From an uncultured Thermoguttaceae bacterium (GTDB lineage Bacteria; Planctomycetota; Planctomycetia; Pirellulales; Thermoguttaceae): a DNA stretch of 39,561 nt. The translations under genes were made by a program, and so were the position numbers. Within the stretch, counting starts at the first letter, position 1. Every line of letters begins with the position of its first letter. The stretch spans positions 1-39,561 of the forward strand of contig CALFBP010000096.1 in NCBI GenBank assembly GCA_937951625.1, written 5' to 3'. Shown here piece by piece: positions 1 to 39,561 of the stretch. Below the pieces are notes generated by a model. The model saw only the letters and a program-made list of their open reading frames with translations, searched no databases and was not told where the DNA came from.

Positions 1-656
1 GCCAAGAGGCTCGTCGGGCAACGGAAAAGCAAATGGGAAAGTTCACATCCTGTCGTCATGGTCGGCTTCCGGAAAAGAACATGCGGCCCCAACTGGAAAT
101 GAAACTTATCCGAAAAAGTTCCCAAAGGGAATCGGCCTGGAGGTGCAAAAACCGCCGCCAATCGTTTACCTCGCGCTTCGAGAAAACAAGGCTCCAACGA
201 CAGCTCGTTTTATCGTCGTTCGTCCTCGCGAGCAGGGGCGATTGAACGTCTGGGCGACGATAACCTTGACGGTGTTTCAAAAAAAGCCGAAGGTCGGTTT
301 CCTCCTCGGACAAAAGCCAGAAAGGACCCTTTCATGGCCTGATCGGCATGCGAGCATGCTTGCGGAATCGGAAGCGATGGAATTCGCGCTTCCGACTTGA
401 TGTGATGAGAATCGGGGGGCGCCACTGCTTTACGTTCCCTTTGAGAAGCGGTATGCTCTGCCGATCGAATTTCCGCTCAAGGAGCACCGCCCCTGATCTC
501 CACTCGAATCGGAAGAAGGATTGCCGGAGTATTTCCACAGGAGGGTTTGAAGCACGGCCGAGCAAAGGGTGACTTTGGCCCGGCCGCGTTGCGAGAAAAG
601 CGGGGGCCAACGCCTTGCGTGGACCGCTTCAGGCGAGCTAAGGAGCACAAGACGCC
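1..656. other. Gene-free leader upstream of moxR
   Basis: No convincing gene. Short overlapping frames (92 codons or fewer) occur on both strands, but none has a recognisable domain, a good ribosome-binding site or a protein-like composition. No tRNA or terminator-like hairpin with a T-run is visible. The last 20 bases hold the moxR ribosome-binding site (AAGGAG at 640-645). Whether the moxR promoter lies here cannot be decided by eye. Confidence 0.5.
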
Positions 657-1694
657 ATGACAAGCGAAAACGCCCACCAAGACGATCTATCCGCGGTCAA
701 ACGCTGTAAGGAAGCCTACGAGCGCCTCCGCGGGGAGCTGGCCAAGGTCATTGTGGGCCAAGACAAAGTGATCGAGCAGGTGCTGGTGGCGATCCTCGGC
801 CGAGGCCACGCGCTTTTGGAGGGCGTGCCCGGGTTGGCGAAAACGCTGCTAGTCAGCTCGTTAGCCGAGGCCATGCAGCTATCCTTTAAGCGCATCCAGT
901 TAACGCCAGACCTCATGCCTAACGATGTGACCGGAATGGAAATTATCCAGGAACATCCGGAGACCGGCCAGCGAGGCTATCGGTTCCTGCCTGGGCCCCT
1001 CTTCGCCAACATGATTTTGGCCGACGAGATCAATCGCACGCCGCCGAAGACCCAGGCCGCAATACTGGAAGCCATGCAGGAGCGGCAGGTAAGCGCCGGC
1101 GGCAAGGTCCATCGCCTACCCGACCCGTTCTTCGTTCTCGCCACCCAGAATCCACTGGAACAAGAAGGGACCTATCCCCTGCCGGAAGCCCAGTTGGACC
1201 GATTTCTGCTATACATTCGTGTGGATTATCCGAGCGGGGCCGAGGAATGGGAAATTGCCCGGCGCGTCACCTCAGGCCAGTTGGGCAAGATTCTGCCGGT
1301 GATGTCGGGCGAGGAACTGCTGGAGTATCAACGTCTGGTGACGCGCGTAGCGGTAAGCGATCAGGTGCTTGGCTATGCCTGGGCCCTGGTCCGCTCGTCG
1401 CGGCCAGCCACCAAGGATTCCCTCGATTTCGTAGACCGTTGGGTGGCCTGGGGCGCGGGTCCCCGCGGCGTGCTCACCCTCGTCACCTGCGCCAAAGCGC
1501 GGGCGATTTTGCACGGCCGCTACCACGCCACGGTGGGCGACGTGCAGGCCATCGTCCGGCCCGCCCTCCGCCACCGCATCGCCGGTAATTATGCGGCCCA
1601 GGCCAACAACCTTACCAGCGACCGGCTGATCGACATGATCCTCGAGGCGGTTCCCGCCGACCGCGCCTACCACAAACCCTCCGACGCGGCGTAG
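657..1694 (+). CDS. MoxR-family AAA+ ATPase
   Basis: Cytoplasmic AAA+ chaperone-like ATPase of the MoxR family, which remodels or activates partner proteins, often with von Willebrand factor A proteins. Walker A is GVPGLAKT (residues 56-63), Walker B is MILADE (about 119-124) followed by INRTPPKTQAAILEAMQE, the sensor-1 Asn lies in ATQNP (about 163-167), and an LDRF motif follows; the C-terminal lid domain is complete. The length of 345 residues is slightly above the usual 310-340. ATG start with AAGGAG 11 bases upstream. MoxR genes normally precede a DUF58 gene and VWA/transglutaminase genes, but here the next gene is convergent, so the ATPase stands alone. The specific substrate cannot be named from sequence. 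Confidence 0.95.
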   Translation: MTSENAHQDDLSAVKRCKEAYERLRGELAKVIVGQDKVIEQVLVAILGRGHALLEGVPGLAKTLLVSSLAEAMQLSFKRIQLTPDLMPNDVTGMEIIQEHPETGQRGYRFLPGPLFANMILADEINRTPPKTQAAILEAMQERQVSAGGKVHRLPDPFFVLATQNPLEQEGTYPLPEAQLDRFLLYIRVDYPSGAEEWEIARRVTSGQLGKILPVMSGEELLEYQRLVTRVAVSDQVLGYAWALVRSSRPATKDSLDFVDRWVAWGAGPRGVLTLVTCAKARAILHGRYHATVGDVQAIVRPALRHRIAGNYAAQANNLTSDRLIDMILEAVPADRAYHKPSDAA

Positions 1695-1979
1695 TCGCAA
1701 TCCCTTTACGCTGGTTCGCGATGCCAAGTCCATGATCGCCACAGGATCCGACGCATAATCGTCGGCGACCAGCAAGACGTTGTCTTCCGCTTAAGCAACT
1801 GGAAAGGCGTTATTTGGTTGAATTTTTCCAGTGAAGCGCAGAAGGTCGAGCTAGAGGCGTCATCGCTTCACTCGGCTGCGCTACCGGTACCGTCGTAGCT
1901 CGCCGCATGTTTCACTGAACGCTCGGTACCTTGAAATTGGCTTTTGTTTTAGATCGGCATCGGCCGAAGCGTCCAAAGG
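1695..1979. other. Convergent intergenic spacer
   Basis: The spacer lies between the 3' end of moxR and the 3' end of the - strand gene at 1980. No gene is supported. It contains a 9-bp inverted repeat (listed separately) and a second CGGTACC-containing stretch. I find no hairpin followed by a T-run on either strand, so a classic intrinsic terminator is not evident. Confidence 0.4.
1830..1872. repeat. 9-bp perfect inverted repeat
   Basis: AGTGAAGCG (1830-1838) and CGCTTCACT (1864-1872) are perfect inverted copies separated by 25 bases. The repeat lies between two convergent genes. Neither strand shows a T-run after the second arm, so it could stabilise the 3' end of either transcript but does not look like a standard terminator. 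Confidence 0.5.
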
Positions 1980-3266
1980 TCACGGCAGCGGCACGTCGCG
2001 GAAGCGGTATTCCAACCGCGCGGCGAGAATCGCCGTCGGCGTCTGGTAGACTAGCGTGTATTCCTCCAGGCCCCGGTCGATGGGAAAGAACAGGGCAAGG
2101 CCGACCTCCTGGGCGGTTTGCCGCGCGGGGCTCATCGACTCGGGCGTGATCCGCCTTGTTTCCCGAGTTTCCAAAAAAACCGGATTGGTGAAAATCCACG
2201 TGCGGTGCGAGGCCAACGCGTCGTGGGGCTCGTCGAAACGGACCGCCAGCCGAACCTCCAGTGTCTTGCCTAGCTTCTCCGCCCCTTCCAACGCAACCGT
2301 CACCCCGCCCACCCGCTGCGTCTCGGGCTTTGCCCCCGAAAGTTGGGCAAAGCGAAAGGTCGCAGTCGGGCCGGGCGCCAGGACCTCTAACGCGCCGCGA
2401 ACCTCGCTGAGTGCCCGGGCATCTCGCGAAGGCAAAGCCAAGGGCACGCTGAAGCGGCTGGCGATCGGGCCTCGAGGCAGCGGGATTTCCAACGCTGCTT
2501 CGGGCGATTCGGCTGCGAGGCGGCGACCGCGGTCGTCGATCCCTTCTACCGCCGCCATCCGCTGCGTCAAGCGGATCGGCGCCAGCCGCGGTTCCCAGGC
2601 CGCCTCGATGTCCAACTTCAGCGAACCGGTTCCCGACCGGAAGTCGCGCTGGGCGTGCAGGCCCACCAATTCGATCCGCAGCGGCCCGGCATACGCCACG
2701 TGTCGCCCGGAAGGCGCCGCGGCCGATGCCGAGGTTCGCAACTCCACCCGTCCCTGCTCGCCAAAAGGATAGACCTCGAGTCCGGCCTCGCCGAGAACTC
2801 TGTCCAGCGCGGGCCAGAACGTGGTCTGGGGCAGATTCAACTCGATTTCCCGCTCAAGTACACTGCCGCTGCTGGGTATTCGCCCAGTACCAAACGCATT
2901 GCCCGTTTGCCTCTCGATCGACTGGAGAATTTTCGATAGCGGCATTTTGCCTTCAAGCGACACCGTCGACGCCTGCAAGCCACTTTGGGCTTGAGCCTGT
3001 TCGAGCCTACGACGGACGCGGGCAAGTCGCTGGGCGGTTTCGGCCTTGCCGGGCGGCGCCTCGCGCGGCAGGAAATCCAACGCCCTTGGTCCAAGATTCA
3101 CGAGATCGGCCTCGGCGGCCTCGCGCCGGGCGAGTTCCACGGCTTCGAGTTCGGCCACCAAACGCCGGACGTGTGGGGCCAGATCGGCGGGTTGTTCCGG
3201 GCGATCGTCGGCGGAACCCCATAGGCTCCACGAGAGGCTCAACAAAACAACGATCCCGCCCATCAT
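1980..3266 (-). CDS. Exported protein of unknown function
   Basis: I do not recognise the family. The N-terminus MMGGIVVLLSLSWSLWGSAD reads as a Sec signal peptide (cleavage near residue 19-20). A charged helical stretch (about 25-85) follows, then a region (about 95-180) whose pattern (VSLEGKMPLSKILQSIERQT, then a WPALDRVLGEAGLEVYP repeat) resembles the short N-terminal STN-type domain of secretins and TonB receptors. The rest is beta-rich. Two consecutive ATGs at 3266 and 3263 follow GGAGG; the second has better spacing. The open frame extends to 3686, but that extension lacks protein-like composition and the signal peptide favours this start. It is separated from the upstream PLD gene by about 460 bp, so it is probably its own transcript. 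Confidence 0.7.
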   Translation of the reverse strand: MMGGIVVLLSLSWSLWGSADDRPEQPADLAPHVRRLVAELEAVELARREAAEADLVNLGPRALDFLPREAPPGKAETAQRLARVRRRLEQAQAQSGLQASTVSLEGKMPLSKILQSIERQTGNAFGTGRIPSSGSVLEREIELNLPQTTFWPALDRVLGEAGLEVYPFGEQGRVELRTSASAAAPSGRHVAYAGPLRIELVGLHAQRDFRSGTGSLKLDIEAAWEPRLAPIRLTQRMAAVEGIDDRGRRLAAESPEAALEIPLPRGPIASRFSVPLALPSRDARALSEVRGALEVLAPGPTATFRFAQLSGAKPETQRVGGVTVALEGAEKLGKTLEVRLAVRFDEPHDALASHRTWIFTNPVFLETRETRRITPESMSPARQTAQEVGLALFFPIDRGLEEYTLVYQTPTAILAARLEYRFRDVPLP

Positions 3267-3724
3267 GCCTCCATCGTCCCCTGAACACTTCGGTGGCAAG
3301 CTTTTTCTTGGGGACCTCGCTTTGTTGCCAGGTGACGGCTCCCTTGGCATTATCGGCGGCAGTCGATGGGAAAGAAAGCGGTCTTGCCCCACCATGAGAC
3401 AAAACCCAAAAAACGCCTTGCCTTTTAGGCCACTGCGACAGTAGAATGCCAACGTGGTGGAAACGAAAAATGGACCGCAGGCTAAGTGGGCGATTTGCCG
3501 ATATTGCTTGCAGTGGGAAATCGCTGACGCGAGCCTGCCAGTCAAGGAACCCAGTGGAAAAATCGAGCCTCCCGTCAGGTATTCCGACGGAGGTGCCAAC
3601 CCATGATCGTGAGCCGGGATCATTTGCGGCTTGTGCGCTAGCACGCCCGATCCCCGCTCGTCTCGAAGCGACGCATCCGGTCGCAATTCGGCGGGAGGTT
3701 TGATCTACCTTCGCTGCCGCCACT
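3267..3724. other. Intergenic region with + strand promoter-like and terminator-like signals
   Basis: No protein gene is convincing. The + strand carries TTGCCT/TAGAAT at 3418-3447 and a strong hairpin with a T-run at 3712-3751, both oriented against the flanking - strand genes. An 85-codon + strand frame (3446-3703) fits between them but has no ribosome-binding site and no recognisable domain. A weak GCCTAAAAGGC hairpin followed by TTTTTT on the - strand (around 3407-3430) could end the upstream PLD transcript. Confidence 0.4.
3418..3447 (+). promoter_or_regulatory. Possible sigma-70-type promoter, + strand
   Basis: TTGCCT (3418-3423) and TAGAAT (3442-3447) are separated by 18 bases. The -10 matches consensus at 5 of 6 positions and the -35 at 4 of 6. 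Start of transcription would be near 3454. No protein gene follows, but the + strand terminator-like hairpin at 3712 does. Confidence 0.3.
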
Positions 3725-3751
3725 CTACGGAGACGGCGGCAGCGTTTTTTT
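3712..3751 (+). terminator. Strong intrinsic terminator-like hairpin, + strand
   Basis: CGCTGCCGCC (3712-3721) pairs perfectly with GGCGGCAGCG (3735-3744); CTC/GAG inside the 13-base loop can extend the stem. Seven T residues follow at 3745-3751 on the + strand. The element overlaps the last codons and stop of the - strand PLD gene. Read on the - strand it lacks a downstream T-run, so as a terminator it serves + strand transcription. Confidence 0.6.
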
Positions 3752-4399
3752 CTTGCTCTTTTTTGGGGCGGGTTCGCCATCGCCAGTCGCTCCCCCAGCC
3801 GCCCTCCGATCCTGATACGGCTGCGAGTGCTCGGCGTGCCGACGCCAATTTTGGGTGTAAATTTCGGCGATTTGCGGATCGCGAATGACGAGCAGGTTTT
3901 CGGCGTTGCTTTCCTCCGCGGCCTTGGTGAAGTTGAACGACCCGGTGATTACCACCTGTTGGTCGATAATCATTACCTTGTTGTGAGCGATCGCATGCCG
4001 ATCGTCGATGGCGGTAGCGATGCCGGCATGAACAAGGAAGTCGGCGGAGGAGTATTTCTCGGTTCGTTGGCTGGAGTCGAGGATCACGGCCACTTCCACC
4101 CCTCGCCCCCTGGCATCGGCCAAGGCCTTGGCGATGGGAGCCGAGGTAAAAGAGTAGGCTTGCACTAGGATCGAGTGTTGGGCGTTCTCGATTTCCCGAA
4201 CAATCGCCTCCGTACACCCTCCCCGCGGCGAGAAATAGATTTCGATGGCTGGGAGTTTTTCGACCGAGCGGGGCGCCAGCGTCGGCTCGCAACCCCGCCC
4301 GAGCAAAAACATGATCGGCAGCGCCGCCACCAAGGTCCAAGGGCCGAGCTGTTTCATGGACGTGCGGCGTCTGGGAAATCTCCGGCGGGCGGGCATCAC
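3725..4399 (-). CDS. Phospholipase D / Nuc-like HKD protein, membrane-anchored
   Basis: Single-HKD member of the phospholipase D superfamily, closest in layout to small endonuclease Nuc-type proteins that act as dimers on phosphodiester bonds of DNA or lipid head groups. The catalytic motif HNKVMIID gives H139, K141 and D146, with the usual downstream GSFNFT. An uncleaved anchor or signal (LGPWTLVAALPIMFLLG, about 18-34) puts the catalytic part outside the membrane or anchored to it; the C-terminus is Lys-rich (KKSKKK). Starts are GTG 4399 or ATG 4396, with GAGGAG 8-11 bases upstream; ATG 4357 lacks a site. It lies 12 bp behind the YraN gene, the last member of a tight four-gene unit. Substrate is not predictable. 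Confidence 0.85.
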   Translation of the reverse strand: MMPARRRFPRRRTSMKQLGPWTLVAALPIMFLLGRGCEPTLAPRSVEKLPAIEIYFSPRGGCTEAIVREIENAQHSILVQAYSFTSAPIAKALADARGRGVEVAVILDSSQRTEKYSSADFLVHAGIATAIDDRHAIAHNKVMIIDQQVVITGSFNFTKAAEESNAENLLVIRDPQIAEIYTQNWRRHAEHSQPYQDRRAAGGATGDGEPAPKKSKKKTLPPSP

Positions 4400-4411
4400 G
4401 AGAAAAACTCC

Positions 4412-4828
4412 TCATTGTCCAAAGGCATCGAAAGCATTGCGAAAATGTTCGATCCGTGGCTGGCGCTGATCGGACGGCCAAGTGACCGCCACCACGTCGA
4501 ATCGCGCCGGACACTCCATCAAGCCATGGTGCTGAAGAAAGGCCATGGCCGCTTGCGACAGACGCCGCTGTTTCACCGCGTCCACGGCCTCGGCCGGGTG
4601 TCCTGTCTCAGCCGACTCGCGGGTCTTGACTTCGATAAAAACCACGGTGCGGCCATCTACGGCCACGAGGTCGATTTCGCCGGAACCCGAGCGGCTGCCC
4701 CGGGCGACAATTCGGTAACCGAGCCGCTTGAGGTACCGGGCGGCCACTTCCTCCCCCCGCGCTCCGAGCGGCTTGAGGGACCGGCGGCGAAGCCACGCGA
4801 CCACGGCGGCCCACCATTTGCGGATCAC
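4412..4828 (-). CDS. YraN / UPF0102 family nuclease-fold protein
   Basis: Member of the YraN (UPF0102) family, a small restriction-endonuclease-like fold related to Holliday-junction resolvases; cellular role unproven. The PD-(D/E)xK-type signature is visible: GEIDLVA (E51, D53) and FIEVKTR (E66, K68), followed by the family's AVDAVKQRRLSQAAMAFL helix. At 138 residues it is slightly above the family's usual 115-130, the excess being a basic Trp-rich N-terminus. I choose the GTG at 4828 because GTGA overlaps the stop of the upstream GTPase, a translational-coupling arrangement; the open frame runs to 4951 but that part lies inside the GTPase gene. The family usually neighbours rnhB or rsmI, not seen here. 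Confidence 0.9.
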   Translation of the reverse strand: MIRKWWAAVVAWLRRRSLKPLGARGEEVAARYLKRLGYRIVARGSRSGSGEIDLVAVDGRTVVFIEVKTRESAETGHPAEAVDAVKQRRLSQAAMAFLQHHGLMECPARFDVVAVTWPSDQRQPRIEHFRNAFDAFGQ

Positions 4829-6669
4829 GCCAACGATTCCATCAGGGTCGCAACTTCCTGAAAAACAGTATGCTCCGGGACCTCGGCGCCGCGCCGCAAC
4901 TCCTCGAGGACGCCGCCGAGAAGCTCCTGCTCGATCCATCCGGCGAGCCACGCCGCACGTTGTTGGGCGTAACGCGATTGCAGCCGGACGAACAGCCTTC
5001 CTGCCGCCTGACGCACCCCCTCCGTGGTGCCCGAGACGAGCGCCTCGCCGCCGCCAGCAATGCCACCGGCAATGACGGCCTCCTGGGCCAATTGCCCAAC
5101 CGTGTGCGTGGCGGCTTGCGCCGCGGCCTGACCGGCCAGGTCGCCCGCCACGTGCCAGCCGCTGATGAAAAGCAGGACCGAGATGGCGGGCCGGGCAACG
5201 GCGGCTACGTGGTCCAAGGAACGAAGCAAGCGGACCGCCGCCGGATTCTGCTCGCGCCAGGCGTCCAGCTCGGCGCGGAGGAACTGGCGGTAGTGTTCAT
5301 CGACGTCGGGCAGGTTTTGATGGGCGGTCTCGACGCGATGCAACAGGTCCTCACGCGCAGCGCCTCCCAGCAAAGCGAGCAGCTTGGGCCGCAACGTGGC
5401 ATTCCCCACTTGCGAGAGGCGCGTCAATTCATCCAGCAGCTTTTCCACGGCAAGAAGGATCGCCTCGCGCTCCCGGCGGTGGAAGGCGGCCAAGGGATCG
5501 ACGTCCTGCGTTGCCGATCTTTGCCAGATACGGCGGATGGGCCACGTGATTCCCTGGCCCAAGGTGCGGTAGAAGCCGTGGATGTTTCGGGACCATCGGG
5601 GCCGCGCGTCGTCCCACCAGGCGCGAATCTCCTCCACGAGCACTCGGGGCGGCAACGAGGGCCACGCCACGCGGGCCATCTCCGTCGCGGAAAGCGCCGC
5701 ATACGCCGTGCGATACTCCTCGGCCGCCGCGCGGATTGCCGCGAGGTAGGCGGGCAGCCCCCGCGCAACATCCAGCACACGCCGCAACGCCCCGCGCAAC
5801 GTGCGGATCTTGATCGCGTCGAAGTGCAGCGAAGCCAATTCCTCACGCAGATTGCCTGGCGGGCCGAGGGGACGCCTTCCATCGCTGCCCACCTCGTAGA
5901 GCGGCAGCGTCAGGCTTGCGGCCGCTGCCCGGTCATGAGGAACCACGTAGACCAACTCGGGCCGCGCGCCCGTCTCGGCACAAAACGTGGCCAACCACAC
6001 TGGCCAAAACTCGCGGTCGGCCTGGACATCGCACTGATTGAAAAGCACCACCACCGCTTGATCGGCCTGGACCGCCTCACGGAAAAATTGCTTCACGGCG
6101 GCGTCGTTGTATTTTTGTTGGGTGAGGACGGCCAGGAGCACGTCGGCCGCTTGGCGGATGGCCCGGGCCCGCTGCCAGTTGACCTTGGCGTCGGAGTCGA
6201 TGTCTGGCGCGTCGAGGAGGATGAGCCGCCGCGGCACGTTTTTTCCCACCCTCCAAAAAATCAGGTTCTCGTCCGATGCCTCCAAGGCATCCTCGGCCGA
6301 GCGCCACGGGCGAAGGGTGAATCCCTCGAAGATCGTGGCCAGTAATTGAGGATCGGCGGCGTCGGGCGGCACGAGGCATACCGGGTGCTTGGTGCCGGCG
6401 GCAAAGGGACTGACCGCGCTGGCCACCTCGCCTGCAAGCTGATTGAACAGCAGCGACTTGCCGATGTTCGTCCCGCCCACCACCCCCACGACCAACAGCG
6501 GTGGCGCCTCCAGTTGCGGCAACAGCTTCCGCTCCAAAAGATCATACCACTCCTGACCTGAGGGCGGGGGCACGCCCAACGACGTACCCAGCGGAATCAG
6601 CCTCCGCAATGCCTGGTGGAGGCTTCGAACGCGGGCTGACCAAGCTTGGTAATCGACCGCTCGTGTCAT
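4825..6669 (-). CDS. Dynamin/YfjP-like large GTPase, membrane-associated
   Basis: P-loop GTPase of 614 residues. G1 is GGTNIGKS (65-72), the G3 region is LLDAPD (D153-D156, so the Gly of DxxG is replaced by Asp), and G4 is NQCD (211-214) in place of NKxD. After the G domain comes a long helical region and near the C-terminus two hydrophobic segments (about 493-505 and 526-545, Gly/Ala rich), then an amphipathic helical tail. Nucleotide domain, long helices and a membrane-touching segment recall bacterial dynamin-like or YfjP/YeeP-type GTPases, but I cannot assign a named subfamily. ATG 6669 overlaps the stop of the upstream ketosynthase-like gene (ATGA), and its own stop overlaps the GTG of the YraN gene. 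Confidence 0.8.
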   Translation of the reverse strand: MTRAVDYQAWSARVRSLHQALRRLIPLGTSLGVPPPSGQEWYDLLERKLLPQLEAPPLLVVGVVGGTNIGKSLLFNQLAGEVASAVSPFAAGTKHPVCLVPPDAADPQLLATIFEGFTLRPWRSAEDALEASDENLIFWRVGKNVPRRLILLDAPDIDSDAKVNWQRARAIRQAADVLLAVLTQQKYNDAAVKQFFREAVQADQAVVVLFNQCDVQADREFWPVWLATFCAETGARPELVYVVPHDRAAAASLTLPLYEVGSDGRRPLGPPGNLREELASLHFDAIKIRTLRGALRRVLDVARGLPAYLAAIRAAAEEYRTAYAALSATEMARVAWPSLPPRVLVEEIRAWWDDARPRWSRNIHGFYRTLGQGITWPIRRIWQRSATQDVDPLAAFHRREREAILLAVEKLLDELTRLSQVGNATLRPKLLALLGGAAREDLLHRVETAHQNLPDVDEHYRQFLRAELDAWREQNPAAVRLLRSLDHVAAVARPAISVLLFISGWHVAGDLAGQAAAQAATHTVGQLAQEAVIAGGIAGGGEALVSGTTEGVRQAAGRLFVRLQSRYAQQRAAWLAGWIEQELLGGVLEELRRGAEVPEHTVFQEVATLMESLA

Positions 6670-7934
6670 CTGTCCGCCGCGGCCAGGACCACCCCGACCG
6701 CATGACCACTGGCGCTGTGATTCAAAGCTAAGGCCGCAGGCCTGGATTGGGGCAGCGGCTCGCGATGGACCACGCGGATCGGACAGGCGGGATCGGGGCG
6801 TTCAAAGTTGAGCGTGGGCGGCACCAAGCCGTGTCGGAGCGCCAGCACGCTGGCCACCAATTCTACCGCTCCGCCGCCTGCCCCAAGATTGCCAAAAAAA
6901 CTCTTCGGTGCAGTGACCGGCACGTCGCCCAACACCTCATGAATCGCCCACGCCTCGAAACGGTCGTCGTCCACCGTGCTCAGGCCATGCGCGTTCACGT
7001 GTCCAATCTCGTTCGGGCTGAGACCGGTCATCTTCAGCACTTTTTCAATGGCGCGGCGAATCCCCTGGGCCCGACGAGCGGGCGACGTCTCGCTCGGCTC
7101 GAAGACATTCGCGCAGCCGAGGACCTTCGCCCACACGGTTGCGCCTCGCGACTCGGCCCGCTGACGAGTTTCCAACACAAACGCGGCGGCCCCCTCGCCG
7201 AGCACCATGCCGTCGCGGTTGGCGTCAAACGGCCGACACGCGGCGGCGGGGGCGTCGCTGCGTCGCGACAAAGGCAACGCGCAGTAACGCGCCATGGTCA
7301 ATGGGTGAATCCGGGAACTGACCGCTCCAGCCACCATCACGTCGGCCTGACCGCGCTGGAGCACGTAAAAAGCCTCGGCCAAGGCGGTCAGGCCCGAGAC
7401 TTCCCCCAGCGTGTGGGTATTGTTCGGCCCGCGGGCATCGTGCGCAATGCCAATGTGGCAGGCAGGCATGTTGGGCAAATACTTGAGCATCCATAAGGGG
7501 AACATTTCGGGGAGGGCTTTTTCGCCCCAAGTTCGCAGTTCGACTTTCCCCTCCGCCAAACAGGCCCGGTACGCTCCGACCAACTCCTCCAGCTCAGTGA
7601 CCATCATATCGGCGCCGAAGACCACGCCCAAGCGTTCAGGATCCACAGAACCAGCGATCTTGGCGGCGGCGCAGGCCATGTCCGCCGCGGCCACGCCCAT
7701 CTGAATCTCGCGGCTCATGACCTTGAGGTTCTTCCGCGGCCGCACATAGCGACCAGGCTCAAACTGGGTGACCGCCCCGCCGAAGGGATGCAACAATTGA
7801 CCATCGCCATCCCAATCCAAACGCCTGATCCCGCTCCTCCCCGAAAGCATGGAATCCCAGAACGGCTCCACACCAACCCCGATAGGGCAGACAACACCCG
7901 CCCCTGTAATCACGATTTCCGGATTCGTTTGCAT
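6666..7934 (-). CDS. Ketosynthase-like protein lacking the catalytic Cys (KS-beta / chain-length-factor type)
   Basis: Thiolase-fold protein of the FabF / type II PKS ketosynthase family, complete at 422 residues. Compared with FabF (RGP, eight residues to Cys, then SG), the nucleophile position holds Glu178 in the string HTLGEVSG. The first active-site His is kept (NAHGLST, H316), but the second is Asn349 (KSFFGNLGAGGG instead of KxxxGHxxGAAG). It therefore should not condense acyl chains on its own; loss of Cys is the hallmark of chain-length factors (usually Gln) and of decarboxylating KS-Q domains. ATG start without a clear ribosome-binding site, about 35 bases behind a possible promoter. 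The GTPase gene follows with an ATGA overlap. An intact ketosynthase lies 23 kb away (30321-31748). Confidence 0.85.
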   Translation of the reverse strand: MQTNPEIVITGAGVVCPIGVGVEPFWDSMLSGRSGIRRLDWDGDGQLLHPFGGAVTQFEPGRYVRPRKNLKVMSREIQMGVAAADMACAAAKIAGSVDPERLGVVFGADMMVTELEELVGAYRACLAEGKVELRTWGEKALPEMFPLWMLKYLPNMPACHIGIAHDARGPNNTHTLGEVSGLTALAEAFYVLQRGQADVMVAGAVSSRIHPLTMARYCALPLSRRSDAPAAACRPFDANRDGMVLGEGAAAFVLETRQRAESRGATVWAKVLGCANVFEPSETSPARRAQGIRRAIEKVLKMTGLSPNEIGHVNAHGLSTVDDDRFEAWAIHEVLGDVPVTAPKSFFGNLGAGGGAVELVASVLALRHGLVPPTLNFERPDPACPIRVVHREPLPQSRPAALALNHSASGHAVGVVLAAADR

Positions 7935-8278
7935 GGGTGCTAGCCGTTCGGTCTAAGTATCCAATCTCCGCTGTTAAAATAAACGAGATGGGAGGTTTTT
8001 GCCAGGATAGTTCTGTTGTCGTGCTTCTTAACCCCCGGAATCAACTAAAAATCGCTCAATCCCCGTGGGTTTCGAGGCCGCCTCGTGTACGATGGCTTGA
8101 ATCATGCCGTAGAGCAATGCCTGGCGATTTCACGGCGAGACAATCGCCTTGCGGTGGCGTTCCTCTTGCGACTTGCTATCCGGGAGGGACACGGAAGGCC
8201 TAACCGAAAACCCAAGCCGGCGACGCCTCGCGGCGATGAATCGAAGATCCAACTACCCGTTATGGCAGGAATCGACCG
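7935..8278. other. Intergenic region upstream of the KS-beta unit
   Basis: Gap between two - strand genes. It holds a possible promoter for the downstream KS-like gene (7976-8005). The rest shows no supported gene, no tRNA and no T-run hairpin for the acyltransferase gene that ends at 8279. Confidence 0.4.
7976..8005 (-). promoter_or_regulatory. Possible promoter of the KS-beta/GTPase/YraN/PLD unit
   Basis: On the - strand CTGGCA (8005-8000) and TATTTT (7981-7976) are 18 bases apart in a locally AT-rich patch, about 40 bases before the ATG at 7934. The match to sigma-70 consensus is moderate (4 of 6 in each box). Confidence 0.3.
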
Positions 8279-9472
8279 TCAACCGATTGCCCGCTCATAA
8301 ATTCGGTAGCGCTTATAGCAAACCGCACCGACGGCCTCGATCGTGCGGTTGATAAGCACGTTGTCTTCAAGCGTCCAGCTCAACTCCGCGCCGGTATAGC
8401 CGAGCACGTTTTTGCCATAGTCCAGCGTGTTGAGAATGAGCAACTCGGCCACCCCTCTTCGTCGGTATTTTTCCAGCACAACCAGGACCATCATCCGACC
8501 TGTTTTCACGTGTCGGAGTCGGTACCAAAACCGCAGCAAACCGATTGGGATCCCAAAGGTGGTAAGCTTTCCCCTCAAAGGTTGGATAGCTTCGTTGATA
8601 TCCGGTAAGGTGATGGAGAACCCGACTGGTTCTCCATCGATTTCGGCTAGCAGCGCTTGTTGAGGGGGTACGATCCAAGCCATTTGTTTGGCGAGGTGAC
8701 GGAATTCGGCGTCGCTCATGGGCACGAAGCCCCACTGTTTGGCGGCTGCCTCGGCGTAGACCGCGTTGCAGCGGCGGACCTCGGCGTCAAACTCTTTCTT
8801 GCGGAAGGGGCGAATCTTGATGCGACCGCGTTTTTGAAGCCACTCGGCCCGACGTTTCCACTGGTCGAGCATGTCGCGCGGGTCGGAAAACCACCAAGCC
8901 AGCAGGTCCTTGGCTTTCAACAATCCGCAGTGTTCCATGAGCGAAGCGTAGTAGGGCGGATGGTGATTCATCATCGCCCGCGGAGGCGTGTCGAAGCCCT
9001 CGATCAGCAGCCCGCAGGGGTAGTTCATCGAGTAATCGATTGGGCCGCGGATCATGTCGCGACCCCTGGCTTTCAGCCAGCCCTCGGCAGCGCGGAACAG
9101 GGCGGCGGCCACTTGCGGATCGTCGACACTTTCAAACATGCCAAAACAGCCCAAGTTCGTGCCGTGGAAAGCATTGAACACAGGATCGTCGCTGACCAGG
9201 ATCCGGCCGACTGTCTCTTCCCCACGCAAGGCCAAAAACTTGGCGGCTGCGCCGTGCTGGTAGAACGGATGGCGTTTGGGATCGAGAAAATCCTTGACTT
9301 CGGCGAAAAGGCGAGGGACCCAGTTCGGGTCGTGGGCGTAGATGCCAAAAGGCAACTCGATGAACCGTTTGAGATCAGCCCGCGACTGGACTTCGCGGAC
9401 CACGATCTCCCCGTCTCTGACCACCGGAGGACCGGCGCCGCGTGGTCGGAACAGAAGCCGCCTATCGCTCAT
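8279..9472 (-). CDS. YghO / bacterial ceramide synthase-like acyltransferase (GNAT fold), copy 1
   Basis: Acyl-CoA N-acyltransferase-fold protein of the family that includes E. coli YghO and Caulobacter bacterial ceramide synthase, which N-acylates sphingoid bases. Family features: the N-terminal FIELPFGIYAHDPNWVPRL, the RGPIDYSMNYPCGLLIEGFD block with PPYYASLMEHCG, WGFVPMSDAEF, and a C-terminal GNAT acyl-CoA site (EKYRRRGVA) with ELSWTLEDN. The ATG at 9472 overlaps the stop of the upstream paralogue (ATGA), giving 397 residues; the frame remains open to 9493. The two copies align over their full length. True substrate is unknown: no serine palmitoyltransferase gene is visible here, so ceramide synthesis is only a family-based possibility. 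Confidence 0.8.
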   Translation of the reverse strand: MSDRRLLFRPRGAGPPVVRDGEIVVREVQSRADLKRFIELPFGIYAHDPNWVPRLFAEVKDFLDPKRHPFYQHGAAAKFLALRGEETVGRILVSDDPVFNAFHGTNLGCFGMFESVDDPQVAAALFRAAEGWLKARGRDMIRGPIDYSMNYPCGLLIEGFDTPPRAMMNHHPPYYASLMEHCGLLKAKDLLAWWFSDPRDMLDQWKRRAEWLQKRGRIKIRPFRKKEFDAEVRRCNAVYAEAAAKQWGFVPMSDAEFRHLAKQMAWIVPPQQALLAEIDGEPVGFSITLPDINEAIQPLRGKLTTFGIPIGLLRFWYRLRHVKTGRMMVLVVLEKYRRRGVAELLILNTLDYGKNVLGYTGAELSWTLEDNVLINRTIEAVGAVCYKRYRIYERAIG

Positions 9473-10611
9473 CGTTGCGCCTCTTCGCTGCAATCCCAGT
9501 CGTAAAGACGATAGGTCTTGGCTCGGATGGCCCCGCCCTTCTCCAGGCTCCGCCGGGACAGCAGGTTCGATTCCAACACCCAGGAGAATTCCGCTTCTTC
9601 AATGCCCCATTCCATGGCCTTGGGCACCAGCCCGTGCAAAAGCACCAAACCGAGGCCCTGGCGTTGATACTCGGGCAAGACGTTGGTGCTAATCGCCCGG
9701 ATGCGTTTGATCTCGTGTTTTTTGCGCAACAGACGCCAAAATCCAAAGGGGAAGAGCCGCCCGTCGATTTGCCGAATTCGAGGATTGTAATCGGGCAGTC
9801 CAAAGACCGCGCCCACGAGCCGCCCGTCGATTTCCACGCCCACGGCCAACTCAGGGACGATCAAGTATTTCAGCCCGCGGGCCATGTGGCGGACCTCGCC
9901 CTCGGTCATCGGCACAAAGCCCCAGGTGTTGGCCAGCGAGCGGTTGTAGATGTGCAAGAAGGCCTCGACGTCCTCGCGAAACCGCGACCGGTCCAAGGTG
10001 CGGATGCGGACACCCAAATGCTCGATGATGCCCAAGGCGATCGGACGGAGCTTTTCCGCCACCTTGGGCAACATGCTCACGTGCCCCCAATAGGCATAAA
10101 GGTCCTGACACTTGCGAAACCCGCACCCCTCGATCAATTGGGCGTAGTAAGGCGGGTTATAGGTCATCATGAACGTGGGGGGCGAGTCGAAGCCCTCGAT
10201 CAACAGGCCCAACTCGTAGTTCAGCGAGGGATTCGTCGGCCCCCGCACGCGGCGGATCCCCCGTTCGGCAAACCACGCCCGCACCGCCTCGAACAGTGCG
10301 GCGGCCGCCTCCAAATCGTCGATGCACTCAAAAAACCCGAAAAACCCCAATTGCTCCTGATAACGCTCGATATGCCCCCGGTTCAGGATCGCCGCGATCC
10401 GACCACAGACCTCGCCCGAACGGTAGGCAAGAAAGGTCTGGATCTCGTTCCGTTCGTAGAACGGGTGCCGCGCATAGCCGACCATCTCCCGCTGGTGGCC
10501 ACGCAAAGGAGGGATCCAGTTGGGATCGCCGCGATAGAGCTTCCAGGGGAATTGAAGGAACTGCCTTCGCTGCCGACGGGAGGCGACAGGTTGCACAACG
10601 ATGTCCGACAT
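9469..10611 (-). CDS. YghO / bacterial ceramide synthase-like acyltransferase (GNAT fold), copy 2
   Basis: Paralogue of the gene that follows it. It has the same block order: FPWKLYRGDPNWIPPL near the start, RGPTNPSLNYELGLLIEGFD (123-142) with PPYYAQLIEGCG, NTWGFVPMTEGEV (228-240), and the GNAT acyl-CoA loop EYQRQGLG (314-321) followed by EFSWVLESN. At 380 residues it is complete. It starts at ATG 10611 with no clear Shine-Dalgarno site, 136 bp after sucD on the same strand, so it might be read from the suc promoter or from its own. Cytosolic or membrane-peripheral action on acyl-CoA/acyl-ACP and an amine acceptor is expected from the fold; acceptor unknown. Translational coupling suggests the two products are made in fixed ratio, perhaps as a heteromer. 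Confidence 0.8.
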   Translation of the reverse strand: MSDIVVQPVASRRQRRQFLQFPWKLYRGDPNWIPPLRGHQREMVGYARHPFYERNEIQTFLAYRSGEVCGRIAAILNRGHIERYQEQLGFFGFFECIDDLEAAAALFEAVRAWFAERGIRRVRGPTNPSLNYELGLLIEGFDSPPTFMMTYNPPYYAQLIEGCGFRKCQDLYAYWGHVSMLPKVAEKLRPIALGIIEHLGVRIRTLDRSRFREDVEAFLHIYNRSLANTWGFVPMTEGEVRHMARGLKYLIVPELAVGVEIDGRLVGAVFGLPDYNPRIRQIDGRLFPFGFWRLLRKKHEIKRIRAISTNVLPEYQRQGLGLVLLHGLVPKAMEWGIEEAEFSWVLESNLLSRRSLEKGGAIRAKTYRLYDWDCSEEAQR

Positions 10612-10747
10612 GGGCAGTGGGGTAAAACTGGCGAGCGTCTCTCAAAAGCTAGGATTCTACTTTTCCTCGGCGCAAGCGGTCAAGAATCGTCAGGCGCCCA
10701 GGCGCCGCCGCGCCGCCGAGACGAAACGCAGACGATCCGCGAAATGA

Positions 10748-11632
10748 TCAAGCTGCACCCGCGCCGGCCATCGCCCGTTGGACCGCGGCGCCCATGTCCG
10801 CCGGGCTCTCGGCGATCACGATTCCCGCGGCTTGCAGGGCGGCGATTTTCTCCGCGGCCGAGCCCTTTCCGCCCGCGATGATGGCCCCGGCGTGGCCCAT
10901 GCGTTTGCCGGGCGGGGCCGTGCGGCCGGCAATGAAGGCGGCTACTGGCTTACGGAAAGAATCGCGGACGTAGGCCGCGGCCTCCTCTTCGGCCGTTCCG
11001 CCGATCTCGCCGATGAGCAGCACGGCCTCGGTTTCCGGGTCGTCGGCGAACCACCGCAAGAGGTCCACAAACGACGTGCCCACGATGGGGTCCCCGCCCA
11101 GACCCACACAGGTCGATTGGCCCAGTCCGAGCTGCGTCAATTGCCACACCGCTTCGTAGGTTAAGGTGCCAGAGCGGCTGATCACGCCCACGGGTCCCCG
11201 GCGATGGATGTAGCCAGGCATGATGCCGATCTTGCATTCGCCGGGAGTGATGATCCCGGGGCAGTTGGGGCCGATCAGCACGCTCGACGATCGCCGAATC
11301 ACGTCAGCCACGCGGACCATGTCGAGCACGGGAATGCCCTCGGTAATGGCGACGATCAGGCGAATGCCAGCGTCGGCGGCTTCGAGGATGGCATCGGCGG
11401 CAAAGGCGGGCGGGACGAAGATCATGGTGGCGTCGGCCCCGGTTTTGGCCACGGCCTCTTCCACGGTGTCGAACACGGGGACGCCTTCGACGGTCTCGCC
11501 ACCCCGGCCCGGCGTGACCCCGCCCACGACCCGCGTACCGTACTCCAGACACTGCCGCGTGTGAAACTGCCCGGCCTTGCCGGTGATCCCCTGACAAATC
11601 ACCCGCGTCTCTCGATGGACAAGGATACTCAT
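10748..11632 (-). CDS. sucD: Succinyl-CoA ligase, alpha subunit
   Basis: Alpha subunit of succinyl-CoA synthetase, the TCA-cycle enzyme interconverting succinyl-CoA and succinate with nucleotide phosphorylation. The CoA-binding Rossmann domain begins with [33 protein letters not shown] and SRSGTLTYE are family-typical, and the phosphorylated His lies in MGHAGAII (H247). The 294 residues match the family length. It follows sucC by 34 bp on the same strand, the usual pairing. The ATG is preceded by a poor ribosome-binding site, so translation may rely on sucC read-through. Confidence 0.98.
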
Positions 11633-11666
11633 CGGTGGGCACTGCTCTCAATCGAAAGGAACGCCT

Positions 11667-12854
11667 TCACCCAGCCGCGGCGGCCACGACCTTCCGGGCC
11701 GCGTCGGTCAAACTATCCGCCGTGATGATTTGCAGGCCGCTTTCCGCAAGGATTTTGCGACCCTGCTCGACTTCGGTTCCTTCCAAGCGGACAACCAGCG
11801 GCACATGGAAACCCACGGCGCGGTAGGCGGCGAGGATGGCCTCGGCAATGGTCGTGCAACGCATGATGCCGCCGAAGATGTTCACCAGCACGGCCCGAAC
11901 GTTGCTATCGCCCAGGAGGATCCGAAAGGCCTCGGTCACTTGATGCACATTCGCCCCGCCGCCCACGTCGAGGAAATTGGCCGGTTGGCCGCCGTGGAGT
12001 TGGATCAAGTCCATGGTGCTCATCGCCAGGCCGGCGCCGTTCACCAAACAGCCGATCGTACCGTCGAGCTTGACATAGCTCAGGCCCTCCTCGGCCGCGC
12101 GGATTTCGGCAGGCTGCTCCTCGGCCAAGTCGCGAAAGGCGAGCAAATCCGGATGACGGAACAGGGCGTTGTCGTCGAACGTCATCTTGGCGTCCAAGGC
12201 CAATAGTTCCTCGTCCGCAGTCACCACGAGGGGATTGATCTCCAACAAGCTGCAATCCCGCTGCACGAAGACGCGGCAAAGGTTCTTCAAGAATGGCTCG
12301 GCACGGCGGGAGGCGGCAGCGGACAGGCCAAGACGCCGGGCGAGCTTGCGGGCCTGATAACTAGCCAAACCGGCGTCGGGATGGAAGGACTCGCGGAAGA
12401 TCGACTCCGGACTGGTCACCGCCACCTGCTCGATCTCCATGCCCCCTTGAGACGAAGCCACCAGAACCGGCCGCGCCGCGCCGCGATCGACCACGATGCC
12501 CACGTACAGTTCGTTGGCGATACGGCAACCCTCCTCGACCAACACACGGCGGACTACCTGGCCTTGCGGGCCGGTCTGGACCGTGACCAACGTGTGCCCG
12601 AGGATGGCGCTGGCTGCCCGAGCCGCTTCTTCCGTGTTGCGAACCAGTTGGACTCCGTGTTGCTCAGGGTTTTCCTTGATTGTCCCCTTGCCGCGGCCCC
12701 CAGCGTGGATTTGTGCCTTGACCACCGCCAGTTCTCCACCCAAGGCATTGAAGGCGTTGACCACTCCTTGGGGCGTGTCGGCGACCATCCCCCGCGGCAC
12801 CGGCACGCCGGCTTCACGGAGGACCTGTTTGGCTTGATATTCGTGAATCTTCAC
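11667..12854 (-). CDS. sucC: Succinyl-CoA ligase [ADP-forming], beta subunit
   Basis: ATP-grasp beta subunit that binds nucleotide and, with SucD, forms the active succinyl-CoA synthetase. It opens with the hallmark [20 protein letters not shown], carries the ATP-grasp [14 protein letters not shown] segment (about 44-57), LLEINPLVV (metal/nucleotide site) and the C-terminal [16 protein letters not shown] and [11 protein letters not shown] interface motifs. At 395 residues it is full length. It is the first gene of the pair; a possible terminator for the upstream polX transcript lies about 100 bp before its start, so a promoter between 12860 and 12955 is likely although I see no strong boxes. 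Confidence 0.98.
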
Positions 12855-12955
12855 GGATGACGGGACTCCTTAGTGGCAAGACACGCGGGGTGGAAAAACT
12901 TCAACACTTGCTTCCCGGAGCGACGGTTGCCTACCCTGTCCCGTCGCTTTTGGCG

Positions 12956-12976
12956 ACAAAAAGCTCGTCGCTTTTC
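12956..12976 (-). terminator. Possible weak terminator after polX
   Basis: On the - strand, 25 bases past the polX stop, AAAAGC pairs with GCTTTT around a five-base loop and runs into a short T-stretch (GCTTTTTGT). The stem is A/T-rich with only two G-C pairs, so efficiency may be low. An overlapping GTCGC/GCGAC hairpin (12943-12957) lies next to it. Confidence 0.35.
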
Positions 12977-13000
12977 CGTGACAAAGGGGTGAACAACACG

Positions 13001-14719
13001 TCAACGTTTTCCCAACAGCTTCACGATTTGGGTCCAAGGCCGCGTGTTGGCCACGTCGTCCTTGGAAAGCCCTCCGCGGCGGGCCTGGAGCACACCAAAA
13101 CGCATCGCGTCGAGACCGTTTATGTTATGCGCGTCGGTGGAAATGACAATGGGAACACCATGATGCTTGGCCGCCGCGCAGGCCACGTCGTCCAGGTCGA
13201 GTCGCGACGGATGGGCATTCAACTCCATGCATTTCCCGTGACCCCGAGCGGCCTTGAGCACGGCATCGAGGTCGATCTCATAGGCGTTGCGGCGGTTGAT
13301 CAGCCGACCCGTGGGGTGGGCGATCGCGCAGACGTAGGGGTTCGCCAGGGCGTCGATCACTCGCGCCGTGATCCGTTCGCGCGATTGGTTCTGTCCGAAG
13401 TGGACGCTGGCCACCACCCAATCTGCTTGGGCAAGCACATCGTCGGGCAAGTCGAGCCCGCCGGCCTCCAAAATATCAACCTCCACGCCCTTGAGGAGTT
13501 TCAAGCCTCGGTGCTTCGCATTCCATTGATCGATCTCTTCCCACTGCCTCAGCAATTGGTCGGCGGACAGGCCGTTGGCGATGGTCGCCCGCTTGGAGTG
13601 ATCGGTAATCGCCAAATATTGATAGCCCCGCTGGCGGGCGGCGGCGGCCATCTCCTCGATCGTGGCCAGCCCGTCGGACCACGTGCTGTGCGTGTGCAGA
13701 TCGCCGCGGATGTCGCCCAATTCGATCAGCTTTGGCAGTTGCCCGGCGGCGGCCCAATCGAATTCGCTACGGGCCTCGCGGAGTTCGGGCGGGATCCAAG
13801 GTAAGTCCACCGCGCCATAAACTTCTTCCTCGGACCGGCCTGCGACGCGGTCCTCGCCACGAAACACGCCGTACTCGTTGACCTTTAGGCCCCGCGCCTT
13901 GGCCATTCCCCGCAGCACGACGTTGTGGGCCTTCGAGCCGGTGAAATACTGGAGCGCCGCGCCGAACGACTCCTCGGCCACTACCCGAAGATCGACCTGG
14001 AGCTTGCTCTGGAGCCGGACCGACATCTTGGTGTCGCCCCGGGCGAGGACTTCCGCGACGCCCGAATACTCGGCGAAATGCTCCATCACCGTGTGGGAAT
14101 CTTCGGCTACGACCAGGATGTCCAGGTCCCCCACAGTGTCCTTGCCGCGGCGATAGCTGCCGGCGAATTCTAATTGCCGGATGGCACGCAGCCCGCCAAG
14201 GTGTTCGCGGAGGGCGCGGGCCACTTCGTCGGCCTCGGCCCAATAGACACGCAAATCGGCCTGCGCGGCAAGCTCCAATCCCCGAAGAATTGCGGCCTCG
14301 GTCTTCGCCCCAAAGCCCTTCAAGGCGGCCACGCGATGGTTTTCGCAGGCCTCGCGGAGTTGCTCCAGGGTGGCGATTCCCAATTCTCGATAAAGCGTCG
14401 CCGTGCGCTTCGGTCCCAGGCCCGGAACCCTGAGAATGGCCAAGATGCCCTCGGGGATCTGGGCCAAAAGTTCATCCAAGAGGGGCAGGGTGCCGGTTTG
14501 GACCAGCGTGACGACCTTCTCGGCCAAGTCCTTGCCAATACCGGGGATGGCGGTCAGATCGCGGTCCGTGCTGGCCACCAGATCCGCCGCCGCTTCCGAC
14601 AGATCACGGATGGCTCGAGCCCCGTTGCGATACGCGCGGACTCGGAAAGGATTCGCCCCTTGAAACTCCAGGAGGTCGGCGACCTGTTCGAAGACGGCGG
14701 CGATTTCGGAGTTGGTCAT
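13001..14719 (-). CDS. polX: DNA polymerase X with C-terminal PHP exonuclease domain
   Basis: Family X DNA polymerase/3'-5' exonuclease used in gap-filling base-excision repair. Two helix-hairpin-helix motifs (TAIPGIGKDLAEKVV, then LRVPGLGPKRTATLY) precede the nucleotidyltransferase centre FAGSYRRGKDTVGDLDILV with its Asp pair. The C-terminal PHP domain keeps its metal ligands: GDLHTHSTWSDG, ITDHSKR, KGVEVDIL, ASVHFGQ, AIAHPTGR and ISTDAHN. At 572 residues it matches bacterial PolX. ATG 14719 overlaps the stop of the upstream GTPase gene (ATGA), so the two are translationally coupled, which is not the usual PolX context (in Firmicutes polX lies with mutS2). Confidence 0.97.
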   Translation of the reverse strand: MTNSEIAAVFEQVADLLEFQGANPFRVRAYRNGARAIRDLSEAAADLVASTDRDLTAIPGIGKDLAEKVVTLVQTGTLPLLDELLAQIPEGILAILRVPGLGPKRTATLYRELGIATLEQLREACENHRVAALKGFGAKTEAAILRGLELAAQADLRVYWAEADEVARALREHLGGLRAIRQLEFAGSYRRGKDTVGDLDILVVAEDSHTVMEHFAEYSGVAEVLARGDTKMSVRLQSKLQVDLRVVAEESFGAALQYFTGSKAHNVVLRGMAKARGLKVNEYGVFRGEDRVAGRSEEEVYGAVDLPWIPPELREARSEFDWAAAGQLPKLIELGDIRGDLHTHSTWSDGLATIEEMAAAARQRGYQYLAITDHSKRATIANGLSADQLLRQWEEIDQWNAKHRGLKLLKGVEVDILEAGGLDLPDDVLAQADWVVASVHFGQNQSRERITARVIDALANPYVCAIAHPTGRLINRRNAYEIDLDAVLKAARGHGKCMELNAHPSRLDLDDVACAAAKHHGVPIVISTDAHNINGLDAMRFGVLQARRGGLSKDDVANTRPWTQIVKLLGKR

Positions 14720-15711
14720 GAAACGTGCAACTCCACCACGTCGCCGTCGTGGAGCACATAGTCGCCTTTGACCACGGTTCCATCGTGGACGGCCTCGCCC
14801 CAGACCCGAGCGAATTTCAGCTTCTCCACGAAATCTTTGTGGACTTGTTCGGCCATGTCGAGCACCGTGCTGCCGCGGCGGAGGGTGAAGGGCCGCTCGC
14901 GATCCGGTTCCTTGGCCGTGGGGAGCTTCGAGTAAACGCGAACCACGTCCATCGCCCGATAAATCGCCTCACGCAACGGTTCCAACCCGATCCCCTCTTG
15001 AGCCGAAATCACATACTCCGGGAATTCCCAACGGCAGAGCTCATGGAACAATTCCAGTCGTTCGGCGGCGTCCGGCAGATCGATCTTGTTGGGAACCAAC
15101 AACGTCTGAGTATACGACAGACCGATGTCGTTTTCGTCCAGGTAGGAGCGAACGCCCAGCCGGGTCTTGGTGTTTTGAAGCCGGTCCATCACTTCTTGGC
15201 ACTGCTCGATTCCCGAATCGTCCCCCAAATCCAGCATCAGCAGCACCAGCTCCGAGCCGCGGATCAGACCCTGGGTATACGGCTCCATGAACTCAGCGGT
15301 GATCGGGGGGGTGTCCACCAGTTGGACGAACACGTCTTGGTACGGCATCATCCCGGGGATTGGGGTTTGCGTCGTGAAAGGATAGGGGGCTACCTCTGGA
15401 GTGGCCTTGGTAAACGCGCGGAGCAACTGGCTCTTGCCCGCATTGGGACCCCCGATAATTACCGCCGTGCCAGCCCCCTGTCGAGGAATACGAATTCCCC
15501 GCGTCTTTTTACCTGACTTGCGCTCCGCCTGAAGCTCGCGCCTGAGCTTGGCGATTTTGGCCTTCAAGTCGGCTTGGAGCTTATCGGTCCCCTTGTGTTT
15601 GGGGATCTCGGCAAGCATGACCTGAAGGCACTCGAGTTCTTCCTCGGGCGAGCTGGCCCGACGGTAGGCTTCCTCGGCCTTGAGGTATTGAGCGGTCAGG
15701 TTGGCTGGCAT
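14716..15711 (-). CDS. DRG/Obg-like GTPase with C-terminal TGS domain
   Basis: TRAFAC-class GTP-binding protein of the Obg/DRG superfamily. A charged helical N-terminus (1-75, PANLTAQYLKAEEAYRRA) leads to G1 IGGPNAGKS (about 86-94), an effector-like YPFTTQTPIPG segment, G3 VDTPP (133-136, with Pro in place of the Gly of DxxG), G4 NKID (208-211) and G5 SAQEG. The last 70 residues form a TGS domain. Proteins of this layout bind ribosomes or RNA in archaea and eukaryotes (DRG); the bacterial role is unknown. I choose ATG 15711 over TTG 15729 because MPANL fits the expected N-terminus; neither has a strong ribosome-binding site. It overlaps polX by four bases. Confidence 0.85.
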   Translation of the reverse strand: MPANLTAQYLKAEEAYRRASSPEEELECLQVMLAEIPKHKGTDKLQADLKAKIAKLRRELQAERKSGKKTRGIRIPRQGAGTAVIIGGPNAGKSQLLRAFTKATPEVAPYPFTTQTPIPGMMPYQDVFVQLVDTPPITAEFMEPYTQGLIRGSELVLLMLDLGDDSGIEQCQEVMDRLQNTKTRLGVRSYLDENDIGLSYTQTLLVPNKIDLPDAAERLELFHELCRWEFPEYVISAQEGIGLEPLREAIYRAMDVVRVYSKLPTAKEPDRERPFTLRRGSTVLDMAEQVHKDFVEKLKFARVWGEAVHDGTVVKGDYVLHDGDVVELHVS

Positions 15712-15720
15712 CGGCTCGAA

Positions 15721-15760
15721 TCGTTCCAATCAGGCCTGCGGCAGGCAGGCATTTGAACGA
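15721..15760. repeat. Two-part hairpin between the Pro-rich gene and the TGS GTPase
   Basis: Outer arms TCGTTC (15721-15726) and GAACGA (15755-15760) and inner arms GCCTGC (15734-15739) and GCAGGC (15745-15750) are both perfect, with AAT/ATT able to pair in between. The element starts three bases past the stop of the upstream - strand gene and ends close to the GTPase start. With no T-run it may be an attenuator, an RNA-stability hairpin or a binding site. Confidence 0.55.
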
Positions 15761-15763
15761 CTG

Positions 15764-17020
15764 TTATTCGCCGGCTGCCTCCCAACCGTTGGGATCGCGT
15801 TGTGGACGCACGGCAGAGCCGGCCTCAGACGGGCGGTCCAACGGCCGAATAAGCACTGCCTGCCGAATCTTGGCGGCCGCGGTCCGGCCCAAAGGAGCCG
15901 CCGGACTTGGTATTGTATCAGGGGACACCTTCGTGTTGGAGTCCTGCTCCGTCTTCGGCCACGGCACGGTTCGCGGCGCGCCCTGAGTGTCGAAACTGTT
16001 GATTGGCGTTGGAGTTCCAGCCTTGGGGTTCGTACCAGCGGCCGCTGGTTCAGGTGGCGAGACCGTCAGCGGCGAGGTGAGCGGAAGCGGGGCCACCGGG
16101 AGGCCAGACGTCGAGGGCCGCGAACCCCCGTTCGATAGGGTGCCATTATTCCCCGAGGTCGGATTGGGCGTTGCGCCCGGGATTACGCCCTGCGGCAGGC
16201 TTGGCGCCGCGGCGGCTGCCTGGCCCGGTGTGTAGCTGTTTGCCGGAACCGGTAAATAACTGGATGAACTGGATGCGGGGCTGGGCGCGAACGTGGACGG
16301 CGGACTCGGCGACGACGGAGGCGAAGGCCCAGGCGCCGGGCTTGGCAGCGGCGATCTCTCGGGCACGATTGCTGGGGTGGGGAAACTTGCCGACGGTGGC
16401 GATCCAGGCGCCGAAGGTCCGATCAAACTCGGCGAAACCGTCGTCCCGCTGGAAGGGGGCGGCGCCGATGGGACGAACGTTGACACCACGCCCTGAGTCC
16501 CCGTCGCGTGGCCCTGGGCCGATGGCGCGGCGACCATGCTGCCATACCAGGCCGGTCGCGCCACTCCCACGGCCGAAGGTCCCCGCGGCGAAATAAAGTA
16601 GGCGGAATACGCCGAAGCTGGCCAAGTTCCTTGGGAGTAAACGGGCGTCACGATTGGCCGATACGCGAGCGTCCCTCTACCGCCGAGACTCCAGTAGCTC
16701 GCCGGGCGGAAGGTCGTCCACGGTCTCGAACGATATTCCACGTAATAGGGACTGATGGGGACGTAGGACCAGTTCGGTACGATCGGCACGACTTCCACGG
16801 TGGGCGTCGTGGTCACACGCCAAGGCAGGGCCTCGTAGCGCGGGGCGAACCCCACCATCTGTCCGCGATAGGGCGGCGTGTAACACGTTGTGGCTGTGCC
16901 GTAGTAAGCCCCGGGCAAAGGGCAAAGCCAATCGAAAAGGGCATAACTGGGGCTTGGCCCCAACACAAACCCAAGTGCGATGGCAAATGCCGCCGTCAGA
17001 TAACGAAATCGAATCGCCAT
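15764..17020 (-). CDS. Exported Pro/Ser-rich low-complexity protein
   Basis: No known domain recognised. Residues 1-27 form a clear Sec signal peptide (FRYLTAAFAIALGFVLGPSP, cleavage after SYA). The mature part opens with two Cys residues in LCPLPGAYYGTATTCYTPPY, then a Tyr/Trp/Pro-rich region (about 50-150). The central 180 residues (about 170-340) are almost entirely Pro, Ser, Ala, Thr and Gly, an extended PxxP-type linker likely to be surface-exposed or to span a cell-envelope layer. The C-terminus regains charge (RPLDRPSEAGSAVRPQRDPN). Total 418 residues. A promoter with a perfect -35 box precedes it (17056-17084). A structural envelope role is only a guess from composition. Confidence 0.75.
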   Translation of the reverse strand: MAIRFRYLTAAFAIALGFVLGPSPSYALFDWLCPLPGAYYGTATTCYTPPYRGQMVGFAPRYEALPWRVTTTPTVEVVPIVPNWSYVPISPYYVEYRSRPWTTFRPASYWSLGGRGTLAYRPIVTPVYSQGTWPASAYSAYFISPRGPSAVGVARPAWYGSMVAAPSAQGHATGTQGVVSTFVPSAPPPSSGTTVSPSLIGPSAPGSPPSASFPTPAIVPERSPLPSPAPGPSPPSSPSPPSTFAPSPASSSSSYLPVPANSYTPGQAAAAAPSLPQGVIPGATPNPTSGNNGTLSNGGSRPSTSGLPVAPLPLTSPLTVSPPEPAAAGTNPKAGTPTPINSFDTQGAPRTVPWPKTEQDSNTKVSPDTIPSPAAPLGRTAAAKIRQAVLIRPLDRPSEAGSAVRPQRDPNGWEAAGE

Positions 17021-17055
17021 GGTTCGAGTCCACGTGATTGAGGGTCGATCCTTGC

Positions 17056-17084
17056 ATCAGACCGCCGTTTTGCTGACTTGTCAA
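17056..17084 (-). promoter_or_regulatory. Sigma-70-type promoter of the Pro-rich exported protein gene
   Basis: On the - strand a perfect TTGACA (17084-17079) is followed after exactly 17 bases by TCTGAT (17061-17056, 4 of 6 matches). Transcription would begin near 17049, about 30 bases before the ATG at 17020. Confidence 0.5.
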
Positions 17085-17167
17085 CCAACGACTGCACGTT
17101 TGCCGCCATTTGGCAACAGATTCAGGATGCGGCGAGTGTGACGGCAAACTCGTTGGTATCGGTCGTG

Positions 17168-17206
17168 GCAAAAATAGCGATCGCGGAGGCCCGCTTTCGG
17201 GCCGCG
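17168..17206 (-). terminator. Possible terminator of the tsaB-rtcB-DUF434 transcript
   Basis: GGCCCG and CGGGCC pair around a four-base loop (17188-17203), with TCGC/GCGA extending the stem across a bulge. On the - strand the stem is followed after about 12 bases by ATTTTTG. The gap between stem and T-run is longer than usual, so this is tentative. Confidence 0.3.
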
Positions 17207-17435
17207 ACCACCAGGCAACTCTACCTTAGGAAATAGGACACGGTTTTGGCCGAAGGGATGTTTTTCCCAATCGCCAAAGCCATTTGTCGACCCACGCTTT
17301 GGCCCCTGCCGCGGAGCGTAGGTCCCAGTTGGCGCCCCTTAAACCGATTTGCTTTAGCTCGGGGACCGTGGCCGGAAAAAGGGGAGAGCCGGCCTCGCGT
17401 CAGCGCACCATACCCGCGTGGTGCAATCTGCTGAT

Positions 17436-18167
17436 CTAAGCATCGTGGAACAGGCCCAGATCCACGACTCTTGCGTCGGGGACGAAGCGTTGGATGGCCT
17501 CCCGGGCAAGATTGCACCAGGCAGCGCAGCGGTCCAGGATCGCGCTATCGGCTGTCGCCACGATCTCGGAGCTTCCCATGAGCACGGCATCCGGATTGGG
17601 CACCAAATCCACGGACCACTGCCAACCGCGCTGCCGGGCGATTTCGTCGATGAACGTCTTGAGGCGTGCGCTATTGGAAACCGGCCGATCGAGAAGCCAG
17701 CGGCACCGCAAGATGCCGAGGGCCGCCGCGGTTTGCCCGATCGTTTCCAAGGCGGGCCGGGTTTCCGTGACACGGCGGAAACTGCCGTGCATGCTGGCCA
17801 TGTCTCGGAACGTTCCATCCCGGGCCGCAAGGATGACTCCCCCGGCAATCGCCGCCTCGACGGTCGTGAGAACATTGTAGCCGTCGATCGCCAGCGTTGC
17901 GCCTGCCAAGTTCGCCTCCGCAACACACGTGGCCCGACGACGATTCATTTCCCAGTCGGAGCACGCACAACGGGCCACTGCGGTACGCTGTCTGGCGGCA
18001 AGCTGGTAGCGATCCCCCACCAACTTTTGAGCGGCTGTCGCCGAATAACCCCGACTCAACAGCCAATTGAGGTCCGCCACGGCTTGCCGCAACGCGGGGA
18101 TTGCCTCGGGTGCGAACAGCCGAGCGTCGTCTGGATGGGGGCCGCGATGGCGCCGGGTGTCGGGCAA
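17436..18167 (-). CDS. DUF434 protein with PIN/NYN-like motifs
   Basis: Matches the DUF434 (plus DUF5616) type of two-part protein. The N-terminal helical part (about 15-70) ends in a C-x-C stretch (RCACSD). The second part opens with LAIDGYNVLTT (D95 to N98), the motif that starts NYN/PIN-type RNase folds such as YacP, and has further acidic positions expected for a metal site (D160, D193 in PNPDAVLMGSS, D207 and D212 in ATADSAILD). That suggests, without proof, a metal-dependent RNase. The start is TTG 18167 with AGGTGA six bases upstream. It is the last gene of the tsaB-archease-rtcB-PEBP run, 59 bp behind the PEBP gene. Confidence 0.75.
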   Translation of the reverse strand: MPDTRRHRGPHPDDARLFAPEAIPALRQAVADLNWLLSRGYSATAAQKLVGDRYQLAARQRTAVARCACSDWEMNRRRATCVAEANLAGATLAIDGYNVLTTVEAAIAGGVILAARDGTFRDMASMHGSFRRVTETRPALETIGQTAAALGILRCRWLLDRPVSNSARLKTFIDEIARQRGWQWSVDLVPNPDAVLMGSSEIVATADSAILDRCAAWCNLAREAIQRFVPDARVVDLGLFHDA

Positions 18168-18226
18168 GCGTCGTCACCTGTGCTTTCCAGCGGCATTGCC
18201 GGCGTTGGAGCAAACGTCGCCGGTGC

Positions 18227-18859
18227 CTACCGCTGATAAGTGCCCATCAACTGGCCCTCGGCCAGAATGTGACCAGCCATTTTGGCGAGCAACTGCTCCT
18301 TGGTGAGGCCGGGCGGGGCATCCAAAGGCTGGTCCAGGGCATACAACTTGAAGTAATAGCGATGCGGTTTTCCCGGCGGGGGCATCGGGCCGCGGTAGCC
18401 GATGTTCTCGCCCTCCGGCCAGGAGTTCTTGCCTTGCGCGCAACCAGCAGGCTGTTTCGGTTTGGCCACGGCTTCGATGCCCTCGGGCAGACCCCGGGCA
18501 TCCGCGGGTATGTTGTAGATCACCCAATGGACCCACGGATCCCTGCGGGGCGCGTCCGGGTCGTCGCAAATCAGGGCGAATTGCCGGGTTCCCTGGGGCG
18601 GGTTCGACCACTCCAAGGCCGGCGACACATCCTCGCCCTCGCCCGTATGTTTTCGGGGAATCGGCGACCCCTCCTTGAACGCCGGACTGGTAATCGTGAG
18701 TTTCATGACCTTGTCTCCTTGTGAACCGGCCACGGTTGAAGCTGAAGAGATGTTTTTCGACCCCGCCTTCTGGTCGGCCGCTTGGCAACCGCACTCGGCC
18801 AACGAAAGCAAGATCGCCATCCCGAACCCCAGCACCCTCGGCACCTCGCATTGGACCAT
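18227..18859 (-). CDS. YbhB/YbcL-type PEBP (Raf kinase inhibitor-like) protein, exported
   Basis: Phosphatidylethanolamine-binding-protein family, bacterial YbhB/YbcL branch. Family signatures: FKEGSPIPRKHTGEGEDVSP, ICDDPDAPRRDPWVHWVIYN (the DPDxP and HW ligand-binding motifs), and GYRGPMPPPGKPHRYYF. An N-terminal hydrophobic segment (about 9-28) ending CGCQA and a 20-residue linker precede the domain, so it is exported and perhaps lipid-anchored, although LAEC is a poor lipobox. ATG 18859 has GGAGG six bases upstream. It sits 36 bp behind rtcB. The bacterial role of this family is unsettled; a ligand-binding or inhibitory role is plausible. Confidence 0.9.
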   Translation of the reverse strand: MVQCEVPRVLGFGMAILLSLAECGCQAADQKAGSKNISSASTVAGSQGDKVMKLTITSPAFKEGSPIPRKHTGEGEDVSPALEWSNPPQGTRQFALICDDPDAPRRDPWVHWVIYNIPADARGLPEGIEAVAKPKQPAGCAQGKNSWPEGENIGYRGPMPPPGKPHRYYFKLYALDQPLDAPPGLTKEQLLAKMAGHILAEGQLMGTYQR

Positions 18860-18895
18860 GATTTCCTCCCCCGAGTTGATTCCCTCCCCCTCGTC

Positions 18896-20359
18896 TCAAC
18901 CTTTGACCACGCCAACCGGACGCAGCCGAGCAACCTTTCGCGCAAGGTTGGCGCGGTGGACCACGTCGACGACTTGGCTCACGTCTTTATACGCGGCGGG
19001 CTGTTCTTCGGCGAGCCCGTGCCGACTTCGAGCTCGGGCGACCACGCCCAACGCGGCCAGCTCCTGGTCGATCCGGCGTCCTTTGGCGTCTTGAATCGCG
19101 GCCGTGCGACTCATCACCCGGCCTGCCCCATGGCAGGTGGTGCCAAACGATTTCTTCATGCTATCGCCCTGCCCGACGAGCACCCAACTTGCCCGACCCA
19201 TGTCGCCGGGAATGATCACCGGTTGGCCGATCTGACGGTACTGTTGGGGGACCTCGGGATGACCGGCGGGAAAGGCCCGCGTCGCGCCCTTGCGATGCAC
19301 GCAGACGGTTTTCTCCACCCCATCGATCGTGTGCTTCTCGATCTTGGCGATGTTGTGGGCCACGTCGTAGACCAAGCCCATTTGGAGCGATTCCCAACTC
19401 CTGCCGAAGAATTCGGCAAAGCACTCGCGGGTCTGCCACATTAGGAGCTGACGGTTGGCCCAAGCGTAATTGGCCGCCGCCCGCATCGCTCCAAGATACG
19501 CCTGGCCTTCCGGGCTGTCGACCGGGGCACAGGCCAGTTGCCGATCGGGAAGCTGGATGCCGTATCGCGCAGGCACTTTGCGAAAATCCCGAAGGGCGTC
19601 GTCGCACACTTGGTAGCCCAACCCCCGCGATCCTGAATGGATCATCACGCAAATCTGCCCAAGCTCCAAGCCCATGACCCGGGCAGCCTCTTGGTCGAAA
19701 ATCTCGTCCACCACTTGGACCTCGAGGAAGTGATTCCCCGAGCCGAGCGTGCCGCACTGGTCGCTGCCGCGTTCCAGGGCTTTGGGGCTGACGAGGTCGG
19801 GCCGGGCGTCGGCCAGACAACCGTTCGCTTCCGTATGTTCGATGTCGCCCGCCGTGGCGAGGCCTTGGCTCTGCAAATACCGACACCCCTCGCCGAGCAA
19901 ACGCTGGAGTTCCTTACCGCCAAACAGGTAGGGTCCCCCCTCGCCCACCCCAGCCGGAATGCGACGGAAAAGCGCGTCGATCAAGGCCGGGATTTGCGGT
20001 TTAATCTCGTCAAGATGCAGGTTGCTGCGGACCAGACGAACACCGCAATTGATGTCATAGCCCACACCACCCGGAGAAATGACCCCACCCTCAGCCGGGT
20101 CAGTCGCGCACACCCCTCCAATGCAGAACCCATAACCCCAATGGATGTCGGGCATGGCCAGACTGGCCATTTGGATTCCCGGCAGATGAGCGACATTGGC
20201 CACTTGTTCGGGCGACTGGTCCTGTCGCACCTGGTCCAGCAGATGTTCGTCGACGAAAATGCGCCCCTCGACCCGCATCCCTGACTTGTAGGAGGTTGGA
20301 ATCCTCCAGCAACTTTCGTCAATCTGTTCGAGAGGCCCTTTAAAACTTTGCTGGCTCAT
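18896..20359 (-). CDS. rtcB: RNA-splicing ligase RtcB
   Basis: GTP- and Mn-dependent RNA ligase joining 2',3'-cyclic phosphate or 3'-phosphate ends to 5'-OH ends, used in RNA repair and tRNA splicing. Metal and catalytic motifs present: MPDIHWGYGFCIGG (D71, H73), GGVGYDINCGVR (D102, C105), GSGNHFLEVQ, MIHSGSRGLG, VAHNIAKIEKH, and CHGAGRVMSR, which carries the guanylylated His. The 487 residues match the family. ATG 20359 has AAGGAAC upstream. The activator archease is encoded 150 bp upstream, and the gap holds a tandem palindromic repeat and a TAGAAT -10-like box, so rtcB may have its own regulated promoter. No RtcR regulator is visible. Confidence 0.97.
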   Translation of the reverse strand: MSQQSFKGPLEQIDESCWRIPTSYKSGMRVEGRIFVDEHLLDQVRQDQSPEQVANVAHLPGIQMASLAMPDIHWGYGFCIGGVCATDPAEGGVISPGGVGYDINCGVRLVRSNLHLDEIKPQIPALIDALFRRIPAGVGEGGPYLFGGKELQRLLGEGCRYLQSQGLATAGDIEHTEANGCLADARPDLVSPKALERGSDQCGTLGSGNHFLEVQVVDEIFDQEAARVMGLELGQICVMIHSGSRGLGYQVCDDALRDFRKVPARYGIQLPDRQLACAPVDSPEGQAYLGAMRAAANYAWANRQLLMWQTRECFAEFFGRSWESLQMGLVYDVAHNIAKIEKHTIDGVEKTVCVHRKGATRAFPAGHPEVPQQYRQIGQPVIIPGDMGRASWVLVGQGDSMKKSFGTTCHGAGRVMSRTAAIQDAKGRRIDQELAALGVVARARSRHGLAEEQPAAYKDVSQVVDVVHRANLARKVARLRPVGVVKG

Positions 20360-20411
20360 GAGCTGGGTTCCTTAATCCGTCCTTAACATTCTAGGGAGCC
20401 AGTGCGCCAAT

Positions 20412-20439
20412 CAATCCATGGTTGCCAATCCATGGTTGC
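20412..20439. repeat. Tandem 14-bp near-palindromic repeat upstream of rtcB
   Basis: CAATCCATGGTTGC occurs twice back to back with no mismatch (20412-20425, 20426-20439). Each unit is a near-palindrome around CCATGG (CAA-T-CCATGG-TTG). It lies in the archease-rtcB gap, about 53 bases before the rtcB start and just upstream of a weak -10-like TAGAAT (- strand, about 20387), the usual place for an operator. Confidence 0.6.
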
Positions 20440-20509
20440 CGCCGAACCAAGCTATCGTGCTTTGCCGAGGTTCCTAACGACTGGCCCGGTGAGAGGTTTG
20501 GATACGCAA

Positions 20510-20920
20510 TTAAATATCCACGATCACCTCAGCTAACCAGCCGTCCTCCGTTCGCTCGACTTTGAGACCATGATAGGTGATCGCTTTGACCTCGATCTGC
20601 GGTTGGTGCCTGTGTTGATCGAGGGGCTCGCCCAGCGCGCGGGCAGCAATGCCCTCGGTGGTTCGCCGAACTTCAAACTCGCAAAAGACAAGGCGTCGCG
20701 TGGCAAAAATGTATAAAAGCTCGCGCAACCAGTCGAGCAGCAGCTCATCATCCTCCTGACCGGGTATGATCAAATCCACCTGTTGGACTGGATCGATTTC
20801 CTCCGGTTTCGCTAAAAGGACCGCAAACAGTCCTTTAGCGGCATCGACAAACAAATCCTCCCAGCGGTTCGCGCGAACCCGAATCCCCACATCGGCGGTA
20901 TGTTCCATCATTTCAAACAT
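20510..20920 (-). CDS. Archease, RtcB activator
   Basis: Archease accelerates guanylylation and turnover of RtcB. All metal-site features are visible in 136 residues: EHTADVGIRV at the start (D10), DDELLLDWLRELLYIF (about 57-72), and the closing WLAEVIVDI (D135). I take ATG 20920 (MFEMMEHTADVG); ATGs at 20911 and 20908 are alternatives, and the ribosome-binding site is weak for all. The reading frame is open far upstream through tsaB in another frame, which is a GC-rich artefact. It lies 80 bp behind tsaB and 150 bp ahead of rtcB. Confidence 0.95.
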   Translation of the reverse strand: MFEMMEHTADVGIRVRANRWEDLFVDAAKGLFAVLLAKPEEIDPVQQVDLIIPGQEDDELLLDWLRELLYIFATRRLVFCEFEVRRTTEGIAARALGEPLDQHRHQPQIEVKAITYHGLKVERTEDGWLAEVIVDI

Positions 20921-21000
20921 TTTCGTGAGATCGCCTTGCTGGGTGGCTATCTGATCGGCACTGTTCCAGACCTCGAAAGACCGAGCCAGACTTGCCGACC

Positions 21001-21699
21001 TCAAGCCTTCCGGCTGCTTTGCTGTCTGCGTTCCCAACGCTCTTCCGCAGCGCTGCGCCGGTGGTAACGTGGAACGAGGGACCAGACGTCGTCGCATTCG
21101 CCCCGGGCGAAGCGGCGTGCGGCGAGGCGTCCCACGACCGCGGCCGTCGGTCCCCAATAGCGAGAATCCAAGACGAAAACTCCTTTCGGGAGCTGACTCG
21201 CCAACCCGCGCAGCGCCGGTCCCGCAACCGCAATCCCCGCCGGGAGCCTCGCCAACCAGGCCTCCCGGTCCACCAAGTCCCAAGGCCCGTCCGCAACCAA
21301 CTCGCCCTCTGGTCCGCGACAAAATAGCCCCTGCACGATCTGGCCCTGCTGACCGTCGATTACCACTGCGAGTCGGGTTATTTCGGCTGGACACGCGGCG
21401 GCGATGGCCTCGAAGGCGTCCACCCCGACGACAAGCGATTGAGTGGCGTAGGCCAGGGTTTTCGCCGTGGTGACTCCGACACGCAGGCCAGTAAACGAGC
21501 CTGGACCAATCGTCACCCCCACCCCCTGAATCTGTACGGGATCCCAACCCGCTTGCCCTAGAATCTCCTGAATGGCAGGGGCGAGGGCGCGGGCGGTTCC
21601 CTTCTCTGGAGGTAGTCGCCGCTCGACGATCAACTCTTCGCCGTCAAGCGCAGCGACGCTACCAACCGAATCACTCGTCTCGATGGCCACGATCCTCAT
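21001..21699 (-). CDS. tsaB: tRNA threonylcarbamoyladenosine biosynthesis protein TsaB
   Basis: TsaB is the inactive-paralogue scaffold of the TsaBDE complex that installs t6A at position 37 of ANN-decoding tRNAs. The ASKHA-fold opening MRIVAIETSDSVGSVA and the diagnostic GPGSFTGLRVGVTTAKTLAY are present, followed by VDAFEAIAAA and AVVIDGQQGQI. Start: ATG 21699 gives the canonical N-terminus and 232 residues; the frame extends to 21747 without support. It is the first gene of the - strand cluster with archease and rtcB. Partners TsaC, TsaD and TsaE are not in this window, but MtaB, which acts on t6A, is. Confidence 0.95.
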   Translation of the reverse strand: MRIVAIETSDSVGSVAALDGEELIVERRLPPEKGTARALAPAIQEILGQAGWDPVQIQGVGVTIGPGSFTGLRVGVTTAKTLAYATQSLVVGVDAFEAIAAACPAEITRLAVVIDGQQGQIVQGLFCRGPEGELVADGPWDLVDREAWLARLPAGIAVAGPALRGLASQLPKGVFVLDSRYWGPTAAVVGRLAARRFARGECDDVWSLVPRYHRRSAAEERWERRQQSSRKA

Positions 21700-22224
21700 G
21701 CGCAACGAAACCTGAACGCGGTCTTCAACCGCAAGCAGAGCAATCATCTCGGCCTACGGCCGCAACCAGTCCAAAAACATTCCCCGGCAAGCAATTTTCT
21801 CAGCAGACACCATTCCACAAGTTGGTTGTGGAAAAGCCGTCCAAGTTCTTTTCCATAATAGGAGACAGTGGAAATGGCTCCACACGACGATTCTCGCAAA
21901 TCCCGCGAGTCTGGCATAGCCATGCTGGTAAACCCCACGGCTTAACCGAGTCGCGAGTGCGGAGTGCGGAACTGGAACGGCGTATGCGGGAGATTGTCCG
22001 GCTCCTGGGGGTAAGAGGTCGTACCGGTCGCGCGAAATGCGGCCACCCTCAACTACTTCTGCACAGGGTAAGTGGCCCACTCTCTGGCGGCCAATCGCTT
22101 GAAAAGACGAGGCCATCGGCATAGACTACCGCGAGCACGAGCTTCCATTGTTTCCTTATTTGCTTGCCTATCGTCAATAGTTTTTGTCATTTGCTTATCT
22201 TAAGCCAGTAGAGGAGGTCGCCTC
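21700..22224. other. Divergent intergenic region between tsaB and the STAS gene
   Basis: The region separates two divergently transcribed genes, so promoters for both should lie here. A perfect inverted repeat is at 21813-21833. The last 70 bases are AT-richer than their surroundings (around 22140-22205), as expected for the STAS gene promoter, but no convincing -35/-10 pair stands out. A 100-codon + strand frame (21822-22124) lacks a domain and a ribosome-binding site. Confidence 0.4.
21813..21833. repeat. Perfect 8-bp inverted repeat (operator-like)
   Basis: TTCCACAA (21813-21820) and TTGTGGAA (21826-21833) flank a five-base spacer, 114 bp upstream of the tsaB start. The symmetry and size fit a dimeric regulator site. 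On the - strand TTTTCCACA is one base off the DnaA-box consensus, but a single site is not meaningful. Confidence 0.45.
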
Positions 22225-22590
22225 ATGTCTACTCCTGCGGTCTATCGCCATTTGGGCGTATCGAAGCGAGGCAATGTGATTATCGTCCGTTTTGGGGAGC
22301 ACCGCATCTTCAGCGAGGGGATCGTGGATGTGATCAGCCAAGAGTTGTACAGCGTGGCCGATCGACCAGATTGCCGCAATCTGCTGATCAATTTTGCCGG
22401 CGTGGAACGCCTCTCCAGCACCATGCTGGGCAAGCTGCTGATGGTCAAGAAGAAGATGGAGGCCAAGAAGGGCAAATTGAAGCTCTGCGACATCGGCCCG
22501 GAAATCCGCGACGTGTTCGAGTCCACCAACCTGGATCAGATCCTCGACATTCGGGACAACGAGGTAGATGGAGTGAGGGCGTTCGGCTAG
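22225..22590 (+). CDS. STAS-domain protein (anti-sigma factor antagonist type)
   Basis: Single STAS domain of 121 residues, related to SpoIIAA/RsbV, which bind anti-sigma kinases when unphosphorylated. The core strands (GNVIIVRFGEHRIF; NLLINFAGVERLSSTMLGKL) are clear, and the Ser pair S64/S65 occupies the position phosphorylated in SpoIIAA, although the usual D-S-S/T-G reads L-S-S-T. The C-terminal KLKLCDIGPEIRDVFESTNL helix follows. ATG has an excellent GAGGAGG seven bases upstream. No RsbW-like kinase or PP2C phosphatase is nearby, so its partners are encoded elsewhere. The high Lys content in the middle (VKKKMEAKKGKLK) is distinctive. Confidence 0.9.
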   Translation: MSTPAVYRHLGVSKRGNVIIVRFGEHRIFSEGIVDVISQELYSVADRPDCRNLLINFAGVERLSSTMLGKLLMVKKKMEAKKGKLKLCDIGPEIRDVFESTNLDQILDIRDNEVDGVRAFG

Positions 22591-22792
22591 GTTGTGCGGC
22601 CCGCCCGCCGGAACCGGAAACCCTGGTTGCTGGGGGTGGGGCGTCTTCGCCAATTGAACTGGGAGATTTCCACGGTTGAGAAGTTTTGGAGGCGAGGGGC
22701 TCGGGCAGGGCGGCGGCCATCTACCCGATCCCGCCTTACCGCCTGATTTAGGGACGAGGCCTACGGTATTCCTTTCTTAGAGGAGTTGTCCA

Positions 22793-24220
22793 TTGGGAAA
22801 AGCGATCGGTTTGCTCTGCGGTGTTTTTGTGGCCATGGCCACGGCTTGCTTGGCCGTGGCGGTGTGCGCCGCGGAGCAGAAAGGGGACTTAATCGCGGTT
22901 GGCTTCGGTGAAACCGACATTACGCCCGACGTGGCTGGTCCCAAGCCGGTCTACATGGCAGGCTTTGGCCATAACCGGCGGGCCACCGGGGTTCTCGATC
23001 CGCTCAAGGCCCGGGCCATCGTGGTGAAGGACTCGAACTCCAAGGTGGCCCTGGTCTCGGTCGATTTGATCGGCTTGTTCCTGGAAGAAACGCTGGAGAT
23101 TCGCCGCCAACTCCCGGGCTTTGCGCACGTGGTGGTTTCTTGCACCCATAATCACGAGGGCCCGGACACCATGGGCCTGTGGGGAAAAAGCCCGCTGGAG
23201 TCGGGGATCGACGAGGACTACCAGCGCTTGGTGCGGGAAAGGATTGTGGAGGCCGTGCAGGCGGCCGATCGAAACACCGTTCCGGCCCTGGCGCGGATCG
23301 GCGTGGCCCGGTTGCCCGACCTGCTCGCCGACGGCCGCGAGCCTTACATCAAACAAGATGAGCTGGTGGTCCTGACGTTCCACAAGCCGGGCGAGAACAC
23401 TCCGCTGGGCCTGTGCATTCAGTGGAATTGCCATCCGGAGACCTTGGGCAGCCAGAACACGCGGATCAGCGCCGATTTCGTAGGGCCTTTGGTCGAGACG
23501 CTTAATCGCAAGCATCACTGCCCGGCCGTGCAATTCACGGGCGCTGTAGGCGGGCTGATGACCACGCTGGGCCTGAAGGTCCACGACGCCCAAGGCCGCC
23601 CCCTGCCCGACAATTCCGTAGAAAAAACCGCTCGTTACGGGGCCCTGCTGGCCGAAGAGGTGGAAAAACTGATCAGTCAAGGCCAACCGGTTCGGCTGGC
23701 GCCGATCCGTGTCAAACGCCGCGAGGTGTACGTACCCTTGGACAACCCGCTGTATATTCTCGGCCGCACGATGGGCGTGTTGCGTCGGGAGGCCTTTGCC
23801 TGGTCAGGCGATCCCGACAAGGCGGAGAAGGTCGGCGCTGTCCCGCCAAAACGCTACTGTCTGCGGACCGAGGTCGGCTGGCTCTCGTTGGGTGAACTGG
23901 ATGTGGCCTTGATTCCCGGGGAAATCTACCCCGAGCTGGTCCTGGGCAAGGTGCAGGACCCGCCCGACCCTGGCGCGGATTTCCCCGACGCACCGATCGA
24001 GCGGGCGATCTACGCCGATTTGCCCGGCCGCTGGCGCATGATCTTCGGCCTGGCCAACGACGAGATCGGCTACATTCTTCCAAAGCGTCAATGGGACGAA
24101 AAGCCACCTTATTGCTATGGTCGGGCGAAGAACCAGTATGGCGAGGTCAACAGCGTCGGCCCCGACGCCGGGCCGATCCTCTGCGAGGCGTTTCGTCGCA
24201 TGGTTCAAGACGGGTCCTGA
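22793..24220 (+). CDS. Secreted neutral/alkaline ceramidase-like hydrolase
   Basis: Belongs to the neutral/alkaline non-lysosomal ceramidase N-terminal-domain family common in planctomycetes. A signal peptide (1-27, GLLCGVFVAMATACLAVAVC ending CAA) is followed by VGFGETDITPDVAGPKPVYM, the metal-binding SCTHNHEGPDTMG (HNH), and IQWNCHPETLG, both expected around the catalytic zinc; the ADFVG and LIPGEIYPELV segments also fit. At 475 residues it is shorter than true ceramidases (about 650-750) because the C-terminal domain is missing, so substrate may differ. Start is TTG 22793 with AGAGGAG seven bases upstream. It ends 9 bp from the convergent mtaB stop. Confidence 0.85.
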   Translation: MGKAIGLLCGVFVAMATACLAVAVCAAEQKGDLIAVGFGETDITPDVAGPKPVYMAGFGHNRRATGVLDPLKARAIVVKDSNSKVALVSVDLIGLFLEETLEIRRQLPGFAHVVVSCTHNHEGPDTMGLWGKSPLESGIDEDYQRLVRERIVEAVQAADRNTVPALARIGVARLPDLLADGREPYIKQDELVVLTFHKPGENTPLGLCIQWNCHPETLGSQNTRISADFVGPLVETLNRKHHCPAVQFTGAVGGLMTTLGLKVHDAQGRPLPDNSVEKTARYGALLAEEVEKLISQGQPVRLAPIRVKRREVYVPLDNPLYILGRTMGVLRREAFAWSGDPDKAEKVGAVPPKRYCLRTEVGWLSLGELDVALIPGEIYPELVLGKVQDPPDPGADFPDAPIERAIYADLPGRWRMIFGLANDEIGYILPKRQWDEKPPYCYGRAKNQYGEVNSVGPDAGPILCEAFRRMVQDGS

Positions 24221-24229
24221 CCGCGGCCT

Positions 24230-25594
24230 CTACGTCGGACCGAGCGAGTCGCCTTTCCCGGCACGTGGTCTTGGGGCCAGTGTCCATCTAACTTCGGTTG
24301 GATCGGTAGCGAGGCTCGTGCCGGCCCGGGCGCTCGTCGCCAGGATGCATTCCCCGGCCACACGCTCGGCTGTGACGCGGACCAGGTGGTCCATCAATTC
24401 GGGTCCGCCGGGGAAACGCACGGTCACGTAGCGGTCCGCGGTTCCGCTGAGCTGCGAGGGGCGGCCTTCCAAAACCCTCTCGGCCACGACCTGAAGCTCC
24501 TGACCGATCAAGCTTGCACAGAACGCCTGGCGAAGCTGCCGCCCGATCTCGGCCAATTGGTTGGCCCGAAGCTGCTTGATCGCCGGGGAAATCTGGTTGG
24601 GCATGGTTGCCGCGGCGGTACCCTCGCGCGGGCTGAAGCGGAAGACGTGGAGCTTGGCGAACTGCGCCTGTCGGACCACGTCGCAGGTGGTCTCGAAATC
24701 GACGTCGCTTTCGCCCGGGAACCCGACAATCACGTCGGTCGTCAGCGCCGGCGCGCGGAGCATTGCGCGGACGCGGGCGCAACAAGCCAGGAATTGATCG
24801 ATGGTGTAGCGGCGACGCATCCGTTGGAGGACCGCGTCGGACCCGCTTTGCAGGGGAATGTGCAGATGGGGGCAAATCCGCTCCGGGAAGTCCGCCATGA
24901 GCTGCAAGAGCTCTGGATCGATTTCCGGGGCTTCAAGGCTGGAGAGGCGGACGCGGAACTCCCCCTCCACCCCCACCACCGCCCTCAACAGACTTACTAA
25001 GTTGGTCCGCCGCCTAGCTTTGACGGGCAACTCGGCCCCGTAGCAACCCAAATGGATCCCGGTGAGCACGATTTCCCGGTGACCGTGATCCACCAGGCGG
25101 CGGACCTCTTCGAGGACCTCGCTGATGGGTCGGCTGATGGGTACGGGCCGAACCTTGGGAACGATGCAATAGCTGCATTCTTGCGTACAGCCATCTTGCA
25201 CCTTCACGCACGCCCGATGCAAACGGTCGAACGCGGCGATCCCGGCAGGCGGCTCGACCTGGGCAAGTTCCCGGACCAACTCCGGCAATTGCCGCTTGTC
25301 GGTCACCACGCGCATTACCCGGGGCAGCGAGGCCACCTCCCCTGCGGCCCGGGTCGCGTAACAGCCCATGACGATGATCTCGGTCTGAGGGTTCTCGCGA
25401 GCAAGCGCGCGGATGATCTTCCTGCCCTTGTAGTCGCTTTCCACCGTCACCGTGCAAGTATTCACGATGCAGAGATCGGCCGGTTCGTCGGGGGCCGCTT
25501 CCCGGTACCCCGCTCCCAACAGGCCTTGGCGCACGTACTCCGTCTCGTACTGATTGACCTTGCAGCCGAGCGTGACCGTTTTAAAGACGCGCAT
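24230..25594 (-). CDS. mtaB: tRNA t6A37 methylthiotransferase MtaB
   Basis: Radical-SAM methylthiotransferase converting t6A37 to ms2t6A37 in ANN-decoding tRNAs. The MTTase N-terminal domain starts FKTVTLGCKVNQYETEYVRQ with its cluster Cys (also CIVNTCTVT and VMGCYATR); the radical SAM cluster is CTQECSYC. GIHLGCYG, HLHIPLQSGSDAVLQRMRR and TDVIVGFPGE are typical of the family, and a C-terminal TRAM domain (about 365-430) is present. A Pro/Arg-rich tail of about 20 residues is unusual. 454 residues, ATG 25594. It is read in the same direction as clpS but 199 bp behind it. Confidence 0.95.
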   Translation of the reverse strand: MRVFKTVTLGCKVNQYETEYVRQGLLGAGYREAAPDEPADLCIVNTCTVTVESDYKGRKIIRALARENPQTEIIVMGCYATRAAGEVASLPRVMRVVTDKRQLPELVRELAQVEPPAGIAAFDRLHRACVKVQDGCTQECSYCIVPKVRPVPISRPISEVLEEVRRLVDHGHREIVLTGIHLGCYGAELPVKARRRTNLVSLLRAVVGVEGEFRVRLSSLEAPEIDPELLQLMADFPERICPHLHIPLQSGSDAVLQRMRRRYTIDQFLACCARVRAMLRAPALTTDVIVGFPGESDVDFETTCDVVRQAQFAKLHVFRFSPREGTAAATMPNQISPAIKQLRANQLAEIGRQLRQAFCASLIGQELQVVAERVLEGRPSQLSGTADRYVTVRFPGGPELMDHLVRVTAERVAGECILATSARAGTSLATDPTEVRWTLAPRPRAGKGDSLGPT

Positions 25595-25793
25595 TGGATG
25601 TTGGGTGCAGGGAGGCAGAAAGGCGACAGGGTGCAGAACACGTTGCTCGAACCGACGATGATTTCAGCCGTTGCTTGCAGCCACTTCGGGCGGCTGGTGA
25701 CGCAGGCGGCGCTCGGTTACCGGTTCGACGACACCCAGCAATATTCCCCCCGGCCTTCCTAGCTGTCCCTGGCCGTCCTTGGCGTTGCGGCAT

Positions 25794-26150
25794 TCATTCG
25801 CCCTCGCCAGGCACCGGCTCGATCGTGGCCTTCATCGACCCCTTGCACCGCTCGATCAGGGCGTCCTTGCCGTAGGCGTGGATCTGGTCGCGCTTCAATT
25901 CGGCGTGTTCTTTCGTGGTAGTAAGCACGATGGCCCGGCCTTCGGTATCGACCTCCTTGGCGATCTGATACCCTTTTTCCGGAGGGTAGCCGAACAACTC
26001 CTGCATCATCGTCACGACATACGCATAGGTGTGGTCGTCGTCATTCCAAAGAATGACGTTGTACCGGGGCTGCCGTTTGGGTTTACGGTCCGGCTTTTGT
26101 ACAGGTTTCGTCTGCTCCGCCACGGCGACGGCGGCGTTGCTAGCACACAT
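25794..26150 (-). CDS. clpS: ATP-dependent Clp protease adaptor ClpS
   Basis: Adaptor delivering N-degron substrates to the ClpA or ClpC ATPase. After a basic, flexible N-terminus (KPVQKPDRKPKRQPR) the fold starts with YNVILWNDDDHTYAYVV; the N-end-binding ND and the TMMQELFGYPPEKGYQIAKEVD helix are clear, followed by GRAIVLTTTKEHAELKRDQI. At 118 residues it is full length. The N-degron-pocket residues appear intact. ATG 26150 has GAGAGAA upstream and a TATAAT box about 50 bases before it. No clpA gene is adjacent. Confidence 0.95.
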   Translation of the reverse strand: MCASNAAVAVAEQTKPVQKPDRKPKRQPRYNVILWNDDDHTYAYVVTMMQELFGYPPEKGYQIAKEVDTEGRAIVLTTTKEHAELKRDQIHAYGKDALIERCKGSMKATIEPVPGEGE

Positions 26151-26204
26151 GGTGTTCTCTCGCGGCTCGTTACAAAGCCCTCATAGTCCGTTGTACCAGG
26201 AATC

Positions 26205-26234
26205 ATTATATTATCTCGCAACAGCGCGTTGGAA
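26205..26234 (-). promoter_or_regulatory. clpS promoter (-10 element)
   Basis: A perfect TATAAT occurs on the - strand (26210-26205) in a short AT-rich patch, about 55 bases before the clpS ATG. The -35 is poor (TTCCAA or TCCAAC at 17-18 bases). The same patch reads TATATTAT on the + strand and could also serve the divergent peptidase gene. Confidence 0.4.
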
Positions 26235-26275
26235 ACTTTTCCATTCAATCGGCAGACCCCCAGGAGGTCGAGGTA

Positions 26276-27673
26276 ATGACCCCCGCCATCGAGGATTTTC
26301 TGCGGGCGAATGCGGAGCGGTTCGAAGCGGACCTCTGCGAACTGCTGCGCATCCCGAGCATCAGTGCGGATCCAGCGTATCAGGGTGACGTCCGGCGAGC
26401 GGCGGAGTGGGTTGCCGGGCGACTGAAGGCCCTCGGTCTGTCAGTGGAGGTCATACCCACCTCGGGTCACCCCCTGGTTTACGGGGAATCCCCTCGCCAA
26501 GAGGGCGTGCCCACAGTGCTTGTCTATGGGCATTACGATGTGCAACCGGTGGTCCCTTTGGAGTTGTGGGTTTCACCCCCCTTCGAGCCGACACGTCGCA
26601 ATGGCAATCTCTATGCCCGGGGGGCCACCGACGACAAAGGGCAGATGCTTACCCACGTGTTCGGGGCCGAGGCGTGGATCGCTACGGTGGGACGTTTGCC
26701 AGTCAATTTGAAGTTCGTCATCGAGGGGGAAGAAGAGATCGGCAGTTCGGGCCTTCACGCATATCTGGCTGCGCACCCCGACCGTTTGGCCTGCGATTGT
26801 GTCGTGATCAGCGATGGCTCCCAGTTCGGCCCGGGCCAACCGGCGATCACCTACGGTCTGCGCGGGATCGCCTGCTTCGAGTTGCAGTTGACCGGTCCGA
26901 GCCGTGACCTGCATTCGGGGACTTTCGGCGGCTCGGTCAGCAATCCCGTCAATGCCTTGACGCGGATGTTGGCCGCCTTGATCGATGAGCGGGGCAAGAT
27001 TCGCCTGCCGGGCTTCTACGACGACGTAGTTCCTCTGACCGCGAAGGAACGGGAACAGTTCGCCTCGCTGCCGTTCGACGAGAAGCACTACCTCGCCCAG
27101 ATCGGTTTGTCCGAGCCGTTTGGAGAAGAGGGTTATACCACGTTGGAGCGGCGTTGGGCCCGGCCCACCTTCGACATCAACGGCATCTGGGGTGGCTATC
27201 AAGGCGAGGGGGCGAAGACCGTATTGCCCGCCCAGGCCGGGGCCAAATTCAGCTTCCGCCTCGTTCCCAACCAGGACCCCAACAAAGTCGCTGCCGCGCT
27301 GGAATCGATGCTGCGTCAAAACTGCCCGCCAGGCATCTCCATGAAGCTCATTTCCCATCATGGCTCGCCTGGGGTGCTGGTTTCACTGGACAGCCCCTAC
27401 ATCGCGGCGGCGGCTCGGGCCATCAGCCAAGCCTTTGGCCGACCGCCGGTCTTCACCCGCGAGGGCGGATCGATCCCCATCGTGACCGCCTTCCACGAGG
27501 TCCTCCATGCCGACGCTTTGTTGATTGGCTGGGGACAAGACGACGACAACACCCACAGCCCCAACGAGAAGTTCTCGCTGGCCGATTTTCACCGCGGCAT
27601 CCGCGCCAGCGCGCAGCTCTGGGAAGAATTGGCTGCTGTGTCGCCGGGTAATAGAGTGGCATCGGCCGACTGA
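26276..27673 (+). CDS. M20-family metallopeptidase (dipeptidase, CNDP/ArgE-like)
   Basis: Zinc peptidase of the M20 clan, nearest to cytosolic nonspecific dipeptidases of the CNDP type. Metal and catalytic residues: VYGHYDVQP (H86, D88), ARGATDDKGQ (bridging Asp 119), IEGEEEIGSS (catalytic Glu and ligand, about 152-153), SDGSQFGPGQPAI (about 185), and the last His in DDDNTHSPNEKFS. The dimerisation lid (about 205-395, GPSRDLHSGTFGG to SFRLVPNQDP) is complete. No signal peptide, so it is cytosolic. 465 residues fit the family. ATG with GGAGG eight bases upstream. It ends 15 bp from the convergent DUF4058 gene. Confidence 0.93.
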   Translation: MTPAIEDFLRANAERFEADLCELLRIPSISADPAYQGDVRRAAEWVAGRLKALGLSVEVIPTSGHPLVYGESPRQEGVPTVLVYGHYDVQPVVPLELWVSPPFEPTRRNGNLYARGATDDKGQMLTHVFGAEAWIATVGRLPVNLKFVIEGEEEIGSSGLHAYLAAHPDRLACDCVVISDGSQFGPGQPAITYGLRGIACFELQLTGPSRDLHSGTFGGSVSNPVNALTRMLAALIDERGKIRLPGFYDDVVPLTAKEREQFASLPFDEKHYLAQIGLSEPFGEEGYTTLERRWARPTFDINGIWGGYQGEGAKTVLPAQAGAKFSFRLVPNQDPNKVAAALESMLRQNCPPGISMKLISHHGSPGVLVSLDSPYIAAAARAISQAFGRPPVFTREGGSIPIVTAFHEVLHADALLIGWGQDDDNTHSPNEKFSLADFHRGIRASAQLWEELAAVSPGNRVASAD

Positions 27674-27688
27674 GCGGAGACGGCGCTG

Positions 27689-28507
27689 TCACGCTCGTCG
27701 CTCGTTCGCGTCAGGCCCGTCGGGGCAATACACGCTGGCGGCCACCTGCCGTTGGCACCAGTCGGAGTCTTCTTCCGAAAACGTTCCCGGCGGCGGCTGG
27801 TCGTAACGCAGCACTTCGGGATAAGGACCGGTGTCCCAACAACGGGTAAAGACGGCTTGGAGGTCCAAAATAGCGTCCGGATCGCCGTGGGCCAGGGGAA
27901 CCCCGATCCGCGGAAGGCGCTGCCGCACCGTGACGGCGTAATATTCGTACCACCGCGGCCGCCGCATGACGGCCACCAAATAATGGGATCCCATCATAAC
28001 GCCGATCTCGCGATCGAGTTCCAGCGAAGTGAAGGGAAGAACCCGTTCCCCATCGCGCAATAGATCGATTTCCACGAAGTGGGCGCCGGCCCCCAGAAGC
28101 TCTTGCCGCTTGGTCAAGAAGGACTCGCGGCCGGGACCTGGCGCCTTGTTGCGCGGGCTGAGCACCTCGATCGCCGTAACGACCCGGTTGCCCATCGCCG
28201 GTTCAATAATATGGATCGCGGGTTCGAAGACCTCCTCGTCGCTGATTTCAATCACCAAAGGCGTGTCCGGCAATTCGGCGACGGCCACCCCCCTGCTTTG
28301 CTCGGTGCTGTGCAGGATCGACACGTCAGGCCGGATCGGACGTCGATTCTCCACAACATAGAGGCGGTTTTGGCAAAGCGCCGCGTACCGCGGACGCAAT
28401 TGCGGTTGCAACGCTTCGCGAATGTACGTCACGAGGCTGTCGTGGAAATCCGGCCAGATTTCCGGTCGCTCGAGGTAAGGATCCATCCCGGGAAAAGGGC
28501 ATGGCAT
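27689..28507 (-). CDS. DUF4058 family protein
   Basis: Recognised by the diagnostic opening PFPGMDPYLERPEIWPDFHD, followed by IRPDVSILHS, LVIEISDEEVFEPAIHIIE and VVTAIEVLSPRNKAPGPGRE. The latter two resemble the core of PD-(D/E)xK-type nuclease folds (E-x-LSPxNK), an inference only. 272 residues, full length. Function unknown; the family is common and multicopy in planctomycetes and cyanobacteria. ATG 28507 has GGAGG five bases upstream. No operon partners: the flanking genes are convergent (peptidase) or divergent (serS). Confidence 0.9.
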   Translation of the reverse strand: MPCPFPGMDPYLERPEIWPDFHDSLVTYIREALQPQLRPRYAALCQNRLYVVENRRPIRPDVSILHSTEQSRGVAVAELPDTPLVIEISDEEVFEPAIHIIEPAMGNRVVTAIEVLSPRNKAPGPGRESFLTKRQELLGAGAHFVEIDLLRDGERVLPFTSLELDREIGVMMGSHYLVAVMRRPRWYEYYAVTVRQRLPRIGVPLAHGDPDAILDLQAVFTRCWDTGPYPEVLRYDQPPPGTFSEEDSDWCQRQVAASVYCPDGPDANERRA

Positions 28508-28988
28508 GGCTACCTCCGATCATCGTGGGGCGAGGCGTGGGAAACGCCAAGCGCCAGTGCATTGTACTCGAGGAGGAAAACGCCCAAAAGGTCTGACCTG
28601 GGCGGAGGCGCCACGGCCCCCTCGTCAGAAAGAACGCCAGTCGCTGCTAAGGAGCGTTTGTGCGAGCGTCCCAAACCTTTCCGGCGTTTCGGCACGTTGG
28701 TAGCGCTGCGCGTTCGTTGTTTCACGTCTTTTTTGGCTTTTCGACCTTTAAACCCTTCGCCTTTGTGGCGCGGAGGCTTCCTCCAGCCGTCGGGGATTCC
28801 CGTCTGCCGCGACGACCTATTCAATTCAGCCGAGTTATTGTAGATTGGAGGGCCGCTGGATTATACGTCGGCTCTGTTTAAAATCCCCCGATTTCAGCGA
28901 GGCGATTGCGAGCCGTCTTCGTCCGCAAAGTCGGGCAACAATCACGCACTCCTTGAGTTAGTCTCTACTAGCGGCAACGATCATCCCC
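28508..28988. other. Divergent intergenic region upstream of serS
   Basis: 481 bases between the divergent DUF4058 and serS genes. No supported gene, tRNA or T-box leader: I looked for a T-box bulge followed by a terminator ahead of serS and do not see one. A TTTTTT stretch on the + strand at about 28731 lacks a clear stem before it. Promoters for both genes should lie here but none is strong. Confidence 0.4.
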
Positions 28989-30257
28989 ATGCTCGACCGA
29001 AAATTCATCCTCGAAAACGTGGACTTGGTAAAACAGAATTGCGCGAATCGAGGCGTTCGCGTGGAAATCGACCGCGTGCTGGAGTTGGAAAACCACCGGA
29101 AAAGCTTGCAGTCCGAGCTGGATCAACTCAATCGCCAGGCAAACGAGGTTTCCAAGTCGATCGGCAAGGCCAAGGACGCGGCCCAGCGCGAGGCGCTCAA
29201 AGACGAGGGTCGCCGCTTGCGCGAGTCGGCAGCTTCGGTGCAGGGGGAATTGAACCGGGTCGCCGCGGAGTTGGATCCGTTGCTTCGTTCGATTCCCAAC
29301 TTGACCCATCCCGCAGCCCCGATCGGCATGGAACCCGTCGAGGTCGGCCGCGGCAAGACGCCGCTGCCGGTGTTCGATTTTCCGCCGCGCGACCACGTGG
29401 AACTCGGGGAAAAGTTGGACCTGATGGATTTCGAGTCGGCGGCTCGGGTGGCGGGCCACGGGTTCTATTTTCTTAAAAACGAAGCGGTCCTCTTGGAGTT
29501 GGCCCTCCAGCGTTACGCGGTGGACGTGCTGATGCAGGAGGGTTTCACTCTAGCCACCACGCCCGATCTGGCGCGAAATGAAATCCTCGAGGGCATCGGT
29601 TACTTGCCGCGCGGCCCGGAAACGCAAATCTATAGCATCGAGGGAACCGACCTCAGCCTGGTGGCCACGGCCGAGATCACGTTGGGCGGGATGCTGGCTG
29701 ACCAAATCCTCGACGCGGAGCAATTGCCCATCAAAATCTGCGGCATCAGCCATTGCTTCCGCACCGAGGCCGGGGCCCACGGCCGCCAGACACGCGGCCT
29801 GTTCCGCGTCCACCAGTTCACCAAGGTCGAGATGTTCGCCTTTACCCTGCCGGATCAGAGCGACGCCATGCTGGAGTACTTCCGCGGGCTGGAGTGTCGC
29901 ATTTTCGATGGCTTGGGGATTCCCTACCGGGTGATCGACACGCCCAGCGGCGACCTGGGCGGACCCGCGTATCGCAAATACGACCTGGAGGCCTGGATGC
30001 CAGGCCGCGGCGAATTCGGCGAGGTGACCAGCACCTCGAACTGCACCGACTATCAGGCCCGGCGACTCAACATCCGCTACCGCGTGAAAGGCGAAAAAGG
30101 CACGCACCTTGTTCACACGCTCAACGGCACGGCCATTGCCATTAGTCGGGCCTTGATCGCCATCTTGGAGAATTACCAACAGGCCGATGGGTCGGTCGTC
30201 ATCCCCGAGGTCCTTCGCCCGGTGGTCGGTAAGGACAAAATCCTGGCCCGTCGGTGA
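28989..30257 (+). CDS. serS: Seryl-tRNA synthetase
   Basis: Class II aminoacyl-tRNA synthetase charging tRNA-Ser (and tRNA-Sec). The N-terminus MLDRKFILENVDLVKQN and the long coiled-coil arm (about 25-105, QSELDQLNRQANEVSKSIGK) that holds the tRNA variable arm are present. Then come TTPDLARNEILEGIGYLPRG, the serine-binding TAEITLGG, motif 2 (CFRTEAGAHGRQTRGLFRVH) and motif 3 (NGTAIAISRALIAILENYQ). 422 residues match the family. ATG 28989 lacks a visible Shine-Dalgarno site. The convergent ketosynthase gene ends 63 bp downstream. Confidence 0.98.
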   Translation: MLDRKFILENVDLVKQNCANRGVRVEIDRVLELENHRKSLQSELDQLNRQANEVSKSIGKAKDAAQREALKDEGRRLRESAASVQGELNRVAAELDPLLRSIPNLTHPAAPIGMEPVEVGRGKTPLPVFDFPPRDHVELGEKLDLMDFESAARVAGHGFYFLKNEAVLLELALQRYAVDVLMQEGFTLATTPDLARNEILEGIGYLPRGPETQIYSIEGTDLSLVATAEITLGGMLADQILDAEQLPIKICGISHCFRTEAGAHGRQTRGLFRVHQFTKVEMFAFTLPDQSDAMLEYFRGLECRIFDGLGIPYRVIDTPSGDLGGPAYRKYDLEAWMPGRGEFGEVTSTSNCTDYQARRLNIRYRVKGEKGTHLVHTLNGTAIAISRALIAILENYQQADGSVVIPEVLRPVVGKDKILARR

Positions 30258-30320
30258 GGTTGTTACGGCAAGGCGCACGTCGGTCCGAGTTGACGCCACA
30301 ACGTCTGCCTGCGCGGAGCT

Positions 30321-31748
30321 TCATTCCGCGGTCACCGATGGAACTGCGGTCCGCCGAGTTGGGGCGGGGGCACGATGAGGACCGCTTGGCTGAGGTTGGG
30401 CCGCATCGAGCCGCCGCCAGGCTCCGCTCTCCTTGGGCAGGAGCCAGCCGCGCTCCATGGCCGAGCGCTCTTCGTAGCGCGAAACGATGAGCACCGCGTT
30501 CTGCCCGCCAAAGCCGAGATTGTCGCTCAAGACATGCAGGCACCTTTGGGTCCGCGCGGCATTCGGCACGTAATCCAAATCGCAGTCGGGATCAGGGCTT
30601 TCGTAATTGATCGTGGGCGGGATCACGCCGGTGCGAACGGTCAACAGGGCCGCCAGAAACTCGATCGCCCCGCAAGCCGTGGTCGCGTGCCCTAACATGC
30701 TTTTCGTGCTGGAGACGGGGATCCGATAGACGTCCGGCCCGAGGGCCCGCTTCAACGCCACGGTCTCGACGCGGTCGTTCAACCGCGTACTGGTGCCGTG
30801 GGCGTTGATGTAGTCGATGTCGTCGCGGTTGAGCCGGGCTTGACGCAGGGCTTGGCGCACGCACTGGGCCATCGCCCGGCCTTCCGGGTCCGTATCGGTG
30901 AGATGGTAAGCCTCGTGAGCCGAGGCGTAGCCTTTCAACTCGCCCCAGATTTCGGCGTGCCGGGCGAGGGCATGATCGAGTCGTTCCAAAACAACGATCG
31001 CCCCCCCTTCGCCCACCACGAAGCCATCGCGTTGGGCATCGAAGGGCCGCATCGCCTTTTCGTTTCGCTCGTTGGATTCGGTGAGCACGGAGAGGCGGTG
31101 CAGGCCGGCGATCCCCAAGGGGTGGATCAAGCTGTGGGCCCCACCGGCCAGCATCACGTCGGCCTCGCCCCGACGGATGATTTCCGCCGCCTCGCCAATC
31201 GCCTGCGTGCTCGACACGCACGCGGCGATGCAATTCATGTTCGGCCCCTGGGCGTTGAATAGCGCCGCCAGACATTGGGCGGGGACATGGGGTTCGCAAT
31301 ACGCGGCTCGTTGAGGATCGATGGCCGATAAGGCCCGCACCCAAAACGCCCGGGCACGGAACTTTCCGTCTTGCATCGCCGGCGCGATCGACGCGGCCAG
31401 CTCTTCCAGATCGGGAAAGGTTTCACCGCAGCCCAAATACACGCCGAAGCGCAAGGGGTCGAGGCGATCCAGGGGCAACTCCGCGCTACGCACCGCTTGG
31501 ATCGCTGCTCCGATGGCAAAACGGGTCTGACGCGGATGGTTTTCCCACCTTGCCGGGTCCTCCCCGACTTGGCTCAGGTCCCAATCGTGGACTTCCGCGG
31601 CGATGCGGATGGGAAATCGGCTGGCGTCAAACAAGCGTATCGGACCGATCCCCGAGCGGCCCTCGGTCAGGTTATGCCAGAACTCATGCACATCGCTTCC
31701 CAGCGGCGTGACGCATCCAGCCCCGGTAATCACAACCCGAACGGACAC
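30321..31748 (-). CDS. Beta-ketoacyl-[acyl-carrier-protein] synthase, FabF-type, catalytically intact
   Basis: Elongating ketosynthase that condenses acyl thioesters with malonyl-ACP in fatty-acid or polyketide-like synthesis. The catalytic triad is complete: Cys177 (IAACVSST), His317 (NAHGTST) and His354 (STKSMLGHATTACG). A 30-40 residue insertion before the Cys (about 120-160, EELAASIAPAMQDGKF to AAYCEPHVPAQC) and a Pro/Arg-rich tail of some 45 residues make it 475 long, against about 412 for E. coli FabF. GTG 31748 is chosen because AGAGGTGG lies five bases upstream and the VITGAGCVTPLG N-terminus follows at once; the open frame to 32618 is non-coding. It stands alone, with no fabD/fabG/acpP neighbours, so a specialised role is possible. 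Confidence 0.93.
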   Translation of the reverse strand: MSVRVVITGAGCVTPLGSDVHEFWHNLTEGRSGIGPIRLFDASRFPIRIAAEVHDWDLSQVGEDPARWENHPRQTRFAIGAAIQAVRSAELPLDRLDPLRFGVYLGCGETFPDLEELAASIAPAMQDGKFRARAFWVRALSAIDPQRAAYCEPHVPAQCLAALFNAQGPNMNCIAACVSSTQAIGEAAEIIRRGEADVMLAGGAHSLIHPLGIAGLHRLSVLTESNERNEKAMRPFDAQRDGFVVGEGGAIVVLERLDHALARHAEIWGELKGYASAHEAYHLTDTDPEGRAMAQCVRQALRQARLNRDDIDYINAHGTSTRLNDRVETVALKRALGPDVYRIPVSSTKSMLGHATTACGAIEFLAALLTVRTGVIPPTINYESPDPDCDLDYVPNAARTQRCLHVLSDNLGFGGQNAVLIVSRYEERSAMERGWLLPKESGAWRRLDAAQPQPSGPHRAPAPTRRTAVPSVTAE

Positions 31749-32096
31749 GAGCCACCTCTTCGAGAAAACGTCGTTCCAGTCTGCCCTTGGCCAAAAGCGG
31801 TCATGTCCCTTCCTCGCATATCGGCAACGGCGGCAAGCCATATCGACGCCGCCGGGTTGGCTCCCGCGCTGCTTGCGCAAGCCGAACAAAACAACCCGCA
31901 CGACTCGCGCAACCCGAAAGTCCGGAAAAGAATGATCCTCCACGGTGCATGTTTCCAACTGCTCGTCCGTCGCCCGCTGTCGATGTCGTGCGTCCCTGGT
32001 CCCCGGGATTGCGGCCACGTTTGCTGCGTGCTCTTCTGTTTGCCGCGCATCTGAGGTAGACTCGACTACGCATTTCTTCGCAAAGGAACGCGGCTC
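31749..32096. other. Divergent intergenic region (ketosynthase / PQQ-like gene)
   Basis: The region separates two divergently transcribed genes. It contains a 12-bp perfect palindrome, GCTTGCGCAAGC, at 31871-31882. No gene is supported: open frames on both strands are rich in Arg, Ser and Cys and match nothing. Clear -35/-10 pairs are not visible. Confidence 0.4.
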
Positions 32097-33662
32097 ATGC
32101 GTGTGTGGCAGGTGGTAGGGGTCGGGTTGGTCCTTTCGAGCATTGTTCACCCGGGCAGCATGGCGTCGGCCGCGGATCGTCCGCAGTGGGGCACGCGGCA
32201 CACGCGAAACATGGTGTCGGACGAAACCGGGCTGCCGGAGAGCTTCGACCCGAAAAGCGGCAGGAACATCCGCTGGACGGCGGCCTTGGGAACGGAATGC
32301 TATTCGACGCCGGTGGTGGCCAACGGTCGGGTGTTGATCGGCACGAACAACAACGAACCCCGCGACCCGCGCCACCAGGGCGACCGCGGCGTGATGATGT
32401 GCTTCCACGAGTCTGATGGGAGCCTCGCCTGGCAACTTGTCGTACCCAAGCTGGAGGGAGATATTTTTCTCGATTGGCCGAACGCAGGCATGTGCTCGCC
32501 GGCCACGGTGGAGGGCGACCGGGTGTACACGGTCACCAATCGCAACGAGGCCGTCTGCCTCGACCTGGCCGGCATGGCCAACGGCAACGATGGTCCGTTT
32601 CGCGATGAGGGCCGCCACGCGGTGCCGAACGGCGAGCCGCCGATCGAGCCTTCCGCCACCGACGCCGACATCTTATGGCTTTTCGATCTCCGCGCGGGCG
32701 CAGGCGTCCGCCCGCACGACGCAGCCCATAGTTCGATGTTGATCGATGGGCCATTCTTGTATTTGAACACCAGCAATGGCCTGACGAGCAAACATGACGG
32801 CGTGGAAAGGCCCGAGGCCCCCAGCCTCATCGTCTTGACGAAAGACAGGGGCGAATTCGTGGCCCAGGATGGCGAGCGGATCGGCCCGCGAATCTTCCAC
32901 TCCACCTGGTCCTCGCCCGCCTTGGCCGAAATCGACGGCCGCCGCTTGATTCTGTTTTGTGGTGGCGACGGCGTCGTGTATAGCTTTCGCGCCTTGAGCG
33001 AAGTTCCTGCGTCGCGAGTGTTTTTGGAACGCGTCTGGCGGTTCGATTGCGATCCCGAGGCCCCCAAAGAGAACGTCCACCGCTACATCCGTAATCGCCG
33101 CGTAAGTCCCAGCAACATCAAGAGCATGCCCGTGTTTCATCAAGGCCGGGTCTACGTCACGGTGGGCGGGGACATCTGGTGGGGCAAGCATCAGTCGTGG
33201 CTGAAATGTATCGACGCCACCAAGACCGGCGACATTACCCGCGAGGGCCTCGTATGGTCCTACGACCTGGGGCGCCATTGCTGCTCGACCCCCGCGGTCC
33301 ATGAGGGACTGGTCTATGTGGCCGACTGCGATGGCAAGGTGCATTGCGTCGATGCCGAAACAGGACAAGCTCATTGGGTCCACGACGCCGGGGGCGAAAT
33401 CTGGGCCTCGACCCTCGTGGCCGACGGCAAGGTCTATATCGGCACTCGCCGCGGCGATTTCTGGGTCTTGGCGGCAGGCAAGCAAAAACGTGTGTTAAGC
33501 TCCGTGCGCCTTGATTCGGCGATCCACGCCAGCCCTGTGGCGGCCAACGGCACGCTCTACGTCGCCACCATGACGCGGCTCTACGCAATTCAGGAGGGCA
33601 AAAGCTTCACCCCATCGTCCGGCGAAAACAAGGCACAGCACGCAGCCTCGCCTAGCCGGTGA
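32097..33662 (+). CDS. Exported PQQ-like beta-propeller protein
   Basis: Secreted protein of the PQQ-repeat (quinoprotein dehydrogenase-like) beta-propeller type widespread in planctomycetes. The signal peptide (VWQVVGVGLVLSSIVHPG, cleavage after ASA near residue 25-26) is followed by RPQWGTRHTRNMVSDETGLP and repeated blades of the AxDG-x-V-Y-x-G type (VANGRVLIGTNNN; ATVEGDRVYTVTNRNEAVCL; VHEGLVYVADCDGKVHCVDA; VADGKVYIGTRRGDFWVL; VAANGTLYVATMTRLYAI). 521 residues. There is no cytochrome or obvious PQQ-ligand Cys pair, so it may be a binding propeller, not a dehydrogenase. AAAGGA lies nine bases before the ATG. Confidence 0.88.
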   Translation: MRVWQVVGVGLVLSSIVHPGSMASAADRPQWGTRHTRNMVSDETGLPESFDPKSGRNIRWTAALGTECYSTPVVANGRVLIGTNNNEPRDPRHQGDRGVMMCFHESDGSLAWQLVVPKLEGDIFLDWPNAGMCSPATVEGDRVYTVTNRNEAVCLDLAGMANGNDGPFRDEGRHAVPNGEPPIEPSATDADILWLFDLRAGAGVRPHDAAHSSMLIDGPFLYLNTSNGLTSKHDGVERPEAPSLIVLTKDRGEFVAQDGERIGPRIFHSTWSSPALAEIDGRRLILFCGGDGVVYSFRALSEVPASRVFLERVWRFDCDPEAPKENVHRYIRNRRVSPSNIKSMPVFHQGRVYVTVGGDIWWGKHQSWLKCIDATKTGDITREGLVWSYDLGRHCCSTPAVHEGLVYVADCDGKVHCVDAETGQAHWVHDAGGEIWASTLVADGKVYIGTRRGDFWVLAAGKQKRVLSSVRLDSAIHASPVAANGTLYVATMTRLYAIQEGKSFTPSSGENKAQHAASPSR

Positions 33663-34023
33663 TGGCATCAACGCGGCGGCCATGGTTGCTCGCGTGCCGA
33701 GGGGCCAAGGAGCCGTCGTGCCTGGGCTAGGATTTCGGATGGTATCTGCGACGCCTTCGATCCGGGAGATTCTCGTCACAATCGTTGCAACCGTTCAGGT
33801 CGAACTGCTGCCGGGGGGGTGAATGGTCATAGCGGCGTTCACGCGACGCCAACAAACGAAAAGGCGCGATATGCTTGCAAAGGACGAAGATCAGTGTTTC
33901 GGTCGTAGATCGGCGGAAGAAGGCGTCAGAATTGCCTTATCCGCAGTCTCGGCCAGCACGAGCGAGGGCGCCGTTCGCTGGTCGACCTGCCTATCGACGA
34001 CTCTGAGCAGGGGGAGGGCTAAC
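33663..34023. other. Intergenic region before a small-protein gene
   Basis: 361 bases between the PQQ-like gene and the 79-residue gene, same strand. An in-frame upstream extension of the small gene runs back to 33823, but it starts without a ribosome-binding site and its composition is unlike protein. No terminator or RNA gene seen. Confidence 0.35.
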
Positions 34024-34263
34024 ATGTCGCAGGCTTTGGATGTGATCCAAACAGGTTTTGTGGACCGACGCAGTTACTCCTCTGGGGCCGTACCACCGGC
34101 CTTCGAACGACGACAGTTCGCCAACAGCTACGCGGAACTCTCCCCCGAGGCCCGGGAACTCGCCCAGGCCATCGACAGCTACAAAATCTGCCATCGACGG
34201 CGGTTCATCAACACCGACGAGCTACTCGCGGTGATCAAGTCGCTCGGCTACCACAAGGACTGA
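34024..34263 (+). CDS. Small basic protein of unknown function
   Basis: 79 residues, no family recognised. The N-terminal half is polar and probably flexible (SQALDVIQTGFVDRRSYSSG); the C-terminal half is a compact helical unit, SPEARELAQAIDSYKICHRR then RRFINTDELLAVIKSLGYHK, whose helix-turn-helix pattern and basic patch suggest nucleic-acid or protein binding. ATG 34024 is chosen because GGGGGAGGG ends four bases before it, one of the best sites in the window; the frame stays open upstream to 33823. No operon partner: the SDR gene begins 315 bp on. Confidence 0.65.
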   Translation: MSQALDVIQTGFVDRRSYSSGAVPPAFERRQFANSYAELSPEARELAQAIDSYKICHRRRFINTDELLAVIKSLGYHKD

Positions 34264-34578
34264 AAGACCGGCGGCCAGGAGCCGGAAAGAAGCTCACAGC
34301 GAAAAAAAGTCTGAGCGAAACGGTTCCGCCGGGACGGCGAAACCAAACACAGCGATTCCCGTTTCCCCATCTCCAATCCACTTCAGCCAGTCTTTCCAAC
34401 GGTCAAGTGCGCGACGCCTTCGACCGTCGCCGCGGGCTGGACAAAAACCGTAGCCAATAACCAGCGGCCCTCTTTGCCTACCCAGTGCTCTTGCGTTACA
34501 ACCATCGTTGCGGCAAGCCGAATGGCCTAGTCCGCGGGATGATCGACATGCACTGAATCTCCAAACACCCACGTTTCC
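34264..34578. other. Intergenic region before the SDR gene
   Basis: 315 bases. A CCGGC/GCCGG hairpin (about 34268-34286) lies just after the small-protein stop, without an adjoining T-run, so it may be an RNA-stabilising element. An A-rich run (around 34302) follows. A 92-codon frame on the - strand is Arg/Gly/Cys-rich and not credible. Confidence 0.35.
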
Positions 34579-35580
34579 ATGAAAATCTTAGTCACCGGGG
34601 CGTCGGGATTCTTGGGCCGGGCGATTGTCGAGCGTTTGCTCGCCGAAGGGCAAAAGGTGCGGGCAGTTTGCCGCAGTCCCGCGCCCGAGTTGGAGGCACG
34701 GGGCGTGGAAATCTATCGCGCGGACCTCCGCGACCAGAAGGCAGCCGTGGTTGCCTGCCGTGGCGTGGAGCTAGTCTTTCACACGGCCGGTGTGGCTGGG
34801 ATCTGGGGACCTTGGAAGCATTACTTCGACTCGAACGTGGCGGCCACGATGCACCTGGTCGCCGGCTGCCAAGAGCAGGGCGTGCGCCGGTTGGTGTTCA
34901 CCAGCAGTCCCAGCGTGGTTTTCGACGGATCGGACCAAGCAGGTCTCGATGAATCGGCCCCGTTTCCCTCGCGCTGGCTGTGCCATTATCCCCGCTCGAA
35001 GGCCCTGGCCGAACAGCACGTGTTGGCAGCGAATGGCAGGCGGGGCCTGCTCACCTGCGCGCTGCGGCCGCATCTGGTGTGGGGGCCCGGCGACCGCCAT
35101 CTCGTGCCGGGCCTGATCGCCCGGCGACGGACCAACCGGCTTTGGCGCGTCGGCGAGGGAACCAACCGCATCGACATGATCTACATCGACAATGCAGTCG
35201 AGGCCCATTGGCGGGCTGCCCAGGCCCTCGCTCCCGGTTCGCCGGCGGCAGGCCGCGCCTATTTCATTTCCCAAGGCGAGCCGGTGAACTGCTGGCAATG
35301 GATCAACGAGATTCTGGCTTTCGCTGGCTTGCCGCCGCCGGCACGTGCGCTCTCGATGAAGACCGCCTGGCGTCTAGGGGCGGCAATGGAAATCTTCTGC
35401 CGCATGGCGCCGTTTGCCGGTGAGCCGTCCTTGACCCGCTTTTTGGCTGCCCAATTGGGCCGCTCCCATTATTACGACATCTCCGCCGCCCGACGCGATC
35501 TGGGCTATTGTCCCCGTGTTTCTAAAGAAGAGGGCATGAAGCGGTTGGCCGAGGGACTGGCCTTGCGCGGCCGCGTGTGA
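34579..35580 (+). CDS. Extended SDR (NAD-dependent epimerase/dehydratase, 3-beta-HSD-like)
   Basis: Extended short-chain dehydrogenase. The Rossmann start MKILVTGASGFLGRAIVERL gives GASGFLG at 7-13; the catalytic YPRSK (Y137, K141) and SSPSVVFDG with the upstream Ser are in place. RIDMIYIDNAVEAHWRAAQA and the C-terminal DISAARRDLGYCPRVSKEEG are typical of the 3-beta-hydroxysteroid dehydrogenase/OleD/nucleoside-sugar branch. 333 residues, complete. Relatives include OleD (2-alkyl-3-oxoalkanoate reductase), sterol dehydrogenases and the Caulobacter ketosphinganine reductase CerR; the sequence alone does not pick one. ATG without a strong ribosome-binding site. Confidence 0.9.
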   Translation: MKILVTGASGFLGRAIVERLLAEGQKVRAVCRSPAPELEARGVEIYRADLRDQKAAVVACRGVELVFHTAGVAGIWGPWKHYFDSNVAATMHLVAGCQEQGVRRLVFTSSPSVVFDGSDQAGLDESAPFPSRWLCHYPRSKALAEQHVLAANGRRGLLTCALRPHLVWGPGDRHLVPGLIARRRTNRLWRVGEGTNRIDMIYIDNAVEAHWRAAQALAPGSPAAGRAYFISQGEPVNCWQWINEILAFAGLPPPARALSMKTAWRLGAAMEIFCRMAPFAGEPSLTRFLAAQLGRSHYYDISAARRDLGYCPRVSKEEGMKRLAEGLALRGRV

Positions 35581-35777
35581 CGTGCCTCGGTTCGCCCTCC
35601 GGGTTCGACTGGAAGTCCACCGGGAAAAGCGTTACGATATGGACAGGCAGCTCTTGGGAGGAAATGGAAATTATGCGGGAGGCCTCATTGAGTGGGTGAG
35701 CGCCGGAACGCCTCGCGTGGGAGGGACGGTCTCGGTGGAGGTCTGGATCCGTTGCCGAAAAAGGAAGGAGGTCGCAA

Positions 35778-36374
35778 ATGGTGCATTCGTTGCGTCGCAA
35801 CCGTTGGGCATGGCTGGGATGCGGTTTGTTGGCGGGAATGGTCTTGGGCAGCCTGTTACCGAGTGTTCCTTTGCACGGCGACGCCACGGACCGTTCGGAA
35901 AACATTATCATGGCGACCGGTTTCGTCGACGAGGGAATCGAGGCCGTGTTTTTCCTCGATTCGCTCACCGGAGTGCTTCGCGCGGCCGTGCCTTCGCTTC
36001 AGCGGATGCAGGATTATCAGGCGATGTGGGAGGCCAACCCGGGCGCCGACATGCTGAACGCCATCCAACTCATTAATGCGGCGGCGGCGAAGGCTAGCGG
36101 CGCCAAAGGCGCCGCGCCTCGGCCCGCCATCCAGCCCCCTCAATCGCCTAGATTCGTGATGGTCACCGGGTGGATGGACGTGCGTCAAGGCTCGTCGCGC
36201 ATGAAGCCCAGCCGTTGCCTGGTCCACGTCGCCGAGGCGAACACGGGGATCGTGATGAGCTACTTGCTTCCCTGGTCGCCGCAAATGCACAATTCCAATC
36301 AACCGCTACGTATGCCCATGCAACTTTGGGCCGCTCAACAGTTCAGCACCGCGGTGATCCGGGCCCAGGAATAG
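35778..36374 (+). CDS. Membrane-anchored protein with an internal repeat, unknown function
   Basis: 198 residues. A basic N-terminus and one hydrophobic segment (about 10-29, WAWLGCGLLAGMVLGSLLP) anchor it or act as a signal. Two copies of a short beta-rich unit follow: MATGFVDEGIEAVFFLDSLT with GVLRAAV (about 45-75) and MVTGWMDVRQG...CLVHVAEANTGIVMSYL (about 128-170), separated by an Ala/Pro/Lys linker. The pattern 'ATG.. EAVFFLD..TG' recalls planctomycete-only hypotheticals, but no function is known to me. ATG has GGAAGGAGG seven bases upstream, a very strong site. Confidence 0.75.
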   Translation: MVHSLRRNRWAWLGCGLLAGMVLGSLLPSVPLHGDATDRSENIIMATGFVDEGIEAVFFLDSLTGVLRAAVPSLQRMQDYQAMWEANPGADMLNAIQLINAAAAKASGAKGAAPRPAIQPPQSPRFVMVTGWMDVRQGSSRMKPSRCLVHVAEANTGIVMSYLLPWSPQMHNSNQPLRMPMQLWAAQQFSTAVIRAQE

Positions 36375-36456
36375 GCGGTGGCGTCGCTCGTCAGCGCGGT
36401 CGATCACGCGGTGGACCCAATGCGGCGAAACCGTCGTGCGACGGGGAGGGTGTTGC

Positions 36457-36657
36457 GTGGAAATCATGGTCAACGGGCAGATCCAACAGGCCCCAGAGGG
36501 TATCACGATCGCGGAACTCCTACAACGGTTCGGTCTGGCAGACAAGTACGTCGCCGTGGAGGTGAACCGCAGCGTGATTCCCCGCTCGCGCCACGCCGAA
36601 CATCGGATTCAGCCCGGCGACTGCCTGGAAATCGTGACTTTGGTTGGAGGAGGGTGA
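36457..36657 (+). CDS. thiS: Sulfur carrier protein ThiS
   Basis: Ubiquitin-fold sulfur carrier for thiamin thiazole synthesis; its C-terminal Gly is adenylated and thiocarboxylated. The 66 residues run [50 protein letters not shown], ending in the required Gly-Gly. Start GTG 36457 is preferred (GGGGAGGG six bases upstream); ATG 36466 would place that site 15 bases away. thiG follows, its ribosome-binding site lying within the last thiS codons. I looked for the TPP riboswitch core (CTGAGA, ACCTGATC) upstream and did not find it. Confidence 0.93.
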
Positions 36658-36661
36658 TTGT

Positions 36662-37492
36662 TTGAACGCCGCAGCCAACGATGTGCTCAAGATCGGCTCG
36701 CACAGCTTTTCGAGTCGGCTGATCGTGGGAACGGGGAAGTACGCAAGCTACGAGCTAATGCGGGAGGCCCTCGCTCTGTCGGGCACGGAGTGCATCACCG
36801 TGGCGGTCCGCCGCGAGCGGCTGATCGACGCTTCGGGCAAGAACCTTTTAGATTTTATTGATACATCGCGTTACACCATTTTGCCCAATACGGCGGGATG
36901 TTTCACGGCGGAAGACGCGATTCGGGTGGCCCGACTGGGTCGGGAAATCCTTTCGCAGATGGGCAATCCAGGAGCGGACTGGGTCAAACTGGAGGTGCTG
37001 GGCGATTCCAAGACCCTCTTGCCTGATCCCGTGGCGACGCTCGAAGCGACTCGGGCCCTGGTGGCCGATGGTTTTCAGGTCTTGGTCTACACCAGCGACG
37101 ATCCGGTCGTTGCCCGACGCCTCCAAGAGGCCGGCGCGGCCAGCGTCATGCCCGCCGGCAGCCCGATCGGTTCCGGTCAGGGAGTCCTCAATCCCAATGC
37201 GATCCGCATTTGCTTGGAATACCTCAAAGCCGAGGACCCCAACTACCCGGTGATCGTCGACGCCGGAGTGGGCACGGCCAGCGACGTAACGATTGCAATG
37301 GAACTGGGCGTCGACGGCGTACTCTTGAATACGGGCATCGCCCACGCCAGGGATCCCTTGCGCATGGCCCGAGCCATGCGGGCCGCGGCCGAGGCCGGGC
37401 GATTGGCCTATCTGGCTGGCCGCATTCCCAAGAGGCTTTATGCCACGGCGAGCAGCCCCAGCGAAGGGATCATCGGCGGGGTCAATCGATGA
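36662..37492 (+). CDS. thiG: Thiazole synthase ThiG
   Basis: Makes the thiamin thiazole phosphate from deoxyxylulose-5-phosphate, dehydroglycine and ThiS thiocarboxylate. The TIM-barrel hallmarks are all present: [48 protein letters not shown] with the Schiff-base Lys (K109), [27 protein letters not shown] and [12 protein letters not shown]. 276 residues. I choose TTG 36662 because GGAGGAGGG (36646-36654) lies seven bases before it; no ATG exists at the N-terminus. It follows thiS within 4 bp, and its 3' end overlaps the convergent hisG by 11 bp. ThiH/ThiO and ThiF are not in the window. Confidence 0.96.
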
Positions 37493-38357
37493 TCTTGCTC
37501 AAGGGATATTCCACGATCCCCCGAGCGCCAGCTTCTTTCAGCCGGGGAATGATCCGCCGCACCGTGGACTCGTCCAACACGGTGTTCACGGCCACCCAGT
37601 GCTGGTCGGCCAAGTCGGAAACCGTGGGATTTTGAAGGGCTGGCAGCAGCTCCAACACGCCCGGCAAGTCTTGACGGCGGACGTTCATCATCAAACCGAC
37701 CTTTCCTTCAGCGGCCATGGCGCCGCGGAGCATCAAGGCGATGTCGTCGATCTTCTGCCGTTTCCAGGGATCGGCATACGCTTGATGATTGGCAATCATT
37801 CGCGTCGTGCTGGTCAGGACCTCGGCAACGATTCGCAGGTTGTTGGCGCGAAGCGAACTGCCCGTCTCCGTCACCTCGACGATCGCGTCGGCTAGCTTCG
37901 GCGGCTTCACTTCCGTCGCGCCCCAACTGAATTCCACCTTGGCCGTGACGCCGTGCTGTTGGAGATAACGGGTGGTCAAGCCCACCGCCTCGGTGGCGAT
38001 GCGTTTGCCCTCCAGGTCGCGGACCGATTGAACCGGTGAATCCTCGGGCACGCAGAGGACCCAGCGGACGGGACGGCGACTGACCTTGGAGAACACCAGC
38101 TCCGCGACCTCGTGGACTTGCGCTCCCGTCTCGACGATCCAATCGTAACCCGTCAGACCGGCGTCGAGCACGCCGTCTTGGACATAGCGGGCCATTTCCT
38201 GGGCCCGAATCAGGAGGCACTCGATTTCGTCGTCGTCGATGGATGGATAGTAACTTCGCGAGCTGAAAGAGATCTTGTAGCCCGCTCGGCGGAACAGGTC
38301 CGCCGTGGCCTCCTGGAGACTACCGGCAGGAATCCCGAGTTTCAATACTTCGGACAT
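37482..38357 (-). CDS. hisG: ATP phosphoribosyltransferase, long form
   Basis: First enzyme of histidine synthesis, joining ATP and PRPP. The catalytic domain is intact ([26 protein letters not shown]-type site reading [42 protein letters not shown]), and the C-terminal ACT-like regulatory domain (about 215-290, [20 protein letters not shown]) marks the long, histidine-inhibited form, which needs no HisZ. 291 residues. Preceded by hisI at 69 bp on the same strand. AAGGAA lies 12 bases before the ATG. The tail overlaps thiG tail-to-tail. Confidence 0.97.
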
Positions 38358-38426
38358 GAAAACGCAATTTCCTTCTATTGTCTGATCACGCTTGGCCTCA
38401 GGTCGAAGCGAGAGGCCCTGGAGAGG

Positions 38427-38828
38427 CTACTTTTTTCCATAAACCTCAGCGGGGTCAAACACCCGTGTGCCCACGACCTTCAAGCCGTCCGGAGTGACCA
38501 TGCGATGGAAACAGCTCTTGTAGCCCGTGTGGCAGGCCGCGCCGCCGATCTGATGGACCTTCAAGAGGATCGTATCGTTGTCGCAGTCGATCAAGATCGC
38601 CCGCACCTCCTGGACATGGCCGCTTTCCTCGCCCTTGCGCCAGAGCTTGTTGCGGCTGCGGCTGAAGTAAACGGCCCGACCGGTCGCCAACGTTTCGGCG
38701 TAGCTCTCGGCATTCATGTAGGCCAACATGAGCACCTCGCCCGTCTCGGCATCCTGGGCAATGGCGGGCAGAAGGCCATTTCCTTTGGAGAAATCGGGCC
38801 CGTTTTGCGGAGGGGATACGGAATTCAT
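38427..38828 (-). CDS. hisI: Phosphoribosyl-AMP cyclohydrolase
   Basis: Third step of histidine synthesis, opening the adenine ring of PR-AMP. Metal-binding motifs are complete: DCDNDT (D81, C82, D83, D85) and [14 protein letters not shown] (C99, C106). It is monofunctional (133 residues); there is no fused HisE pyrophosphohydrolase domain, so hisE must be elsewhere. ATG 38828 gives the expected N-terminus before [20 protein letters not shown]; the frame is open further but lacks support, and AAGGTC sits eight bases upstream. Adjacent to hisG in a two-gene histidine unit. Confidence 0.96.
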
Positions 38829-39221
38829 TTTGTCCAGACCTTGAATCAAACGAGTGGGACCTTTGCGCCAAGGATAGCCGCCGCTAACCACGGCGGACCT
38901 CTCAGCATAATCGGTCTTTTGCCCGAAGGCTAGGTCTACCCTCACGCCTCGAGTACCCCGACATGTCCCCCTCCACTCCTGCGCCGACGCAGAGGTGTTC
39001 TCGACGGGGTCGTCGGCCAAGCTGTCGGCAATTTGGCAGCCTCCGGGACGGAATTCGATTTGTTTCCTTTAAACGCTACTTCGTGAACCGCCGTAGGATT
39101 CCGAAGAAAAGTCATAACCCTATGTATTGGAAAGACTTTACAGCAAACAGAGGTTTGTCTCCGACATTAAGTTAGTGGCCCGATTACAAAACATTGGTCC
39201 GATTCAGTAAAGGATCCCCCG
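38829..39221. other. Divergent intergenic region (hisI / glycosyltransferase)
   Basis: 393 bases between the divergent hisI and glycosyltransferase genes. The right half (about 39050-39220) is distinctly AT-richer, fitting promoters for the + strand gene, but spacing of possible boxes is poor. No gene, tRNA or his-leader peptide with consecutive His codons is seen upstream of hisI. Confidence 0.4.
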
Positions 39222-39561
39222 TTGGACAGCTCACTCAGTGCCTTGTTGGCGGTTCGCAACGTCCAATGTACGCTGCGGTCTACGGTGCTTGAGATTCTCG
39301 AATTGATGTCCGAGCTGACCAGTCGATTTGAACTGGTCCTAGCGGATGACTGCTCGACGGATGCCACGATCGAGGTGGCCGACGAACTTGCGGCAGTCTT
39401 CCCCCAACTGTACGTCCTGCGTCACGAGACCCCGCGCGGCTATTGGGACTCGATCCGCTCGGCCTTCGGGCGGAGCTTGGGCGAATGGGTCATCCTTCCG
39501 GAAGAGGATCGCGTTGTGGCTTGGCAGCAGATCGGGCGGATGTGGATGTTGACGAGCGAGT
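39222..39561 (+). CDS. Family 2 glycosyltransferase, N-terminal part (cut by window end)
   Basis: The first 113 codons of a GT-A-fold glycosyltransferase, still open at the window edge. After AVRNVQCTLRSTVLEILEL comes the nucleotide-sugar motif LVLADDCSTDATIEVADEL, then ETPRGYWDSIRSAFGRSLGE and ILPEEDR, which sits where the DxD metal site is expected. Start TTG 39222 has AAAGGAT seven bases upstream; no ATG or GTG lies between the preceding in-frame stop (39168) and it. Product and acceptor cannot be told from this fragment; a cell-surface polysaccharide or lipid role is typical for the family. Confidence 0.75.
   Translation, partial: MDSSLSALLAVRNVQCTLRSTVLEILELMSELTSRFELVLADDCSTDATIEVADELAAVFPQLYVLRHETPRGYWDSIRSAFGRSLGEWVILPEEDRVVAWQQIGRMWMLTSE

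What the first reader, a model, noticed from the sequence alone, without database searches (positions are those of the whole stretch)
17436..21699. RNA-repair cluster: tsaB, archease, rtcB, PEBP and a possible PIN/NYN-like RNase (DUF434)
Five same-strand genes with gaps of 36-150 bp. RtcB seals 2',3'-cyclic-phosphate RNA ends and archease activates it. The last gene has a DGYNV motif and spaced Asp residues like NYN/PIN RNases. A nuclease plus ligase-and-activator set together with a t6A-synthesis gene would make a cut-and-repair unit acting on tRNA, which I have not seen described. The RNase assignment and the operon are inferred.
Basis: partly seen in the sequence, partly recalled or inferred. 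Interest (0 to 1): 0.62.

Follow-up and report, generated by a model that had tools for sequence, protein, structure and literature searches.

The report
RtcB–PEBP–DUF434 cluster with FEN-like nuclease
A planctomycete keeps an RNA-sealing enzyme next to an unstudied protein that is predicted to fold like a nucleic-acid-cutting enzyme; the neighbourhood recurs in relatives, but the idea that the two cut and reseal the same RNA is not supported.

Summary
All five genes are real, on one strand, with gaps of 80, 150, 36 and 59 bp. The last gene is a two-domain protein, Pfam DUF434 + DUF5616. Its predicted structure (pLDDT 91) resembles FEN1/EXO1/XPG 5'-nucleases, a branch of the PIN-like fold: VIA-align Z up to 10.3 for the C-terminal domain, 49 of 50 listed rows from that group. 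Six acidic residues are invariant in 116 of 116 sequences. Foldseek and every sequence-profile test gave nothing significant; no NYN match was found. The recurring part is rtcB–PEBP–DUF434: in all 4 DUF5616-bearing genomes sampled from the window's family and in 10 of 112 other DUF434 loci. PEBP precedes DUF434 in 29 of 112; in another clade (27 of 112) DUF434 is divergent to an RNase-Z-like gene. tsaB is not a conserved partner (0 of 42 archease loci). A cut-and-reseal unit is unlikely: PIN-type nucleases normally leave 3'-OH/5'-P ends (recalled), which RtcB does not join, and PEBP has a signal-like leader in 13 of 29 copies. Best reading: a FEN-like nuclease that processes or clears RNA alongside RtcB, not one that makes RtcB's substrate. 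RNA as its target is inferred.

The parts
17436..18167 (-). DUF434-DUF5616 protein, 243 aa, TTG start; predicted FEN-like (PIN-fold) nuclease
   Evidence: Pfam; model; structure comparison; six invariant acids
17934..18092 (-). DUF434 domain (residues 26-78), helical, N-terminal to the nuclease-like domain
   Evidence: Pfam; helices in model
17502..17912 (-). DUF5616 domain (residues 86-222), FEN/PIN-like alpha/beta fold with D95, E104, D122, D160, D193, D207
18227..18859 (-). PEBP (YbhB/YbcL-like) gene; long start 18859 with a hydrophobic signal-like leader (no match to the lipobox pattern used), internal ATG at 18706 with its own ribosome-binding match
   Evidence: PF01161; leader and internal start
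18896..20359 (-). rtcB, archaeal-type RNA ligase, 487 aa
   Evidence: PF01139; aligns over residues 9-487 with P. horikoshii RtcB 1uc2
20412..20439 (.). 14-bp exact tandem direct repeat in the archease-rtcB gap, function unknown
20510..20920 (-). archease, 136 aa, RtcB activator
   Evidence: PF01951
21001..21699 (-). tsaB (t6A synthesis subunit); neighbour only, linkage not conserved
   Evidence: TIGR03725; not found in 42 archease loci

Best explanation
The 17436-18167 product is a FEN-like (PIN-fold), metal-dependent nuclease whose N-terminal DUF434 helices probably help hold a nucleic-acid substrate. In this branch of Planctomycetota it is kept as an rtcB-PEBP-DUF434 cluster. It most likely processes or clears structured RNA (for example precursor or broken tRNA) in cells that also carry RtcB, as a step parallel to or competing with sealing, and does not create the ends that RtcB joins. 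The archease-rtcB pair is the ordinary known ligase operon. tsaB is an unrelated neighbour. Shown: gene identities, recurring neighbourhoods, invariant acids. Predicted: the fold. Inferred: catalysis, RNA as substrate, cooperation with RtcB.
For: Models of the whole protein (pLDDT 91.2) and of the C-terminal domain alone (90.5). VIA-align: Z 8.0 (rmsd 3.4, 128 aligned) for the whole model and Z 10.3 (rmsd 5.0, 120 aligned) for the C-terminal model, both to FEN1. In one search, 49 of the 50 listed rows are FEN1/EXO1/XPG-Rad2/GEN1/ExoIX and the other is a universal stress protein at 6.8. In one search the first 43 rows are of that group, row 44 is a DNA polymerase I (4.9) and the first unrelated row is at 4.8. 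D95, E104, D122, D160, D193 and D207 are invariant in 116 of 116 aligned sequences, among them two Bacteroidota and one Spirochaetota. Neighbourhoods, of 112 loci: rtcB upstream in 10, PEBP in 29, RNase-Z-like gene divergent in 27 (RNase Z NCBIfam hits 3e-20 and 4e-22 for two examples, below cut-off). All 26 DUF5616 genomes of a 294-genome phylum sample hold RtcB, against 198 of the 268 others (p 0.001). Archease in 19 of 26 against 72 of 268 (p 4e-6), and within the order 8 of 9 against 17 of 48 (p 0.007). The two samples share genomes and no p-value is corrected for shared ancestry.
Against: Foldseek gave no match under E 0.001 in PDB or BFVD, and its top PDB hits are unrelated folds; only the second-look aligner ranks FEN first, and middling Z is common. 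Profile searches found no PIN/NYN/XPG family, nothing in PDB for the C-terminal alignment, and only a FEN-1 match at E 1.3 for the full alignment. Profile-profile scores against PolI 5'-nuclease and NYN sets were no better than against unrelated controls. FEN enzymes act mainly on DNA (recalled). 102 of 112 loci show no rtcB within 6 kb upstream, though many contigs are cut short. In the four plasmid records with a match no rtcB was annotated within about 7 kb (gene tables incomplete). Seven of the 26 phylum genomes and one of nine in the order have DUF5616 without archease. PEBP has a signal-like leader in 13 of 29 copies that have an ATG at the domain start, which fits poorly with one cytoplasmic RNA pathway.
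Confidence: 0.45

Rival explanations
1. The nuclease acts on DNA, like FEN1 or EXO1 (flap removal or repair), and its place beside rtcB and the RNase-Z-like gene is incidental.
For: The structural neighbours are nearly all DNA 5'-nucleases, and most of the 105 DUF434 loci show neither RtcB nor the RNase-Z-like gene.
Against: Two separate neighbourhoods carry RNA enzymes, RtcB (10 of 112) and an RNase-Z-like protein (27 of 112). The protein is too short for the helix-hairpin-helix DNA-binding part that follows the core in FEN1 (length and model; the FEN1 feature is recalled).
Confidence: 0.22
2. Cut-and-repair unit: the DUF434 protein cuts tRNA and RtcB with archease reseals it, with tsaB as a linked tRNA-modification gene.
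For: PIN-like fold, adjacency to rtcB in this family and relatives, statistical co-occurrence with archease. PMC7790460 passage: expression of VapC, a PIN toxin by recall, is reported to activate the E. coli rtc operon.
Against: Metal-dependent nucleases of this fold normally leave 3'-OH/5'-P (recalled), while RtcB uses 2',3'-cP or 3'-P plus 5'-OH (passage). tsaB not conserved (0 of 42). Archease usually not in the cluster. The Pfam scan of the five proteins shows no other RNase, and the tRNA splicing endonuclease PF01974 is absent from the genome.
Confidence: 0.08
3. PEBP-DUF434 is the real functional pair (an envelope or stress function) and rtcB was merely captured upstream.
For: PEBP lies within 500 bp upstream of DUF434 in 29 of 112 loci, with match-to-match distances of 6-33 bp in 15 of them, including a Verrucomicrobiota MAG (L117). 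In all 10 rtcB-linked loci PEBP is present too.
Against: PEBP is not found there in 83 of 112 loci (not all with full flanks), and PEBP and the RNase-Z-like gene never occur together, so DUF434 is kept without PEBP.
Confidence: 0.17
4. Catalytically dead or non-nuclease alpha/beta protein whose acids serve structure or a different chemistry.
For: No significant Foldseek or profile match; searches list unrelated folds first.
Against: Six acids invariant in 116 of 116 sequences from at least four phyla (phyla from record titles and taxonomy), in the topological order of the FEN/PIN core (FEN residue positions recalled).
Confidence: 0.08

Closest known systems
FEN1/EXO1/XPG/GEN1 5'-nucleases (PIN-like superfamily)
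   Same: Predicted core fold of residues about 66-230 aligns at Z 6-10 in the best rows; acidic residues at or near the ends of core strands; a DGYN motif as in archaeal FEN-1 2izo (weak match E 1.3).
   Different: No significant sequence match; N-terminal DUF434 helices; no room for the C-terminal DNA-binding region of FEN1 (recalled); in part of the loci beside RNA genes.
NYN / YacP (Rae1) RNases
   Same: Same broad fold class with conserved Asp residues (PMC11346440 passages).
   Different: No Pfam NYN or YacP match in 26 of 26 members; own genome has no match to either family; hhalign no better than controls for NYN.
Archease-rtcB operon (P. horikoshii type)
   Same: Adjacent archease and rtcB on one strand, as published (PMC3973293 abstract and passages); RtcB is found in 34 of 42 archease loci here.
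   Different: PEBP and DUF434 follow rtcB here; no such arrangement was met in the passages seen.
rsr-yrlBA-rtcBA RNA-repair operon of Salmonella
   Same: Contains RtcB; RtcA also occurs in this genome.
   Different: rtcA lies on another contig (C18); none of the five genes is an RtcR or Ro-type gene.

Membership tests
PIN-like superfamily, FEN/5'-nuclease group (fold level) | PIN-like alpha/beta core | tested here: met
   Two confident models; best second-look matches are FEN1/EXO1/XPG at Z up to 10.3. Predicted, and not supported by Foldseek E-values.
PIN-like superfamily, FEN/5'-nuclease group (fold level) | Conserved acidic active-site residues | tested here: inconclusive
   Six acids invariant in 116 of 116; D95, D122 and D160 end strands, D193 and D207 sit at or just before helices by DSSP; their clustering in space was not measured (no coordinates available).
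FEN1 family proper | Helix-hairpin-helix DNA-binding region after the core (recalled) | tested here: not met
   The protein ends 7 residues after the last strand of the core. So it is called FEN-like, not a FEN1.
FEN1 family proper | Structure-specific metal-dependent 5'-nuclease activity | not testable with these tools
   Needs purified protein.
NYN / YacP RNases | Match to the NYN or YacP profile | tested here: not met
   0 of 26 members match at E up to 10; hhalign probability under 1% for NYN.
RtcB RNA ligase | Full-length match and catalytic Cys/His positions | tested here: met
   PF01139 8.7e-172; alignment of residues 9-487 to 1uc2 with the DINCG, GNHF, GSRG, VAHN and CHGAG motifs aligned (their catalytic roles recalled).
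Archease | Full-length archease domain | tested here: met
   PF01951 positions 1-136 of 136.
Archease-rtcB operon | Adjacent genes on one strand | tested here: met
   Gap 150 bp; RtcB is found in 34 of 42 archease loci of the phylum.
Known anti-phage defence system | Match to a PADLOC model | tested here: not met
   0 of 5 proteins at E up to 0.01.

The most novel reading that the evidence does not exclude
DUF434-DUF5616 is an unrecognised, widespread family of FEN-like nucleases that works on RNA as a partner of archaeal-type RtcB (for example, deciding between destruction and sealing of broken or circular RNAs); it is present in archaea and many bacteria, and in the samples seen always where RtcB, and mostly where archease, is present.
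Probability: 0.17. Interest if true: 0.7.

Novelty: new variant of a known kind. Interest (0 to 1): 0.42.

Why it matters
DUF434/DUF5616 had no exact-word mention in the open-licence papers searched (DUF434 whole word 0; DUF5616 0; COG2454, a number recalled, 0). The DUF5616 family was also found in 3 of 14 control genomes, all archaea. A fold prediction plus six invariant acids makes the function directly testable. If it acts on RNA, it would add a nuclease to RtcB biology in bacteria; the Salmonella paper's abstract calls the substrates of the repair enzymes unknown (PMC7790460, listing and passages).

Tried and rejected
NYN/PIN by sequence: Pfam at E up to 10 on 26 members, PDB profile searches and hhalign against 22 PolI 5'-nuclease and 20 NYN sequences with PEBP, MBL and HAD sets as controls all failed to show kinship. 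For that test 28 of the 30 PolI loci and 24 of the 30 NYN loci were extracted; 6 and 4 of these were then dropped because they lacked the start motif. One search was a first attempt with wrong strands and was discarded.

Foldseek in PDB and BFVD: nothing under E 0.001; a phage 5'-3' exonuclease is third in BFVD (E 0.097). No NYN chain was listed, which does not exclude one.

Phage origin: no DUF434 match in phages and none confirmed in viral contigs. Plasmids: four records, none with rtcB annotated nearby. Defence: no PADLOC match. tRNA splicing endonuclease: absent from the genome held. Rfam families or tRNAs in the window: none. The promoter scan was uninformative. Of the 13 papers, two were opened: one search hit DUF4343 and one search hit DUF4340, other families. 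PIG-L appeared at E 0.005, below its cut-off, and was set aside.

Limits: the 112 DUF434 loci (25, 7; the window is not among them) include a few duplicates (116 tree rows, 111 different); L131 and L222 look like the same genome. Many contigs end close to the gene, so neighbour counts are lower bounds. The 42 archease loci are the 30 given out and the 12, the best-scoring ones and not every match; tblastn with the window's TsaB could miss distant copies. The DUF434 tree is weakly supported (20 of 108 inner branches starred); on it the rtcB linkage needs 8 changes and PEBP 13. The Fisher tests ignore phylogeny. That each of the 26 DUF5616 genomes is in the RtcB list was checked by eye. Archaeal neighbourhoods could not be read. 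Matelska 2017 (PMC5499597) and a paper looked up by a DOI from recall as an RNA-repair survey are not held, so whether either lists this family is unknown.
Full report
OBSERVATION. The five genes are present as described, on the - strand, with gaps of 80, 150, 36 and 59 bp. Profiles identify TsaB, archease, RtcB, PEBP and a protein with two named domains, DUF434 and DUF5616. The window lies in a 4.6-Mb, 98% complete genome that holds one RtcB and an RtcA on another contig. It belongs with Planctomycetota, near Thermoguttaceae/Pirellulales, judged by the nearest DUF434 rows. RtcB aligns over residues 9-487 with P. horikoshii RtcB.

WHAT THE LAST GENE IS. An alignment of the window protein with 50 relatives gave a confident model (pLDDT 91.2, pTM 0.89), and the C-terminal domain alone did too (90.5). 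Foldseek itself found nothing significant. The second-look aligner places FEN1 first in both cases: Z 8.0 over 128 residues for the whole protein and Z 10.3 over 120 residues, rmsd 5.0, for the C-terminal domain. In the latter, 49 of 50 listed entries are FEN1, EXO1, XPG/Rad2, GEN1 or ExoIX. D95, E104, D122, D160, D193 and D207 are the same in 116 of 116 sequences, including Bacteroidota and Spirochaetota plasmid copies. By secondary structure, D95 and D160 end core strands, and D193 and D207 sit at or just before helices, as in FEN/PIN active sites (the FEN positions are recalled). Sequence methods do not confirm kinship: no PIN, NYN or XPG profile, hhalign no better than controls, and only a FEN-1 match at E 1.3 on the DGYN motif. 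I therefore call it FEN-like by predicted fold, not a FEN1 and not an NYN.

NEIGHBOURHOODS. In a 294-genome sample of the phylum, DUF5616 occurs in 26, archease in 91 and RtcB in 224. A scan of named genomes gave 80 loci, the best of more; with 25 loci from the phylum sample and 7 from the order I examined 112 (some duplicates; window not counted). Upstream on the same strand, PEBP lies within 500 bp in 29 and RtcB within 6 kb in 10; a divergent RNase-Z-like metallo-beta-lactamase lies within 1.5 kb in 27; PEBP and that gene never occur together. Two examples of the lactamase match RNase Z models at 3e-20 and 4e-22, below the cut-off. In the window's family, DUF5616 is in 4 of 5 genomes sampled, and all four have rtcB-PEBP-DUF434 (window; L036; L217 and L222). 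Archease lies in the cluster in the window and in 2 of 112 loci, L121 and L187; in the three other DUF5616-bearing family genomes it is elsewhere (G167; G333 and G343). tsaB was found in 0 of 42 archease loci (about 1.5 kb flanks, window TsaB as query), so it is not a conserved member. Archaeal context could not be read, but DUF5616 rings in three archaeal control genomes, which also hold RtcB and archease.

CO-OCCURRENCE. All 26 DUF5616 genomes hold RtcB (p 0.001). Archease occurs in 19 of 26 against 72 of 268, and within the order in 8 of 9 against 17 of 48. These tests ignore shared ancestry and the samples overlap. The seven phylum-sample genomes with DUF5616 but no archease, and G298 in the order, count against a strict dependence.

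MECHANISM. RtcB joins 2',3'-cyclic phosphate or 3'-phosphate to 5'-OH (PMC3973293 abstract and passages). Metal-independent RNases make cyclic-phosphate ends (PMC7790460 passage), whereas PIN-like enzymes are metal-dependent (PMC11346440 passage) and normally leave 3'-OH and 5'-phosphate (recalled). If the fold call is right, the DUF434 protein most likely does not make RtcB's substrate. I take it to process or clear RNA in parallel with sealing. This is inference; DNA as substrate remains a serious rival because the structural neighbours are DNA enzymes. A counterpoint is that expression of VapC, a PIN toxin (recalled), is reported to activate the rtc operon in E. coli (PMC7790460 passage).

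PEBP. Of 33 PEBP matches in the 29 loci and the window, 29 have an ATG at the start of the domain. In 13 of these, the window included, the frame runs on upstream into a hydrophobic signal-like leader; 10 of the 13 match the lipobox-like pattern used, and the window, L145 and L189 do not. In these 13 the internal ATG has a ribosome-binding match of at least 4 bases in 13 of 13 and at least 5 in 9 of 13, against 79 and 18 of 301 other internal ATGs in the same loci. The 13 were picked by eye and are related, so the binomial p is optimistic. An exported PEBP would not fit a single cytoplasmic RNA-repair pathway.

VERDICT. The recurring unit is rtcB-PEBP-DUF434, not the five-gene set, and cut-and-reseal is unlikely. 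Papers were seen as search listings, abstracts and find-passages only; none was read whole. No exact-word mention of DUF434 or DUF5616 was found in the library searched.

Noticed in passing
window 18227-18859; L036, L113, L114, L118, L121, L134, L137, L145, L150, L187, L189, L221: PEBP genes beside DUF434 carry an in-frame signal-like leader (10 of 13 with a lipobox-like pattern) upstream of an internal ATG with its own ribosome-binding match, suggesting a membrane form and a cytosolic form from one gene.
   Followed up: partly
L144 590-1435, L171 7016-7861 and 25 other loci: RNase-Z-like metallo-beta-lactamase gene divergent from DUF434 in 27 of 112 loci; the two examples tested fall below the RNase Z cut-off.
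   Followed up: partly
window 24230-25594: mtaB (t6A37 methylthiotransferase, TIGR01579 above cut-off) lies about 2.5 kb upstream of tsaB on the same strand, so two t6A37 genes sit close together.
   Followed up: no
window 20412-20439: Exact 14-bp tandem repeat in the archease-rtcB gap.
   Followed up: no
L217, L222 (L131): Two PEBP copies in tandem between rtcB and DUF434 in family members; in L217 and L222 one of the two has a leader-like extension.
   Followed up: no
L169 8742-9458 and others: HAD phosphatase gene downstream of DUF434 on the opposite strand in 17 of 105 loci, 11 of them within 300 bp, mostly the RNase-Z-like loci.
   Followed up: no
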